From Myxococcus guangdongensis (lineage in GTDB: Bacteria; Myxococcota; Myxococcia; Myxococcales; Myxococcaceae): a DNA stretch of 64,000 nucleotides. The notes beneath the pieces are model-generated. The model saw only the letters and a list, made by a program, of their open reading frames with translations. It did not search any database and was not told the origin of the DNA. Positions within the stretch are counted from its first letter, which is position 1; each line of letters opens with the position of its first letter. The stretch is from the NCBI RefSeq assembly GCF_024198255.1, contig NZ_JAJVKW010000004.1, positions 434,001-498,000 of the forward strand, in the 5' to 3' direction. A program made the position numbers and the translations under genes. Below are positions 1 through 64,000 of the stretch, piece after piece.

Positions 1-816
1 ATGAGCACGACTTCAAAGAAGAAGCCTGCGACGAACAAACCCCACCCCTTCCTGGTGTTTCTCTTGGAAAGCGGGCGCCAGTGGCAGAACAAGTTTGCTG
101 ACACGGCTCGTCAAACCGGAAGCCGTCCTGGTCAGAAGGTGGAGGTGGAACTCTCGCTTGTAGAGTTCTACCAATCTGAAGTCTTCCGCTACGCGACGCG
201 CCTTGCGGATCTTCCCGAGCAACTCCGCGTCATCGCCAACTTCATGGTTCACCGCCCTAAGGGCCGGGCATTGAAGAGGCTGAGGATTCGCAGGGCGGAA
301 TACGTCGCCTACCATTACAGAAACTTCGTTGTTCTACTTCAGACGGCAACGGACATCGCTATACGGCTGACAGGCGTGACTCTGGCTCTTGGGCTGCGTC
401 CGCAAGAGATGAATGAGAAAACGGTCGTCGGGAATGAATGGACAAACCGCTTTCGCTTGAAGGCTCCGTTAGAACGGCTTCAGAAGGTGGCCTCACCTCT
501 CAAGCGGATCCGTAATGAATGGATTCATGCCGGGGTCACTCCTCTCATTGAGCCCACCGATACGATCGCTCTCATCGAGAGTGCCCAGCATCTGAGCGGG
601 GAGGAGATTTGGCTGGCCGAGTGGGAGATTGACGCGTATTTTGATAAGGCTTGCGATGATCTCGTCAAACAGATCGCAGAACACGCGACGGCTCTTCACG
701 AAGCTGTTGACGTGCTACTGACCGCCCTCCAAACTCCCTATAAATACTGGTCCTCCCGTCTGGAGCATGACTGGCGGATCACTGCAGAGGGCACTTCAGC
801 GAAAGAAAAAGCATAA
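1..816 (+). CDS. HEPN-like domain protein, uncharacterised
   Basis: A 271-residue soluble protein, mostly helical in appearance, with a Lys-rich N-terminus and no signal peptide. Residues 171-176 read RNEWIH, an R-x4-H motif of the kind that forms the catalytic pair of HEPN ribonucleases and also occurs in inactive HEPN proteins. The motif lies in the second half, after two long helical stretches, which fits an HEPN four-helix bundle (Cthe_2314-like type is possible). The ATG is the first base of the window, so an upstream start cannot be excluded. Base composition is clearly less GC-rich than the core genes further right, and a transposase remnant follows directly, so this is probably an acquired accessory gene. 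No nucleotidyltransferase partner is visible. The HEPN call rests on one motif and helical character; substrate unknown. Confidence 0.5.
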   Translation: MSTTSKKKPATNKPHPFLVFLLESGRQWQNKFADTARQTGSRPGQKVEVELSLVEFYQSEVFRYATRLADLPEQLRVIANFMVHRPKGRALKRLRIRRAEYVAYHYRNFVVLLQTATDIAIRLTGVTLALGLRPQEMNEKTVVGNEWTNRFRLKAPLERLQKVASPLKRIRNEWIHAGVTPLIEPTDTIALIESAQHLSGEEIWLAEWEIDAYFDKACDDLVKQIAEHATALHEAVDVLLTALQTPYKYWSSRLEHDWRITAEGTSAKEKA

Positions 817-868
817 GAAAGAGGGAGCCCTTTGAAGGCAAAGACTGGAGCGGAGCTGTTCCAGCAAA

Positions 869-1156
869 TTGGATACGCGGTGCCCCTTCGAGTTCGTCGA
901 GGACGCTCGCAGTTGGGTGGAGCGCTTCGTGAGCTGGTACAACACCGAGCGTCGGCACTCGGCCACCTGCTTCGTCATGCCTGCCGACAGGCACTTCGGC
1001 CGCGAGACGGCTCTGCTGGCTCGACGCCACCAAGTGTACCAGTGGGCCCCTGCCCGTCACCCCGTGCGCTGGATCTACGGCATACGCAACTGGACTCCGG
1101 CGCGCCCGTCAGTGTCGGTCCCTCTCCGAACCTCATCCTGGCAGTGCAGCAGATGA
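869..1156 (+). pseudogene. IS3-family transposase OrfB remnant, C-terminal part only
   Basis: This frame encodes about 95 residues matching the end of the rve integrase domain of IS3-type transposases: WVERFVSWYNTERRHSA, then a PADRHFGRE segment and RNWTP near the end. The N-terminal half, with the first two acidic residues of the DDE triad, is absent; the frame opens at a TTG inside the domain with no upstream transposase sequence. The tail after RNWTP has lost similarity to the family. It is therefore a dead relic. The rest of 817-1431 holds no gene I can support; inverted repeats and target duplications were not found. Confidence 0.75.
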
Positions 1157-1431
1157 GGCGCAGGGGCTGCTCCTCTCTCTCTCGACAACTACCTTTGACG
1201 CTCACCGTCTAGGTCGAAATGGCTTGCGCGAAAGGTGTAGACATTCGGCCATCCCGCAATCGGGGCGGGGCTTCCTTTTGGGCAGCGAGGCGGCAGGTTC
1301 TCTGAAGAGGCTTGGGCGTCCATCTCTTCAATGGGGGCAAAATCGAGGAGCATTCTCCAGCATAGCAATTGCCAAAACTTGCAGTGCAAATCCACATCCA
1401 GCCCCAATCTCTCAGCCCGCCAATCAATTCA

Positions 1432-2769
1432 ATGGAATTTGCTCTCGCCATTAGTCTTTTGGGGACGTCAATCCCGCTCACTGTTGCTCTTTTTAATGTT
1501 ATCTACCAAACAAAAGCTCTAAAGGAAACGCAGCTCTACGAGGCTCTGAAGCGCTCGGGAGACAAGGATAGCCCATTGATCCGGGCGAGCGCATCTGCAC
1601 TCATTGCAACAATCGGAAACTCTTCAGGTCCTCTGTTGTTTTCAAAGCCGCATCGGTCCACCGCAATCAATCATCTATCCACCAGCCTCCAGATAGAAGC
1701 AAATCCGACGGTCCTAGTTGCACTGCAGGACGGACTGCACAAGCTTGCAAAGAAATCCCCAGGCCTCGTCGCCAAAAGCATTGCAACGGCAAACGTCCGC
1801 ATCCATCGTGCGCTCGCCCACGCAATCACAACAAGCCAGCAAGTCGCGCGGCCACAGTCCGCTGAGGAACCGCATCCGACAGAAGTTTCTTCCCTCGGCT
1901 ATAATCAAGATACCATCGCATACTTACTCGAACTTTGGGGGAAGGAGGCTAAAAGGCGGCCACATCTCCCGCCGCATCATTATGAACCAGGTGCCCTGCC
2001 TCCCATCGCAACTCTCGTCAGCCAGTTAAGGTCGTCAACAGTCGCACTGTCACTCGCCCTCCACCATTCTCCAAGCTTCAAAAAGACAGAACACTCACTC
2101 TGCTATGTTTTCATGGCAAACGAGGAGTTGTCGGACATCGAAATCAAGAACACCATCATGCATGGGGCCTGCTTCGACAGTTCCATCCTGCTGCGCACAG
2201 AAATCACCTACACCGACATGGCAAACTCAAGGCTTCGAAGAATAGAAGCCCAGTCTTGCCAGTTTGATGGCAGCAACTTGTCCGGCTCAGATATGCGCGA
2301 AGCGATTTTTACCAAGTCTTCATTTGAAAAATCCAATCTCGCAAAATGCAATCTCGAAGATGCGAATTTCGAGCAGGTTAATCTTTTGGGATCTAACCTT
2401 TCCGGTGCAAACGTTCGCAATGCACGATTGTGGAGTTCGACTATTGGGAGTGCCGCCGATCTTACTGGTGTCAACTGGTGGCTTGCGAATTTTTATGGTC
2501 CAGCGCCAGCCCAAGAAGTCAACGAAGAACTCATTGCTTCGCTGGCACAGAAACATCCACCGCCGCCCGACCCGCAGAGCTGGCACCCTTCAGTCCGCGC
2601 AGTATTGAAGCCGAGCCTCAGTGCCAACTCCAGCCTCAGTGCCAACTCCAGCCTCAGTGCCAACTCCAGCCTCAGTGCCAACTCCAGCCTCAGTGCCAAC
2701 TCCAGCCTCGGCACAGGTTTGAATGATTCCGCCAAGCGAAAGCGAAATAAGTCTAAGCAAAATAGATGA
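1432..2769 (+). CDS. membrane-anchored pentapeptide-repeat protein
   Basis: A 445-residue protein from the ATG at 1432. A TTG-initiated frame opens at 1369, but the ATG puts a hydrophobic stretch (MEFALAISLLGTSIPLTVAL) at the very N-terminus, as expected for a membrane anchor. A helical region of about 200 residues follows. Roughly residues 235-365 then contain irregular A(D/N)LxX-type pentapeptides such as SNLSGSDMREA, SNLAKCNLEDANF and SNLSGANVRNARLW, which would form a right-handed quadrilateral helix. The C-terminus has five perfect SLSANS hexapeptides and ends in a basic tail (KRKRNKSK). GC content is visibly lower than in the genes after 3100. Neighbours are an IS relic and unrelated genes. 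The architecture resembles membrane pentapeptide proteins of unknown role; no function can be assigned. Confidence 0.65.
   Translation: MEFALAISLLGTSIPLTVALFNVIYQTKALKETQLYEALKRSGDKDSPLIRASASALIATIGNSSGPLLFSKPHRSTAINHLSTSLQIEANPTVLVALQDGLHKLAKKSPGLVAKSIATANVRIHRALAHAITTSQQVARPQSAEEPHPTEVSSLGYNQDTIAYLLELWGKEAKRRPHLPPHHYEPGALPPIATLVSQLRSSTVALSLALHHSPSFKKTEHSLCYVFMANEELSDIEIKNTIMHGACFDSSILLRTEITYTDMANSRLRRIEAQSCQFDGSNLSGSDMREAIFTKSSFEKSNLAKCNLEDANFEQVNLLGSNLSGANVRNARLWSSTIGSAADLTGVNWWLANFYGPAPAQEVNEELIASLAQKHPPPPDPQSWHPSVRAVLKPSLSANSSLSANSSLSANSSLSANSSLSANSSLGTGLNDSAKRKRNKSKQNR
2614..2703 (+). repeat. 18-bp tandem repeat, five copies, in frame
   Basis: Five back-to-back copies of AGCCTCAGTGCCAACTCC, followed by the first seven bases of a sixth copy. 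Because the unit is a multiple of three, it adds SLSANS hexapeptides to the C-terminus of the pentapeptide-repeat protein without shifting frame. The copies are identical, which suggests recent slippage and probable length variation between strains. Confidence 0.95.
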
Positions 2770-3100
2770 CTGCCGAAACACATTCGGGCGGAACGAGACT
2801 GATGGGTCAAGAGCAAATCTGATCTAGGCTGTACCAATGGGGCTGTGCCCTGTGCGAACGATCAAATTCTATCGTGTAGCCGTCCGGCGAGCGACGTGGT
2901 GGGTGTCATTGTAGAGGTTGCAGTCGTGGCGGACCCTGGCTGGAACGTCGAAGCCACTGGAGACTCAGGAGAGGTTCCAGGTCGCCGAGATGTTCGAGGC
3001 ACGCGGCCTGCCGCATCAAGAACGCGTAAGTGCTCGCCGTGTCCGAAAGGAGCGCGCGTTGCTTGTTGCGAGGTGAACAGGGACTGGGTCAACTCAGGCC
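2770..3100. other. intergenic stretch, 331 bases, with an unidentified frame fragment
   Basis: No complete gene is supported here. One open stretch without a start codon, about 2942-3076 on the plus strand, encodes a protein-like segment (LETQERFQVAEMFEARG and further Arg-rich residues) ending at a TGA at 3074. It may be the tail of a decayed gene, but I do not recognise the family. No terminator or promoter stands out. Confidence 0.4.
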
Positions 3101-3778
3101 ATGCCCACCCGCCGCATCTTCCTGAAGGCCGCCGTTCCGGCGATGCTGTCCATCCTGTTGCCTGCCTTGCCCACTCAGGCGCGCGGTCCCTCCGTGGTGG
3201 AGGAGAAGGGCAAGATCGTGCTCGTGGAGGCCAACGGGAAGAGGCGCTCGCTGACCTCCTCGGGGCAGGACTCCCAGCCGAGCCTCTCTCCGGATGGCAG
3301 GGCCGTCGTCTTTGTCCGCAATGCCTCCGGCAAGAAGGTGGAGTCGGCTACGGGCGAAGTCGAGGCCAATGAGGTCTGGTGGGTGGACACCTCGGGCGGC
3401 AAGCCCAGGCGGCTCGTCGCCTCCACCGCGAGCGATGATCCGAAGGCGTCTCTCGGAGCGCTCGAGGCGCCTCAGTTCTCTCCGGATGGCAAGACGGTCT
3501 TCTTGCTGAGCGCGGCCTGGGTGACCTCGGGCGCCGTACACAAGGTGGACGTGGCCACGGGCAAGGAGCAGTTCGTCTCGCCAGGCAATACCCTGGAGGT
3601 CATCCCCCGCGGAGAGCACCATGGCAAGCTGATCGTCCAACTGCACAAGTACTTCCTGGGGGGCGGCAGCTACGACTGGTTTTGGCTGCTGGAGCCCGAT
3701 GGGAAGCCAGTCGGCCCCATCGGCGACGACGTGAGCCGCTTCCGAGAGCTGTACTTCCCAGAGCCAGCCTCGCCCTGA
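3101..3778 (+). CDS. exported beta-propeller-like (TolB/PD40-type) protein
   Basis: A 225-residue protein with an N-terminal export signal. MPTRRIFLKAAVPAMLSIL has a basic/hydrophobic start resembling a degenerate Tat signal (RRIFLK), with cleavage expected after TQA near residue 27. Two PD40-like motifs follow, QPSLSPDGRAVVFV and APQFSPDGKTVFLL, each a WD40-like blade strand as in the TolB C-terminal propeller. Only three or four blades fit in this length, so it is either a partial propeller or works as a multimer. Such proteins are periplasmic and non-catalytic. It stands alone, and the next plus-strand gene starts 137 bases later. Molecular partner unknown. Confidence 0.65.
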   Translation: MPTRRIFLKAAVPAMLSILLPALPTQARGPSVVEEKGKIVLVEANGKRRSLTSSGQDSQPSLSPDGRAVVFVRNASGKKVESATGEVEANEVWWVDTSGGKPRRLVASTASDDPKASLGALEAPQFSPDGKTVFLLSAAWVTSGAVHKVDVATGKEQFVSPGNTLEVIPRGEHHGKLIVQLHKYFLGGGSYDWFWLLEPDGKPVGPIGDDVSRFRELYFPEPASP

Positions 3779-3915
3779 TGACCGCTCCCGTTCCACGCCG
3801 TTACGGCCAACGGCTGAATGGCGAAGAGCAGGGGACTCGGCCCCGTACTCCAACCGACGCTCCCCCAAGCTTCACCTTGCCACGGGCCCCACGGGCGGAC
3901 GATTCTCCGCGTCCC

Positions 3916-4953
3916 ATGAGCGTGCTCGACAAGGTGCTGTCATTGCGGCCGGGCAACACGGTGGCCCGGGTGGGCGCGAGCTCGCGCGTGCCGCTGCTCA
4001 ACCCGCGTGAGCCGCTGCGCGCCCTCGACCGCCTCCCGGTCGCCCTGGCCTGTCTCCCCGTCCAGTCGAAGGCCGCGCTGCCGGGTCTGCTCCGCGCCGC
4101 GCGCTCGGAGGACGCGGTCCTCGGCCTCGCCTGTCCGCACCCCACCGCCGACCGTGGCGCCGCCGAGCGCTTCATCGCGGCCGTGCACGAGGCCGCCGCC
4201 GAGGCCGAGCACGCGCGCCCCCTGTTCCTCCAGGCCGGTCCCATCCGCGTCACCGGCTCCGACGAGGACTCCCTCGCCCCCCTGCGCGAGGGCCTCTTCC
4301 GCGTCGTCGACGCGGGCTTCACCCTGGTCTCCCTCGACCTGTCCCGCCTGGACTCCTACGCCGCCGTGGAGGCCGTGAACGGCCTCGTCGGCCCCGTGAC
4401 GGAGCGGGAGCTCGCCCTCGAACTCAGCGCCCCCGTGCCCGCGTCCGGTGGGCTCATCGACGCCTACCGCACGCTCCTCGAGGGCCTGTCCCAGTGGAAG
4501 GTCCCCCTCCGCTTCGTCCGCGTCTCCGAACGTGACCTCGGCGGCGCTGAACCCGACGTGGGCACCCTGCGCTCCATCGTCGACCTGGCCACGGACTACA
4601 ACGCCTCCGTCTGCGTCGGCGACGTGCGCGAGGGCTTCCCCCGCATGCTCCCCACCTACGTCGCCGCGGGCGCGAAGAAGGTCGACTGCGTGGGCCCCTT
4701 CGAGCGGCTCGCCCTGACCTCCTGGCCCTCCGAGGTCCGCGAGAGCCTCGAGTCCAAGTCTGCCGCGTCAGGTCTCCCCGCCGGAGACCTCCTGAGCGTC
4801 ATCGAGGACAGCCTCCCACCCCTCGACCCCCAGGCCCGCGAGCGGCTCGAAGCCCTCTCCTTCGCCGAAGCCGCCGAGGTCCTCGCCGCCCTGGGCGCCG
4901 CGGGCACGGGCCACTCCGTGATGCGCTTCCTCGCGCAGAACCAGGGCGAGTAG
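3916..4953 (+). CDS. uncharacterised protein, possible TIM-barrel (aldolase-like) fold
   Basis: A 345-residue cytosolic protein from the ATG at 3916; the frame is open upstream to 3682, but that part overlaps the end of the previous gene and has no protein character. The sequence alternates strands and helices in a barrel-like rhythm (FLQAGPIRVT, TLVSLDLSRLD, ELALELSAPVPASGG, VPLRFVRVSE, ASVCVGDVREG, AAGAKKVDCVGPFERL), reminiscent of the non-catalytic GatZ/KbaZ-type tagatose-bisphosphate aldolase subunits. No metal-ligand or Schiff-base signature is clear, so I do not assign a reaction. It ends 26 bases before rsmD on the same strand, so it may be cotranscribed with rsmD and coaD. Confidence 0.5.
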   Translation: MSVLDKVLSLRPGNTVARVGASSRVPLLNPREPLRALDRLPVALACLPVQSKAALPGLLRAARSEDAVLGLACPHPTADRGAAERFIAAVHEAAAEAEHARPLFLQAGPIRVTGSDEDSLAPLREGLFRVVDAGFTLVSLDLSRLDSYAAVEAVNGLVGPVTERELALELSAPVPASGGLIDAYRTLLEGLSQWKVPLRFVRVSERDLGGAEPDVGTLRSIVDLATDYNASVCVGDVREGFPRMLPTYVAAGAKKVDCVGPFERLALTSWPSEVRESLESKSAASGLPAGDLLSVIEDSLPPLDPQARERLEALSFAEAAEVLAALGAAGTGHSVMRFLAQNQGE

Positions 4954-4979
4954 CCCCGGCGCGGTGTAGAAGGCCCCCC

Positions 4980-5537
4980 ATGCGAATCGTCTCAGGCTCC
5001 GCGAAGGGCAGGGCGCTGGCCGGCCCCAAGCCCACGTCGCAGCACATCCGCCCCACGGCGGACCGCGTGCGGGAGACCCTCTTCAACATCCTCGGCCAGT
5101 TCCTCGACGGCCAGCGCGTCCTCGATCTCTACGCCGGCACCGGCGCCCTGGGCCTGGAGGCCCTGTCCCGCGGCGCGGGCGCCCTGGTCCTCGTCGACCA
5201 GGACCGCGAGGCCCAGGCCCTGTGCAAGCAGAACACCCAGGCGCTCGGCTTCTCGGCCCAGGTGGAGCTGCTCTCCCAGCCCGTGGTGCGGGGGCTGGAC
5301 ACCCTGGGTCGTCGGGGAGACCGCTTCGAGCTCATCTTCGCGGACCCGCCCTACGCGGCGCGCGTGGTGGAGACGGTGCTGGAGGCCGTCACGGCGGCGG
5401 GGGTGCTCGCGCCCGGCGGGATGCTCGTCGTGGAACACGACAAGCGCGAGGAGGCCCCCGAGTCGCACGCCGGGCTCACCCGGGAGGACCAGCGCCGCTT
5501 CGGGGACACCGTGGTCAGCTTCTACCGGGCGCCGTGA
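4980..5537 (+). CDS. rsmD: 16S rRNA (guanine(966)-N(2))-methyltransferase RsmD
   Basis: A 185-residue SAM-dependent methyltransferase of normal RsmD length. The N-terminus has the family hallmark MRIVSGSAKGRAL, then RPTADRVRETLFNIL. Motif I for SAM binding is VLDLYAGTGALGLEALSRGA, with the acidic residue LVDQD after it. The catalytic N-methyltransferase motif is DPPY at about residue 121 (FADPPYA). It methylates G966 in helix 31 of 16S rRNA during 30S assembly. coaD follows 45 bases downstream, the conserved rsmD-coaD pairing of many bacteria, which supports the call and suggests one transcript. Confidence 0.95.
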   Translation: MRIVSGSAKGRALAGPKPTSQHIRPTADRVRETLFNILGQFLDGQRVLDLYAGTGALGLEALSRGAGALVLVDQDREAQALCKQNTQALGFSAQVELLSQPVVRGLDTLGRRGDRFELIFADPPYAARVVETVLEAVTAAGVLAPGGMLVVEHDKREEAPESHAGLTREDQRRFGDTVVSFYRAP

Positions 5538-5582
5538 GCATTGCTTGACCGGCCCTCGGCCCCGTCCGAGACTCCCCGTCTC

Positions 5583-6065
5583 ATGCCTGTCGCCATCTAC
5601 CCAGGTTCGTTCGATCCGCTCACCAACGGGCACCTGAGCCTCATCCAGCGCAGCCTGAAGATGTTCGACAAAGTCATCGTCGCCATCGCGGTGAACCCCA
5701 AGAAGACCCCCCTGTTCACCGAGGACGAGCGCCGCGACCTCATCCGCGACGCTGTCAAGGACGAGCGCGTGGAGGTGGACGCCTTCCACGGTCTGCTGGT
5801 CGACTACGTCAAGCGCCGCGGGGTGAACGTCATCGTCCGCGGGCTGCGCGCGGTGTCGGACTTCGAATACGAGTTCCAGCTCGCGAACATGAACCGCAAG
5901 CTGGCGCCCACCGTGGAGACCGTCTTCATGATGACGGGTGAGGACTACTTCTACATCTCCTCCCAGCTCGTGCGTGAAGTCGCCTCGTTCGGAGGGGACG
6001 TCACGGGGCTCGTCCCACCCAATGTTCACGCGGGGCTGCAGGCGAAATTCGCGCGGAAGACGTAG
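5583..6065 (+). CDS. coaD: phosphopantetheine adenylyltransferase
   Basis: A 160-residue protein, the standard CoaD size. The ATG at 5583 is chosen over the in-frame upstream start at 5541 because it gives the canonical N-terminus [18 protein letters not shown]. The TNGH version of the nucleotidyltransferase (T/H)xGH motif lies at about residues 14-17. [14 protein letters not shown] and the C-terminal [17 protein letters not shown] segment, with the ISS-x3-R signature, are both present. It transfers AMP from ATP to 4'-phosphopantetheine, giving dephospho-CoA, the penultimate step of CoA synthesis. It follows rsmD closely on the same strand. Confidence 0.97.
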
Positions 6066-6116
6066 TGGCCTGACAGCACTTGTCGGGCCGGCCCTGGCGC
6101 GCTACGCATCCGGGCC

Positions 6117-7307
6117 ATGAAACTCGCCCGCCGGCTCCAGGCCATCAAGCCCTCCCCGACGCTCGCTCTCAACTCCCGCGCCAAGGCGCTCGCGGCCCAA
6201 GGCGTGGACGTCGTGGTCCTGGCGGCGGGCGAGCCCGACTTCGACACGCCCGACTACGTCAAGCAGGCCGCGGTCGACGCGCTCAACGCGGGCTTCACCA
6301 AGTACACCGCCACCGCGGGCATCCCCGAGCTGCGCGAGGCCATCTGCAACAAGCTGGAGCGCGACAACGGGCTGCGCTTCACCCCCGAGCAGGTGCTCGT
6401 CACCTCCGGCGGCAAGCAGGCGCTCTACAACTTCTGCCAGGCGGTGCTCGACGAGGGTGACGAGGTCATCATCTTCGCCCCGTACTGGGTCAGCTACCCG
6501 GACATGGTGCGGCTGGCCGGCGCGACGCCCGTCATCGTCAACACGCGCGAGGAGGACGGCTTCGCGCCGGACCCGGACGCCATCCGCCGCGTGCTCACCC
6601 CGCGCACGCGCGCCATCATCATCAACAGCCCCGGCAACCCCACCGGCGCCGTGTACTCGCGCGCCGCGCTGGAGGGCATCGCCGACGCCGTGCGCGGCCA
6701 CGACTGCCTCATCGTCACCGACGACATCTACGAGAAGCTCCTCTACACCGGCGAGCGGCTGGGCATCAGCGACGTGGCCCCGGACCTGGTGCCCCGGCTC
6801 GTCGTCGTCAACGGCATGAGCAAGGCGTACTCCATGACGGGCTGGCGCCTGGGCTACGCGGCGGGGCCCCGGCCCGTGCTGTCCGCGATGCAGCTGGTGC
6901 AGGACCAGTCCACGTCCAACGCCTCGTCCATCGGCCAGAAGGCGGCGCTGGCGGCGCTCAAGGGGCCGCCGGACACAATCACCACCATGGTGAAGGAGTA
7001 CAAGGAGCGCCGGGACTCCTTCGTGGGCGGACTCAACGCGCTCGATGGCGTGCGCTGCCGGATGCCTGAGGGCGCCTTCTACGCGCTGGCGGACGTGCGT
7101 GGCCTCTACGGGCGGCCCTACAAGGGGAAGGCCGTGGCGGGCTCGGTGCAGCTCTCCGAAATCCTGCTGGACGACTTCCGTGTCGCCGCGGTGCCGGGAG
7201 ATCCGTTCGGCGCCGAGGGCTACATCCGCATGAGCTTCGCGACCTCGCGCCAGGTGCTCGGCAAGGGGCTGGAGCGGCTGGGCGAGCTGGTCCAGGCGCT
7301 GCGCTGA
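6117..7307 (+). CDS. aspB: class I/II pyridoxal-phosphate aminotransferase, aspartate aminotransferase type
   Basis: A 396-residue fold-type I PLP enzyme of the 1-beta aspartate aminotransferase group. Visible features in order: AAGEPDFDTP near residue 40, YTATAGIPELREAI for the substrate loop, TSGGKQALYN binding the cofactor phosphate, SPGNPTGAVYS, TDDIYEKLLY and the Schiff-base lysine K236 in NGMSKAYSMTGWRLGYAAG. The C-terminal RMSFATS segment supplies the carboxylate-binding arginine. It would interconvert aspartate and oxaloacetate with a 2-oxo acid partner; some relatives also use prephenate, so the exact substrate is not certain. It stands 51 bases after coaD and converges on a minus-strand gene, with a hairpin between them. 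Confidence 0.88.
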   Translation: MKLARRLQAIKPSPTLALNSRAKALAAQGVDVVVLAAGEPDFDTPDYVKQAAVDALNAGFTKYTATAGIPELREAICNKLERDNGLRFTPEQVLVTSGGKQALYNFCQAVLDEGDEVIIFAPYWVSYPDMVRLAGATPVIVNTREEDGFAPDPDAIRRVLTPRTRAIIINSPGNPTGAVYSRAALEGIADAVRGHDCLIVTDDIYEKLLYTGERLGISDVAPDLVPRLVVVNGMSKAYSMTGWRLGYAAGPRPVLSAMQLVQDQSTSNASSIGQKAALAALKGPPDTITTMVKEYKERRDSFVGGLNALDGVRCRMPEGAFYALADVRGLYGRPYKGKAVAGSVQLSEILLDDFRVAAVPGDPFGAEGYIRMSFATSRQVLGKGLERLGELVQALR

Positions 7308-7319
7308 CGTCCCTCGACG

Positions 7320-7353
7320 GCTCCGGTGTCGCCCTTGAGCGCGACGCCGGAGC
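7320..7353. terminator. hairpin between convergent genes, probable bidirectional terminator
   Basis: Arms at 7320-7332 and 7341-7353 pair over 13 positions, all Watson-Crick except one G-T wobble, around an 8-base loop. The hairpin lies 12 bases after the aminotransferase stop and 12 bases before the stop of the opposing gene. No T-run follows on either strand, so it may act by Rho-assisted or hairpin-only termination, or as an end-protecting stem. Confidence 0.6.
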
Positions 7354-7365
7354 GAAGAGGACACC

Positions 7366-8130
7366 TCAGTCCGTGTAGGCGAAGGCGCGATGCTCCTCGC
7401 CATACGGGCGGTAGACGAGCACCGCGGCGCGGCCGGAGAGGTTTCCCACGGCCACCCAGATGTCCTTCGCGTTACGCAGGTCCAGGCCGAGCCGGGCGGG
7501 GGCCTTGCCGTACTTCTTCTCCATCGCCTCGAGCGGGAGCACCTCCACGTCGTAGAGCGTGATGAGGTCCGTGCGCTTCAGTCGCAGCTGCTTCACCCAC
7601 GCGGCGACGAGCTCCTCGGGCGTGGCGTAGCGCTTGTCCTCGAGCTGGAACGGGTAGAACAGCTCGTTGGCGGTGCTGCGCACATCGCCGGTGAGCAGGA
7701 ACTGGAAGAGCACGCGGGCGCTCGTCTGGATGTCGCGCCGCTTGAGCTCCTCCGGGGACGACGGCGGCGCGGGCTCCGAGGTGTCCAGCCCCGCCGGCAG
7801 GTTCATGGGCATGATCGGCGCAGGCGCCGCGGCCGTCGTGGGCGCCGCGGTGGGCTTCTGTGCGGGCGCTGGGGCGACGGGCTCGGCGCGCCTGGGCGGC
7901 GGAGGCTTCACCTCGGCGGCGGGCTTCTCCGGGGCGGCGGCGGGGGCCTCGGCGGGCTTGGGGACGGGGGCGGGGGGCGGCTCGGCCTTCACGGGGGCCG
8001 GGGCGGCGGGGGCCTGGGCGGCGGGCTCCTGGGGGGCGGGGGGCGCGGCGGCGGGCTCGGGCGTCTCCTGCGCCAGGGCGAGCGCGGGCGACGTGAGGGA
8101 GAGGATGAGGGCCAGGGACCAGCGACGCAT
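7366..8130 (-). CDS. exported Pro/Ala-rich protein of unknown function
   Basis: A 254-residue protein. The start at 8130 gives a clear Sec signal peptide ([20 protein letters not shown], cleavage about residue 20). Residues 21 to about 105 are a low-complexity Pro/Ala/Lys linker, as in proteins that span the periplasm or peptidoglycan. A folded C-terminal domain of about 140 residues follows ([25 protein letters not shown], then [20 protein letters not shown] and [15 protein letters not shown]), which I do not recognise. The frame is also open for 2.5 kb upstream through the antisense of carB; that part is an artefact of GC-rich codon bias. It is divergent from carB, with 153 bases between them. 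Confidence 0.6.
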
Positions 8131-8283
8131 GCGACCTCCGAGAAGGGGTGGAGCGTAGCAGAGCGGGGCGCCTTGGCGCGTGCCGGGTGTGGACCCGGCG
8201 CACCGGGCGTCCGGGCGGTCGGCAGGCCACGGCCACATAACATCCGTGCATGCCGGGGCAGAGGTTGGTATGGGGGCGCCCCG

Positions 8284-11538
<3,255 letters not shown>

Positions 11539-11841
11539 GATTCAGAGCAGTCCGTCTTGAGGTCAATCGCGGCCCCGTTCCCTGTCTTGGGAGCGGGGCC
11601 GTGGTGTTTTCGGGGGCTGAGTCCCGGCGAAACGCAACTGCGTCCTGCCTGTCCATGCTGCGGGCAAGTCTGTCTGGGCGCTCCTCTTGTGAGTCCTTGC
11701 ATCGGGCCCATGGCACGGAAGACGCAGTGACTGCCAGTGAACCGCCTTGCCGCAGGCGCCTCGGGTTGGTCGTGGTACGGCACGCCGAGCGTGGCTTGTG
11801 TCAATGCGTGCTCAAGTCTCGAAGAGAGGAGTGGGGGGCAC
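11539..11841. other. intergenic stretch after carB
   Basis: Apart from the terminator at 11570-11610, I see no supported gene, repeat or clear promoter in these 303 bases. Composition drops in GC here relative to carB, marking the left edge of the accessory island that runs to about 16300. Confidence 0.5.
11570..11610 (+). terminator. intrinsic terminator after carB
   Basis: CGGCCCCG at 11570-11577 pairs with CGGGGCCG at 11594-11601, and the intervening TTCCC/GGGAG extends the stem to about 13 pairs around a 6-base loop. TGGTGTTTT follows directly. It sits 31 bases after the carB stop and before the accessory island. Confidence 0.8.
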
Positions 11842-13132
11842 ATGAAGACACGTTTCGGACGGATCTCTGGCGTCAAGCTCCTGGCGATACTCGATGCGGA
11901 GGTCTTGCGCCTGGTCTCGAATCCCGATGATGAGAACAAGGAGAGATTCCACTACTGGATTCGGATGAGTGGCGTCTTGGCTGTCACAGATAACCGCAGG
12001 CGTCCGACCCGCGTCCCCATCCGGGTGCCGATGCAGAGTCAGGTCTTGGTCGCCGGAAATCCCGCCAGAAGTTCAGCGAGCGGGTCCATTTCCCCGTGTC
12101 CTATGGCTCTTCTCCCAAACCTGATTTGAACTATGAGCAGATCGCGCAACACCTCACGACGATCCTATCGACGACCACCTTGACGGATCGCGACATCGCC
12201 ATCGATTTGCTCCGTCGCATGATGGACAAGCCCACCCTGTTGGACTTCCGGCAGGATCGCGCGCACGGAGCCTTCTTTGATGCGCTCGTGGTGTTGATGT
12301 TCGGCGTCGAGGCCTCGCGAAACCAGGCCACCTGGCGACGAGCGTGTTCCTGCTCGACCTCATCCGCAGCGAATGTACCTATGGGCGAAAGGGCACCAAG
12401 CGGTTCACGTTCGCCAAGGCCTTTCACAGTCGCTACTACTGGGACGACGGGCTGCTGACAGATGGGCGGTTCAAGGAGAGCTGGTACGGCGGAAAGTTTC
12501 CCATGGCTGTCCATGGTACGGGTTCCGGCAACATGCGGCGGCGCTATGAAATCGTGGGCGCTCCAGGGAGCTCGTCGAATCAGGAAGCCCTTGAGTACCT
12601 GACCCAGCGTCATGCTGTTCCCCAGCGGGAGATCGCCTTGCTGGTACATTGGTTGGAGGCTTCGGGCGCCGAAGACACGGCCGAGAGCGTTGAAGAGTGC
12701 ATCCGGACCCGTCTTCACCAAGCCTTTGTCTCGGGGACGCTCCCTCAAGCGCTTCCGCAGAACCCACGTCCAGACACCGTCGAGCACGTGAAGCTCGACT
12801 CCCTCTCCGTGGATGGCGATCAGAAGGTGTTCGTTGTCCCGGGTCCCGCGGCTCGTCACTATCATCTGGATCCCACCTGCAAGACGGTGCCCGGAAAGTT
12901 CCGCACCCATCACTCGCTCCATTCTCGAGAGGGGGGCGGGATAGAATTCTCGATGAACACACTCCCTTCGCTGGTGCTCTGCTCCCGCGAGGACGCGGAA
13001 GAGGATGGCCTGACTGCCTGTCCGTGGTGCTTCGACGTCGAACGACGGGAGAACGGGGACGTCGAGGACCAGTCGGTGTCACTCTCCAGCAGCTCCAGTT
13101 CTGGTGGATGCCGCGACGGCTCGCAGTTCTGA
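11842..13132 (+). pseudogene. uncharacterised gene broken by two single-base deletions, about 430 residues if repaired
   Basis: Protein-like sequence runs through all three plus frames in series: MKTRFGRISGVKLLAIL from 11842 to about 12069, then KFSERVHFPVSYGSSPKPD to about 12329, then HLATSVFLLDLIRSE to the stop at 13132. One extra A near 12069 and one extra C near 12329 would restore a single frame of exactly 431 codons. Both sites are short homopolymers, so this is either a recent pseudogene or two sequencing errors. The C-terminus carries an Ada-like or zinc-binding-looking pattern (HYHLDPTCKTV, then GLTACPWC). The family is not recognised. It lies in the lower-GC island, convergent with the DUF6119 gene. 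Confidence 0.6.
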
Positions 13133-13208
13133 GTGTATGCCCGTCCAGTGGGGCGCCATGAGCCGCGAGCGAGGCCGGAAGCCTCCGTGGCGCTCCGGTT
13201 TCGTGTTG

Positions 13209-14918
13209 TCACGGAGAGGACTGGGAGGTGGTGGTCTGTTGCTTCCGTCTCCGTCTGGGAAACGTGACCGCCGGCGCGGCGGGTGCTGTTCCCGGCTTCA
13301 TTTCGACCCGGGCGATCTCGACCTTGAAACGTGTTCGCTGGAGCATCCGCGCGTGCTTGAGGAGCATGACCTTGCTGAAGATGGGGAGGATCTCCAACAG
13401 CGGCTCTGTCCGCTCGGTGCCAAGGGCATAGACGAACCGCAGGGAGTCGATGTCTTCGTGAGAGAAGGTTTGTGAAGGCCACTGCCGCGTGACTTCGGTG
13501 ACGAACTTGTCCCGGTAGGGGGCGTGCTGCCGGAAGAGGTCCGCTGAGACGGTGGCCTGAGAGAAGAGGTGGCTGAGTGTGGCCGAGTCGTTCAGGCGCT
13601 TCACGCAGAACAGCTTCTTGCTCGGGCGATGGAAGAGGTCCGCGATCTCGATCTTGCTGTGACCAAGGCCAGGGCCAAAGGTGAAGAGCTCTTTGTCCAT
13701 GTACAGGAAATCGGCATCCTGTTTGTACTGGATGTTGTAGTCACCTTCGATGTGTGTCAGTTTTTCTTTTTTGTTGAGGGTTTGATGCCAGGGCTTGAGC
13801 CCTGGTGTTTCACTCGGGAGGATGAGCGTGGCGAGCTCTTGCTGTATCTGGTCGAGATAGTCGTTGCTGATGCGGTACCATTTCCGATTGCAGAGCACAA
13901 ACTTGATGCCATCGAGGTCCACTTCATAGGTGAGGTAGGCGTGAAGTGGCTCCGCCGCAGTCTGTCTCATTGCTCCCGAATCGACCTCGATACCCGTGAT
14001 CCGGATCTTCTTGAGGTCGGCGAACTCGACCTCATCGTCACCGAGGTAGTCATAGAGTGCGGGTAGGGTGACCTCGTTGAATTCACGGTGGCTGCCGCGC
14101 CCCTGGAGCACATAGTGGGAGTTCGCCTCGTAGTCGATCTGATCCGGATAGGCGACGGAGAGCTTCGCGGTCGTTAGACGCTGGTTGAGGGCTTCGACCA
14201 GCTTTGAGTCCAGCTTGTCCAAGGTGCGTGCGCTCTTCTCAGGTTTGATGTGATCGATGAAGCTGAACTTTTTCTGGTAGGTGTCCTCGCGAAAGGTCTT
14301 GTGGATTGACAGGCATTTTTCGGGCAGCGCCTCGAAGTCGAGCTTGCTCGTGAGCAGGAGGCTATCCGAGCCACGAATCCGCGTCCCGAGCTTCTCGTCA
14401 GCGCAGGCTCCGGAGACGATGTGCAGGAGCTCTGCGTCGAACTCGAAGTCGAAATCCGCGAGCTTCGTTTCGAGGTTGGAGGCTTCTCGTTTCTGGAGCG
14501 TCTGAACGCCGATACGCTTGGAGTCGACGAGCTTGAGGCGCTCAGGGTCAACTCCATTGAGTGTGGTCAGCAAGCCGAACTGGGGCTCGATGACGTCCTT
14601 GTTGATGAGGTGATGCCCGTGCCCGATGGCAATTGCGAAGATCCTGAGGCCTTCCGGAGTCTCGACTTTGAGCAGGATGAGCGCGGAGTTGGCGGCGTTC
14701 GCGATATCGGCGACAGCACCCGGCTGGACGTGTGCGTGGATGAAGGGGAGCCACTTGGGTGGATTGGGCTGCGCCTTGAGGAGGTAGATGTCGTACTCGG
14801 CCCCCGGGAGCTTCTTGTTGGACCTGATTGATTTGGGGAGACGCGAAGGAGAGGACTTTCGCAGGCAGCTGTCGAAGTCTTGGATCTCCTTGGAGAAGAG
14901 TGTGATGTTGAGCTTCAT
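13209..14918 (-). CDS. DUF6119 / TIGR04141 family protein
   Basis: A 569-residue soluble protein whose opening (MKLNITLFSKEIQDFDSCL) and overall plan match the sporadically distributed TIGR04141/DUF6119 family. Typical segments are AIAIGHGHHLINKDVIEPQFG in the N-terminal third, then DSKRIGVQTLQKREASNL, DKELFTFGPGLGHSKIEIAD and VYALGTERTEPLLEILPIFSK near the end. The Lys/Arg/Thr-rich tail is non-conserved. No catalytic motif is evident. This family is patchy in distribution and tends to occur in accessory and defence regions; its biochemical role is unknown. Here it is 128 bases downstream of an HSDR_N-domain gene on the same strand, within a lower-GC island, so the pair probably acts together. 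Confidence 0.75.
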   Translation of the reverse strand: MKLNITLFSKEIQDFDSCLRKSSPSRLPKSIRSNKKLPGAEYDIYLLKAQPNPPKWLPFIHAHVQPGAVADIANAANSALILLKVETPEGLRIFAIAIGHGHHLINKDVIEPQFGLLTTLNGVDPERLKLVDSKRIGVQTLQKREASNLETKLADFDFEFDAELLHIVSGACADEKLGTRIRGSDSLLLTSKLDFEALPEKCLSIHKTFREDTYQKKFSFIDHIKPEKSARTLDKLDSKLVEALNQRLTTAKLSVAYPDQIDYEANSHYVLQGRGSHREFNEVTLPALYDYLGDDEVEFADLKKIRITGIEVDSGAMRQTAAEPLHAYLTYEVDLDGIKFVLCNRKWYRISNDYLDQIQQELATLILPSETPGLKPWHQTLNKKEKLTHIEGDYNIQYKQDADFLYMDKELFTFGPGLGHSKIEIADLFHRPSKKLFCVKRLNDSATLSHLFSQATVSADLFRQHAPYRDKFVTEVTRQWPSQTFSHEDIDSLRFVYALGTERTEPLLEILPIFSKVMLLKHARMLQRTRFKVEIARVEMKPGTAPAAPAVTFPRRRRKQQTTTSQSSP

Positions 14919-15046
14919 GGAAATCCCCCAATGCCCCGAGCGTGGGGCGTTCGACTCACTTGTTGGGACCGGCGAAACTCAAGGCTGGCATTGGAGGCTT
15001 TCAGGGCTCCATACCCCCACAGTGGTATGGCGGGTTCCTCAGCAGG

Positions 15047-16258
15047 TCAGGCTGATGTCGTGTTCTCAGAGGAGGAGCCACCATCGGCGTTGCCGCTGCT
15101 CTGCCTCCTGGCTTCCTCCTCGTAGGCGACGAGCACCAGTGTCCGGAGCTTTTCGATGTCGCCAGACGCGTTGAAGTAGATGCGGCTCTTGCCGATTCCA
15201 TCCGGCGCCGCCTCCACCTCGAACCCCGGAGCGAGCATCGCCGCTTGTTCCGCCGGCAGTCGGGTGACGAGCGACTTCTTCTTCCCGTTGGTGAACGCCC
15301 GGAGGAACCAGGACGTCACCTTGCCCAGGTTGATGCCGAAATAGCTGGTCGAGTCCTTGTAACTGATGGACTGCCTGAGTGCGGACTCAGCGCACTGCTT
15401 CTGGACGATTCGGAAGATCTCCAGCTCTAGTTCCGTGGTTTCGATCTGCGGCACTGCGGGCGCCTCGGCGACCTCCGCCGTTCGCTGCAGCGCCTCCGCG
15501 GGGCTTGGCGCGGCGGCATTCGGCGGGTTGGGCTGGGCGATCTCCTGCTGGATCGACTTCGTCATCATGTCCAGGAGCGTGGTCTGGATGGACTTCTTCA
15601 CGATGGGGACGAAGCGCTCGACCACGTTGCGAGTGACGCGCCCGGAGACCAGCTCCACTTCCGCGAGCAGGAACCGGACGAAGCTCTCCGAGGGATTGCG
15701 CAGCAGCTCATTGATGAGCGCCGTGACCTTGCCGACGAAGATTATCTCCTCGGCGTGCCCTTGGATGGAGGTCGCGTCGAAGAACTCCTTCGTGAAGGGC
15801 CTGAGCAGGTCGACATCACGGTCGGAGAAGTTGAGGACGTTGAACTCCATGAACGGAGTCGCGTCCATCATGTTGGACGACTGGAGGTCGGTGAAGAACC
15901 GGTAGCGTGTGCCATTCGTCACGACGCCGATGCGCACGGACGGCGTGGCATTGAAATAGCGAGCCAGTTGTCCGTCGTGGTCCTCGGGCGTGGCATCCGC
16001 GGCCTTGCACTCGATGAAGAGCGCGGGCTGGCCCTTCAGGTGCAGCGCGTAGTCGACCTTCTCCATGACGCCGCCGCGCTTCTTGGCGAAGTCCGCGACG
16101 TACTCCGGCTGCGTCTCCGTCGGGTCGTAGATGTCGTAACCCAGTGCTTGGATGAACGGGAGGATGAGGGCCTGCTTCGTGGCTTCTTCCCCCTTGATGA
16201 ACGCCTGCCGCTTACGAACCTGCTCGGACAGCAGTCGCAAATCTTCGCCAAGGCCCAT
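15047..16258 (-). CDS. stand-alone HSDR_N-domain protein, predicted PD-(D/E)XK nuclease
   Basis: A 403-residue protein. Residues 20-125 match the N-terminal nuclease domain of type I restriction R subunits: E25 in the first helix, ILPFIQALGYDIYDPTE, D69 in EKVDYALHL, E83 and K85 in FIECKA, and Q97 in DGQLARYF, giving an intact PD-(D/E)XK-type site. No helicase motor follows. Instead a helical middle region (about 130-260), a Pro/Ala linker and a C-terminal domain containing SYFGINLGKVTSWFLRAF are present. Without HsdS, HsdM or a motor, it is not a standard type I system. It is probably cotranscribed with the DUF6119 gene downstream and divergent from the desaturase gene. A defence role is inference. 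Confidence 0.8.
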   Translation of the reverse strand: MGLGEDLRLLSEQVRKRQAFIKGEEATKQALILPFIQALGYDIYDPTETQPEYVADFAKKRGGVMEKVDYALHLKGQPALFIECKAADATPEDHDGQLARYFNATPSVRIGVVTNGTRYRFFTDLQSSNMMDATPFMEFNVLNFSDRDVDLLRPFTKEFFDATSIQGHAEEIIFVGKVTALINELLRNPSESFVRFLLAEVELVSGRVTRNVVERFVPIVKKSIQTTLLDMMTKSIQQEIAQPNPPNAAAPSPAEALQRTAEVAEAPAVPQIETTELELEIFRIVQKQCAESALRQSISYKDSTSYFGINLGKVTSWFLRAFTNGKKKSLVTRLPAEQAAMLAPGFEVEAAPDGIGKSRIYFNASGDIEKLRTLVLVAYEEEARRQSSGNADGGSSSENTTSA

Positions 16259-16550
16259 GTCGTTCCCCCAATTCGAGCGCGGCGAACCGCCGCAGCCCTC
16301 ACACGCTAACGCATGGCACGGGCGACTTGAATACCTCGCGGTATTGGTTGTTTGAGCAAGGTCGGCGCAGACCCTGTGTCATGCATTGACCCTACTACCG
16401 TGGTGGTATTGCATCAGGCATTGGGTTCGCTCGCGGTGTGTTCTGTCTCCGCAGTCGGACAGAAGCGCTTCCCGTCCCACGCTTGGGCGGCTACCCTTGA
16501 CGCGCTGCTTCCGCCCCTGGTCCTACATCCTCCCCCGAGGAGCGTCACGC

Positions 16551-17708
16551 ATGTCGTCGTCTCTGCCCCCCGCGTTCAACATCGCCTCCGTGGACGTGGA
16601 GGGCTTCCACCGGGACCTGAAGGCACTGCGCGCGGAGCTGGACGCCAATCTGGGCGAGGCGGACGCGAAGCACCTTCGCAAGATCGAACGCTGGGGCCGC
16701 ATCGGCACGATTCTCGGCATTGCGACCTGCTGGATTGCTCCCAACCCGTTCAGCGCCGCCGCGCTCAGCGTGGGCCGCTCGACGCGCTGGCTCCTCATGC
16801 ATCACGTGGGGCACCGTGGCTATGACCGCGTCCCCGGGCTCCCCGCATCCCGCACCGGCAAGGGCTTCGCCAAGGGTGCTCGTCGCTACCTCGACTGGCT
16901 CGACTGGATGCTCCCCGATGCCTGGGTGTTCGAGCACAACGTCCTGCACCACTCGTACACGGGTGAGGAGTCGGACCCCGACCTCCTCGAACGCAACGCG
17001 GAGGGCACGCTGCGCAACCCGGCGCGCCCCCTGTTCCTGCGCTACGTCCAGCTTACGCTCCTGGCCCTCACCTGGCGCGCCTCGTACTACGCTCCTGAGA
17101 CGCTCAGCGCCCTGCGGCGCAAGGGTCGTCGTGATGGTGGCTCGCTCTCCGGCGCCGAGTGGAAGGAGCTGCTGCTCCGCTGCTACCTCCCGTACGCCGC
17201 CGTCCAGTTCGTCCTCTTCCCGGCCCTGTTCCTCATCATCGGACCCTGGGCGGCGTTCAGCGCGTTCTGCAACTCGCTGATGGCGGACGTGCTCACCAGC
17301 GTCCACACGTTCCTCGTCGTCGGCCCCAATCACACCGGCGAGGACCTGTATCGCTTCGACACGTCCCCCGCGAACAAGGGCGAGCGCTACGTCCAGCAGG
17401 TCATCGGCAGCGCGAACTACCGCACCGGCGGAGACCTCAACGACTTCGCCCACCTCTGGCTGAACTACCAGATCGAACACCACATCTGGCCCGACCTGCC
17501 GATGCTCAAGTACCGCGAGGTCCAGCCCAAGGTCCTCGCCCTCTGCCAGAAGTACGGCATCCCGTATGTGCAGGAGAGCGTCTGGACCCGCGTCCGGAAG
17601 ATGGTGGACGTCGTCGTGGGCAAGCGCTCCATGCGCAAGCTCACCCAGCGCGAGGGCTCGGAGGCCGCTCCAGTCGCCACCGATGACCTTCAGGCCCACG
17701 TGGCCTGA
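16551..17708 (+). CDS. membrane fatty acid desaturase
   Basis: A 385-residue integral membrane di-iron enzyme. All three histidine boxes are present: HHVGH in the first third, HNVLHH about 45 residues later, and QIEHH near the C-terminus. Hydrophobic segments lie around IGTILGIATCWIA and CYLPYAAVQFVLFPALFLIIGPWAAF. The ATG at 16551 is preceded by GAGGAG about 10 bases upstream; an upstream in-frame opening at 16386 lacks such a site. The QxxHH third box is typical of front-end and acyl-lipid desaturases. It would insert a double bond into membrane lipid acyl chains using O2 and an electron donor; regiospecificity cannot be read. Divergent from the HSDR_N gene and convergent with the next gene. 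Confidence 0.85.
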   Translation: MSSSLPPAFNIASVDVEGFHRDLKALRAELDANLGEADAKHLRKIERWGRIGTILGIATCWIAPNPFSAAALSVGRSTRWLLMHHVGHRGYDRVPGLPASRTGKGFAKGARRYLDWLDWMLPDAWVFEHNVLHHSYTGEESDPDLLERNAEGTLRNPARPLFLRYVQLTLLALTWRASYYAPETLSALRRKGRRDGGSLSGAEWKELLLRCYLPYAAVQFVLFPALFLIIGPWAAFSAFCNSLMADVLTSVHTFLVVGPNHTGEDLYRFDTSPANKGERYVQQVIGSANYRTGGDLNDFAHLWLNYQIEHHIWPDLPMLKYREVQPKVLALCQKYGIPYVQESVWTRVRKMVDVVVGKRSMRKLTQREGSEAAPVATDDLQAHVA

Positions 17709-17717
17709 CGCGAGGCC

Positions 17718-18218
17718 TCAGCTCGGTGCTGCGCGGCGCTGGCGGGGCGGTACGGCCCGCGTCAGCGTCTTCTCCGCGGTGCCGCCGTTGTCCTCACGGC
17801 GCAGGACCTCCGCGTCCACGACCCGGGCCCCATCGGCGGAGACCGGCGGTCCGAGCGTCACCACCAGCACCCGGTAGGACTCCTCCAACCGCTTGTGCAG
17901 CTTGATGAAGTTCACCTGCGCGGTGCCGGGCATGTCCTCGGTGTATGTGAAGTACCAGCGCAGCTCGTCCAGGTGCGTGTAATACCGGTCCACCACCGCC
18001 TGCTCCTGCTCGGGCAGGTGGATGAGCTGCTCGAAGGCCCCCTCCGCGTACCGCGAGGCGATGGTCTCCAGCAGCGGCCCTCGGCTGCGCAGGCGCGAGA
18101 ACAAAGCAAACATCTCGTCACGCCGGGCTTCCAACCGGCGCATGATGCCAGCCGCGTCCATCGCGATCAGGTTGCGGACGCGCGCGGCAATCTCATCGGC
18201 CTTCTTGCGACGAGCCAT
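17718..18218 (-). CDS. uncharacterised small charged protein
   Basis: A 166-residue soluble protein, very rich in Arg and Glu, mainly helical and partly coiled-coil-like (MDAAGIMRRLEARRDEMFALFSRLRSR). A conserved-looking core reads YYTHLDELRWYFTYTEDMPG and then FIKLHKRLEESYRVLVVTLG. The tail is basic. There is no signal peptide or membrane segment and no recognised domain. It lies 34 bases before the end-on minus-strand TonB-like gene (that gene is downstream in transcription), so the two may be cotranscribed. No function is proposed. Confidence 0.6.
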   Translation of the reverse strand: MARRKKADEIAARVRNLIAMDAAGIMRRLEARRDEMFALFSRLRSRGPLLETIASRYAEGAFEQLIHLPEQEQAVVDRYYTHLDELRWYFTYTEDMPGTAQVNFIKLHKRLEESYRVLVVTLGPPVSADGARVVDAEVLRREDNGGTAEKTLTRAVPPRQRRAAPS

Positions 18219-18252
18219 GGGCCGCAGCCTAACCTATGGGGGGGCACCGGAC

Positions 18253-19596
18253 TCAATACACCCGCAGCAGCTTCGCCTGACAGACGAAGCGAGGGTTGCG
18301 CAGGTCGATGACCTCGACTTCTCCCGTGGTCTCGTCGAAGCGGCCCGCCAGCATGCCCAGGGCCAGCGCCCCGGCGACGTACAGGCTGTCCTTGCTCTCG
18401 AGCTTCTTCAATTTGATGGTGTACACGACGCGTCCCTCCACGGCCCAGCGCGTGTGGATCCCCTCGGCGCGGACGCCGCGCGCTCCCTCCGCGGGGGCCC
18501 CGAGCTTCGCCAGCGAGCCCGACACCGTGTTCAGCACATAGGTGTCGTACGAGGGGTTCCCGCTCGGCGTCACCACCTTCTTGTCCCGCAGCGTCCCATC
18601 CGCGTCCTGCCAGAGCTCCAGCGTGACGACGAGCTTGGAGCTGCTCCCGTCCGCGAGCTTCCGCAGCTCGTCGCCTGCCTGGTCGAGTCCTCGGAGGCGC
18701 TCCATGGACTCGTCTCCCGCGCGGTTCTGGAGCGCCAGGAGCTGCTCGGAGGATGTGGGGGCCAGAGGCGCCGAGCCTCCGGGATTGCCCGAGGCCCCGA
18801 AGTTCTTCGCCTGGGATGCCCACGACGTCGCGGCTTGATGCAGCAGCTTCGGCTTCGAGAACAACGGTGCGTCCTCGAGCCCCTTCTCGATCTCCTCACG
18901 CACCCGGCTGAAGTACGGGTCGATGAGTCCGTTCGCGACTCGGAGCGCGGCCTGCTGCCCCGTGACCATCTCGTTGACCCGACCTGACACCCGTCCGTGT
19001 TCCTCGGCGACGAGGGACTCCGCTGACGGCTTCGGGTCCCCGGGGCGCGAGGTCCGTCCACTCTGTCCGTCCTTGCCGGTCAGCAGCGGAGGTCCTCCAG
19101 GAATGAGTGACGGGGGCAGGGTGAACGACCCACTTGGTGCGCTGGCCACGGGAATCTCGTCATGGGTTGGCTCCGTGGCCCGCGGTACATCGCGAGGGAG
19201 GGGCTCCGTGAGGGCCACACCGTCCTCGGTCCGTGAGTCCTCCGGTGTCAGGGGATCGGTCCGCGGTTCCTCACGGTGGGGCGCGGAAGCCTCGCGAGTG
19301 GCTGTGTCCTCCTGCCGTCGCGGAGCCTCCGAGGGTGGGGGCGTTGCGACATCCTTCCTCGGATGTACCCGGGGGCTCGGCGGCACAGGTGGCTCTCGCC
19401 GAGGCTCCGGATCCTTCGGCTGTGGCGCAGGATTCGCGTCGCGCTTGGACGGCGTGAGGATCTCCACGAACAGCGGCGGAGGCTTCGCGGACGGTGGACG
19501 CGCGGGCGGAGCCCCATCCCAGAGGAGGGCGAAGAGCACCGCGTGGATGGCGAGTGAGACCAGCGCGGCCCACCCGAGGTGTCGAAACCGTCGCAT
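18253..19596 (-). CDS. TonB-like energy-transducer family protein
   Basis: A 447-residue protein with one N-terminal membrane anchor (HLGWAALVSLAIHAVLFALLW, about residues 6-26). A long Pro/Glu/Arg-rich spacer to about residue 170 could cross the periplasm. The C-terminal domain from about residue 320 to 400 (KLVVTLELWQDADGTLRDKKVVTPSGN, then YDTYVLNTV) has the TonB C-terminal pattern of a beta strand, a variable Gly and a Ser/Thr-Gly turn. An extra 45 residues containing DSLYVAGALALGMLAGRFDE extend beyond the TonB-like part. TonB proteins couple inner-membrane proton-motive force to outer-membrane transporters, but no ExbB/ExbD genes are adjacent, so it may serve another scaffold role. The architecture call is firm, the partner unknown. 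Confidence 0.7.
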   Translation of the reverse strand: MRRFRHLGWAALVSLAIHAVLFALLWDGAPPARPPSAKPPPLFVEILTPSKRDANPAPQPKDPEPRREPPVPPSPRVHPRKDVATPPPSEAPRRQEDTATREASAPHREEPRTDPLTPEDSRTEDGVALTEPLPRDVPRATEPTHDEIPVASAPSGSFTLPPSLIPGGPPLLTGKDGQSGRTSRPGDPKPSAESLVAEEHGRVSGRVNEMVTGQQAALRVANGLIDPYFSRVREEIEKGLEDAPLFSKPKLLHQAATSWASQAKNFGASGNPGGSAPLAPTSSEQLLALQNRAGDESMERLRGLDQAGDELRKLADGSSSKLVVTLELWQDADGTLRDKKVVTPSGNPSYDTYVLNTVSGSLAKLGAPAEGARGVRAEGIHTRWAVEGRVVYTIKLKKLESKDSLYVAGALALGMLAGRFDETTGEVEVIDLRNPRFVCQAKLLRVY

Positions 19597-19857
19597 GCGC
19601 CTCCTGCACTCCCAGGAACGAACCCACGGCGCACCGCCGCGAGAATCCAGCGCCGGCCCTCTGTCTTCGAGAGTCTACCTCTTCAGGCGTCCCGGGGCCT
19701 GCTCCGTACGGCCTTCTCGCCATGGGATTGCATGTGCCCCACGACTCGGGTGCTCCCACTCTGTGTGCTGCCGGACGCATGAACGCTCGGTCATCCCTGG
19801 CGACGAGGCGCCGTTTTCGGCGGCGGGGGACTCCAAATCGCCTGCTACGCTCGTCGC

Positions 19858-20472
19858 ATGGTGCTCAAGATCGTCCAGGCGGGAGAGCCGGTGCTGCGTG
19901 CGCAGGCGCGAGACCTGACCCCCGAGGAGATTGGCAGTCCAGAGATTCAACGGCTCATCGTGTTGATGCGCGACACGATGCGCGACGCCCCCGGTGTGGG
20001 GCTGGCGGCACCCCAGGTCGGTGTGGGCCTTCGCCTGGTCGTCATCGAGGACCGCGCGGAGTACCAGGCAGGCGTGGCTCCCGCGGACCTCTCGGCACGG
20101 GAGCGGCAGCCGGTGCCCTTCCATGTGCTCATCAACCCGACGCTGACGGTCGAGGACGCGACCCCCGCCGAGTTCCACGAGGGCTGCCTCAGCGTGACAG
20201 GCTTCGCGGCGCTCGTGGCCCGAGCACGTGGTGTTCGCGTGGACGCGCTGGACGAGCAGGGCCGCCCCGTGACGATTCGCGCGACGGGCTGGTACGCCCG
20301 CATCCTCCAGCATGAACTGGACCACCTCGACGGCACGCTCTACGTCGACCGGATGGCCACTCGCAGCTTCACGACGGGGGAGAACCATCGTCGTCACTGG
20401 GCCGGGCGCTCCACCGCCGAGGTCCGCTCCGCGCTCCGAATCCCCTCGGACTCGGAGCAGTCCTCGACCTGA
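19858..20472 (+). CDS. def: peptide deformylase
   Basis: A 204-residue metal hydrolase with all three deformylase motifs in order: [10 protein letters not shown] near residue 45, EGCLSV near residue 106 with the metal cysteine, and QHELDHLDG near residue 147 with the two metal histidines and catalytic glutamate. It removes the formyl group from N-terminal Met of new proteins. The segment between motifs 1 and 2 is longer than in E. coli, and the C-terminus carries about 35 extra residues. fmt is not adjacent. The EGCLSV motif reads like type 1 or type 3 enzymes; this may be one of several paralogues in the genome. Confidence 0.93.
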
Positions 20473-20601
20473 GGGCTCGCCGAGGAGCACAGCTCCGGCG
20501 CATCCGCATCGGTACAGCGAGAAGCCGAGCCCTCCGCACGTTGTCCCGGGGAGGGCGAGCGCCTACGGTTGCCCCCGTCAAACACTGACGGGGGAACACC
20601 G

Positions 20602-21246
20602 ATGACTGTCGCGAACGAAGACCTCATCCGGCCCATCCTGATTGGCCGCTCGAGCTCTCACTTCACCCGCATCGCGCGCATCTTCGCGGCGGAGCTGGGC
20701 GTCGCCTACGACTTCCACATCCTGCGGGACATCATGTCCCCCAATCTCCAAGACTACGGCGGCAATCCCGCGCTCAAGATTCCCGTGCTGCGCACGGCCC
20801 GAGGCTCGTGGTTCGGTGCGCTCAATGTCTGCCGCGAGCTGCGGCGCCACTCCGCGAGCAAGGCCCGCGTGGTGTGGCCCGAGGACCTGACCGAGTCCCT
20901 GTCCGCCAACGCGCAGGAACTGGTCCTCCAGACCATGGCCACGGAGGTGACAATCGTCATGTCCAAGGTGGGGGGCGGGGCCGAGAGTGGGGCTCACCAC
21001 GACAAGCTGCGCAAGAGCCTGCTCAACATGATGGCGTGGCTGGAGCAGAACGTGGACGCGGCGCTCTCCGAGCTTCCCTCGGAGCGGGGCGTGAGCTTCC
21101 TCGAGGTCTCCCTCTATTGCCTGGTGATGCACCTGTCGTTCCGCGAGGTGCTGGACACCACACCCTACGCGGCGCTCACCGCGTTCTGTCAGCGCTTCGG
21201 TGAGCGGGCCTCGTGCGTCGGGACGACGTTCCGCTTCGACACCTGA
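20602..21246 (+). CDS. glutathione S-transferase-like protein
   Basis: A 214-residue protein from the ATG at 20602, with GGGGGAACACC just upstream. The N-terminal 80 residues have the thioredoxin-like GST pattern: ILIGRSSSHFTRIARIFAAELGV for strand 1 and helix 1 with a Ser where the activating hydroxyl lies, and NPALKIPVLRTARG with the cis-Pro. The C-terminal part is helical (KSLLNMMAWLEQNVDAAL, then LEVSLYCLVMHLSFREVL), as in the GST alpha domain. The usual ES motif for glutathione gamma-glutamyl binding is not evident (FGALNVCRELRR instead), so activity is uncertain. Stands alone between def and an MBL hydrolase on the same strand. Confidence 0.65.
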   Translation: MTVANEDLIRPILIGRSSSHFTRIARIFAAELGVAYDFHILRDIMSPNLQDYGGNPALKIPVLRTARGSWFGALNVCRELRRHSASKARVVWPEDLTESLSANAQELVLQTMATEVTIVMSKVGGGAESGAHHDKLRKSLLNMMAWLEQNVDAALSELPSERGVSFLEVSLYCLVMHLSFREVLDTTPYAALTAFCQRFGERASCVGTTFRFDT

Positions 21247-21318
21247 GCACTCGCGTCACACCCGGGGCCACCGTGCCCCGGGTTGCGGCGTGACACGAGT
21301 CGCGCGATAAGCGAGACG

Positions 21319-22167
21319 ATGATCACCGAGGTCCAGGCAGGTCCCTATACCGTCCGAGGCATCTCCGTCGGCGGTGTCTACACCTCCCTCCAGGTGCCCG
21401 AGCTGGACGTGGTGCTCGACGTCGGCATCCCCATCCGCTCGTTCGCCGGGTGTGATCGCATCTTCCTCAGCCACGCACATCCGGACCACGCCAGTGCGCT
21501 CGGGGCTTTGCTCGGCATCCGCCGGTTGATGGGGAAGGGCGCTCCGCAGCTCTTCATCCCCGCCGAAATCGAGGCGCCCGTTCATGAGGCCCTCCAGGTC
21601 CTCTCCCGGCTCCATCACACGTCGATGGAGGTGACCACCGTCCCGATGCGGCATGGAGATGTCCAGCCTCTCGGGCAGGGGCTCCACGTGCGCGCCTTCC
21701 GCACGCATCACCCGGTGCCCTCCCTTGGCTATCAGTTCTTCCGCCGCGCGACGAAGCTCCGGCCCGAGTTCCTCGCGCTGCCGCCGCAGGAGATCGCCCA
21801 GCGTCGCAAGGCCGGTGAGGACCTCTTCACCCAGGTGGACCATCTGGAGCTCGCCTACGCGACCGACACGCTCTCGCGCATCCTGGAGACCGAGCCGACG
21901 TTGTTCGACTCGCGCGTGCTCGTCATCGAGTGCACCTTCGTCGACCCGAAGCGGTCCGTGCAGGATGCGAGGGATCGCGCGCACCTCCACCTCGATGAGC
22001 TCCTCGCCCAGGCCGACCGCTTCCGCAACGAGGCCCTCGTGCTGATGCACTTCAGCCAGGCGCTCGGACCGCAGGAGGTGCACGCCCTGGTTCGCGAGCG
22101 ACTGCCTCCCTCGCTCGCGGAGCGCGTCCGCATCTTCGCGCCTGAGTCGGGTCGTTGGTTCGGCTGA
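21319..22167 (+). CDS. MBL-fold metallohydrolase, RNase Z-like
   Basis: A 282-residue protein from the ATG at 21319. The metal motif is SHAHPDHAS at about residues 50-57, matching HxHxDH. Further expected ligand sites are RTHHPVPSLGYQF, containing a His pair, YATDT with the bridging Asp, and LMHFSQ near the end. The spacing and the phrase SLGYQFF recall the RNase Z / RNase BN side of the superfamily, but the exosite arm is absent, so it is better called RNase Z-like. Substrate unknown; phosphodiester or other ester hydrolysis is the family expectation. It lies 72 bases after the GST-like gene on the same strand. Confidence 0.8.
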   Translation: MITEVQAGPYTVRGISVGGVYTSLQVPELDVVLDVGIPIRSFAGCDRIFLSHAHPDHASALGALLGIRRLMGKGAPQLFIPAEIEAPVHEALQVLSRLHHTSMEVTTVPMRHGDVQPLGQGLHVRAFRTHHPVPSLGYQFFRRATKLRPEFLALPPQEIAQRRKAGEDLFTQVDHLELAYATDTLSRILETEPTLFDSRVLVIECTFVDPKRSVQDARDRAHLHLDELLAQADRFRNEALVLMHFSQALGPQEVHALVRERLPPSLAERVRIFAPESGRWFG

Positions 22168-22267
22168 GCACCGGCTTCCCGTCCAGCATCAGGGCCTCCG
22201 CGACTTGCCAGTCTCGTCGCGGCGAGGTCTCTCCACTCCCGTCACCGAATCGACTGCGCGCCTGCCT

Positions 22268-22861
22268 TCAGTCCGGCCGCAGCGACTCCAACTCAGTGAG
22301 CACCGCGCGCAGCTCGGGCGCCTCCAGGACCTTCTCCACCGACGCGAAGAACTCGGACAGGTCTCCCGCGCCCTGGTGTTCATAGACGCACGCCTGCAGC
22401 CCCATCTCCAGCCGGTCCACCTGCCGCACGAGTCGGGCTTCGAACGAGGTGCCTTGTTCGTACTCGTCCCAGAGTGACAGGTATTCCGCGCCGCGCGGCA
22501 GCTTCCCCACGAGCTGCTCCATGGCTCGTCGCTCCTTCGCGTGCTTGTCCTCGCGCGCCACGCCGTCGTGCGGCGTCAGGTCTCCCACGTACGCCTCACC
22601 CAGGTCATGGAGCAACGCGATGCGCACCGCGCGACCCGCGTCCGCCTCCGGGAAGTGGCTGTCCACGATGAACAGGCACAGCAGCGCCACGAAGAGCGAG
22701 TGCTCCGCCACGCTCTCGCAGCGCTCGGTCGGAATCCCCACCCGCAACCAGCCTTGACGGAAGAGCTGCTTCAGTTGGTTCAGCTCGAAGTACGTCTCGA
22801 TGAGCGGGAGCGTCTTGCGTCCTCGCAACAGGGCCACGGGCGGCGAGCTCTTCGTCTTCAT
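22268..22861 (-). CDS. HD-domain phosphohydrolase, YfbR/HDDC2-like
   Basis: A 197-residue HD-superfamily protein. Metal and catalytic residues are visible in the classic order: H in ESVAEHSLF, HD in ALLHDLGEAYVGDLTPHD, and D in RQVDRLEMGLQACVY. The phrase AYVGDLTPHDGVA and the overall size match the YfbR/HDDC2 group of 5'-deoxynucleotidases, which hydrolyse dNMPs to deoxynucleosides. The first 25 residues are a basic extension. It converges with the MBL-fold gene (101 bases apart). Start at 22861 is the first ATG; the next region upstream is a tandem-repeat block. Confidence 0.82.
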   Translation of the reverse strand: MKTKSSPPVALLRGRKTLPLIETYFELNQLKQLFRQGWLRVGIPTERCESVAEHSLFVALLCLFIVDSHFPEADAGRAVRIALLHDLGEAYVGDLTPHDGVAREDKHAKERRAMEQLVGKLPRGAEYLSLWDEYEQGTSFEARLVRQVDRLEMGLQACVYEHQGAGDLSEFFASVEKVLEAPELRAVLTELESLRPD

Positions 22862-22902
22862 GGGGGCTTCTACAGTACACCGATGCGCGTCCGTACCCCG
22901 GG

Positions 22903-23290
22903 GTGAGGTGCGGCCCCGGGGCCCGGAGCCCTCCGCGTGCGTGTCTCAGGATGCCACGTGTGTCCACCCCGTCACCTCGGGTGAGGTGTGGTCCAGGAGT
23001 CCTCCTCGCGCGTGTCTTCGAGGGGCCCGTGTATTCACCGCGTCACGATGGGTGAGGTGGGGCCTCGGGCCGCGAATCCTCTGCGCGCGCGTCTTCGAGG
23101 GGCCCGTGTATTCACCGCGTCATGATGGGTGAGGTGGGGCCTCGGGCCGGGAATCTTTTGCGCGCTTGTCTTCGAGGGGGCACGTGTATTCACCGCGTCA
23201 CCATGGGGAGGTGGGGCCTCGGGCCGGGAATCCTCTGCGTGCGAGTCGCAGGAGGCCACGTGCGTTCACCCCGTCACCTCGGGTAGAGGG
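22903..23290. repeat. five imperfect tandem repeats of about 71-78 bp, non-coding
   Basis: Units begin near 22903, 22981, 23052, 23129 and 23206, each opening with GTGAGGTG or a close variant, then a GGCCTCGGGCCGGGAATCC-like core, a CGTGTCTTCGAGGGGC-like segment and an end near ATTCACCGCGTCA. The middle units are the most alike; the outer two have diverged. Within a unit, GGGGCCTCG can pair with CGAGGGGCC, so each copy could fold into a hairpin. The block fills the divergent gap between the HD-domain gene and the lytic transglycosylase gene. No conserved reading frame is shared by all copies because unit lengths vary out of phase. Confidence 0.85.
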
Positions 23291-23349
23291 GGAGGCGAGG
23301 GGAGCGTGTCCACGCATCTGGACATGGCTCCGATGAGGGGGAAGTACCC

Positions 23350-25551
23350 ATGGTGTCGTCTCGTTGTTTTGTCGCCGCGCTGCTCGTGTGTCTCGTCGCC
23401 TGCAAGCAGGAGCCTCCCGCTCCCACGCCAGCACCCGTGGCCGCGCCCGTCGTCGCGGAGCCCGAAGACCCGCCGTTCCCCGAGACGCCCCTGCCGCTCG
23501 TCGCCGAAGCCGCACCGCCCGACGCCGAGCCCGTGAAGCCCCCCGAGCCTCCATTCACCGGTGACCTCCCGGCCCTCCGCAAGCGCGGCGTGCTGCGCAT
23601 CCTCGTCGAGACCACCGACGAGAGCTCCCTGCCTCGCCAAGGCACGCCCCGCTCGCAGGACCGCGAGTTGCTGGAGCGCTTCGCCGAGAAGCACGGCCTG
23701 TCCGTCGAGCTCATCGCCGTGGAGCGCTTCGACCTGCTCATCCCCCTGCTGAAAGAGGGACGCGGAGACATCATCGCCGCCGACCTCACCGTCACCCCGG
23801 AGCGCTCCCGCGAGCTGTCCTTCACCCGCCCCATCGCCCTGGTGAACGAGGTGCTCGTCGGCAAGAAGGGCTCCACGGACCTGCCTCGCAAGCCCGAGGA
23901 CCTCGCGGGCCGCGCCGTCCACGTGCGCGCCAGCTCCACCTTCGCCACGTCCCTCGCCGCGCTCGCGCAAGCCAAGGCTCCCGGACTCACCGTCCAGCCC
24001 GAGCCCGAGAGCCTCGACTCGGAGGAGCTCGTGTGGAAGGTCTCTCGCGGAGAGCTGCCCCTCACCGTGGTCGACAGCCACCTGCTGGCCGCCATCCAGA
24101 CGTACAACCCCGACGTCGAGGCGCTCTTCCCCGTCGCGGAGAAGCGCGCGCTTGCCTGGGCCGTGCGCCTGGAGAACCCCATGCTGCGCACCGCGCTGGA
24201 CGCCTTCCTCGTCGAGCGCGCCCTCACCGACCATCGCGACCAACGCTTCACCGGAGACCTCGACGGCATCCGCAAGCGCGGCGTGCTCCGCGTCCTCACG
24301 CGCAACAGCCCCGTCACGTACTTCCTCCACCGTGGCGAACAGGCGGGCTTCGACTACCGGATGGCGAAGCTCGCGGCCGACGCGCTCAAGGTGCGCCTGG
24401 AGGTCGTCGTCCCGGACACGTACGAGGAACTCCTCACGTGGCTGAAGGAGGGGCGGGGAGATGTCGTCGCCGCCTCGCTCACCGTCACGCCCGAGCGTCA
24501 GCGCGAGGTCGCCTTCAGTCGCCCGTACCTCTTCGTGGAGGAAGTCCTCGTCCAGCGGGTCGGCGCGCCGCGCCCCACGTCACTCGCGGACCTGAAGGGC
24601 CAGTCCATCCACGTGCGTCGCACCTCCAGTCACTTCGCCCACCTGAGCACCCTCTCGGCTGAACACGGATTCACCGTCGTCGAGGAACCCGAGGACCAGG
24701 ACACCGAGACGCTCATCGACCGCGTGGCGCGCGGCGAGATTCCCTTCACCGTCACCGACAGCCACATCCTCGCCGCCGAGCGCGTCTATCGCGATGACGT
24801 GGAGGCCGCGCTGACGGTGCCCGGGCAGGGGACGCCCGCGGGCAAGGACGGACACCACGGCATCGCCTTCGCCGTGCGCCCGGGGAGCGTGAAGCTGCGC
24901 GCCTTCCTCGACGGCTTCGTGCAGAAGACCTACCGCGGCACCGAATACAACCTGGCCCGCCGCCGCTACTTCGAGGGACGACGCAGCGAGGCCCCGACCA
25001 CCACCGAGGCCGCCTCGGCCGCGGGCACCATCTCCCCCTACGACCTGCTGGTGCGCTCGTACTCCTCGCGCTACGGCATGGACTGGCGATTGATGGTGGC
25101 GCAGATGTTCCAGGAGAGCCGCTTCGACCCCACGGCGCGAAGCTGGGTGGGCGCGCAGGGCCTCTTCCAGGTCATGCCCGCCACGGGCCGCGAGCTGGGC
25201 TTCCGCAAGCTCGAGGACCCCGACCAGGGCATCCACGCCGGCGTGAAGTACATGCACCAGCTCCTCGGCCGCATCGCTCCGGAGATTCCCTTCAAGCAGC
25301 GCCTGCGCTTCGCCCTGGCCTCCTACAACGCGGGCCTGGGCCACGTGCTGGACGCGCGGCGGCTCGCGCAGGAGCAGGGCCTGGACCCCAACCGCTGGTT
25401 CGGGAACGTGGAGAAGGCCATGCTCCTCCTGGAGAAGCCCAAGCACTACCGCCGCGCGCGACATGGCTACTGCCGAGGCTCGGAGCCCGTGAAGTACGTC
25501 TCCGAAATCCAGACGCGCTACGGCGCCTACGTGTCCGTCGTCCAGCACTGA
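23350..25551 (+). CDS. MltF-like membrane-bound lytic transglycosylase with two solute-binding domains
   Basis: A 733-residue lipoprotein: signal peptide with lipobox LVAC, Cys18 being the lipidation site. A Pro/Ala spacer runs to about residue 68. Two periplasmic solute-binding (SBP family 3) domains follow in tandem, starting FTGDLPALRKRGVLRIL at residue 69 and FTGDLDGIRKRGVLRVL at residue 300; both contain KEGRGD and LTVTPER segments. The C-terminal lysozyme-like SLT domain begins near 560, with catalytic Glu589 in QESRFDP, then GAQGLFQVMPATG and ASYNAGLGHV. MltF cleaves peptidoglycan glycan strands to 1,6-anhydro ends, with its SBP domain acting as an allosteric sensor of peptide ligands. 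Known MltF has a single SBP domain and is about 500 residues, so the duplication is unusual. Confidence 0.88.
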   Translation: MVSSRCFVAALLVCLVACKQEPPAPTPAPVAAPVVAEPEDPPFPETPLPLVAEAAPPDAEPVKPPEPPFTGDLPALRKRGVLRILVETTDESSLPRQGTPRSQDRELLERFAEKHGLSVELIAVERFDLLIPLLKEGRGDIIAADLTVTPERSRELSFTRPIALVNEVLVGKKGSTDLPRKPEDLAGRAVHVRASSTFATSLAALAQAKAPGLTVQPEPESLDSEELVWKVSRGELPLTVVDSHLLAAIQTYNPDVEALFPVAEKRALAWAVRLENPMLRTALDAFLVERALTDHRDQRFTGDLDGIRKRGVLRVLTRNSPVTYFLHRGEQAGFDYRMAKLAADALKVRLEVVVPDTYEELLTWLKEGRGDVVAASLTVTPERQREVAFSRPYLFVEEVLVQRVGAPRPTSLADLKGQSIHVRRTSSHFAHLSTLSAEHGFTVVEEPEDQDTETLIDRVARGEIPFTVTDSHILAAERVYRDDVEAALTVPGQGTPAGKDGHHGIAFAVRPGSVKLRAFLDGFVQKTYRGTEYNLARRRYFEGRRSEAPTTTEAASAAGTISPYDLLVRSYSSRYGMDWRLMVAQMFQESRFDPTARSWVGAQGLFQVMPATGRELGFRKLEDPDQGIHAGVKYMHQLLGRIAPEIPFKQRLRFALASYNAGLGHVLDARRLAQEQGLDPNRWFGNVEKAMLLLEKPKHYRRARHGYCRGSEPVKYVSEIQTRYGAYVSVVQH

Positions 25552-25569
25552 CGGACACGGGCGCTCGGG

Positions 25570-26286
25570 TCAGAGCCCCACGCCCACGTAGGCCGCGGCC
25601 CAGGGGCCACTGAGCGAGACCGAGAAGCTGTCGGGGCCCTTCGTGGGGCTCACCTGGAAGTTCTTCGCCTGCGACACGAACTGCGTGTAGCCGACCTGCA
25701 TCCGCGTGTGGAACCAGCGGTTGAGCTGGTACTGCAGCGCCGCGCCCGCGCCTCCGCCGAAGAGCCACTTGCGCGAGCGCGCCTGGAAGTACCGGCCGTC
25801 GATGACCGGGTCTCCGCCTCCCGTCCCGGGGATGTTCGCGGAGATGCGTCCGGTGGCGAGCGACACCTCCGACGCGGCACCGAAGAGGCTCACGCCCAGG
25901 CTCAGCGAATCCGTGAGCGCCAGGCGCTTCTCCAGGCCCGGCCGCAGCGCCAGGACCTGGACGTCGTCACCCAGGAGGTACCAGTCCACGCCATTGGTCC
26001 ACCACCAGTCCATCCGGCCGGAGCTGCGCACCATGTTGAAGTGGATACCGCCCGCCAGGCGCACCGCGTTGGCCCGGGGGCCTACCGTGCGCACCTCGTT
26101 CCTCAGCCCGGGGATGTCCGTCGTCGGATGTTGCATCCGCCCCCAGCCGCCGCCCACATCGACGGCGACCTGGGGGATGCGCCGCTCCTGCTCGGCCTCC
26201 GGTGGAGGAGGCGGCGTGTCGGCGAAGGCCGGGGACACCGGCCCCCACGCCATGAACAACCCGAGTGCGGACAGGGACGTGCGCAT
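25570..26286 (-). CDS. predicted outer-membrane beta-barrel protein
   Basis: A 238-residue protein with a signal peptide (MRTSLSALGLFMAWGPVSPAFA, cleavage about residue 22), a short Pro-rich segment, then alternating amphipathic strands with frequent Gly and aromatic residues (VAVDVGGGWGRM, LALRPGLEKRLAL, SLGVSLFGAASEVSL, WLFGGGAGAALQYQL, GPWAAAYVGVGL). About eight strands fit an OmpA-like or OmpW-like small barrel. It ends with a hydrophobic strand rather than a terminal Phe. It starts 9 bases after the stop of a DUF4139 gene on the same strand and is the last gene of the apparent six-gene operon running from 32524 leftwards. Specific function unknown. Confidence 0.65.
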   Translation of the reverse strand: MRTSLSALGLFMAWGPVSPAFADTPPPPPEAEQERRIPQVAVDVGGGWGRMQHPTTDIPGLRNEVRTVGPRANAVRLAGGIHFNMVRSSGRMDWWWTNGVDWYLLGDDVQVLALRPGLEKRLALTDSLSLGVSLFGAASEVSLATGRISANIPGTGGGDPVIDGRYFQARSRKWLFGGGAGAALQYQLNRWFHTRMQVGYTQFVSQAKNFQVSPTKGPDSFSVSLSGPWAAAYVGVGL

Positions 26287-26295
26287 GCTTGACCT

Positions 26296-27858
26296 CTAGA
26301 GCCCCGCCACCTTCGCGGCGCTGCTCACCGTGTAGACCAGCGTCAACTCCTGCTGCGAGCGCGGTGGCGCCGTCAGCTCGAAGCGGGCGATGCCCTCCGC
26401 GCTCACCTTCGTGGGCGCGGGGCGGGTGGTGTCCTTCTGGAGCGTCACCTCCACCGACTCCACCTCCGAGACGGGGATGCGCTCCTCCAGCGCCACCGCC
26501 GCGGGCTGCGCGCTCATGTTGGAGAGGAACATCTTCACGTGGTGCGTCTTCTGCTTGCGCCCGGTGAGCCGGCTCGTCTCCTCCTGGACGTCCGTCAGTC
26601 GAGCGACGCGCAGCGAGTCCTCGCTGCCGAAGCCCAGGCGCACGCGCTCGCCCTTGCCCGTGAATCGCAGCTGCGAGCGCCCCACGTAGCCACTGGTCCG
26701 CACCAGGTCCACCGGCCCCGCCAGCAACACGGAAGGGCCCACGTTGTCGAACCTCGCCACGCGGTGCACCAGCGGCGACAGCTCCGGACACACCACCAGC
26801 TCGGACGCGGCGGGCGCGGTGAAGTGGAACAGCGGGATGCGGTGTGGCTCTCCATCCGCGGGGACGTTGGCGCGGTGGGGCGCGACGAGGGAGAGCGCCT
26901 CGCCGCCGTCATCCATGCCCGGAAGGCCCTCGTCACGTCGGGCACCGGCGCCCTCGCCCGTGTTCTGGATGACCTCCTCGCGCACCGCGACGTCCACCAC
27001 CTGCTTCTCGCGCTCCGTCTTGTCGCGCAGGAAGAGCCAGTCCGTCTCCAGCCGGGGGGGCGCCGCGCCCAGCGTGGGACGCGCCGTGGACAGCGCCAGC
27101 TCCACGTCCTTCCACTCCTCCTCGGTGCGCTGCCACACCACGGCCTCACACTCCAGGCGCACCGTCGGGCCCTGGGCGCCCGGAGCCTGCTCCAGCGTCG
27201 CGCGGTACGCCGGGCGCCACGCCGCGCAGGGCACCAGGTAGGTGATGGACAACAGCGCCGTGCCGCCGGCGGGATGGCCCACCTCGAGCTCGGCTTGCAC
27301 GTCCAGCTTCGCCTCGGGCTTCTGCGTGTTCGACAGGGCGCCGCGGGCCTGCGCGAGCTGCTGCTGCAGGCGCTGCTCCTCCACGGCCGCCAGACGTCGG
27401 GCCGAGTCCACGGCCTCCAGCGCCTGGCGCACGCTGTCGAGCTGTTGCTTCCACGTGTCGGGTTGCGCGACGCCGCCGCCGGACTGCTCGGAGATGGCGC
27501 GGTACACGTCGGCGTGGGCCGCGGTGAGCAGGGCGTGGCGCGTGTTCAGTCGCTCCCGGTCCGCGCGGGCCTGACGCTCCAGGCGCTCCAGGTCGGCGAC
27601 ACGTCGGCTCAGCTCCGTGGTGTGCTCGCGCAGCGCCTCGGGAGGCTGGGCGCGCGTCACGCGGCGCACGCGGGCCTGGGACACGGTGCCCCCGGCGAGC
27701 TTCGCCTGGAGCGAGCGGTCCACCGCCAGCGGCGACAGGCCGGCGATGACCAGCCGCTGCGCTCCGGGGACCAGGGGGACTTCTCCGCGCCGCTCGACGA
27801 GCGCGCGATCTTCCAGGACGGTGACCTTGACCACCGGCAGGGTGAGGGGCGTGCTCAT
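26296..27858 (-). CDS. DUF4139 (mucoidy-inhibitor MuiA-like) protein, second paralogue
   Basis: A 520-residue protein starting at the ATG 27858; an upstream in-frame ATG at 27915 would overlap the previous gene by 58 bases and is less likely. The N-terminal DUF4140 domain contains VTVLEDRALVERRGEVPLVPG. A coiled coil (TELSRRVADLERLERQARADRERL) follows. The DUF4139 domain starts with LSITYLVPCAAWRPAYRATL and ends in SQQELTLVYTVSSAAKV. No signal peptide is seen. Its start overlaps the stop of the upstream DUF4139 gene by one base (TGATG), showing translational coupling. The family's biochemical role is unknown; some members affect mucoidy or envelope traits. It has no long Pro-rich insert, unlike its partner. 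Confidence 0.85.
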   Translation of the reverse strand: MSTPLTLPVVKVTVLEDRALVERRGEVPLVPGAQRLVIAGLSPLAVDRSLQAKLAGGTVSQARVRRVTRAQPPEALREHTTELSRRVADLERLERQARADRERLNTRHALLTAAHADVYRAISEQSGGGVAQPDTWKQQLDSVRQALEAVDSARRLAAVEEQRLQQQLAQARGALSNTQKPEAKLDVQAELEVGHPAGGTALLSITYLVPCAAWRPAYRATLEQAPGAQGPTVRLECEAVVWQRTEEEWKDVELALSTARPTLGAAPPRLETDWLFLRDKTEREKQVVDVAVREEVIQNTGEGAGARRDEGLPGMDDGGEALSLVAPHRANVPADGEPHRIPLFHFTAPAASELVVCPELSPLVHRVARFDNVGPSVLLAGPVDLVRTSGYVGRSQLRFTGKGERVRLGFGSEDSLRVARLTDVQEETSRLTGRKQKTHHVKMFLSNMSAQPAAVALEERIPVSEVESVEVTLQKDTTRPAPTKVSAEGIARFELTAPPRSQQELTLVYTVSSAAKVAGL

Positions 27859-30092
27859 CAGGTCCTCCGGTTTCCGCCGCCGAGCATCTTGCTGGCGGGA
27901 ATCTTCACGGTCCACGTCGCCTTCAGGGTCTGCGCCTCACCGGGCTGGAGCACCACGCGCCAGGCGCGCTCGCCTTCCACGGGTGTCTCGCCCGGCAGCG
28001 GCGTGCGCTTCTGCCAGGGTGGGGCGGTCTCCGTCTCCTCCACCTTGATGTCCTTCTCGTAGCCGGTGGGCACGGCGGGCACGCGCTCGCAGACCTCCAC
28101 GAGGATGCGGTTGGAGAGCCGGTTGGCCAGCTCCACCGACACGTGGTGCGTGAGCATCGTCGCGCCGCCGAAGATGCCGCCGGTGGCCTCGTCGAAGCGC
28201 GTGTTGCGCGCGACCTTGATGGACTCCTCCACGCCCAGGCCCAGGCGCTGGGTGGAGCCCGGGGGCATGGTGGGCAGGGGAGAGGTCATCAGGAACTCGT
28301 CGCCGAGCGTGACGTCCACGGGGCCGGCGAGCAGCGGGTAGGGCGTCCGGTTCTCCACGCGCACCGTGCGGAAGGCCCTGGGCTCCACGGAGGGGACGAT
28401 GACGTACTCGGCGGACAGGCCCACGGGCACCGACAACACCGGCAACGTGTGCCAGGCCGAGTCCGAGGGGACGTCGACCCGTGACTCCAGGTCGAACTTC
28501 GCGTCGAAGTGCATCGCCGACTCGCGCGGCGACACGGACCAGGTCGGCAGGGGCAGTTGTCGGAGGCTCGCCACCTGCTGCTCGCTCACCGCGATGAACG
28601 AGAGGACGTTCACTTGAATCTGCACGGCCTGCAGGGCGATGAGCTCCCGCGTGACGTGGGTGGGGCGTGAGCGCAGGCGGCCTCGGCCCTCCAGGTCATC
28701 GGCGGCGCTCAACGTGAGCCGGTCGTAGTCCAGCAGGCTGTCGGACGGCTCCACGCGCGGGGCGGCGGCGGAGAGGCGATCCACGCTGGCGCCTCCGCCC
28801 CCCATGGCCCCGTCGAGGTCGGACATGTCCATCGACGCCATCGGCATGTCGTCGGCGTCGCCCGGCGCTTCGGCGAGGGCCTCTTCCTCCATCGGCACCT
28901 GGTTCCTGGAGAAGGAGCCCCGTGAGCGCGACAGCTCCCGCTGGGGCGCGGCGGAGGGGCGGGGGGGCGCGGCCTGCGAGGGGGCCGCGAGACGCTTGGC
29001 CTTCGGCGCCATGGAGGGCGCGGAGCGCACGGCAGTACCGGGCGCGCTGCGGAGCTTCTCCATTCCCGACCCGGTGCTCTCGTCGTCCGCGAGGTACGGC
29101 GCGGGCGCGGGCGGTGGAGGGGGCGGCTCCATCGGTGGAGGCCTCGGCTTGGCGAGCACCGGGGCGCGCCGGGCGTCGTACCCCGCGAACAGCTCATCGA
29201 GCCCCGGTGGAGGCTCACGCCAGCCCGAGCGCGGCGGTGGCGGCTGGCGACGGCCGATGCGCAGCGCCTTGAGCTCGGGGACCTCGGCCCTGCGGTCCAG
29301 GGCGGCGGTGGACACGGACAGCTTCACGCCGGTCCAGTCCTCGCCGGTGTTCTGGCTGACGGTGGCCCGCATGCGCAGCGAGCCTTCCTCCAGCGTGCGA
29401 GGCAGCCGCAAGTCGTAGGTGGGCACCCAGAGCGCGCCGGGCACCGCGTACTCCAGCGCGATGTGCGCGGGTGTCTCGCGAGGCCAGGGGTTGCCGGACA
29501 GCGTGAGCACCGCGGCGCGGTACACGCGGGCGCGCTCGCCCCGGACGGATGACGAGGCCTCGTGCAGGCGCTGGCGTCGCAGGCGGACGTCGTTCTCCGC
29601 GTCGCGCAGCTCCCGCTCCAGGTCGAGCTGCCGCGCGTTCAGCGTGGCCAGCTCCGTGTCCACGAAGGACGTGAGCGCCAGGAGCGAGTCGAGGGGCGCC
29701 TGGTGGGGCGTGTAGCGGGCCTTCTTCTGCGGCGGGAAGGTGGGCTTGAGCTTGCCCACGGCCTGCAGCTCGCGCCGGGTGACCTCCAGTCGCGCCGTCA
29801 CGTCGGAGACGCGCGCGAGGGCCTCCTCCAGGGCGCGGTGCTCCAGGGGGACGTCGACCTCGGGAGGGAGCTGGACGTCGAAGGTGGGTCGGATGGCGCG
29901 GATGGTGAGGCCGGGCGGTCCCTGTCGCACCGCGGCCCGGAGCGTCCCGGTTCGCAGCGAGAGTGGAAGTCCGTTGAGCTGGATTTCGTTGGGGACGCGG
30001 TCCTCCACGAGTTGGAGGGTGGCGATGCGCGTGCAGAGCGCCCCCTCCGCGTGAACGGTGACCGCATCCAGGATGGATGGCACGACGAGCAT
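27858..30092 (-). CDS. DUF4139 protein with long low-complexity insert, first paralogue
   Basis: A 744-residue protein with the same plan as its downstream neighbour: an N-terminal DUF4140 strand-rich domain (MLVVPSILDAVTVHAEGALC), a coiled coil (DTELATLNARQLDLERELRDAE), then DUF4139 beginning IALEYAVPGALWVPTYDLRL. An insert of about 200 residues from about 285 to 480 is Pro/Ala/Arg/Met-rich and probably disordered (EPPPPPPAPAPYLADDE; DMPMASMDMSDLDGAMGGGG). The domain resumes with ELIALQAVQIQVNVLSF and ends TWTVKIPASKM. No export signal is visible. It lies 54 bases downstream of the small gene at 30147 and shares one base with the next gene. Paired DUF4139 proteins may form a heteromer. Confidence 0.85.
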   Translation of the reverse strand: MLVVPSILDAVTVHAEGALCTRIATLQLVEDRVPNEIQLNGLPLSLRTGTLRAAVRQGPPGLTIRAIRPTFDVQLPPEVDVPLEHRALEEALARVSDVTARLEVTRRELQAVGKLKPTFPPQKKARYTPHQAPLDSLLALTSFVDTELATLNARQLDLERELRDAENDVRLRRQRLHEASSSVRGERARVYRAAVLTLSGNPWPRETPAHIALEYAVPGALWVPTYDLRLPRTLEEGSLRMRATVSQNTGEDWTGVKLSVSTAALDRRAEVPELKALRIGRRQPPPPRSGWREPPPGLDELFAGYDARRAPVLAKPRPPPMEPPPPPPAPAPYLADDESTGSGMEKLRSAPGTAVRSAPSMAPKAKRLAAPSQAAPPRPSAAPQRELSRSRGSFSRNQVPMEEEALAEAPGDADDMPMASMDMSDLDGAMGGGGASVDRLSAAAPRVEPSDSLLDYDRLTLSAADDLEGRGRLRSRPTHVTRELIALQAVQIQVNVLSFIAVSEQQVASLRQLPLPTWSVSPRESAMHFDAKFDLESRVDVPSDSAWHTLPVLSVPVGLSAEYVIVPSVEPRAFRTVRVENRTPYPLLAGPVDVTLGDEFLMTSPLPTMPPGSTQRLGLGVEESIKVARNTRFDEATGGIFGGATMLTHHVSVELANRLSNRILVEVCERVPAVPTGYEKDIKVEETETAPPWQKRTPLPGETPVEGERAWRVVLQPGEAQTLKATWTVKIPASKMLGGGNRRT

Positions 30093-30146
30093 GCGCCCCC
30101 TCGGCTCAGGTGTGGGGCGCCACGGTAGTCGAGATGGGCTCCGGAA

Positions 30147-30677
30147 TCATGTCCCCCTGGGGACGTCGACGCCAGGGGCGGCCGAGGGGCCCGAGGGACG
30201 GGGTTCGGGGGCCCATCGGAGCACGCGTCCGCCGGGCAGCCGCAGGGCCCACAAGAGCCGCCGCGTCGTGTCGTGACGCCGGGCGATGAGCACCAGGCCC
30301 CGGCGTCGCACCAGCGCGCCCGAGGCGGTCATGCGCCAGCTCGCGTCGAAGTCGAGCAGGTCCCTGGACAGCATGCCCGGCAGTCGGCCCTCGTCGCTCA
30401 GGGCCTGGGCGAAGCGTCGTCCCTCCACGCGCGAGTCGGGCTCCACGGACATGGGGTTTGCCCGGGCCCATTGCTCGAAGCGCGGGGCGAAGTCGGGACC
30501 GAGCGCCGAGGCCAGCAGGGGCCACGCACGCTCGACGCCTCGGCGGCGCTTGCTCATCAGGGCCTTGGCGGCCGCGAGCACGCGGGCCTCGTCGAACCCT
30601 CGTGGAACCGGGGCACCGACACCGAGCGCGCGCACGAGCTCCGCCTGGGCCCGGGCCTGTCGCTCACGCGCGCTCAT
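30147..30677 (-). CDS. small uncharacterised protein in the DUF692 operon
   Basis: A 176-residue soluble protein, Arg- and Ala-rich. The first 100 residues are helical (QARAQAELVRALGVG, EARVLAAAKALMSKRRRGVERAWPLL, FAPRFEQWARANP), and the last 60 look like short strands (GALVRRRGLVLIARRHDT, WALRLPGGRVLRWAPE). DUF692 enzymes usually need a small helical partner encoded next to them (MbnC in methanobactin synthesis, DUF2063 proteins in other clusters). Its position 36 bases after the DUF692 stop and its helical N-terminus make it a candidate diverged partner, but I cannot establish homology by eye. No catalytic motif seen. Confidence 0.55.
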   Translation of the reverse strand: MSARERQARAQAELVRALGVGAPVPRGFDEARVLAAAKALMSKRRRGVERAWPLLASALGPDFAPRFEQWARANPMSVEPDSRVEGRRFAQALSDEGRLPGMLSRDLLDFDASWRMTASGALVRRRGLVLIARRHDTTRRLLWALRLPGGRVLRWAPEPRPSGPSAAPGVDVPRGT

Positions 30678-30713
30678 GCGAACGCCTCCGGAGGCGCGTC
30701 ATTGGCGCCGCGC

Positions 30714-31634
30714 TCATGAGCGGGACTCCCGCGTGTCGCGGAGGAGGTCGCGCTCGTGGGGCGCGAGGGAGACCTCCGGCTCGAGCGTCTTCGGGGGAGC
30801 CTCGCGGCCATGTCGCTCCGTGCCGCGCAGGAGCGCCTGCTCCATCGCGGACAGCTCCGCGGTGAGCTCCGCCTCGGGAGGGAAGCGGTCGTCGCGCTCG
30901 AGCATCACGGGGACGGGCCCCAGTCGCGCGGCCAGTCGCTCCAGCAACGCGAGCGGCCCCGAGGGGAGCGGATGCGCATGCGTGTCGTGATACAGCCCGC
31001 CGCGCTGGACGCCGCCGGCGACGTGCACATAGGCCAGCCGCTCGCGAGGCACGGCCGCCAGCACCGCGTCCGCATCCGTGCCGTGATTCAGCACCTGGGC
31101 GTGGAGGTTGGCCACGTCCAACAGCAGCGAAGCGCCGGTCCGCTCCAGCACGCCGCGCAGCAGGTCCGCTTCCGTGAAGGCCGCGTCGGGCCACTCGAAC
31201 AGCGAGGCCACGTTCTCCAGCGCGAGCGGCACCGGCAGCACGGCCTCGGCCATCCGGATGTTCTCGGTCAGCACCTCCAGCGCCTCCTCGGAGCGCTGCA
31301 CGGGCAGCAGGTGCCCCGACTCGAGCCCTCCCGCGCGGACGAACGCGAGGTGCTCGCTGACGCACACCGCGCCCAGCCGCTCCGCCAGTCCCGCCAGCCA
31401 CTCCAATCGCCTCGGGTCGGGTGGCTCCGCGGAGCCCAGGCCCAGTGAGACGGCGTGCAGCACCACGGGGACACCGCGCTCACGCAACCGCGAGAGTGGC
31501 TCGGGGATGGGGCCCTTCGGCGAGAGGTGCTCGGCGAGCACCTCCACGAAGCCGAGCTCGGGCCGTCGGTCGATGAAGAGCGCGAGCTCGCGTCGCCACC
31601 CGATGCCGACTCCCCGAAGGCCGAGCCTCGTCAA
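30714..31634 (-). CDS. DUF692 family (MbnB-like) multinuclear iron enzyme
   Basis: A 306-residue TIM-barrel protein of the DUF692 family. I take the TTG at 31634 as start: it overlaps the upstream stop (TTGA) and gives MTRLGLRGVGIGWRRELA, the usual family N-terminus; an ATG at 31661 adds nine Arg/Trp-rich residues. Likely metal ligands are visible: H60 (VLHAVSLGLG), H95 (SEHLAF), E140 (LALENVAS), D173 with N176/H178 (LLLDVANLHA), H204 (YVHVAGG), D217/H219/H221 (HDTHAHPLP) and E246 (MLERDDRFP). Characterised relatives (MbnB, TglH, ChrH) use two or three irons and O2 to remodel cysteine residues of peptides. The substrate here is unknown; the adjacent Cys/Gly-tailed membrane protein is a candidate. 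Confidence 0.88.
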   Translation of the reverse strand: MTRLGLRGVGIGWRRELALFIDRRPELGFVEVLAEHLSPKGPIPEPLSRLRERGVPVVLHAVSLGLGSAEPPDPRRLEWLAGLAERLGAVCVSEHLAFVRAGGLESGHLLPVQRSEEALEVLTENIRMAEAVLPVPLALENVASLFEWPDAAFTEADLLRGVLERTGASLLLDVANLHAQVLNHGTDADAVLAAVPRERLAYVHVAGGVQRGGLYHDTHAHPLPSGPLALLERLAARLGPVPVMLERDDRFPPEAELTAELSAMEQALLRGTERHGREAPPKTLEPEVSLAPHERDLLRDTRESRS

Positions 31635-32524
31635 TCGCCACCTCCACCGCAGCCGCCGCACCCACCACCGCCGCCGTCACCTCCGCTGCTGCAACTGCTG
31701 GAGCTGCTACAGCTGCTGGTGCTGCTCGAGCCGCCGAAGGAAGAACCCGAGGGGTCGATGTGCCGGCGCATCAGCTCGAAGTCGCTCATCGCCACCGCGC
31801 CCAGTCCGAAGAGGGCCACCGCCACTCCCAGGTCCTGGCTGTTCATCGCCTGGGACGTGTCCGCGCTCATGGTGGACATCTTCAGCGGCTGCTGATTCCA
31901 GCGCAGCGCCTGGAGCACCGCCGAGCCCCGACGGCTGGTCCACACGCGCCCCGTGAGCAAGAAGAGGCTGCCCGCCGTCATGAGGCAGAGGAAGACCAGG
32001 ATGGACACGGGCTTCTCGCGCTCCAGGCCCACGTTGATCTTCGCGAGCCCCAGCAGGAGGACGCCGAGCATGGGCAGCATCGGCAACCACCGGGCCCGCG
32101 TGGCCTGGCCTTCGTCGACCAACCAGCCCCGCTGTTGCAGGGGGACCTTGAGCCGCTCGAGGGCGGGCTCGATGCTGGCGACCAGCTCCGCGCTGCTCTT
32201 CTTCGACTCATGGACCGCGGCGTAGACGAGCCGCTCGAGATGCGACGCGAACTCGTACCGCTTGCCCGTCGTCGTCAGGTGCGCGCCGTCCATCACCAGG
32301 GCCTTCTCGTGGAGCAGCTTCGCCAGGGCCGTGTGCACCACGGCCTTGGGGCCGGAGAGCATCGCGAGCTCGAACGGATCCAACTTCTGCGGCAGCGCAT
32401 CCGGGCCGCCCCCGGGCGTGCGCAGCATCCATCGCAGGAAGAAACCGAGCGCCAGGGCGCTCATGCTCAACAGGACGTACAGCGCGAGGAAGTCCGGGCC
32501 CGGCAGGTTCAAGAAGTCCGTCAT
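31631..32524 (-). CDS. TIGR04222-domain membrane protein with Ser/Gly/Cys-rich tail
   Basis: A 297-residue protein. Membrane segments lie at about 11-31, 147-165 and 172-191. The TIGR04222 hallmark LDPFELAMLSG is at 48-58, followed by a cytoplasmic-looking helical region (60-140). The C-terminus from 259 is low complexity: Ser/Gly with four cysteines at 272, 278, 289 and 292, the last two in GGCGGCGGGG. Such near-low-complexity tails are characteristic of the family. It is the first gene of the apparent operon, with GGGAGGG upstream of the ATG, and overlaps the DUF692 gene by four bases. It may anchor or itself be the substrate of the DUF692 enzyme; this is inference. Confidence 0.85.
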   Translation of the reverse strand: MTDFLNLPGPDFLALYVLLSMSALALGFFLRWMLRTPGGGPDALPQKLDPFELAMLSGPKAVVHTALAKLLHEKALVMDGAHLTTTGKRYEFASHLERLVYAAVHESKKSSAELVASIEPALERLKVPLQQRGWLVDEGQATRARWLPMLPMLGVLLLGLAKINVGLEREKPVSILVFLCLMTAGSLFLLTGRVWTSRRGSAVLQALRWNQQPLKMSTMSADTSQAMNSQDLGVAVALFGLGAVAMSDFELMRRHIDPSGSSFGGSSSTSSCSSSSSCSSGGDGGGGGCGGCGGGGD

Positions 32525-32590
32525 TGCGCCCTCCCACGGTGGGTTCGCCCCCTTGATGAAACGCCGTCGGGCGTACGTGACAGCCCGGTC

Positions 32591-32611
32591 CCGTGACGTC
32601 TCCGTGACGTC
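32591..32611. promoter_or_regulatory. direct repeat CCGTGACGTC x2, possible operator
   Basis: CCGTGACGTC occurs at 32591-32600 and again at 32602-32611, an 11-base period placing both on the same helix face. Related half-sites (ACGTGACAG near 32575, GTGTCACCGG near 32615) flank them. They lie 67-87 bases upstream of the TIGR04222 start, the head of the minus-strand operon, where a regulator could bind. No matching -35/-10 pair is clear. Confidence 0.35.
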
Positions 32612-32704
32612 CGGGTGTCACCGGTGCGCCATGTGTCGGGACCTGTCGGCCAGCCTAACGTGGAAGCGTTCGCGCTGGGGAGGTGCGGCCCTCGCGACCC
32701 AGGG

Positions 32705-33250
32705 TCAGCTCGCGTCCTGTCGGGCCACGGGCTCGGGTGTCGACTTGGGCCGCTTCACCTCCTTGCCCGTGCAGTCATGTCCGACGACGGGCGGGAAGGT
32801 GCTGCTGGGGCGGTACTCCCAATGCCATGGCTCGGAGGGCACCGTGCGGCGGAAGCCGAAGCGACAGGCATTGGCCTCCAGCCATTGATGGCGCTTCGAC
32901 ATGCGCTTGCCGATGACCAGGTCCACCGCGAGCCCTCGCTGGTGGTTGGAGCGACCGGGCCTCGCCGCCTTGTTGCCCCGGCCCCGGCGGTACTGCTCGT
33001 ACAGGACGCGCTGCTCGGGCAGGGAGCGGTAGCCGCTGGTGACCCGCAACACCACGTCGTGCTTCGCCGCGTCCAACGTCATGCGTTGGAGCGCCGTGGC
33101 CGCGTCGCGATGAAGGCGGTGGCCGCCATCGATGTGGACCAGCTTCGCGGCCTTCGCCTTGCGGCGAGGACGGGCCTCGGCCGCGAGCACGGCGGTCGTG
33201 AACAGGCACACGAGGAGAACGGCACTCCAGCGGAATAGCGCGAGCGACAT
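32705..33250 (-). CDS. M15-family D-Ala-D-Ala carboxypeptidase-like protein
   Basis: A 181-residue exported protein with a signal peptide (LFRWSAVLLVCLFTTAVLA, cleavage about residue 23-24). The zinc-peptidase motifs of the M15 (VanY/Hedgehog-type) family are present: SGYRSLPEQRVLYEQY, SNHQRGLAVDL with the zinc His and Asp, and EPWHWEY with the catalytic Glu and third zinc ligand His. It would trim stem peptides of peptidoglycan in the periplasm. Short for a VanY-type enzyme but all metal ligands are present. It stands alone upstream of the DUF692 operon on the same strand with 180 bases between. Confidence 0.88.
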   Translation of the reverse strand: MSLALFRWSAVLLVCLFTTAVLAAEARPRRKAKAAKLVHIDGGHRLHRDAATALQRMTLDAAKHDVVLRVTSGYRSLPEQRVLYEQYRRGRGNKAARPGRSNHQRGLAVDLVIGKRMSKRHQWLEANACRFGFRRTVPSEPWHWEYRPSSTFPPVVGHDCTGKEVKRPKSTPEPVARQDAS

Positions 33251-33349
33251 GGCGGAATCCGGCCCGGGGGTTGGGGCCTGACTTTCGCGCGTCTATTCCC
33301 GCAGGCAAGCAGCCGGGGAGCCGAGCCCTCGACGGACGGTTTCGCTTCG

Positions 33350-33754
33350 TCAGAACAACGAGAGCTGCGCGGCGGCGGGCTTCGGCGTCGGTGCGGGCAA
33401 CGTCTGGAGGCCGCGGGCGCGCGCCCAGTCCTCGCTCGGGCCGGACCAGTGGTGCAGGTCCATGCGCGCCTGTCCGCGCTCGTCGAACCCGATGCCCTCC
33501 GCCTCGAGCAGCTCCTTCTGTCCGTGGCCCGTCAGGCTGATGCCGCCGGTGCGGTTGATGATGCGCTGCCAGGGCACCGTGGCCGAGCGGGCGCCCAGCG
33601 CGCCCAACGCATGGCCGACCACCCTCGCGTCGCAGCCGTCACCGACGATGGTCGCGATGTCGCCGTAGGTGGCCACCTTGCCGGAGGGGACGGCCTGGAC
33701 GGCGGTGTAGATGCGCTCGAAGTAGTCGCGCTCGTCGCGCGCGGGCTGCGTCAT
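33350..33754 (-). CDS. alkyltransferase-like (MGMT-family) protein with C-terminal clamp motif
   Basis: A 134-residue protein of the O6-alkylguanine-DNA alkyltransferase DNA-binding domain family. The reactive-cysteine motif PCHR is replaced by PWQR (W62), the hallmark of alkyltransferase-like proteins that bind and flag O6-alkylguanine but cannot repair it directly. The nucleotide-flipping Tyr30 (VATYGDIA) and the Arg finger R44 (DARVVGHAL) are conserved. After the domain a Pro/Ala linker leads to the last five residues, QLSLF, a match to the bacterial sliding-clamp binding consensus QL(S/D)LF. Known ATLs hand lesions to nucleotide excision repair. Not in an operon with repair genes. Confidence 0.88.
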   Translation of the reverse strand: MTQPARDERDYFERIYTAVQAVPSGKVATYGDIATIVGDGCDARVVGHALGALGARSATVPWQRIINRTGGISLTGHGQKELLEAEGIGFDERGQARMDLHHWSGPSEDWARARGLQTLPAPTPKPAAAQLSLF

Positions 33755-33798
33755 GGGGGCGTTGCTCCTGTCGAGGACACGGTAACGGTGTGGGGCCT

Positions 33799-34329
33799 TT
33801 AGCCGCTGCGCGAACCCAGGCCCGTGGCCTCGCCCGCCTTCAGGCGCTCGTGCAGCGTCCGGGCCTCCAGGTACCAGAACTGCACGTTGCCGAAGCTGAG
33901 GATGTCGCCGTCGCGCAGGGTCGCCTCGCGCAGGCCCAGGGTGCCCGCGTTGAGGAACGTGCCGTTGGTGGAGCCCAGGTCCTGCACGGTGCAGCGGTGC
34001 TGGGACCCGTTCCAGCGCAGCTCGGCGTGCAGCTTGGAGACGGACGCGTCGTCGATGACCAGGTCGCAGTCCATGCGCCGGCCGATGCGCAGGTGGTCCG
34101 TGGCGTGGAGGGGCGGGAGCGTGGCGACGCGCAGGTGTTCGAATTCGAACAGGAGGGTCATCATGCCCAGGCTGATGTCCTCGGGGGCGGCCATGCGGGT
34201 GGGCGCGAGCACGGCGGCCGAGGCCTCCGAGGGTGGACGCTGGATGAGGGCGAAGGGCCCCAGTTGGCGTTCGAAGTCCCTGGCGGGCAGTGACGCGGCG
34301 AGCGCGCGCAATTCCTGGACGGACAGCAC
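33799..34329 (-). CDS. FHA-domain protein
   Basis: A 176-residue soluble protein. Residues about 65-155 form a forkhead-associated phosphothreonine-binding domain: LRIGRRMDCDLVIDDASVS with GR and S of the pThr pocket, KLHAELRW with the conserved His, and DLGSTNGTFLNA. The first 60 residues are an uncharacterised N-terminal region (VQELRALAASLPARDFERQLGPFALIQ). Such proteins read Ser/Thr kinase signalling, which is extensive in myxobacteria. It is divergent from greA across a 185-base region holding the greA promoter and leader terminator. Confidence 0.9.
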   Translation of the reverse strand: MLSVQELRALAASLPARDFERQLGPFALIQRPPSEASAAVLAPTRMAAPEDISLGMMTLLFEFEHLRVATLPPLHATDHLRIGRRMDCDLVIDDASVSKLHAELRWNGSQHRCTVQDLGSTNGTFLNAGTLGLREATLRDGDILSFGNVQFWYLEARTLHERLKAGEATGLGSRSG

Positions 34330-34395
34330 GGAAGGCAGCCTAGCGGCTCACCCCGCGTGCGCCCAGCGTCCGCGAGGGTCCCTGTACGGCTTTCA

Positions 34396-34425
34396 TTGAC
34401 CTGCATGTCACGGGTTCCCTACATT
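34396..34425 (+). promoter_or_regulatory. predicted sigma-70-type promoter of greA
   Basis: TTGACC at 34396-34401 matches the -35 consensus at five of six positions, and TACATT at 34420-34425 matches the -10 element at four of six, with an 18-base spacer. Transcription would start near 34432, ten bases before the leader hairpin and about 80 before the greA ATG. Confidence 0.5.
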
Positions 34426-34441
34426 GGGACATTCATGGAGG

Positions 34442-34481
34442 GGGCCGGGCTCCGGGAGGAGCGCCGGCCCTCGACTTTTTT
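34442..34481 (+). terminator. intrinsic terminator within the greA leader
   Basis: GGGCCGGGCTCC at 34442-34453 pairs with GGAGC-G-CCGGCCC at 34458-34470, a 12-pair stem with one bulged G and a GGGA tetraloop. TCGAC and then six T residues (34476-34481) follow. No plus-strand gene ends upstream, because the FHA gene runs the other way, so this terminator can only act on transcription initiated in the short region before greA. This is an attenuator arrangement. Confidence 0.75.
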
Positions 34482-34514
34482 GTGAACCTGGGAGTGGTGG
34501 AAGGAGCTGTGTCG

Positions 34515-35033
34515 ATGGCTAGCGGGAGCGACAACATCCCGATGACCCCCTCCGGGCTGCGCAAGCTCAAGTCGGAGCTCAAGCACCTGCAGTCCGTCGA
34601 GCGAGGGAAGATCTCGCGGGAGATCGAGGTCGCCCGGGCCCACGGGGACCTGCGCGAGAACGCGGAGTACCACGCGGCGAAGGAGAAGCAGTCCCACATC
34701 GAGGGCCGCATCCTGACCCTCAATGACTGGATTGCGCGCGCGGAGGTCATCGACCCCAGCAAGCTGGGCGGTGACAAGGTCATCTTCGGGGCGACGGTGG
34801 ATCTGCTGGATACGGAGACGGACAAGCCCGTCACCTACCGCATCGTCGGGGAGATGGAGGCGGACCTGAAGAAGCGCTGGCTCGCGGTGACGTCGCCGGT
34901 GGCCCAGGCGCTCATCGGCAAGCGCAAGGGTGACATCGCCACGGTGCGGAGTCCGGGTGGCACCCGCGAGCTGGAGATCCAGGAGATCCGCTTCGAGGAT
35001 CCTCCGGACGACGCCCCGGCCGGCGAGGGCTGA
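34515..35033 (+). CDS. greA: transcription elongation factor GreA
   Basis: A 172-residue Gre factor. The ATG at 34515 is preceded by GGAAGGAG at suitable spacing; a GTG at 34482 is in frame but sits at the end of the terminator T-run. The N-terminal coiled coil begins MTPSGLRKLKSELKHL and bears the acidic tip DLRENAEYHAAKEKQ with the Asp/Glu pair that reaches into RNA polymerase. The C-terminal FKBP-like domain has the segment PVAQALIGKRKGD. GreA stimulates transcript cleavage in backtracked polymerase. Slightly longer than E. coli GreA at both ends. Its leader contains a strong terminator, suggesting attenuation control. Confidence 0.95.
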   Translation: MASGSDNIPMTPSGLRKLKSELKHLQSVERGKISREIEVARAHGDLRENAEYHAAKEKQSHIEGRILTLNDWIARAEVIDPSKLGGDKVIFGATVDLLDTETDKPVTYRIVGEMEADLKKRWLAVTSPVAQALIGKRKGDIATVRSPGGTRELEIQEIRFEDPPDDAPAGEG

Positions 35034-35137
35034 GTCCGCCGTCCGACGGGAACAGCTGAGGACAGCCGACGGGGGAGCGGGCCTTGGCTCGCTTCCCCGG
35101 TCGCGTTTTCTGGGAGACGTCACCCCCGTTCCGTAGG

Positions 35138-38491
<3,354 letters not shown>

Positions 38492-38497
38492 CGTGCG

Positions 38498-39238
38498 TCA
38501 GGGCCCCGCATCGGGACTCGCGGGCTTCGGGAGCGGCTCGTAGTCACGCTCCTCCCCCCACTTGCGCTCGCTCGTGGTCTTCCGTCCCGTCTCTCCACCC
38601 AGGACGCCCTCGCCCTCGCTGCAGGTGAGTCCGAGCCTGCGCGTGCAGGGGTCCACCGCGACGATGTTGCAGGACTTGAACGTGAAGATGCCGGGACTCT
38701 CGTCCGAGTTGCCCGCGAAGGTGTCCTGCGTGAAGCCCAGGTCGATGAGGGTGCATCCCTCCGGGTCCGAGCCTTGGGGCGTGGAGCACAGATACTCCGC
38801 GCTGTAGGCACCGCCCGAGGTAGAGCCCGACGTCCGATAGAGGTCGGCGTATCGGTCGGGGCAGAGCCACGCTGTCTCCGCGCACTCCGGGAGCTGGGCC
38901 TTCTCGCAGGCCGCGTCGTACCCCTCTCGCGTGAACACCCGGTCGCCGCCGCCGAACTTGTCCAGGTTGAAGTAGGTGTTCTTGCGCGTCTTCTCATCAC
39001 CCCAGCGCACGGCGTGGCGCGCGGCGTCGAAGGCCGCGGGCTTCTTCTTCGCGCGGAACAGGCACAGGGACAGGTCCGACCACGCGGCGCCGTCCTGGGG
39101 TGACAGCTTCGTGAGCTTCTCGAACAGGGGACAGGCCTTGGCGAACTGCTTCGCGTCGTAGGCCTTCTGGGCCTGGGCGCGGAGGGCAGCGGCGTCCGGA
39201 GGCGCGGCCGTGAGCAGCAGGAGCAGGGGTGTCAGCAT
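38498..39238 (-). CDS. exported TPR-like protein, Cys-containing
   Basis: A 246-residue protein with a short signal peptide (MLTPLLLLLTAAPPDAAA). Residues 20-85 form one or two tetratricopeptide-like units (AQKAYDAKQFAKACPLFEKLTKLSPQDGAAWSDLSLC). The rest is not recognised but contains seven or more Cys (YDAACEKAQLPEC, WLCPDRYADLY, CSTPQGSDPEGC, CTRRLGLTC), consistent with periplasmic disulfides. It ends 7 bases from the recG stop, convergent with it, and is 13 bases downstream of a membrane-protein gene on the same strand, so these two are probably cotranscribed. Confidence 0.6.
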   Translation of the reverse strand: MLTPLLLLLTAAPPDAAALRAQAQKAYDAKQFAKACPLFEKLTKLSPQDGAAWSDLSLCLFRAKKKPAAFDAARHAVRWGDEKTRKNTYFNLDKFGGGDRVFTREGYDAACEKAQLPECAETAWLCPDRYADLYRTSGSTSGGAYSAEYLCSTPQGSDPEGCTLIDLGFTQDTFAGNSDESPGIFTFKSCNIVAVDPCTRRLGLTCSEGEGVLGGETGRKTTSERKWGEERDYEPLPKPASPDAGP

Positions 39239-39251
39239 GGGAGTCTCCGCG

Positions 39252-40226
39252 CTAGAGGCGGGTGGCGGCCGTGACGTACACCGGGAGCCGGAAATTCATC
39301 GCCAATCGCTTGCCCTGCTCGGTGATGCCCCACACCTCGAGCTCCCAGGAGACCTCCTCGTCCGATTGTCGCCAGGTGGAGGAGCGCGCGTCGGTGACCA
39401 GGAACGTGAGCGGAATCTTCAAGGGACGGTCGGCGCGCAGCCCCTCGAAGTCGAGCTCCTGCCGGTGCTCGTGTTGGATGGTGCGGGTGGTGATGCGCCG
39501 CTGGCTCTTGCCCGTGCCCTTGGTGCGGGTCACCTGGTGCGTGCGTCGGAGGGTGACCGTGAGCGAATGCAGCGACGGGACGTCGTGCTCCGGCAACAGC
39601 TCCACCGTGTCCTGGCTTCCCAACGACAGGGGAACCTGTGGCAGTCGCAGGCTCACGCGCCCGAAGACGCGGCGTGCCTTCCAGCGGCGATAGAAGGCTC
39701 GCAGCAGGAAGCGCCAGGTCGTGTAGAGCCCGCAGGTCGTCAGGGCAAGCAGCATGAATCCACCGCCGAGCCGCTGCTGCTGGGGCGCATGGGGGCTCAG
39801 GACTTCGGGGGCGAGGTGCCAGAAGGCGCCGAGCAGCCCCACGATGACGAGCCCACCGAGGATGGGACGCGGGAGCGGGCCGGTCGCGAGCTGGGGCGCC
39901 ACCGTCTGCTGGGTCCAGGGGTGGTCCCACAGCCAGGGCTCGGTGCGGTGCTCCCTCGCGAAGGCGCGCAGCCGCAGCGAGCGCCGCAGGCGGACCGCGC
40001 CCCAGACGCCACACACCAACGTCCCCGTGAGCAACGCGCGCCGAGGGCTGAGCGCCTCCGAGGGGGCCAGCTCGGATGTCGCCGTCCGGAGGCCGAGGAG
40101 CAGGTACCCGCCGACGAGCGCCAGCAGCAGCAGCACGATTCCCTGGACGAACGGAAGACGCGTGGGCGGAGGTTGGAGACCGCCTGGGGATTCGACTCTC
40201 CCGAAGATGAACGCCGGCTCGGCCAT
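39252..40226 (-). CDS. uncharacterised membrane protein
   Basis: A 324-residue protein with four likely membrane segments: FVQGIVLLLLALVGGYLLLGL (about 26-46), RALLTGTLVCGVWGAV (63-79), ILGGLVIVGLLGAFWHLA (121-138) and FMLLALTTCGLYTTWRFLL (156-174). The last 135 residues are soluble and strand-rich (TVELLPEHDVPSLHSLTVTLRR, then KIPLTFLVTD and WELEVWGITEQGKRLAMNF), perhaps an immunoglobulin-like fold. The organisation, membrane helices followed by a beta domain, is reminiscent of DUF3592-type proteins, but identity is not certain. Upstream of the exported TPR-like gene; divergent from pcm. Confidence 0.6.
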   Translation of the reverse strand: MAEPAFIFGRVESPGGLQPPPTRLPFVQGIVLLLLALVGGYLLLGLRTATSELAPSEALSPRRALLTGTLVCGVWGAVRLRRSLRLRAFAREHRTEPWLWDHPWTQQTVAPQLATGPLPRPILGGLVIVGLLGAFWHLAPEVLSPHAPQQQRLGGGFMLLALTTCGLYTTWRFLLRAFYRRWKARRVFGRVSLRLPQVPLSLGSQDTVELLPEHDVPSLHSLTVTLRRTHQVTRTKGTGKSQRRITTRTIQHEHRQELDFEGLRADRPLKIPLTFLVTDARSSTWRQSDEEVSWELEVWGITEQGKRLAMNFRLPVYVTAATRL

Positions 40227-40349
40227 CGCGCGAGCGTAGGGTGGGGGCGTTGTCTTGGATAGCGCGCCGCCGGGGAAATTCCCGCGAGGGCCTGAGGGCC
40301 GCCGGACCCTCCCGCTGCTGCGAGCGCCAGGTGTGGTTAGGCTTCAGGA

Positions 40350-40991
40350 ATGGGAGACCTGGACCGCGCCGAGTACCTGTCTCGACAGGGCATCCATGAC
40401 CCCCGTGTGCTCGAGGGCATCGGGAGGCTGAGCCGGGCGGAGTTCGTGGCGGAGCACTCGCGCTCGGAGGCGGGCGTCGACGCGCCGCTGCCCATCGGCC
40501 ACGGACAGACCATCAGCCAGCCCTATGTCGTGGCGTTCATGACGCAGGCGCTGCGCCTGGAGGGGCACGAGCGGGTGCTGGAGATAGGCACGGGCTCCGG
40601 CTACCAGACGGCGCTGCTGTCGCTGTTGTGCCGCGAGGTGTTCACGGTGGAGATCATCCCGGAGCTCGCCCGCTCGGCGCGCGAGCGGCTCCACCGTCTG
40701 GGCTTCGAGAACGTGTACTTCCGCCAGGGCAACGGCGCCGAGGGCTGGCTGGAGCAGGCGCCGTTCGACGCCATCATGGTCACCGCCGCGCCGTCCGAGG
40801 TCCCTTCCTCGCTGCTCGCCCAGCTGCGACGTGGGGGCCGGATGGTGGTCCCCGTCGGGCCGCTCGAGGGGACCCAGCAGCTGCTGCTCATCCATCGGGC
40901 CAAGGAGCCGGGGCAGCTCCCCCGGGTGGAGTCCTTGTTGCCCGTGCGGTTCGTCCCCCTGACGGGGCCGACGGGGCTCCCCCAGCCTTGA
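40350..40991 (+). CDS. pcm: protein-L-isoaspartate O-methyltransferase
   Basis: A 213-residue SAM-dependent methyltransferase of normal PCMT length. Recognisable segments are DPRVLEGIGRLSRAEFV at the start, PIGHGQTISQPYVVAFM (the substrate-binding TISQP signature), VLEIGTGSGYQTALL (motif I), VFTVEIIPEL and MVTAAPSEVP (motif II), and LRRGGRMVVPVGP (motif III). It methylates isoaspartyl residues in aged proteins to start their repair. It precedes a zinc-ribbon gene by 102 bases on the same strand. surE and nlpD, frequent neighbours elsewhere, are not here. Confidence 0.93.
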   Translation: MGDLDRAEYLSRQGIHDPRVLEGIGRLSRAEFVAEHSRSEAGVDAPLPIGHGQTISQPYVVAFMTQALRLEGHERVLEIGTGSGYQTALLSLLCREVFTVEIIPELARSARERLHRLGFENVYFRQGNGAEGWLEQAPFDAIMVTAAPSEVPSSLLAQLRRGGRMVVPVGPLEGTQQLLLIHRAKEPGQLPRVESLLPVRFVPLTGPTGLPQP

Positions 40992-41093
40992 TGCGCCCGA
41001 GAGGGGAGCGGTCCGCCCGGATGCCTGGAAGCCACCAAGGGCCGAGAAGTCGCGTTGCCCCCGAACGTGGCCGCCCGCTAACGTCCCGGCATC

Positions 41094-41656
41094 ATGATCA
41101 TCTGTCCGGTCTGCGACCACGTACAGCCCGAAGGCACCGAGTGCGATGTCTGTGGGAAGCGCTTCCCGGTGACCGCCGTGGCCGCGACGCCCCCGGTGGC
41201 CCCGCTGCCTGAGCTGGAGCTGACGCCGCACGCGGGGGGCCGTGACGCGGTGAACGCGCAGCCACTGCCGGAGCTGGACATCACGCGCCTGCGCAGCGGG
41301 CCGGACCTGCCGCCGCAGGTGGTGCAGGACCTGGAGCTGACGCGCTCGGCGCCCACGGGGGACTTGCCGGTGGCGGTGCTCCCGGAGCTGGACACCGGCC
41401 GCGCGCCGGATGATGGCGTGCGCACCGCGGCCCCGCTGGGCGCCGTGGTCTGCCGCTACTGCCGCAACGTGCAGGCGCAGGGGCTGCTCTGCGACAACTG
41501 CGGCATGCGGCTGCCTCGAGCGCGCGTGGCGCCCGCCGTGGTGGCCGGGAAGCCGGGCGCGGACGGTGACGACTGGATGGCCTGCCCCTCGTGCCACACC
41601 CGGGGCCGCCCGGGTCGGGCCTGCTCCGAGTGCGGCACGCGCCTGCAGGAGAAGAC

Positions 41657-41660
<4 letters not shown>
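41094..41660 (+). CDS. triple zinc-ribbon protein
   Basis: A 188-residue protein with three treble-clef/zinc-ribbon units: CPVCDHVQPEGTECDVCG at the N-terminus, CRYCRNVQAQGLLCDNCG in the middle and CPSCHTRGRPGRACSECG near the end, each with two CxxC knuckles. Between the first two lie about 90 disordered residues carrying four similar short motifs (LPELELT, LPELDIT, QDLELT, LPELDT). The ribbon style is that of adaptor or scaffold proteins rather than enzymes. Its stop overlaps the thrC start (ATGA), so the two genes are translationally coupled, though no metabolic link is obvious. Confidence 0.75.
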
Positions 41661-42994
<1,334 letters not shown>

Positions 42995-43069
42995 CGGCGC
43001 GAGCAGGGACGGGCAGGGCGGGGCTCACCTCACGGGGAGCCGCCGCCCTCGGGCACGGCGAGGCGCGAG

Positions 43070-44191
43070 TCAGTCCGCGAGCAGCGGGACGCGCTTGTCG
43101 ATGGTGAGCCCGAAGCCCGCGAGGCCCCGGTAGGTGATGTCCGTGTTGGTCATCACCTGCAGCGTGCGCACGTTCAGGTCATTGAGGATCTGGCAGCCCA
43201 TGCCCAAATCCCGCGTCTCTTGCGGCCCGCGGCGCAGGTCGGCGCTGCCGTCCGTGTTGCGCTTGTGGTGGATGCCGAAGTCGTCCCCGTGCATGCCGGG
43301 CAGGTACACCAGGACGCCGCTGCCCTCGCGGGCGATGCGGGCCAGCGACTGATCCAGCAGCGCGTTGCAGTTGCACGTCGGCGAGCCGAACACGTCGCCC
43401 ATCGTGCAGGCCGCATGCAGGCGCACCAGGGCGCTCGGGCGGGAGGCGGGGTCTCCCTTCACCAGCACCAGCGACTTGGCGCCGTCGGGCAGCCACGTGT
43501 ACGTGAGCGCGGTGAAGTCGCCGTAGCGGGTGGTGACGGTGTGCTGGCCCGGCTCGCGGCGCACCAGCCGGTCCTTGCGGCGGCGGTACTCGATGAGGTC
43601 CGCGATGGTGATGACGCGCAGCTTGTGCTCGAGCGCGAAGGCCTGGAGGTCCGGCATCCGCATCATCGTGCCGTCGTCCTTCACCAGCTCGCACAGGATG
43701 CCCGAGGGGCCCAGGCCCGCCAGCCGGGACAGGTCCACGGTGGCCTCGGTGTGGCCCGCGCGGCGCAGCACGCCGCCCTCGCGGTAGCGCAGCGGGAAGA
43801 TGTGCCCGGGGCGCAGGAAGTCGTTGGCCTGGCTCTCCGGGTCCGCCAGCGCCAGGATGGTCTTCGCGCGGTCCGCCGCGGACACGCCCGTGGTCGTCCC
43901 GTGCCGGTAGTCCACGGACACCGTGAAGGCCGTGCGGTGGGATTCGGTGTTGTCCGACACCATCTGCGGCAGCCGCAGCGCGTCCAGCCGGTCCGCCAGC
44001 ATGGGCATGCAGACGATGCCGCTGGTGTGACGCACCATGAAGGCCAGGTGCTCGGGCGTCACCTTCTCCGCCGCCATGATGAGGTCGCCCTCGTTCTCGC
44101 GGTCCTCGTCGTCCGCGACGATGACGAACTTGCCGTCGCGGATGTCCTGGATGGCATCCTCGATGGAGGAGAGCTTGGCGTCGTGGCTCAT
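43070..44191 (-). CDS. ribB: 3,4-dihydroxy-2-butanone 4-phosphate synthase fused to a degenerate GTP cyclohydrolase II domain (RibBX-like)
   Basis: A 373-residue protein. Residues 1-205 are an intact Rib[43 protein letters not shown] and [14 protein letters not shown], which makes the four-carbon riboflavin precursor from ribulose 5-phosphate. Residues 206-373 align with GTP cyclohydrolase II and keep the three zinc cysteines ([14 protein letters not shown]), but the catalytic EGR motif is changed ([12 protein letters not shown]), the TNNPxK motif reads TNTDIT, and about 20 residues are missing. GTP cyclohydrolase activity is therefore unlikely. I chose the ATG at 44191 because it gives the normal RibB start; ATGs at 44221 and further upstream are in frame. 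No FMN riboswitch seen upstream. Confidence 0.88.
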
Positions 44192-44435
44192 GGTGGCTTC
44201 GGTCCGCTCGCGGGTCTGCATGTGCAGGCGCATGTAGCGTCTAGGTCCGGGGCTGGCAAGCCAACCCGCCACCCGGCGTGCGCCCGGATGATGGGCCGGA
44301 GTAGGTCTTCCACGGGCGCTCTCTCGACTGGCCGTTGTGGTGTGGGTGGAATCCTGTGCGACCTGGAAGGTTGGAGTCCCCAGGGACGATGACTCGACGC
44401 GTGGAACAGCCTGCTGTAGGGTGTCCGGTTCCGAG

Positions 44436-44774
44436 ATGAGCGCCAACACCCAGGACTTGAGGACGCGGCTCGACCAGCTCCAGGAGAGCCTGTCCGTCCG
44501 CCAGAGCACCACCCACTTCGCCCACACCGGGGTGGCCACCATGGTGGCCCTCATGTTCGGTGGGGCGGCGGGCAAGCTGTTCTACGACTCCCTGCGCACG
44601 CCGCTGCTCGCGTGGGGCGTGGCCCTGCTGGCGGTGGTGCTGCTGGGGTACGCCTTCCGCCGCTACGTGCTGGGACGCCGGGTGCTGGCGGACGAGCTTC
44701 AGCGCTACCAGACGATGCTGGAGCTGCGCAGCCAGCTCCGGCTGGATGATCCCTCGGCGCTGCTGCCCCAGTGA
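44436..44774 (+). CDS. small membrane protein upstream of tmk
   Basis: A 112-residue protein from the ATG 44436. It has a short coiled-coil-like N-terminus (LRTRLDQLQESLSVRQ), then two hydrophobic segments (GVATMVALMFGGAAGKLFY, about 31-49, and LLAWGVALLAVVLLGYAF, about 56-73) and a charged helical C-terminus (RRVLADELQRYQTMLELRSQLRLDD). Topology looks like a hairpin with both ends in the cytoplasm. Its stop overlaps the tmk start (GTGA), indicating translational coupling. No family is recognised. Confidence 0.65.
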   Translation: MSANTQDLRTRLDQLQESLSVRQSTTHFAHTGVATMVALMFGGAAGKLFYDSLRTPLLAWGVALLAVVLLGYAFRRYVLGRRVLADELQRYQTMLELRSQLRLDDPSALLPQ

Positions 44775-45427
44775 GCGCGGCGCGCAAGGTCTCCCGTCGG
44801 GGCCGCTTCATCGTCCTGGAGGGATTGGACGGCGCCGGCACCACCACGCAGGCGGAGCGGCTGGCGGCCGCCCTGCGCGCGGAGGGCCATGGGGTGCTCA
44901 CCACGCGGGAGCCCTCGGATGGCCCGGTGGGGACGCTGATCCGCCAGGCCCTCACGGGCCGCCTGGGCCTGCCCCAGGGCGCGGGGCCGCTGACGCCCCA
45001 GACGCTGGCGCTGCTCTTCGCGGCGGACCGCACGGACCACCTCGCGGCGCGCGTGCTGCCGGCGCTGGAGGAGGGGAAGCTCGTCCTGTGCGACAGGTAC
45101 GTGTTGTCCTCGCTGGCCTATCAGGGCGCGTCCCTGCCCATGGGCTGGGTGGAGCAGGTGAACGATTACGCCGTGTCGCCGGACCTGACGCTGTTCGTGG
45201 GCGTGGCGCCGGAAGTCGCCGCGAAGCGACGTGCGGCGCGGGGTGGGGCGGCGGAGCTGTTCGAGGCGGACGAGGCGCAGCGGCGCATCGCGAAGCAGTA
45301 CCTGGCCGCCATCCGCCGCCGCGCGAAGAAGGAGCGCATCGTCCACATCGACGGTGAGCAGGGCATCGAGGCGGTGACGCAGGCCTCGCTGGTCCAGATT
45401 CGCAAGCTGCTCGGCCGTAAGCGCTGA
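44771..45427 (+). CDS. tmk: thymidylate kinase
   Basis: A 218-residue P-loop kinase. The GTG start overlaps the upstream stop. Features: P-loop region VLEGLDGAGTTTQAERLA, TREPSDGPVGTLIR for dTMP binding, DRTDHLAARVLPAL, and CDRYVLSSLAYQG (DRY motif). It phosphorylates dTMP to dTDP. Oddity: the P-loop reads GAGTTTQ, with Thr24 where the near-universal catalytic Lys of GxxGxGK(S/T) should be; the codon is ACC, not a one-base change from a lysine codon alone. The LID region (RRAARGGAAELFEADEAQRRI) is otherwise of normal type. Whether it is active or has a compensating residue cannot be read. holB, a frequent neighbour, is absent. Confidence 0.85.
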   Translation: MSAARKVSRRGRFIVLEGLDGAGTTTQAERLAAALRAEGHGVLTTREPSDGPVGTLIRQALTGRLGLPQGAGPLTPQTLALLFAADRTDHLAARVLPALEEGKLVLCDRYVLSSLAYQGASLPMGWVEQVNDYAVSPDLTLFVGVAPEVAAKRRAARGGAAELFEADEAQRRIAKQYLAAIRRRAKKERIVHIDGEQGIEAVTQASLVQIRKLLGRKR

Positions 45428-45433
45428 GGGAGC

Positions 45434-45452
45434 CGGGGGCCAGAGGCCCCCG
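45434..45452 (+). terminator. GC-rich hairpin after tmk
   Basis: CGGGGGCC at 45434-45441 pairs perfectly with GGCCCCCG at 45445-45452 around an AGA loop, seven bases after the tmk stop. No T-run follows, so it may be a Rho-type or 3'-end stabilising hairpin rather than a strict intrinsic terminator. Confidence 0.45.
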
Positions 45453-45572
45453 TGGTCCGGTGCGCCCCAGCCCCGCGGGGGAGGCCGGGCCCTTTTGAAT
45501 TCGGACATGGCGGACAGTCCCCCCGACTCGCGCCACGGAAATCCGAGCCGTTGCGGTAGAGTCCGCCGCTCC

Positions 45573-46310
45573 ATGGAGCGCACGGGCGCGGCGGCGATCA
45601 TCATCGGCAATGAGGTCCTGACGGCGAAGGTCCAGGACCAGAACGGTCCGCACCTCATCAAGAGGCTGCGCGAGGTGGGCATCCCCCTGCGTTCGGTGGA
45701 GACCATCCTGGACGACGTGGACGCCATCGTGGACGCGATGAACCGGGCGCGGCAGCGCGCGCGCTATGTGTTCACCAGCGGCGGCATCGGCCCCACCCAC
45801 GACGACGTCACGGTGCGCGCCGTGGCGCTGGCGCTGGGCAAGTCCGTGGTGCGCCTGCCGGAGATGGTGTCGCTCATCGAGGCGCGTGCTCCCGAGGGCA
45901 AGGTGACGCCGGAGGGCATGCGCCTGGCCGACGCACCCGAGGGCGCCGTGCTGCTGCCCCAGGCGGGCACGTGGTACCCGGTGCTGACGGTGGGGGACAT
46001 CTACCTGCTGCCCGGCGTGCCGCAGCTCTTCCGGATGCAGCTGGAGACGGTGCTCGCGCGCCTGAGCGGCACCCCGGTGGTGCTCCAGAACCTGTTCCTG
46101 CGGCTGGGCGAGAGCGAAATCGCGGCCGTGCTGGACCACGTGGCGCTGAACATGCCGCACGTGGCCATCGGCTCGTATCCGGAGTTCGACCCGGCCAAGG
46201 ACTACCGGGTGAAGATCACCGTCGAGGCCGGCGAGCGAGGCCCCGTGGAGGAGGCCGTCGCGCGCATCATCGGCGGCCTGCCCGACGGCGCGGTGCTGCG
46301 GCGGGAGTGA
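45573..46310 (+). CDS. CinA-type molybdopterin-binding-domain protein
   Basis: A 245-residue protein from the ATG at 45573; an upstream in-frame ATG at 45495 adds unconserved residues. It matches the MoCF_biosynth domain: AAAIIIGNEVLTAKVQDQN at the start, then FTSGGIGPTHDDVTVRAVA with the GGIGPT nucleotide/molybdopterin-binding loop, and LLPGVPQLFRMQLE. The C-terminal NMN deamidase (PncC) part of full CinA is absent; instead about 70 residues resembling the CinA middle domain follow (IAAVLDHVALNMPHVAIGSYPEF). Proteins of this short type are usually called competence/damage-inducible protein A and can have ADP-ribose pyrophosphatase activity. Convergent with the TPR gene, 27 bases apart. Confidence 0.85.
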   Translation: MERTGAAAIIIGNEVLTAKVQDQNGPHLIKRLREVGIPLRSVETILDDVDAIVDAMNRARQRARYVFTSGGIGPTHDDVTVRAVALALGKSVVRLPEMVSLIEARAPEGKVTPEGMRLADAPEGAVLLPQAGTWYPVLTVGDIYLLPGVPQLFRMQLETVLARLSGTPVVLQNLFLRLGESEIAAVLDHVALNMPHVAIGSYPEFDPAKDYRVKITVEAGERGPVEEAVARIIGGLPDGAVLRRE

Positions 46311-46337
46311 CGAAGCCCCCCGCCGCGCCCGGCGAAA

Positions 46338-49300
46338 CTACAGCGACAGCCCCAGCCGCTGGCGCAGCCGGAAGAAGTCGTCGGTGAAGGACCAGGACAC
46401 CAGGGTGCGCAGCCGCTCACCCTCGCGCACGGCCTGAATCACCGGCTCGGCAGAGTCCAGCTTCGCGCCCGCGAAGTTCGGGTCCTCGCGCAGCACCATG
46501 CCCAGGCCCACGGACACGTCGCCGGCCATCAGCAGACCCGCGCGGTCCGCCGAGTAGTCCAGCGCGTCCAGCCACGGCGCCAGCTCCAGCTTCTGCACGT
46601 CACCCAGCGACAGCGCGGGCACCTCCAGCGCCTTGATGGCCTTGCGGGAGAACGCCTTGCGCAGCTGCTTCACCGCCTCGTCGTTGCGCCGGCCCAGCGC
46701 GGAGAAGTTCTGCGCGTGGATGCGGATGGCGTTGCCGAACAGGTCCGCCGTCTCGCCCTGCGACAGCTTCTCCAGCACGGCCGCCTTGTTGAGCAGGCCC
46801 AGCGCCGCGCGGCCCAGGAGGAACTTCTGCTCGCGCGCGTTGAAGCGCCGCACCACGTCCTGGCCGATGCACACCGACATGGGCTCGGTCGTCTCCAGCA
46901 CCGTGAGCCCGCGCCGCGCCTGGTACGCGTCGAACTCCTCCACGCCGAACACCTGCGCCACCGTGCGCACGGCCTTGTACACCGCGCTGTCCGGCTTGAG
47001 CTTGTCCGTCTTCGGGTTGACGCCGACGATGTCGAAGCTCGGTGGGTAGACCTTCTCCAGCTGGTCCCCCATCGCTCGCAGCACCTCCAGCAGCGGACCC
47101 CGGACGCCCGGATGCATCAGCACCGTGTCCACGTCCGTCGACGTCAGCGCCTCGCGAGCCTCCTGCGCCAGCCGCGCGCGGCCCTCCGTGTAGAAGGCCA
47201 GCTCCACCTCGTTCGTCGAGCGCAGGAACTGGAGCACCGACGCCACGCAGAACGCCTTGTCCAGCTGCTTGAGGCCCTCCCAGAGCTTGAACAGCGCATG
47301 CAGGCTGTCCACCCGCGTCGGGTCCTGGCGGAGGATCTGCTTGTGCTCCTCGATGGCCATCGGCACGGACGACGTGTCGCGCGCGTACAGCCCGGCCAGC
47401 GCGAAGCGGGCCGTGAGATTGGCGCCGTCCGCGTCCACCACCTGGCGGTACAACCCGGTGGCGCGGGCGGGCTCGGACAGGGCGCCCGCGTACAGCTCCG
47501 CCACGCGAATCCGCAGCGCGCTCGCGCGGCGCGGGTCCGTGGACGCGGAGGCCTGGGCCTCCAACAGCTGCGCCAGCTCCGGCAGGTTCCGCGCGCGCTC
47601 GTACAGCGTCACCAGCTTGTCGATGAGCGTGGTGTCGCCCGGCGACAGCTCCAGCGCGCGGCGGTACAGCGGCGTGGCCGCGGCCGCGTCACCCAGGCCC
47701 TCGTCATACGTGCGCGCCAGCTCCAGCGTGAAGCGCGCGCGGGCGTCCGGGGACAGCTCCTGCTGCAAGAGCTTGTGCAGGCAGTCCACCGCGCCCGCGT
47801 AGTTGCGCGCCTGCGTGTGCAGCGTGGACAGCCGCTCCAGCGCCTCCTGGTGCCGGGGCTGCGAGGCGAGCACCGTCATCAGATACGCGATGGCGCGCGT
47901 CGCGTCGTTCAGGTGCGTCTGGTACAGCGTGCCCAGCGTGAGGTGGAAGGGCGCGAGCGTGCGCACGTCCCCACCCAGCTGCACGCGCTGGGTCAGCATG
48001 GCGGCGGCCTCCGCGTACTGCTGGGCCTCCAGGAGCAGGGAGGCGCGCAGCTCCAGCGCCTCGATGTGGCCCGGCTGCGCCGACAGCGCCTTCTCCAGCA
48101 GCGCCACCGCGCGCGGCTTGTCTCCCAGCGCCCCGTGGTGCAGCCGCGCCGCGCTCACGAAGCCCGTGGCCGCGGCGACGTGGTCCTTCTGCGCGAGCTT
48201 CGCCTCGGCGCGCCGCTCGTGCAGCGCGGCCAGGTCCGCCGAGCCGCCCCGGTGCGCCAGCAGCTCCTCCAGGCCCGCCTGCGCGGCCGGGTGCAGCGGG
48301 TCTCTCTCCAGCGCCTGCTTGTAGAGCGCCGCCGCGCCGTCGGTGTCCTTCTGGATGAGCGACGCCAGCCGCGCCGCGCCGATGAACGCGTCGATGGCGC
48401 CGCGCGGGTCCTTGCTCAGCCGCGCCTCGGCCTCCAGCGCCGAGCGGGCCTCGGCCGCGTCTCCGCGCCGCATCGCCACGCGACGGGTGCCCTGGAGCGC
48501 CGGGATGCACTGCGGCTGCAGCTCCAGCGCCTGCTTGTAGAGGGCCGCCGCGCGCTCCAGGTCCCCGAAGCGCGTCTCCGCGAGCTCGGCCGTGCGCAGC
48601 AGCATCTCCAGCGCCTCGTCCGCGTCGCGCGCGTGCGCCAGCCGCAGCGTGTACAGCCGGGCCAGGCCCGACACGTCCCCGGCCAGCTTGAGCGAGCGCT
48701 CCAGCGCGAACGCGAGCCGCGCGTCACCCGGGTCCGCCTCGAAGGCGCGCTTGTACGCCTCCAGCGTGCCCTCCGCGGGGCCCTTGTCCAGGTCCACCAC
48801 GGCGGACAGCCGCAGCGCGGTGGCCAGGCGAGGGTCGTTCACCCGCTCGGCGATGCGCTGCCGCAGCTCCGCGCGGCGCGGACGGTCCGACGCGCGGATG
48901 CGCTCCAGCAGGGTGAGGGCGGTGAGGTTGCCCGCGTCCAGGCCGAGCACGGCCTCGCAGCACAGCGCCGCGCGCGAGGGCTCCTGGAAGCGGTCCAGGT
49001 ACAGCCGCGCCAGCTTCAGGTACGCCGTCACCTTGGCCGCGGGCGTGTTGCCCACCTGCGTCTCGCGGTCCAGGATGGCGACCAGCTCCTTGACGTTGTC
49101 CTGCGACAGGAACAGCCGCTCCAGCGCGCGCAGCGTGGCGGCGTGGCCCGGCGTCAGCCGCAGCACCTCCTGGTAGGTCTCGATGGCCAGGTCCGGGCGG
49201 CGCAGCGCCTCCTCCCAGATGACCGCGGCCTGGAACAGCGCGTTGGCCCGCTCCAGCGGGTCCGTGCGGTTGGCGGCCTCCTCGCGCAGCATCGCGACCA

Positions 49301-51410
49301 GGCTCTCCCACGCGCCCTGGGCGCGGTAGATGCGGGCCAGCGCGCGCAGCGCGGGGAAGTAGCTGGGCGCCAGCATCAGCGCCTCCTGGTACGAGGCGAT
49401 GGCGTCGTCCTCGCGCGACAGGCGCTGCTCGTACAGCTCACCAATCTTGTAGATGAGCGCGGCGGCCTGCTCGGTGGACTGCGAGCTCTCCGACTCCGCC
49501 CGGTACATGTCCACCAGCTTCTCCCAGCGGCCGTCCTGCGCGTATAGCCGGCCCAGGGCCTTGAGCGCGGGGAGGTACGACGGGGACAGCGCCAGCACCC
49601 GCTCGTACGCGGAGATGGCGCCCGCGCGGTCCTTCAGGTTCTCGTCGAGGATCTCCGCGTTGCGGTGGAGCAGCGACAGCACCTGCTTGGTGTCGCCCGC
49701 GAGCGACGCCTCCAGGTCATGCGTCTCCAGCAGCTCACGGAAGCGCTGCGCGCGCTCATACAACCGCGCCAGGTTGCGGATGGTGGGCAGGTGGTCCGAC
49801 GCCAGGTCGAGGATGCGCTTCATGCACTCGATGGCGTGGTCCAGGTCTCCCAGCCTGTCCTCGTACACCCCGGCCATCTTGTTGAGCGTGGTGATGAGCT
49901 GATCCCGGTCCGACGTCTGGAGCAGGTCCTGCTCGAACATCGCCACCAGCTCCGCGAAGCGGCCCTGGCGCTCGTAGAGGCGGGTGAGGGCCTTCTGCGC
50001 GGGCAGGTAACCGGGCTGCAGCTGGAGGCAGGAGTTGTAGCGGGAGATGGCGTCCTCCTGCCGTCCCAGCCGCTCCTCGAGGATCTCCGCGGCCTTGTAC
50101 ATGCGCGCGGCCTTCTGCTTGGCGTCCTCGGCGGCGGCGACCTCCGCGTCGAAGACGGAGACCAGCCCCTCCCAGTTCTGCATCCGGTAGTACAGCTTGC
50201 CCAGGCCCGCGAGCGCCGCCGAGTGACCGGGGATGCGCGCGACGATGGCCTGATAGCGCGCCGCCGCGTCCACCTCGCGCTTGAGGACCTCCTCGTACAG
50301 CGCGGCCAGCCGCAGGTTGGTGGCCACCAGCTCGCTCTCGTCGTTGAGCGAGCCCACGCGCGCGAGCAGCACGTCCGCCAGCTCCTCGAAGCGGCCCTGC
50401 GTCTCGTAGATGCCAGCCAGCTCGCTGAGGATGAGCGGGTCATTGGGCGCCGCGTGGCGTCCATCCAGGAGCGCGGCCAGGGCCTCGCCCTTCTGGCCCA
50501 GTCGCTCGTGGACCTTGGCGATCTGCAGATAGGCCGGCGCGGCCTGGGGCCCCAACAGGGCGGCCTCCGCCGTGAGCGCCTCGAGCAGCTCCTCGGTGCG
50601 GCCCTCGCGCTCGGCGACGCGCTTGAGCGCGGCGAGCAGCAGCGCGTCCGCGCGGTCCAGGGCGAAGGCCTCGCGCAGGAGCGACGCGGCGGGCTCGCGC
50701 TGCTTGAGGCGCTCCTCGAGCAGCAGGCCCGCGGAGGTCAGGTAGTGCGCGCGCAGCGACGGCTGCTGCATGGTGGCGGCCAGGAGCCGGTAGACCTCCA
50801 CCAGCGCGGCGGCGTCATTGCGCGCGGCGTAGACGGACTCGAGCTGCGTGAGGACCACCACGTCGGTGGGGCGGCGCTCCAGGCACTGGCGCAGGCACGC
50901 GGCGGACTCCTCGTCGCGGGACAGGCGCTCCTGGAGGACGATGCCCTTCTCGAACAGGAGCGCGGCCTGGTGGCGCGCGTCGTCGGTGGCGGACAGCTCC
51001 GCGTCGAGCAGCTGGATGACCATCTGCCAGTTGCCGACGTCCGCGAAGAGGCGGCGCGCGGCGCGGATGTTGACCAGGTAGCGCGGCGCGAGCTTGTACG
51101 CGTTCTGGAACGCGACGGCCGCGTTGCGCGGATTCTTGAGCGGCTCTTCCCAGAGCAGGCCGACCTCGTGGAAGAGCTGCGCGGCCGTGGTGGCGTCCGT
51201 GGCGCTGAGCGTCCGGGCCTCGCGCTCGAGCGAGGCGATGCGCTCGCGGGCCTCGTCCTCCATGCTCGGCGTGGGCGCCGCCTGGGGCGCGGCCTGAACG
51301 GACTGGGCGAGCGCCTCCGTGGCGGAGGGGCCCGTCTTGCCGGGCACGACAGCGGACGGAGGAGGGGCGGCCGTGACAGGGGGTCGCGGGATGTCGTTGC
51401 GCTCGCTCAT
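46338..51410 (-). CDS. giant tetratricopeptide-repeat protein
   Basis: A 1690-residue protein made almost wholly of 34-residue TPR-like helix pairs from about residue 60 to 1350. Typical motifs are ISRYNSCLQLQPGYLPAQKAL, RAGAISAYERVLALSPSYLPA, AIETYQEVLRLTPGHAATL and AALYKQALELQPQCIPALQ. The N-terminal 50 residues are Pro/Ala-rich and the last ~330 residues are not TPR and are not recognised (ILQFLRSTNEVELAFYTEGRARLA, RRFNAREQKFLLGRAALGLLN, LSFTDDFFRLRQRLG). No signal peptide or membrane segment is visible. Several repeats begin with the same ALYKIGELYEQRLSREDDA-type phrase, so units are longer than one TPR and probably duplicated in blocks. Likely a large cytoplasmic scaffold. The flanking genes do not reveal its partners. 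Confidence 0.85.
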   Translation of the reverse strand: MSERNDIPRPPVTAAPPPSAVVPGKTGPSATEALAQSVQAAPQAAPTPSMEDEARERIASLEREARTLSATDATTAAQLFHEVGLLWEEPLKNPRNAAVAFQNAYKLAPRYLVNIRAARRLFADVGNWQMVIQLLDAELSATDDARHQAALLFEKGIVLQERLSRDEESAACLRQCLERRPTDVVVLTQLESVYAARNDAAALVEVYRLLAATMQQPSLRAHYLTSAGLLLEERLKQREPAASLLREAFALDRADALLLAALKRVAEREGRTEELLEALTAEAALLGPQAAPAYLQIAKVHERLGQKGEALAALLDGRHAAPNDPLILSELAGIYETQGRFEELADVLLARVGSLNDESELVATNLRLAALYEEVLKREVDAAARYQAIVARIPGHSAALAGLGKLYYRMQNWEGLVSVFDAEVAAAEDAKQKAARMYKAAEILEERLGRQEDAISRYNSCLQLQPGYLPAQKALTRLYERQGRFAELVAMFEQDLLQTSDRDQLITTLNKMAGVYEDRLGDLDHAIECMKRILDLASDHLPTIRNLARLYERAQRFRELLETHDLEASLAGDTKQVLSLLHRNAEILDENLKDRAGAISAYERVLALSPSYLPALKALGRLYAQDGRWEKLVDMYRAESESSQSTEQAAALIYKIGELYEQRLSREDDAIASYQEALMLAPSYFPALRALARIYRAQGAWESLVAMLREEAANRTDPLERANALFQAAVIWEEALRRPDLAIETYQEVLRLTPGHAATLRALERLFLSQDNVKELVAILDRETQVGNTPAAKVTAYLKLARLYLDRFQEPSRAALCCEAVLGLDAGNLTALTLLERIRASDRPRRAELRQRIAERVNDPRLATALRLSAVVDLDKGPAEGTLEAYKRAFEADPGDARLAFALERSLKLAGDVSGLARLYTLRLAHARDADEALEMLLRTAELAETRFGDLERAAALYKQALELQPQCIPALQGTRRVAMRRGDAAEARSALEAEARLSKDPRGAIDAFIGAARLASLIQKDTDGAAALYKQALERDPLHPAAQAGLEELLAHRGGSADLAALHERRAEAKLAQKDHVAAATGFVSAARLHHGALGDKPRAVALLEKALSAQPGHIEALELRASLLLEAQQYAEAAAMLTQRVQLGGDVRTLAPFHLTLGTLYQTHLNDATRAIAYLMTVLASQPRHQEALERLSTLHTQARNYAGAVDCLHKLLQQELSPDARARFTLELARTYDEGLGDAAAATPLYRRALELSPGDTTLIDKLVTLYERARNLPELAQLLEAQASASTDPRRASALRIRVAELYAGALSEPARATGLYRQVVDADGANLTARFALAGLYARDTSSVPMAIEEHKQILRQDPTRVDSLHALFKLWEGLKQLDKAFCVASVLQFLRSTNEVELAFYTEGRARLAQEAREALTSTDVDTVLMHPGVRGPLLEVLRAMGDQLEKVYPPSFDIVGVNPKTDKLKPDSAVYKAVRTVAQVFGVEEFDAYQARRGLTVLETTEPMSVCIGQDVVRRFNAREQKFLLGRAALGLLNKAAVLEKLSQGETADLFGNAIRIHAQNFSALGRRNDEAVKQLRKAFSRKAIKALEVPALSLGDVQKLELAPWLDALDYSADRAGLLMAGDVSVGLGMVLREDPNFAGAKLDSAEPVIQAVREGERLRTLVSWSFTDDFFRLRQRLGLSL

Positions 51411-51685
51411 GGAAGGCCGGCTCCGGGGGCCAGGGATGATGAGGGGAGAATGGCCGGGAACGGTCGTAACACGCGCTTGCCCGGTCCCTCAACTTCCCGA
51501 CTTTCCAGGCGATTTGGGTGTCCGGATACCCGGGGAGCGAGCGTGCGCCTGCTCGGGACTCCGGGTGGGAGACTGCGGCGCGGTCCGCCGTGACAGGGGC
51601 GCGAAACGGCTTTTGCGAGGGGCCCCATGTCCGCGTTGTGATGGAGTTCGCGGTGAGCTGGGGTTCCCACGAAGGAGACACACAG

Positions 51686-52477
51686 GTGCCGAGGCAGATG
51701 ACGCGGTCCCAGGTGATGAAGGCGCTCGAAGCGGCCGGCGACCCGAGGGTGCGTGAGCGCTATGTGCGCGACGGCGCCGGGGAAAACGTGTTCGGCGTGC
51801 TGATGGGGAAGCTTCGCGCGCTCGCGGGCGAGGTGGGACAGAACCACGCGATGGGACTGGAGCTCTGGGCCACGGGAAACCACGAGGCCCGCCTCCTCGC
51901 TTGCATGGTGCTCGAGCCGGACGCTCTCACGGAGAAGGCGGCCCGTGAGCTGCTCGAGCCACTCACCCTGCCGCTGCTGGTGGATGAGCTGGTCGGGCGG
52001 GTGCTCGTGAAGTCGCCGGTCGCCGGGGCGCTGGAGAAGCGCTGGAGGGATGGCGATCAGGAGTTGCCACGGCGCGCGGGCTGGAAGCTCCTCGCGGGAC
52101 GGATTTCGGCGGGACTGGCGAAGGACCTCGAGGTCGGGGCGACGCTCGCTCGCATCGAGAGGGAGCTGCCGAAGGCGCCGTACCGCGTGCAGGAAGGCCT
52201 CAACTTCTGCCTCGTCTGGATCGGCCTCCACCTGCCGGAGCACCGCGACGAGGCCATCGCCATTGGTGAGCGACTGGGCCGTTGGGATCCGAGGCCCATT
52301 CCAAAGGGCTGCACGTCCAGCTACGCGCCGGAGTGGATCGCCGCGGTCCTCGCGCTGCGCAAGGGGGAGAAGACAGAGGCGCGCAAGAAGATGGAGGCCA
52401 CGGCGGCGAAGAAGAAGCCGGCTCCCTCGAGCAAGAAGACCGCGTCGAAGAAGCCGGCCCGGAAACGCACGGCCTGA
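51686..52477 (+). CDS. DNA alkylation repair (AlkD-like) protein
   Basis: A 263-residue HEAT-like helical protein of the AlkC/AlkD family. I take the GTG at 51686, preceded by GAAGGAG at good spacing; an ATG at 51641 is in frame but lacks such a site. Recognisable segments are YGVx-type LMGKLRALAGEVGQNHAMGLELWATGNHEARLLACM, RRAGWKLLAGRI and KGCTSSYAPEWIAAVL, the latter characteristic of this family. The C-terminal 35 residues are Lys/Ala/Pro-rich (KKKPAPSSKKTASKKPARKR), resembling a histone-like DNA-binding tail. AlkD removes N3- and N7-alkylated bases; catalytic Asp placement was not verified, so glycosylase activity is inferred from the family. Confidence 0.8.
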   Translation: MPRQMTRSQVMKALEAAGDPRVRERYVRDGAGENVFGVLMGKLRALAGEVGQNHAMGLELWATGNHEARLLACMVLEPDALTEKAARELLEPLTLPLLVDELVGRVLVKSPVAGALEKRWRDGDQELPRRAGWKLLAGRISAGLAKDLEVGATLARIERELPKAPYRVQEGLNFCLVWIGLHLPEHRDEAIAIGERLGRWDPRPIPKGCTSSYAPEWIAAVLALRKGEKTEARKKMEATAAKKKPAPSSKKTASKKPARKRTA

Positions 52478-52487
52478 TTGGCGGGCC

Positions 52488-53792
52488 CTACATCAGGTCG
52501 CGCAGGTTGCGTTCAGCGATGCGCGTCATCTGCGAGACGCGCTGGTGCATCCACAGCCCGAACGGCTGGATGCGGCTGACCGGCGTCTTCTTCGGCATGT
52601 CGGAGGTGTTCTCGTCGAACGGGACGATGGCCCGCTCCCCGGCGGCGTTCGACGCGCGGTTGTCGAAGGCGAAGGACCGGTTGATATCCCAGCCGCCGTG
52701 GAAGGGCTCGAGGTCCTCCAGCTCATCGTTGCCCGTGGCGTCCACCAGATTGCCGATGTCGTAGACGTCAGCGGAGATCTCCAGACAGCTCCAGCCACCC
52801 CCGGTGACGTTGCCGCAGTAGAAACCCGGCAGGTCCTCGGAGGCGTTCGTGGCGAGGATCCACGTGGCGGACCCATAGACGCGCAGGAAGTAATCCCAGC
52901 TCGACTCCTTCTTCTTGGGCTTGAGCGGCTTCGCCTTCAGCCACTGTCCGAGGCGCAGCTTGTGGTGGCGCACGAAGAACGACACATGCTCCTCGGCGGA
53001 CTCGATGCGCTTCTTGTCCTTCTTCGCGTCGACCAGCTCCGTGATGAAGTGCCCCGAGGGGAATCGCTCATGGAGGTCCTTGAGCATCGCCACGGCGATG
53101 TCCACGGCCTCGAAGGCGTCCTTGGGCTTCGGGAACTTCGTGCCCTTGGGCGGCTTGGGCCGTTTGGGCGCGCCCTTCGCGGGCTTGGGCTCGGGATTGG
53201 GGTGCTTCGCGGGCCAGAGCTCCTGGTTGTACTGCACGAAGCCGGCCTTCTCCTGCGCGCGGACGCGCTTCTCCGCGTAGGCGACGGCCGCCTCCCAGCT
53301 CGCGTGGGCCTTCTCCTTGCGCTCCTCGATGGTGTGGTTCCCATCGACGGTCATGGACCAGGCCTTCGTCTCCTCCTTGCGGTACTGGCGCTCGAGCACC
53401 TTCTTCGACGTCGCGTTCCAGGGGGTTCCGTCACGGAAGCCCATGCTCCGGTAGCGCGCGAGCAGCGCCTCCACTCCGGAGGCGTCGACGAGCGCGACGT
53501 GGCTGTGCCCGTTCAACGTGCCACGGCGAACGGTGGCCTTGTCCCCGCGCACCGTCACATCGACATAGAGGAGCCAACCTCCCCGGTACAGCACGTGCCG
53601 CGCCGTCACGGGCGCGGTGAACGTCACCGCCTGCTCATCCCGCTTGTAGAGCGTCCCCGCGCTCCAGACTCGCAGCTCGAAGTCCTCCGAATAGAACCAG
53701 ACCTCATCCTTCGAATCGAACTGTGGGTCAGCGCGCCGGATGGCGTCGCTGCCATTGAGCTTCTGGAGTCGCTTCCAATCGGTATCGGCCAT
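52488..53792 (-). CDS. uncharacterised protein with Lys/Pro-rich centre
   Basis: A 434-residue soluble protein in three parts. Residues 1-165 are strand-rich (KDEVWFYSEDFELRVWSAGTL, RHVLYRGGWLLYVDVTVRG) with a helical end (SWEAAVAYAEKRVRAQEKAG). Residues about 185-225 are a basic low-complexity linker (KHPNPEPKPAKGAPKRPKPPKG). Residues 230-434 are helical then mixed (VDIAVAMLKDLHERFPSGHFI, then SSWDYFLRVYGSATWILATN, FYCGNVTGGGWSCLEIS, RIQPFGLWMHQRVSQM). No signal, membrane segment or known motif is recognised. It converges with the AlkD-like gene (10 bases) and lies just downstream of the NRPS gene on the same strand. Confidence 0.55.
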   Translation of the reverse strand: MADTDWKRLQKLNGSDAIRRADPQFDSKDEVWFYSEDFELRVWSAGTLYKRDEQAVTFTAPVTARHVLYRGGWLLYVDVTVRGDKATVRRGTLNGHSHVALVDASGVEALLARYRSMGFRDGTPWNATSKKVLERQYRKEETKAWSMTVDGNHTIEERKEKAHASWEAAVAYAEKRVRAQEKAGFVQYNQELWPAKHPNPEPKPAKGAPKRPKPPKGTKFPKPKDAFEAVDIAVAMLKDLHERFPSGHFITELVDAKKDKKRIESAEEHVSFFVRHHKLRLGQWLKAKPLKPKKKESSWDYFLRVYGSATWILATNASEDLPGFYCGNVTGGGWSCLEISADVYDIGNLVDATGNDELEDLEPFHGGWDINRSFAFDNRASNAAGERAIVPFDENTSDMPKKTPVSRIQPFGLWMHQRVSQMTRIAERNLRDLM

Positions 53793-53842
53793 GGAGGGTT
53801 TCTCTCCCGGAGCGTGGAGAAGATCAATGCCGCAGGGACGAC

Positions 53843-56800
53843 TCAGCTCCCTGATTGTCGGGACTCCTCGCGCTGTTCGAGTCGGCGCATGAAGTCATTC
53901 AGGTGTCGAGTCAGGGTCGTGACGTGTGGCGGTTCGATCATCGTCTGGTGATTTCCCGGGACTCCGATGAGCTCCAGTCCGCCGCGCACCAGCTCCTGCC
54001 ATGGGCGCTCGGGGTGGAGCGGATGGGGCGGGGTGTACTCCTGGGCGCGCAGGTAGATGGCGCGGCCCTCGGTGGGGCCGGGCTCGTAGCTGAACAGCGC
54101 GCGCATGTGCGCCTTCCAGACGGAGAGGAACACCTGCAGGTCCACCAGCGAGAACGACTCCGGCACCGTGGCGCCATCACGTGCGCGGCGCAGCACCTCG
54201 AGCATCTGCGCCTGTGGCTCCAGTCCGCGCAGCAAGGTGATGAGCTCAGGAGACGAGTCCCCGAAGATCGCCGCGAGCAGCTCCGCGTCATCCTCGAAGC
54301 GCGTGGGGAGCTGGCCCGGGCCGGGCGTATCGAGGAAGACGAGCAGCTCGGGAGGCCCGCCGAGCTGTCGCAGCCGCTGCGCCATCTCGTAGACGATGGT
54401 GCCGCCCATCGAGAGGCCCACCAGGTAGTAGGGCGGCTTGGGACGCAGTTGGAGCAGGGCCTTCAGGTGCACCGAGGCGAGCTGCTCGACGGTCTGGAGC
54501 GGCTCGCATTCGCCGTTCACGCCGGGCGCCTGGAAACCGTAGACGGAGCGCTCGGGGCCGAGCGCGCGGACCAGCTCCTGATAGCAGAACACCGTGCCCC
54601 CAATCGGGTGCATGCAGAGCAGCGGCGGCAGACGGTCGTCACGCCCTTGTTGGAGCAGGACGACGCCGTCGGGCAGTGATGGTGCCTTCGTTGAGGAGGC
54701 CACGGGCGCGCGCTGCTCCTCGAACCACGCGGCGAGCGCCGCCACCGTGGGGCTCTGGAAGAGGACCTGCAGTGGGACCTTGAAGCCGAAGCGCTCGGAC
54801 AGCTTCGCGACGAGCTGCGCGGCGAGCAGCGAGTGGCCACCCAGGTCGAAGAAGCTCGTCGTCACGCTGAGGACCTCGCGGCCCAGCACCTGCGCCCACA
54901 GTGCCGCGAGCTCTTCTTCGAGTGGCGTGCGAGGTGCCACGCGCGTCGAATCGTCGGCGGACATGCTGGGTCGAGGCAGGGCGCGGTGGTCGACCTTTCC
55001 ATTCGCGGTGAGGGGCAGCGCGGACAACACCACGAAGTCCGAGGGCAGCATGTGAGGCGGCAAGGAACTCTGGAGGAGGTCGCGGAGCGCGCGAGGCGAC
55101 AGCTCCGGAGCGCTCGCGACGTAGCCGACGAGGCGCCGGTCGCCCGGGATGTCCTCGCGGACGAGGACGATGGCGTCACCCACGTCGGGATGGGCCCGCA
55201 GCGCGGACTCGACTTCGCCCAGCTCGATGCGGAAGCCGCGCAGCTTCACCTGGTTGTCGGCCCGGCCGACGAAATCCAGCGCGCCGTCGGGGCGAAGCCG
55301 GACGAGGTCTCCGGTGCGGTAGAGCCGAGCGCCGGGCGTCGTCGCGAACGGATGCGGGATGAAGCGCTCCGCGGTGAGGTCCGACCTGTCCCAATAGCCC
55401 CATGCGAGTCCGTCGCCCCCGACATACAGCTCGCCCGTCACGCCCGTGGGGACGGGCCAAAGGTGCGCATCGAGCACGTAGGCCGTGCTGTTGGCGATGG
55501 GCCGGCCGATGGGCACGGAGTGTTCCTGTGGCGTGCTCACGGGGTGCCAGGAGCTGAACGTGGTGTTCTCCGTGGGGCCGTAGACGTGGAGCAGCCGCTG
55601 GGGAGCGCCGGACGAGAGGACCCGATTGACGCACGCGAGGTCGGCGTTCTCGCCGCCGAAGAGGAGGAAGCGCAGGCCGGAGAAGGCCGAGGGCTCCGTG
55701 CGTGCGACGAGGTTGAAGAGCGCGGTGGTGAGGAACAGCGCGGTGATGCGCTCTTCGCGCAGCCGGCGGGAGAGCATGGCCGGGTCGATGACGTCGTCCT
55801 TGTCGAGGATGACGAGCGTCGCGCCGTTGAGCAGTGCGCCCCAGAGCTCGAAGGTGGAGGCGTCGAAGGCGATGGTCGCGGCCTGACCGACACGGTCGTC
55901 GGGCCCGAGCTGGACATAGTCCGAGCCCGACACGAGACGGAGGACGGCGCGGTGCGGAATGCAGACACCCTTGGGCCGGCCCGTGGAGCCCGAGGTGTAT
56001 GTGACGTAGGCCAGGTCCTCGGGGCCGGTGTCACGCGCGAGTCGGTCCGTCGCTCCCTCGTCGGTGAGCGAGAGGGCGTCGAGGCACAGCGGCGCGGCGA
56101 TGTTCTGGGGAACGCGGGACACGAGTGAGGTCTGCGTGACGATGCACTGGACCTGCGCGTCACGGGCCATCAACTCCAGTCGCTCGGAGGGATAGTCCGG
56201 GTCGAGCGGCACGTAGGCACCACCGGCCTTGAGGATGGCGAGCAGCGTGACCACCAATCGGGGCGAGCGGGGCAGGCACACACCGACCCGAGGCCGGGCG
56301 CGACTCACGCCCTGCGCGCGAAGCAGGTGCGCGAGCTGATGGGCCTGTCGTTCGAGCTCCGCGTACGAGAGCACCGAGTCGCCGTGCTGGAGCGCGATGG
56401 CCTCCGGCTGCCGTGCGGCCTGCGCCTCGAAGAGGTCGACGATGGAGGAGTCGGCCGGGTAGGCGCGAGTGGTGTCGTTCCACTCGACGAGCCACTGGTG
56501 ACGCTCCTGTTCGGAGAGCAGGTCGAACGCGTGGATGGATGCGTGGGGGTGCCGGGTCACATGCTCCATCAGCGCGCGGAGATGTCGCGCCATGCGCTCG
56601 ATGGTCGCGGGTGAGAACAGGGCCGTCGCGTATTCGAAGACGCCCACGAGCCCGTCCGCGGACTCCTCCAGGGAGAGCGTGAGGTCGAACTTCGACGTCC
56701 CCGGATGCAACTCCATCGTGTCCACGGTGACGCCTGGGAGTTGAAGCTGCCCGGTGGGCGCATTCTGGAGAGCGAACATGACCTGGAGGAGAGGGCCATG

Positions 56801-59800
56801 AGAGAGGGAGCGCTCGACGCGGAGTTCATCGACGAGCTTCTCGAAGGGGAGCTCCTGATGGGAGTAGGCGGAGAGGCAGACGTCGCGAGTGCGGCGGAGG
56901 AGGTCGAGGAAGGAAGGGTTGCCGGAGAGGCGAGCGGGGAGAGGGAGAGTGTTGACGAAGAAGCCGACGAGGGATTCGAGCTGGTGGCGGGTGCGATTGG
57001 CGATGGGAGAGCCGACGAGGAAGTCGAGCTGGCCGGAGTAGCGGGAGAGGAGGAGTTGGAAGGAGGAGAGGAGCGCCATGAAGAGGGAGGCGCCCTGCTG
57101 GCGAGCGAGAGAGTCGAGAGAGGAGCGAAGGGAGAGGGGAAGAGAGAAGCGGTGAAGAGCGCCGTCGAAGCGCTGGAGGGAGGGGCGAGGGAAGTCGGAG
57201 GGGAGGGAGAGGAGGTGAGGGACGCCGTCGAGGAGGCGAGTCCAGAAGGAGAGCTGAGAGGAGAGGACGGTGCCGGAGAGGTGGGAGCGCTGCCAGGAGG
57301 AGAAGTCGGCGTACTGGAGGGAGAGGGGAGGCAGAGCCGAGGAGGAGGAGAGCTCGCGGTAGAGGACGCCGAAGGACCAGCCGTCGGAGATGATGTGGTG
57401 GAGGTTGAGGAGGAGGACGTGGCGCCGAGGGGCCAACTGGAAGAGGCGGGCGCGGAAGAGCGGACCGTTCACCAGGTCGAACGGCGCCTCGGCTTCGAGT
57501 TGCACGCGTCGCGCGGCTTCCTCGTCGGGTGACTCCGCGGAGGAGAGGTCGAAGAACTCCCAGGACAGCTGCGCGGAGTCGTGGATGTGCTGAGTGGGAG
57601 TCCCGCTTCCAGGGAACGTCGTGCGAAGAGATTCGTGTCGGTCGACGAGGCGCTGGAGGCTCGCGCGGAGCGCCTCGGTGTCGAGTTCGCCCTCCAGCCG
57701 GAGCGCGAAGGGCATGTTGTAGACGCCCTGTTGTTCGTGGAGCTGGCTGAGGAACCAGAGTCGCTCCTGCGCGAAGGAGAGCGGAGGCGCGGTGTCCCGG
57801 GGCCTGCGAGGGATGACCTCGGAGTCGTGGCCCGAGGACGCGGTTCCGAGGAGCTTCTCCACGGCGCGCGCGAAGCGTTCGAGTGTCGGCGCCTCGAAGA
57901 GCAGCTTCACGGGAACCGTGACGCCGAGCGATTCCCGGGCCCGTGAGACGACCTGGGTCGCGAGCAGCGAGTGCCCGCCCAGGTCGAAGAAGTTCGCGGT
58001 GACGCTGAGCTGTTCGAGCTGGAGGACCGAGGACCAGATGGCGGCCAACGCCACTTCCAGCGCGGTGCGAGGCGCCACCAAGTCCTCCACGGTGCCGCCC
58101 TCCGGCGCTGGGAGCGCGCGTCGATCGACCTTGCCGTTCGGTGTCAGCGGCAATGCCTCGAGCACGACGAAGGCCGACGGCACCATGTGCGCTGGGAGCT
58201 GGCTCCGCAGATGCTCACGAAGCACCGTCTCGGATGCAGACGTCGCGGCGTAGGCCACGAGGCGCCGGTCTCCCGGCGAGTCCTCCCGGACGAGGACGGC
58301 GGCGTCTCGGACGTCGGGGTGTGCACGCAGCGAAGCCTCGATCTCACCCAGCTCGATACGAAAGCCGCGCAGCTTCACCTGGTGGTCCGCGCGTCCGACG
58401 AACTCCAACGCTCCGTCAGCGCGAAGTCGGACGAGGTCTCCAGTGCGGTAGAGCCGAGCCCCCGGAACCGAAGAGAACGGATGCGGGACGAAGCGCTCCG
58501 CGGTGAGGTCGGGCCTGTTCCAGTAGCCCCACGCGAGGCCCTCGCCACCGACATGCAGCTCGCCGGTGATACCGATGGGCACAGGCTGACCGTGGACATC
58601 CAGGACGTAGGCCGTGCTGTTGGACACGGGGCGGCCGATGGGAACCGAGTGCTCCTGTCGCTGACGCACCGGGTACCAGGTGCTGTACGTGCTGTTCTCT
58701 GTCGGGCCGTAGAAGTTCGCGAGCTGACCGGGAGCGCCGTAGGTGAGCACGTCGTTCACGCAGTCCGGGTCCGCGGCCTCTCCACCGAACCCCAGCCATC
58801 GCAGACCCTTGAAGCTCTCCGGCCGGGTGCGCGCGACGAGATTGAACAGCGCGGTGGTGAGGAAGAGGGTGGTGATGCGCTCCTCCTGGAGGCGCCGGTC
58901 GAGCAGCACCGGGTCGATGACCTCCTCCTTGTCCAGGATGACGAGCGTCGAGCCGTTGAGCAGTGGCGCCCACAGCTCGAAGGTCGAGGCATCGAAGGCG
59001 ATGGTCGCGGCCTGTCCGACGCGATCATCCGGGCCGAGCCGGATGTGGTCGGCATCGCGAACCATGCGCACCACACCGCGATGCGGAATGCAGACACCCT
59101 TGGGATGGCCCGTGGAGCCCGAGGTGTAGATGATGTGAGCCAGGTCTTCGGACGTGCTCTCGCGAGGAAGCGCGGTCGCCTCGAGCTTCGTCAGTTCCTC
59201 GCCCAGTGCTTCGAGACTCAGTACCGGGGCATCCGGGGTGAAGCTCGAGCGGAGTGCGTCGAGGCTCACGATGACGACAACCCGTGAATCACGGGCCATG
59301 AAGCCGAGTCGCTCGGAGGGGTAGTCCGGGTCGAGCGGCACGTAGGCGCCACCGGCCTTGAGGATGGCGAGCAGCGTGACGACCAGCTCGGGATGCCGCG
59401 GCAGGCAGACGCCGACCTGCGGACGCTCACGGCTCACTCCCTTTCCTCGGAGCAGTCGCGCGAGACGATTGGCGCGAGCGTCGAGCTCTCCATACGTGAG
59501 GCTCGTCGACCCATGCCGCACGGCGATTCCCTGGGGACGAAGGGCCACCTGCTCCGCGAAGAGGTCGATGATGGACGCGCCGGCCGGGAAGGTGCGAGCC
59601 GTGTCATTCCACTCGACGAGCCACTGTTCGCGCTCCTTCGCGGAGAGCACGTCGAGAGAGCGGACGGGTGCGTGAGGGGTTCGCGCGACCTGTTCCATCA
59701 GGTTTCGAAGGTGCTCGGCCATCCGCGCCATGGTGGTCGGCGCGAACAGTGACGTGGCGTACTCGAAGACGCCGTTCAGGCCGTGAGGCGTCTCTTCGAT

Positions 59801-62800
59801 GAAGAGCGTGAGGTCGAACTTCGACGTCCCGGGATGCAGCTCGAGATGATCGACCGTGACGCCCGGCAAGGTGGGCGGAGCACCTGGCGCATTCTGGAGA
59901 GCGAACATGACCTGGAGGAGAGGGCCATGAGAGAGGGAGCGCTCGACGCGGAGTTCATCGACGAGCTTCTCGAAGGGGAGCTCCTGATGGGAGTAGGCGG
60001 AGAGGCAGACGTCGCGAGTGCGGCGGAGGAGGTCGAGGAAGGAGGGGTTGCCGGAGAGGCGAGCGGGGAGAGGGAGAGTGTTGACGAAGAAGCCGACGAG
60101 GGATTCGAGCTGGTGGCGGGTGCGATTGGCGATGGGAGAGCCGACGAGGAAGTCGAGCTGGCCGGAGTAGCGGGAGAGGAGGAGTTGGAAGGAGGAGAGG
60201 AGCGCCATGAAGAGGGAGGCGCCCTGCTGGCGAGCGAGAGAGTCGAGAGAGGAGCGAAGGGAGAGGGGAAGAGAGAAGCGGTGAAGAGCGCCGTCGAAGC
60301 GCTGGAGGGAGGGGCGAGGGAAGTCGGAGGGGAGGGAGAGGAGGTGAGGGACACCGTCGAGGAGGCGAGTCCAGAAGGAGAGCTGAGAGGAGAGGACGGT
60401 GCCGGAGAGGTGGGAGCGCTGCCAGGAGGAGAAGTCGGCGTACTGGAGGGAGAGGGGAGGCAGAGCCGAGGAGGAGGAGAGCTCGCGGTAGAGGACGCCG
60501 AAGGACCAGCCGTCGGAGATGATGTGGTGGAGGTTGAGGAGGAGGACGTGGCGGCGAGGGGCCAACTGGAAGAGGCGGGCGCGGAAGAGCGGACCGTTCA
60601 CCAGGTCGAACGGCGCCTCGGCCTCGCGTTGGAGCGCCTCCTGGAGGTCGTCAGGAGCTGAGGTCAGGTCGACGACCCGCCAGTCGAGGTCCATGTCCTC
60701 GGAGATGACCTGCGTGGGAGTTCCATCTCCAGGGAAGCGCGTGCGGAGAGACTCGTGACGAAGGACGAGGGCTCGAAGACGCTCACGAAGCGCGGGGACG
60801 TCGAGCTCACCTTCGAGCCGCAGCCCGAAGGGCATGTTGTAGACGCCCTGTTGGTCGTGGAGCTGGCTGAAGAACCAGAGTCGCTCTTGTGCGAACGACA
60901 GGGGCAGCGCCGAGGCCCGGCTCACCTTGGGGATGAGCGTGGACTCAGTGGGCTGGGACTCGCTCCTGAGCTGTTCCACCACGCGCGCCAGGGATTCGAG
61001 GGTGGGGGACTCGAAGAGGGCGCGGACGGGAACGTGGACGCCGAGCGTGCCCTGGATGCGTGAGACGACCTGGGTCGCGAGCAGCGAATGCCCACCGAGG
61101 TCGAAGAAGCTCGCGGTGACGCTGACGCGCTCCAATGAGAGCACCGTGCTCCAGATGGCGGCGAGCTGTGACTCCAGCTCCGTGCGGGGCGCGATGAAGT
61201 CCCCGGCGTCGAGCAGGCCGAGGTCCGGAGTCGGGAGCGCGCGCCGGTCCACCTTCCCGTTGGGTGTCAGCGGAAGCGAGTCGAGGACGATGACCGTCGA
61301 TGGGACCATGTAGCTGGGGAGCTGCTGTCCCAGCTCCTCGCGCAGTCGCGCTCCCTCCACCTGCGTCACGGCATAGGCCACCAGGCGTCTGTCACCCGGA
61401 GTGTCCTCACGCACGAGGACCGCGGCGTCACGGACCTCGGGATGCGCACGCAGCGCGGCTTCAATCTCCCCCAGCTCGATGCGGAAGCCACGCAGCTTCA
61501 CCTGATTGTCGGCGCGGCCGATGAACTCCAGCTCTCCGTCAGGGCGAAGCCGGACGAGGTCTCCGGTGCGATAGAGCCGAGCCCCCGGCGCCGAGGAGAA
61601 CGGGTGGGGAACGAAACGCTCGGCGGTCAGGTCGGGCCTGTCCCAGTAGCCCCACGCGAGGCCATCACCACCGACGTGCAGCTCACCGATGACGCCCACG
61701 GGCACGGGTTGTCCATAGGCATCCAGGACATAGGCGGTGCTGTTGGACACAGGGCGCCCGATGGGCACCGAGAGCTCCGAGGACGGCCGCGCCCGGTACC
61801 ACGTGCTGTAGGTGCTGTTCTCGGTGGGGCCGTACCCGTTCACGAGCGCGCCAGGAGCTCCATGGGACAGCACGCTCTGGAGGCACGTGGCATCCGCGGC
61901 CTCTCCGCCGAAGATGACCCAGCGCAGGCCTGAGAAGGCATCCGGATGCACGCGCGCCGTGTGGTGGAAGATGGCGGTGGCCACGACGAGCGCGGAGATG
62001 CGCTCCTCGCGCAGCCGGCGAGCGAAGACCGTGGGCTGGATGAGCTCGTCCTTGTCGAAGATGACCAGGGTGGCTCCGTTGAGCAGGGCGCCCCAGATCT
62101 CCAACGTGGAGAGGTCGAACGTCACGGTGGTGACCTGGGCCACGCGGTCGTCGGGCCCCAGTCGGACCTGGTCCGGGTCCAGCGCCATGCGCGCCACGCC
62201 TCGGTGCGGGATGCAGACGCCCTTGGGGCGCCCCGTGGAGCCCGAGGTGTAGATGATGTGGGCCAGGTCCTCCGCGGTGCTGTCGCCCGGCAGCGGCGTG
62301 GCGTCAGCGCGCTCCAACGTGTCGAGCCGCACCGTGTGCCACGGCCCCTCCGGCAGCCGCGCACTCAACGTGCCGTCGGACACGAGGGCCGTGAGTCGTG
62401 CGTCGTGGGCCATGAAGGCCAGTCGTTCGGTGGGGTGCTCCGGGTCGAGCGGGACGTAGGCTCCGCCCGCCTTGACGGTCGCCAGGAACGCGACGATGAG
62501 GTCGGCGGAGCGGGGCAGGCACACGCCGACCTGGGGACGCCGACGGTCGACGCCCTGCGCGCGCAGCACCCGGGCGAGCGCATTGGCGCGGGCCTCGAGT
62601 TCGGCATACGTCAGGTCGAGCCCACCGTGCCGCACGGCCACGGCGTCGGGGCTGCGCGCCACCTGGGCGGCGAAGAGCTCTCCGAGTGACGCCTGTGACG
62701 GGTACGCACGTGCCGTGTCGTTCCACTCGACCAGCCACTGTTGGTGCTCGTCCTCGGAGAGCAACGAAGCCCGGGCGCAGGGACGTTCAGGCGCACGGAC

Positions 62801-64000
62801 GAAGGACTCGGCGAGCTGGACGAAGCGCTCCGCCATCCGCGCGACGGTGCTCGCGGAGAACAGCGCGGTGGAGTACTCCAGGGCACCACGCCATCCGTGG
62901 GCTGAAGGCTCCACCGAGAGGAAGAGCTCGAAGCGCGCCGTGCCGGTGTCCATCTCCAGCGGCGCGACCTGAACGCCTGGAAGCCGAAGCTGTCCACCCG
63001 GTGCGTTCTGGAGCGCGAACAGCACCTGGACCAGCGGGCTGCGCCCCGACTCGCGTTCGACGTGGAGCTCATCGACGAGCCGCTCGAAGGGATGCTCCTG
63101 GTGTGCGTAGGCGCCGAGGCACACGTCACGGGTGCGACGGAGGACCTCGCGGAAGGACGGGTTGCCCGAGAGGCGGGCGGGGAGGGGGAGGGTGTTGACG
63201 AAGAAGCCGATGAGCGCTTCGAGCTGGGGCCGCGTCCGATTGGCGATGGGCGAGCCGACGAGGAAGTCGAGCTGACCGGAGTAGCGGGAGAGCAGGAGCT
63301 GGAAGGTGGCCAGCAACGCCATGAAGAGCGTGGCGCCCTCATCCTGCGCGAGCCCTTCGAGGGCTTCGACCAGCGGCAGCGGAAGCGAGAAGCGGTGGAG
63401 CGCGCCCTCGAAGCGCTGACGCGATGGGCGCGGGAAATCGGTGGGCAGTGTGAGGACGTGAGGCACACCGTCCAGCACGCGCTTCCAGAATGTCTGCCGC
63501 GTGGCGAGGACGTCGCCCGAGAGCTGCACCCGCTGCCACGACGAGAAGTCAGCGTACTGGATGGACAACGGCAACAGGGCCGCGTCCTTGCCCTCGAGTC
63601 GCGCGGCGTACTCGGCGGTCAGCTCACGGAAGAGGACGCCGAAGGACCAGCCGTCGGAGATGATGTGGTGCAGGTTGAGCAACAGCACGTGTCGATGCTC
63701 GGCCCACGTCACGAGCATCGCTCGGAAGAGAGGCCCCCGTGCCAGGTCGAAGGGCCGTTCGGCTTCCTCCTGGAGCAGTCCTCGCGCTGCTCCTTGGGAC
63801 GCGGCGGACCGACGCTCCAGCGTCACGGACCACGACTCCAGGACATGCTGTTCAGGCGCCCCTTCGCCGGGGAAGCACGTGCGCAGGGACTCGTGCCGGG
63901 ACACCAGCGCCTGGAGGCTCTGCTCCAGCACGGAGACTTCGAGCGGCCCGTCCAACTGGAACGCCATCGGGAGCGAATAGACGGCGCTGCCCGGCATCCA
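53843..64000 (-). CDS. non-ribosomal peptide synthetase, three modules plus thioesterase, 5' end beyond the window
   Basis: At least 3385 codons, with the coding start lying past 64000 (the window edge cuts into the first C domain, before its WMPGSAVY segment). Domain order by position: C1 (to ~62770), A1 (~62700-61250), PCP1 (~61200-60960), C2 (~60910-59640), A2 (~59620-58120), PCP2 (~58080-57840), C3 (~57800-56510), A3 (~56480-54990), PCP3 (~54940-54700), TE (~54650-53900). C domains carry HHIISDG; A domains carry TSGSTGRPKG or TSGSTGHPKG; PCPs carry FFDLGGHSLL; the TE has GLSMGG and GNHQ. It would assemble a peptide on carriers and release it by TE hydrolysis or cyclisation. Reading A3's ten-residue specificity code by eye gives DAFFLGVTFK, typical of Ile/branched aliphatic; A1 and A2 are less clear. 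This is the last gene of the assembly line, since it ends in TE; tailoring or resistance genes are not seen in the window. Confidence 0.95.
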   Translation of the reverse strand, partial: WMPGSAVYSLPMAFQLDGPLEVSVLEQSLQALVSRHESLRTCFPGEGAPEQHVLESWSVTLERRSAASQGAARGLLQEEAERPFDLARGPLFRAMLVTWAEHRHVLLLNLHHIISDGWSFGVLFRELTAEYAARLEGKDAALLPLSIQYADFSSWQRVQLSGDVLATRQTFWKRVLDGVPHVLTLPTDFPRPSRQRFEGALHRFSLPLPLVEALEGLAQDEGATLFMALLATFQLLLSRYSGQLDFLVGSPIANRTRPQLEALIGFFVNTLPLPARLSGNPSFREVLRRTRDVCLGAYAHQEHPFERLVDELHVERESGRSPLVQVLFALQNAPGGQLRLPGVQVAPLEMDTGTARFELFLSVEPSAHGWRGALEYSTALFSASTVARMAERFVQLAESFVRAPERPCARASLLSEDEHQQWLVEWNDTARAYPSQASLGELFAAQVARSPDAVAVRHGGLDLTYAELEARANALARVLRAQGVDRRRPQVGVCLPRSADLIVAFLATVKAGGAYVPLDPEHPTERLAFMAHDARLTALVSDGTLSARLPEGPWHTVRLDTLERADATPLPGDSTAEDLAHIIYTSGSTGRPKGVCIPHRGVARMALDPDQVRLGPDDRVAQVTTVTFDLSTLEIWGALLNGATLVIFDKDELIQPTVFARRLREERISALVVATAIFHHTARVHPDAFSGLRWVIFGGEAADATCLQSVLSHGAPGALVNGYGPTENSTYSTWYRARPSSELSVPIGRPVSNSTAYVLDAYGQPVPVGVIGELHVGGDGLAWGYWDRPDLTAERFVPHPFSSAPGARLYRTGDLVRLRPDGELEFIGRADNQVKLRGFRIELGEIEAALRAHPEVRDAAVLVREDTPGDRRLVAYAVTQVEGARLREELGQQLPSYMVPSTVIVLDSLPLTPNGKVDRRALPTPDLGLLDAGDFIAPRTELESQLAAIWSTVLSLERVSVTASFFDLGGHSLLATQVVSRIQGTLGVHVPVRALFESPTLESLARVVEQLRSESQPTESTLIPKVSRASALPLSFAQERLWFFSQLHDQQGVYNMPFGLRLEGELDVPALRERLRALVLRHESLRTRFPGDGTPTQVISEDMDLDWRVVDLTSAPDDLQEALQREAEAPFDLVNGPLFRARLFQLAPRRHVLLLNLHHIISDGWSFGVLYRELSSSSALPPLSLQYADFSSWQRSHLSGTVLSSQLSFWTRLLDGVPHLLSLPSDFPRPSLQRFDGALHRFSLPLSLRSSLDSLARQQGASLFMALLSSFQLLLSRYSGQLDFLVGSPIANRTRHQLESLVGFFVNTLPLPARLSGNPSFLDLLRRTRDVCLSAYSHQELPFEKLVDELRVERSLSHGPLLQVMFALQNAPGAPPTLPGVTVDHLELHPGTSKFDLTLFIEETPHGLNGVFEYATSLFAPTTMARMAEHLRNLMEQVARTPHAPVRSLDVLSAKEREQWLVEWNDTARTFPAGASIIDLFAEQVALRPQGIAVRHGSTSLTYGELDARANRLARLLRGKGVSRERPQVGVCLPRHPELVVTLLAILKAGGAYVPLDPDYPSERLGFMARDSRVVVIVSLDALRSSFTPDAPVLSLEALGEELTKLEATALPRESTSEDLAHIIYTSGSTGHPKGVCIPHRGVVRMVRDADHIRLGPDDRVGQAATIAFDASTFELWAPLLNGSTLVILDKEEVIDPVLLDRRLQEERITTLFLTTALFNLVARTRPESFKGLRWLGFGGEAADPDCVNDVLTYGAPGQLANFYGPTENSTYSTWYPVRQRQEHSVPIGRPVSNSTAYVLDVHGQPVPIGITGELHVGGEGLAWGYWNRPDLTAERFVPHPFSSVPGARLYRTGDLVRLRADGALEFVGRADHQVKLRGFRIELGEIEASLRAHPDVRDAAVLVREDSPGDRRLVAYAATSASETVLREHLRSQLPAHMVPSAFVVLEALPLTPNGKVDRRALPAPEGGTVEDLVAPRTALEVALAAIWSSVLQLEQLSVTANFFDLGGHSLLATQVVSRARESLGVTVPVKLLFEAPTLERFARAVEKLLGTASSGHDSEVIPRRPRDTAPPLSFAQERLWFLSQLHEQQGVYNMPFALRLEGELDTEALRASLQRLVDRHESLRTTFPGSGTPTQHIHDSAQLSWEFFDLSSAESPDEEAARRVQLEAEAPFDLVNGPLFRARLFQLAPRRHVLLLNLHHIISDGWSFGVLYRELSSSSALPPLSLQYADFSSWQRSHLSGTVLSSQLSFWTRLLDGVPHLLSLPSDFPRPSLQRFDGALHRFSLPLSLRSSLDSLARQQGASLFMALLSSFQLLLSRYSGQLDFLVGSPIANRTRHQLESLVGFFVNTLPLPARLSGNPSFLDLLRRTRDVCLSAYSHQELPFEKLVDELRVERSLSHGPLLQVMFALQNAPTGQLQLPGVTVDTMELHPGTSKFDLTLSLEESADGLVGVFEYATALFSPATIERMARHLRALMEHVTRHPHASIHAFDLLSEQERHQWLVEWNDTTRAYPADSSIVDLFEAQAARQPEAIALQHGDSVLSYAELERQAHQLAHLLRAQGVSRARPRVGVCLPRSPRLVVTLLAILKAGGAYVPLDPDYPSERLELMARDAQVQCIVTQTSLVSRVPQNIAAPLCLDALSLTDEGATDRLARDTGPEDLAYVTYTSGSTGRPKGVCIPHRAVLRLVSGSDYVQLGPDDRVGQAATIAFDASTFELWGALLNGATLVILDKDDVIDPAMLSRRLREERITALFLTTALFNLVARTEPSAFSGLRFLLFGGENADLACVNRVLSSGAPQRLLHVYGPTENTTFSSWHPVSTPQEHSVPIGRPIANSTAYVLDAHLWPVPTGVTGELYVGGDGLAWGYWDRSDLTAERFIPHPFATTPGARLYRTGDLVRLRPDGALDFVGRADNQVKLRGFRIELGEVESALRAHPDVGDAIVLVREDIPGDRRLVGYVASAPELSPRALRDLLQSSLPPHMLPSDFVVLSALPLTANGKVDHRALPRPSMSADDSTRVAPRTPLEEELAALWAQVLGREVLSVTTSFFDLGGHSLLAAQLVAKLSERFGFKVPLQVLFQSPTVAALAAWFEEQRAPVASSTKAPSLPDGVVLLQQGRDDRLPPLLCMHPIGGTVFCYQELVRALGPERSVYGFQAPGVNGECEPLQTVEQLASVHLKALLQLRPKPPYYLVGLSMGGTIVYEMAQRLRQLGGPPELLVFLDTPGPGQLPTRFEDDAELLAAIFGDSSPELITLLRGLEPQAQMLEVLRRARDGATVPESFSLVDLQVFLSVWKAHMRALFSYEPGPTEGRAIYLRAQEYTPPHPLHPERPWQELVRGGLELIGVPGNHQTMIEPPHVTTLTRHLNDFMRRLEQREESRQSGS
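56760..57493 (-). repeat. 734-bp near-identical block, copy 1 (C3 domain)
   Basis: This part of the third C domain matches 59889-60622 in the second C domain base for base with no gap (constant offset of 3129) and only about three visible substitutions. It covers the region from ALQNAP back through HHIISDG to PFDLVNGPL. The flanking C-domain sequence is clearly diverged. Confidence 0.95.
59889..60622 (-). repeat. 734-bp near-identical block, copy 2 (C2 domain)
   Basis: Second copy of the block described at 56760-57493. The coding strand here is strikingly pyrimidine-rich (many TCC, CTC and TCT codons), unlike the homologous part of the first C domain at about 62960-63700, which uses ordinary GC-rich codons and differs in sequence. 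Confidence 0.95.

Follow-up and report, generated by a model that had tools for sequence, protein, structure and literature searches.

A proposed cysteine-tail modification cassette and a separable DUF4139 module share a locus in Myxococcus

Genes and features of the locus

The window, that is, the whole 64,000-nucleotide stretch that we analysed, comes from a Myxococcus genome of 11.2 Mb; M. eversor and M. qinghaiensis are among the names attached to related loci. The six minus-strand ORFs that an initial annotation had joined into a single operon are all present where it placed them, and the junctions that it listed between them were borne out (from upstream to downstream, a 4-nt overlap, 36 bp, 54 bp, a 1-nt overlap and 9 bp). 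The features discussed below are as follows, with the evidence for each in brackets.

32591..32611, minus strand: putative operator, a GTCAC-N6-GTCAC direct repeat (conserved in several genera)
31631..32524, minus strand: TIGR04222 membrane protein, 297 aa, proposed substrate/precursor (NCBIfam, hydropathy, 31-homologue alignment)
31634..31747, minus strand: C-terminal tail of the TIGR04222 protein, ...SSSTSSCSSSSSCSSGGDGGGGGCGGCGGGGD (alignment of 31 homologues)
31649-31660, minus strand: invariant CGGC of that tail (31/31 homologues)
30714..31634, minus strand: MNIO (DUF692) enzyme (PF05114, PDB relatives, alignment)
30147..30677, minus strand: 176-aa protein, probable PME-type 2-like MNIO partner (AF2 model, PDB fold matches, locus linkage)
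30126..30149, minus strand: promoter-like element upstream of DUF4139A, marking the boundary between the modules (conserved in Myxococcus)
27858..30092, minus strand: DUF4139A, 744 aa, MuiA family, module 2 (PF13598/PF13600, TIGR02231)
26296..27858, minus strand: DUF4139B, 520 aa, MuiA family, module 2 (PF13598/PF13600, TIGR02231)
25570..26286, minus strand: predicted small outer-membrane beta-barrel, 238 aa, with a Sec signal peptide, accessory to module 2 in Myxococcus (AF2, Foldseek)

A VanY-like and an MGMT-like gene lie upstream of the six on the same strand, with gaps of 180 and 99 bp, and the limits of a six-gene operon are therefore arbitrary. On the plus strand, an MltF-like lytic transglycosylase (window 23350-25551) has two SBP_bac_3 (solute-binding) stretches ahead of its SLT domain. 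Among plasmids, we found no DNA similar to the locus.

The TIGR04222 protein and the MNIO enzyme

The family assignments of the first two proteins in the initial annotation proved correct. The first matches NCBIfam TIGR04222 with an E-value of 6.7e-39 (133.9 bits against a cut-off of 43), and its hydropathy profile has four hydrophobic segments followed by a Ser/Gly/Cys C-terminal tail. This low-complexity, cysteine-containing tail, already remarked on as odd, is hypervariable in length and composition among the myxobacterial homologues, and its terminal CGGC is invariant in 31 out of 31. Four hydrophobic segments would place the tail outside, as in published models, which have it in the periplasm (PMC12452194); a cytoplasmic enzyme would then have to act before export. 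The fourth segment, however, is marginal, with basic residues after it, and the tail may therefore lie on either side of the membrane. The window’s TIGR04222 gene is the single one in its genome. Another genome, G076, carries four in tandem (L082:9151-13044, minus strand), one of which lacks any Cys tail.

The second protein is a DUF692 enzyme (MNIO; MbnB_TglH_ChrH/DUF692, PF05114, E 3e-74, 250 bits against a cut-off of 25), whose gene begins with a TTG codon and overlaps the TIGR04222 stop by 4 nt. Its relatives in the PDB are 3bww, TglH and MbnB. Residues H60, H95, E140-N141, D173, H204, D217, H219, E246 and D248 are invariant in 24 homologues, and we take these His, Asp, Glu and Asn residues of the TIM barrel to be candidate iron ligands. 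Enzymes of the MNIO family equip cysteines with unusual, metal-binding chemistry. The window’s genome (G000) has three further MNIO genes (L001, L002 and L004, at C1:307721-308503, C22:5134-5925 and C16:62400-63107, respectively), and at two loci elsewhere (L229 in G366 and L230 in G248) a fragmented-looking MNIO gene sits beside an intact TIGR04222 gene with a Cys tail; these two are possibly decaying cassettes.

The 176-aa protein resembles known MNIO partners

The 176-aa protein matched no Pfam or NCBIfam family and has no DUF2063 signature, and searching its profile against PDB sequences gave chance matches only. An AF2 model (pLDDT 83) was more informative: the top six matches in the PDB are without exception MNIO partners, namely TglI (8hi7, 8hci), NGO1945 (3dee) and MbnC (7dz9, 7tcr, 7fc0). 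VIA-align gave Z-scores of 7.2 for TglI 8hi7 (rank 1), 6.1 for NGO1945 3dee (rank 3) and 5.3-4.4 for MbnC, versus 3.9 and below for all non-partner structures, values of 4-7 being modest in absolute terms. Foldseek ranks MbnC first and second, weakly (E 0.15). Judging from the model, the protein is probably a PME-type 2-like MNIO partner.

Its gene keeps company with the other two well beyond this genome. In the 80 loci closest to ours by MNIO alignment, which come from Myxococcota, Planctomycetota, Actinomycetota, Eremiobacterota and Dormibacterota, 78 have a homologue of the 176-aa protein and 72 have TIGR04222, and several of the absences coincide with contig ends; because the loci were chosen by similarity to the window’s MNIO, both frequencies are valid for this MNIO clade only. 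DUF4139 appears in just six of the 80, all from Myxococcus/Pyxidicoccus. At the 27 loci of the family, which span seven genera, 4-nt overlaps join TIGR04222 to MNIO in 22 and MNIO to the partner in 24; in the window the 176-aa gene follows MNIO by 36 bp. MNIO and partner are fused in one ORF in a Streptomyces (L158:6890-8305, plus strand; partner match 1.7e-15), and a second, partial fusion is found at L129:2014-3825 (plus strand). In two Archangium-like genomes the cassette is instead divided over two loci, one with TIGR04222 and MNIO but no partner, the other with a second TIGR04222 and the partner but no MNIO (L072/L086 in G045, L073/L087 in G048), which suggests action in trans.

The cysteine tail as candidate substrate

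Two counts bear on what the enzyme acts upon. In 200 genomes of one actinobacterial family, 121 have both TIGR04222 and MNIO, 6 have TIGR04222 only, 2 have MNIO only and 71 have neither, counts that ignore relatedness. We also took 135 non-redundant TIGR04222 proteins whose genes have an MNIO gene within 4 kb and looked for cysteine among their final 60 residues: 129 have it, versus two out of six in MNIO-less genomes (the other four have none). The co-occurrence and the Cys-tail association support, and do not prove, the tail as MNIO substrate. The idea that the DUF692 enzyme modifies the TIGR04222 tail thus gains sequence-level support from linkage, from tail conservation and from a third gene that appears to encode an MNIO partner; the literature that we examined contains no demonstrated modification of any TIGR04222 protein.

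The tail cysteines might instead act unmodified, through metal or disulfide chemistry, with MNIO acting on some other, undetected peptide. Cys-tailed TIGR04222 proteins without a linked MNIO, as in G038, G291, G298 and G073b (in the first three of which no MNIO was found), would fit such an arrangement, as would the figure of a third of TIGR04222-bearing genomes without MNIO given in PMC12452194. However, the cassette offers no other obvious candidate peptide, and the 4-nt overlaps, the genome co-occurrence and the Cys-tail association all favour the tail; we consider the unmodified tail unlikely.

Alternatively, the cassette could make a released RiPP, with the modified tail cut off its membrane anchor and leaving the cell as a small metallophore-like peptide. 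The known MNIO products, which are mostly peptides, are in keeping with this, as are the tandem TIGR04222 copies with hypervariable tails seen in G076, in G098 and in actinobacteria, but the conserved cassette comprises three genes and no other was seen as part of it (the flanks were not scanned gene by gene for proteases or exporters). Release seems to us quite unlikely, and we favour a modified tail that stays tethered to the membrane.

The DUF4139 pair and the barrel

DUF4139A and DUF4139B belong to the families to which they had been assigned: both are DUF4140-DUF4139 proteins of the MuiA family, scoring 193 and 264 bits, respectively, with TIGR02231 (cut-off 112.6). A long Pro/Ala/Ser/Met-rich low-complexity insert splits the DUF4139 domain of DUF4139A. 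Of the 145 genomes searched in the order, 102 have DUF4139B at E<=1e-30. Sequence searches yielded no solved relative of either protein, and the literature that we searched gave no study of what DUF4139 does; the pair in module 2 is conserved and as yet uncharacterised. Scattered “RecG” matches in the locus map, made with filtering off, were rejected as artefacts of the repetitive N-terminus of RecG.

The 238-aa barrel protein has no family match. A leader/signal peptide is present in 17 homologues, and although the five AF2 models are uneven, the best (pLDDT 78) has Foldseek matches to the outer-membrane barrels OmpA/Ail/OmpX/OmpW with E-values down to 1.3e-6. Signal peptide and predicted fold agree with the outer-membrane barrel of the initial annotation, and with its view that this protein points to the envelope. 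It had said the same of the DUF4139 proteins, for which that view did not hold up: neither has a signal peptide by hydropathy or sequence, so alone they do not point to the envelope.

Two adjacent modules

The broadest proposal made for this locus treats the six genes as a single modification-and-presentation machine that reaches from the cytoplasm across the inner membrane to the outer membrane. We searched 145 genomes of the order for TIGR04222, MNIO, DUF4139B and the barrel, and mapped all genes on 54 stretches from relatives. Module 1, TIGR04222 > MNIO > 176-aa partner, is found as a block in seven genera of the family and recurs without DUF4139 in at least five phyla. Module 2 is DUF4139A > DUF4139B plus the OmpA-like barrel, and it is the barrel that is largely confined to the genus; whether or not module 1 is there, the DUF4139A > DUF4139B pair itself is present in every one of the 27 genus members and through most of the family.

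The six-gene proposal draws its support from the short gaps in the window, including the 54 bp between the 176-aa gene and DUF4139A, and from the adjacency of the modules in 14 of the 27 genus members (the window’s genome and 13 others; in G098 the adjoining block is split across two contigs), on both sides of the deepest split in the genus. Against this, wherever adjacency could be judged in other genera, the modules do not adjoin; the cassette of G100 lies 3.9 Mb away from module 2, and in G098 and G120 the gap between the halves is about 700 bp. The 12 genus members without TIGR04222 keep module 2, and in all eight of these that were mapped VanY is followed directly by DUF4139A, as an empty site. 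M. xanthus seems to be without module 1. The barrel is absent from 6 of the 14 adjacent genomes (G096, G101, G110-G113). On the DUF4139B tree, several gains or losses of adjacency are needed within the genus, with module 1 patchy and module 2 always kept.

A promoter-like element, TGATT-N8/9-CATCTCGACTA-c/g-cGT, lies between the halves directly upstream of DUF4139A. Its exact form occurs once in the genome. It is recognisable in 23 out of 23 aligned Myxococcus loci, nine of them without the cassette upstream; the exact pattern misses some genomes, but the alignment has variant forms of the element in these. A scan for sigma-70 promoters and terminators gave nothing above chance. From position and conservation we infer that the element would be the promoter for module 2.

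The initial annotation had named two observations that would tell against its own idea, a gene order not conserved beyond close relatives and separate promoters and terminators between the MNIO and DUF4139 halves. The six-gene order does not extend beyond some members of a single genus, and the putative promoter lies at just this boundary. We regard the single six-gene machine as highly improbable: on the comparative sequence evidence, the locus is two independent, adjacent modules, not one conserved system. The short gaps behind the idea of one transcript are real, but the unity of that transcript is not borne out, given the conserved promoter-like element and halves that are separable in relatives. 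Where the modules adjoin in the 13 other Myxococcus genomes, read-through may co-transcribe them in part.

A direct repeat upstream of the cassette

A GTCAC-N6-GTCAC direct repeat with an 11-bp period lies about 84 bp upstream of the TIGR04222 gene. Same-orientation GTCAC/GTGAC pairs at exactly 11 bp are present in 11 of 22 representative upstream regions, compared with a null mean of 0.02, and none are spaced at 6-10 or 12-15 bp in the same 22 regions. The repeat is found in Myxococcus and several other genera, in some with three units or in opposite orientation, and it also precedes the MNIO-less TIGR04222 gene of G073b. An 11-bp spacing of repeated units is typical of the OmpR/PhoB family of response regulators, and a regulator of this type probably acts at the repeat, which we treat as a putative operator. 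Considered as a genome-wide regulon, the repeat was rejected: its 36 sites are near the chance estimate of about 33 (from GTCAC frequency), so no regulon is identified. A reversed control gave 3 sites and is not a fair null, because its word composition differs.

A proposed function

Starting from the computed gene content, order and coupling, module independence, predicted partner fold, tail conservation and conserved DNA elements, we infer a substrate, a chemistry, a metal-binding product, a class of regulator and a working promoter, as follows. Module 1 (30147-32611) would be a translationally coupled cassette whose substrate is the TIGR04222 membrane protein. The DUF692/MNIO iron enzyme and its MbnC/TglI-like 176-aa partner would oxidatively modify cysteines of the Ser/Gly/Cys tail, the invariant terminal CGGC pair most likely among them, and the product would be a membrane-tethered modified-cysteine tail, probably metal-binding. 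A regulator of the OmpR/PhoB type, acting at the 11-bp-period GTCAC repeat, would probably control transcription of the cassette. Module 2 (25570-30149) would be transcribed from its own promoter, and neither module would need the other. We think this account of a tail-modifying cassette beside a separate second module reasonably likely to be right. More tentatively, and with rather less than even confidence, we suggest a class that crosses phyla, in which membrane-anchored TIGR04222 Cys tails are modified in place by MNIO and a near-universal partner to form a tethered metal-/redox-active brush, not a released RiPP; in myxobacteria an OmpR/PhoB-type regulator at the 11-bp-period GTCAC operator would switch the system on.

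Relation to known systems

For the combination at this locus the initial annotation knew of no described function, a statement now outdated: TIGR04222-MNIO-PME type 2 clusters were described bioinformatically in 2025 as putative RiPP-like (Microb Genom 2025, PMC12452194), and that article already proposed a subset of TIGR04222 proteins as MNIO substrates with PME-type 2 partners. Module 1 is of the kind predicted there. The clusters described there share with ours the three kinds of protein, a TIGR04222 gene mostly before MNIO, Cys/Ser/Gly tails and an MNIO related to bufferin enzymes. They differ in that the partner is reported in “at least 10%”, many TIGR04222-MNIO clusters appearing to have none, versus 78/80 in the clade studied here. 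The main text mentions neither DUF4139 nor Myxococcus, and the passages that we read do not include the CGGC terminus, the fusion, the split loci or the direct-repeat element. What we add is thus the near-universal partner in this clade, the fusion, the split loci, the invariant CGGC and the upstream repeat, together with sequence-level evidence for the independence of the DUF4139/barrel half.

The bufferin system (Buf1/Buf2, BufBC) likewise pairs a related MNIO (the best NCBIfam match is BufB) with a partner protein. The window’s MNIO scores 189.7 bits with BufB NF050167, below the equivalog cut-off of 310, so we do not file the cassette as a bufferin system; moreover, the proposed substrate here is a polytopic membrane protein without a Sec signal peptide, and the partner has no DUF2063 match. 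Methanobactin MbnBC and TglHI also combine an enzyme with a structurally similar partner (MbnC, TglI), but theirs act on a free short peptide, whereas the substrate here would be a membrane protein, and our MNIO is distant from MbnB in sequence (35 bits with the MbnB model against a cut-off of 325). For the MuiA/DUF4139 family, both proteins of module 2 exceed the TIGR02231 and Pfam cut-offs, and what differs is their arrangement as a tandem pair.

As the locus illustrates, what looks like one multi-gene system may consist of two modules that are independent of each other. With a partner, a candidate target in the CGGC and a likely regulatory site supplied, the substrate hypothesis can be put to a direct test in bacteria that are amenable to genetics. 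If MNIO enzymes also act on whole membrane proteins, RiPP-like modification would extend to membrane-tethered proteins of many soil bacteria.
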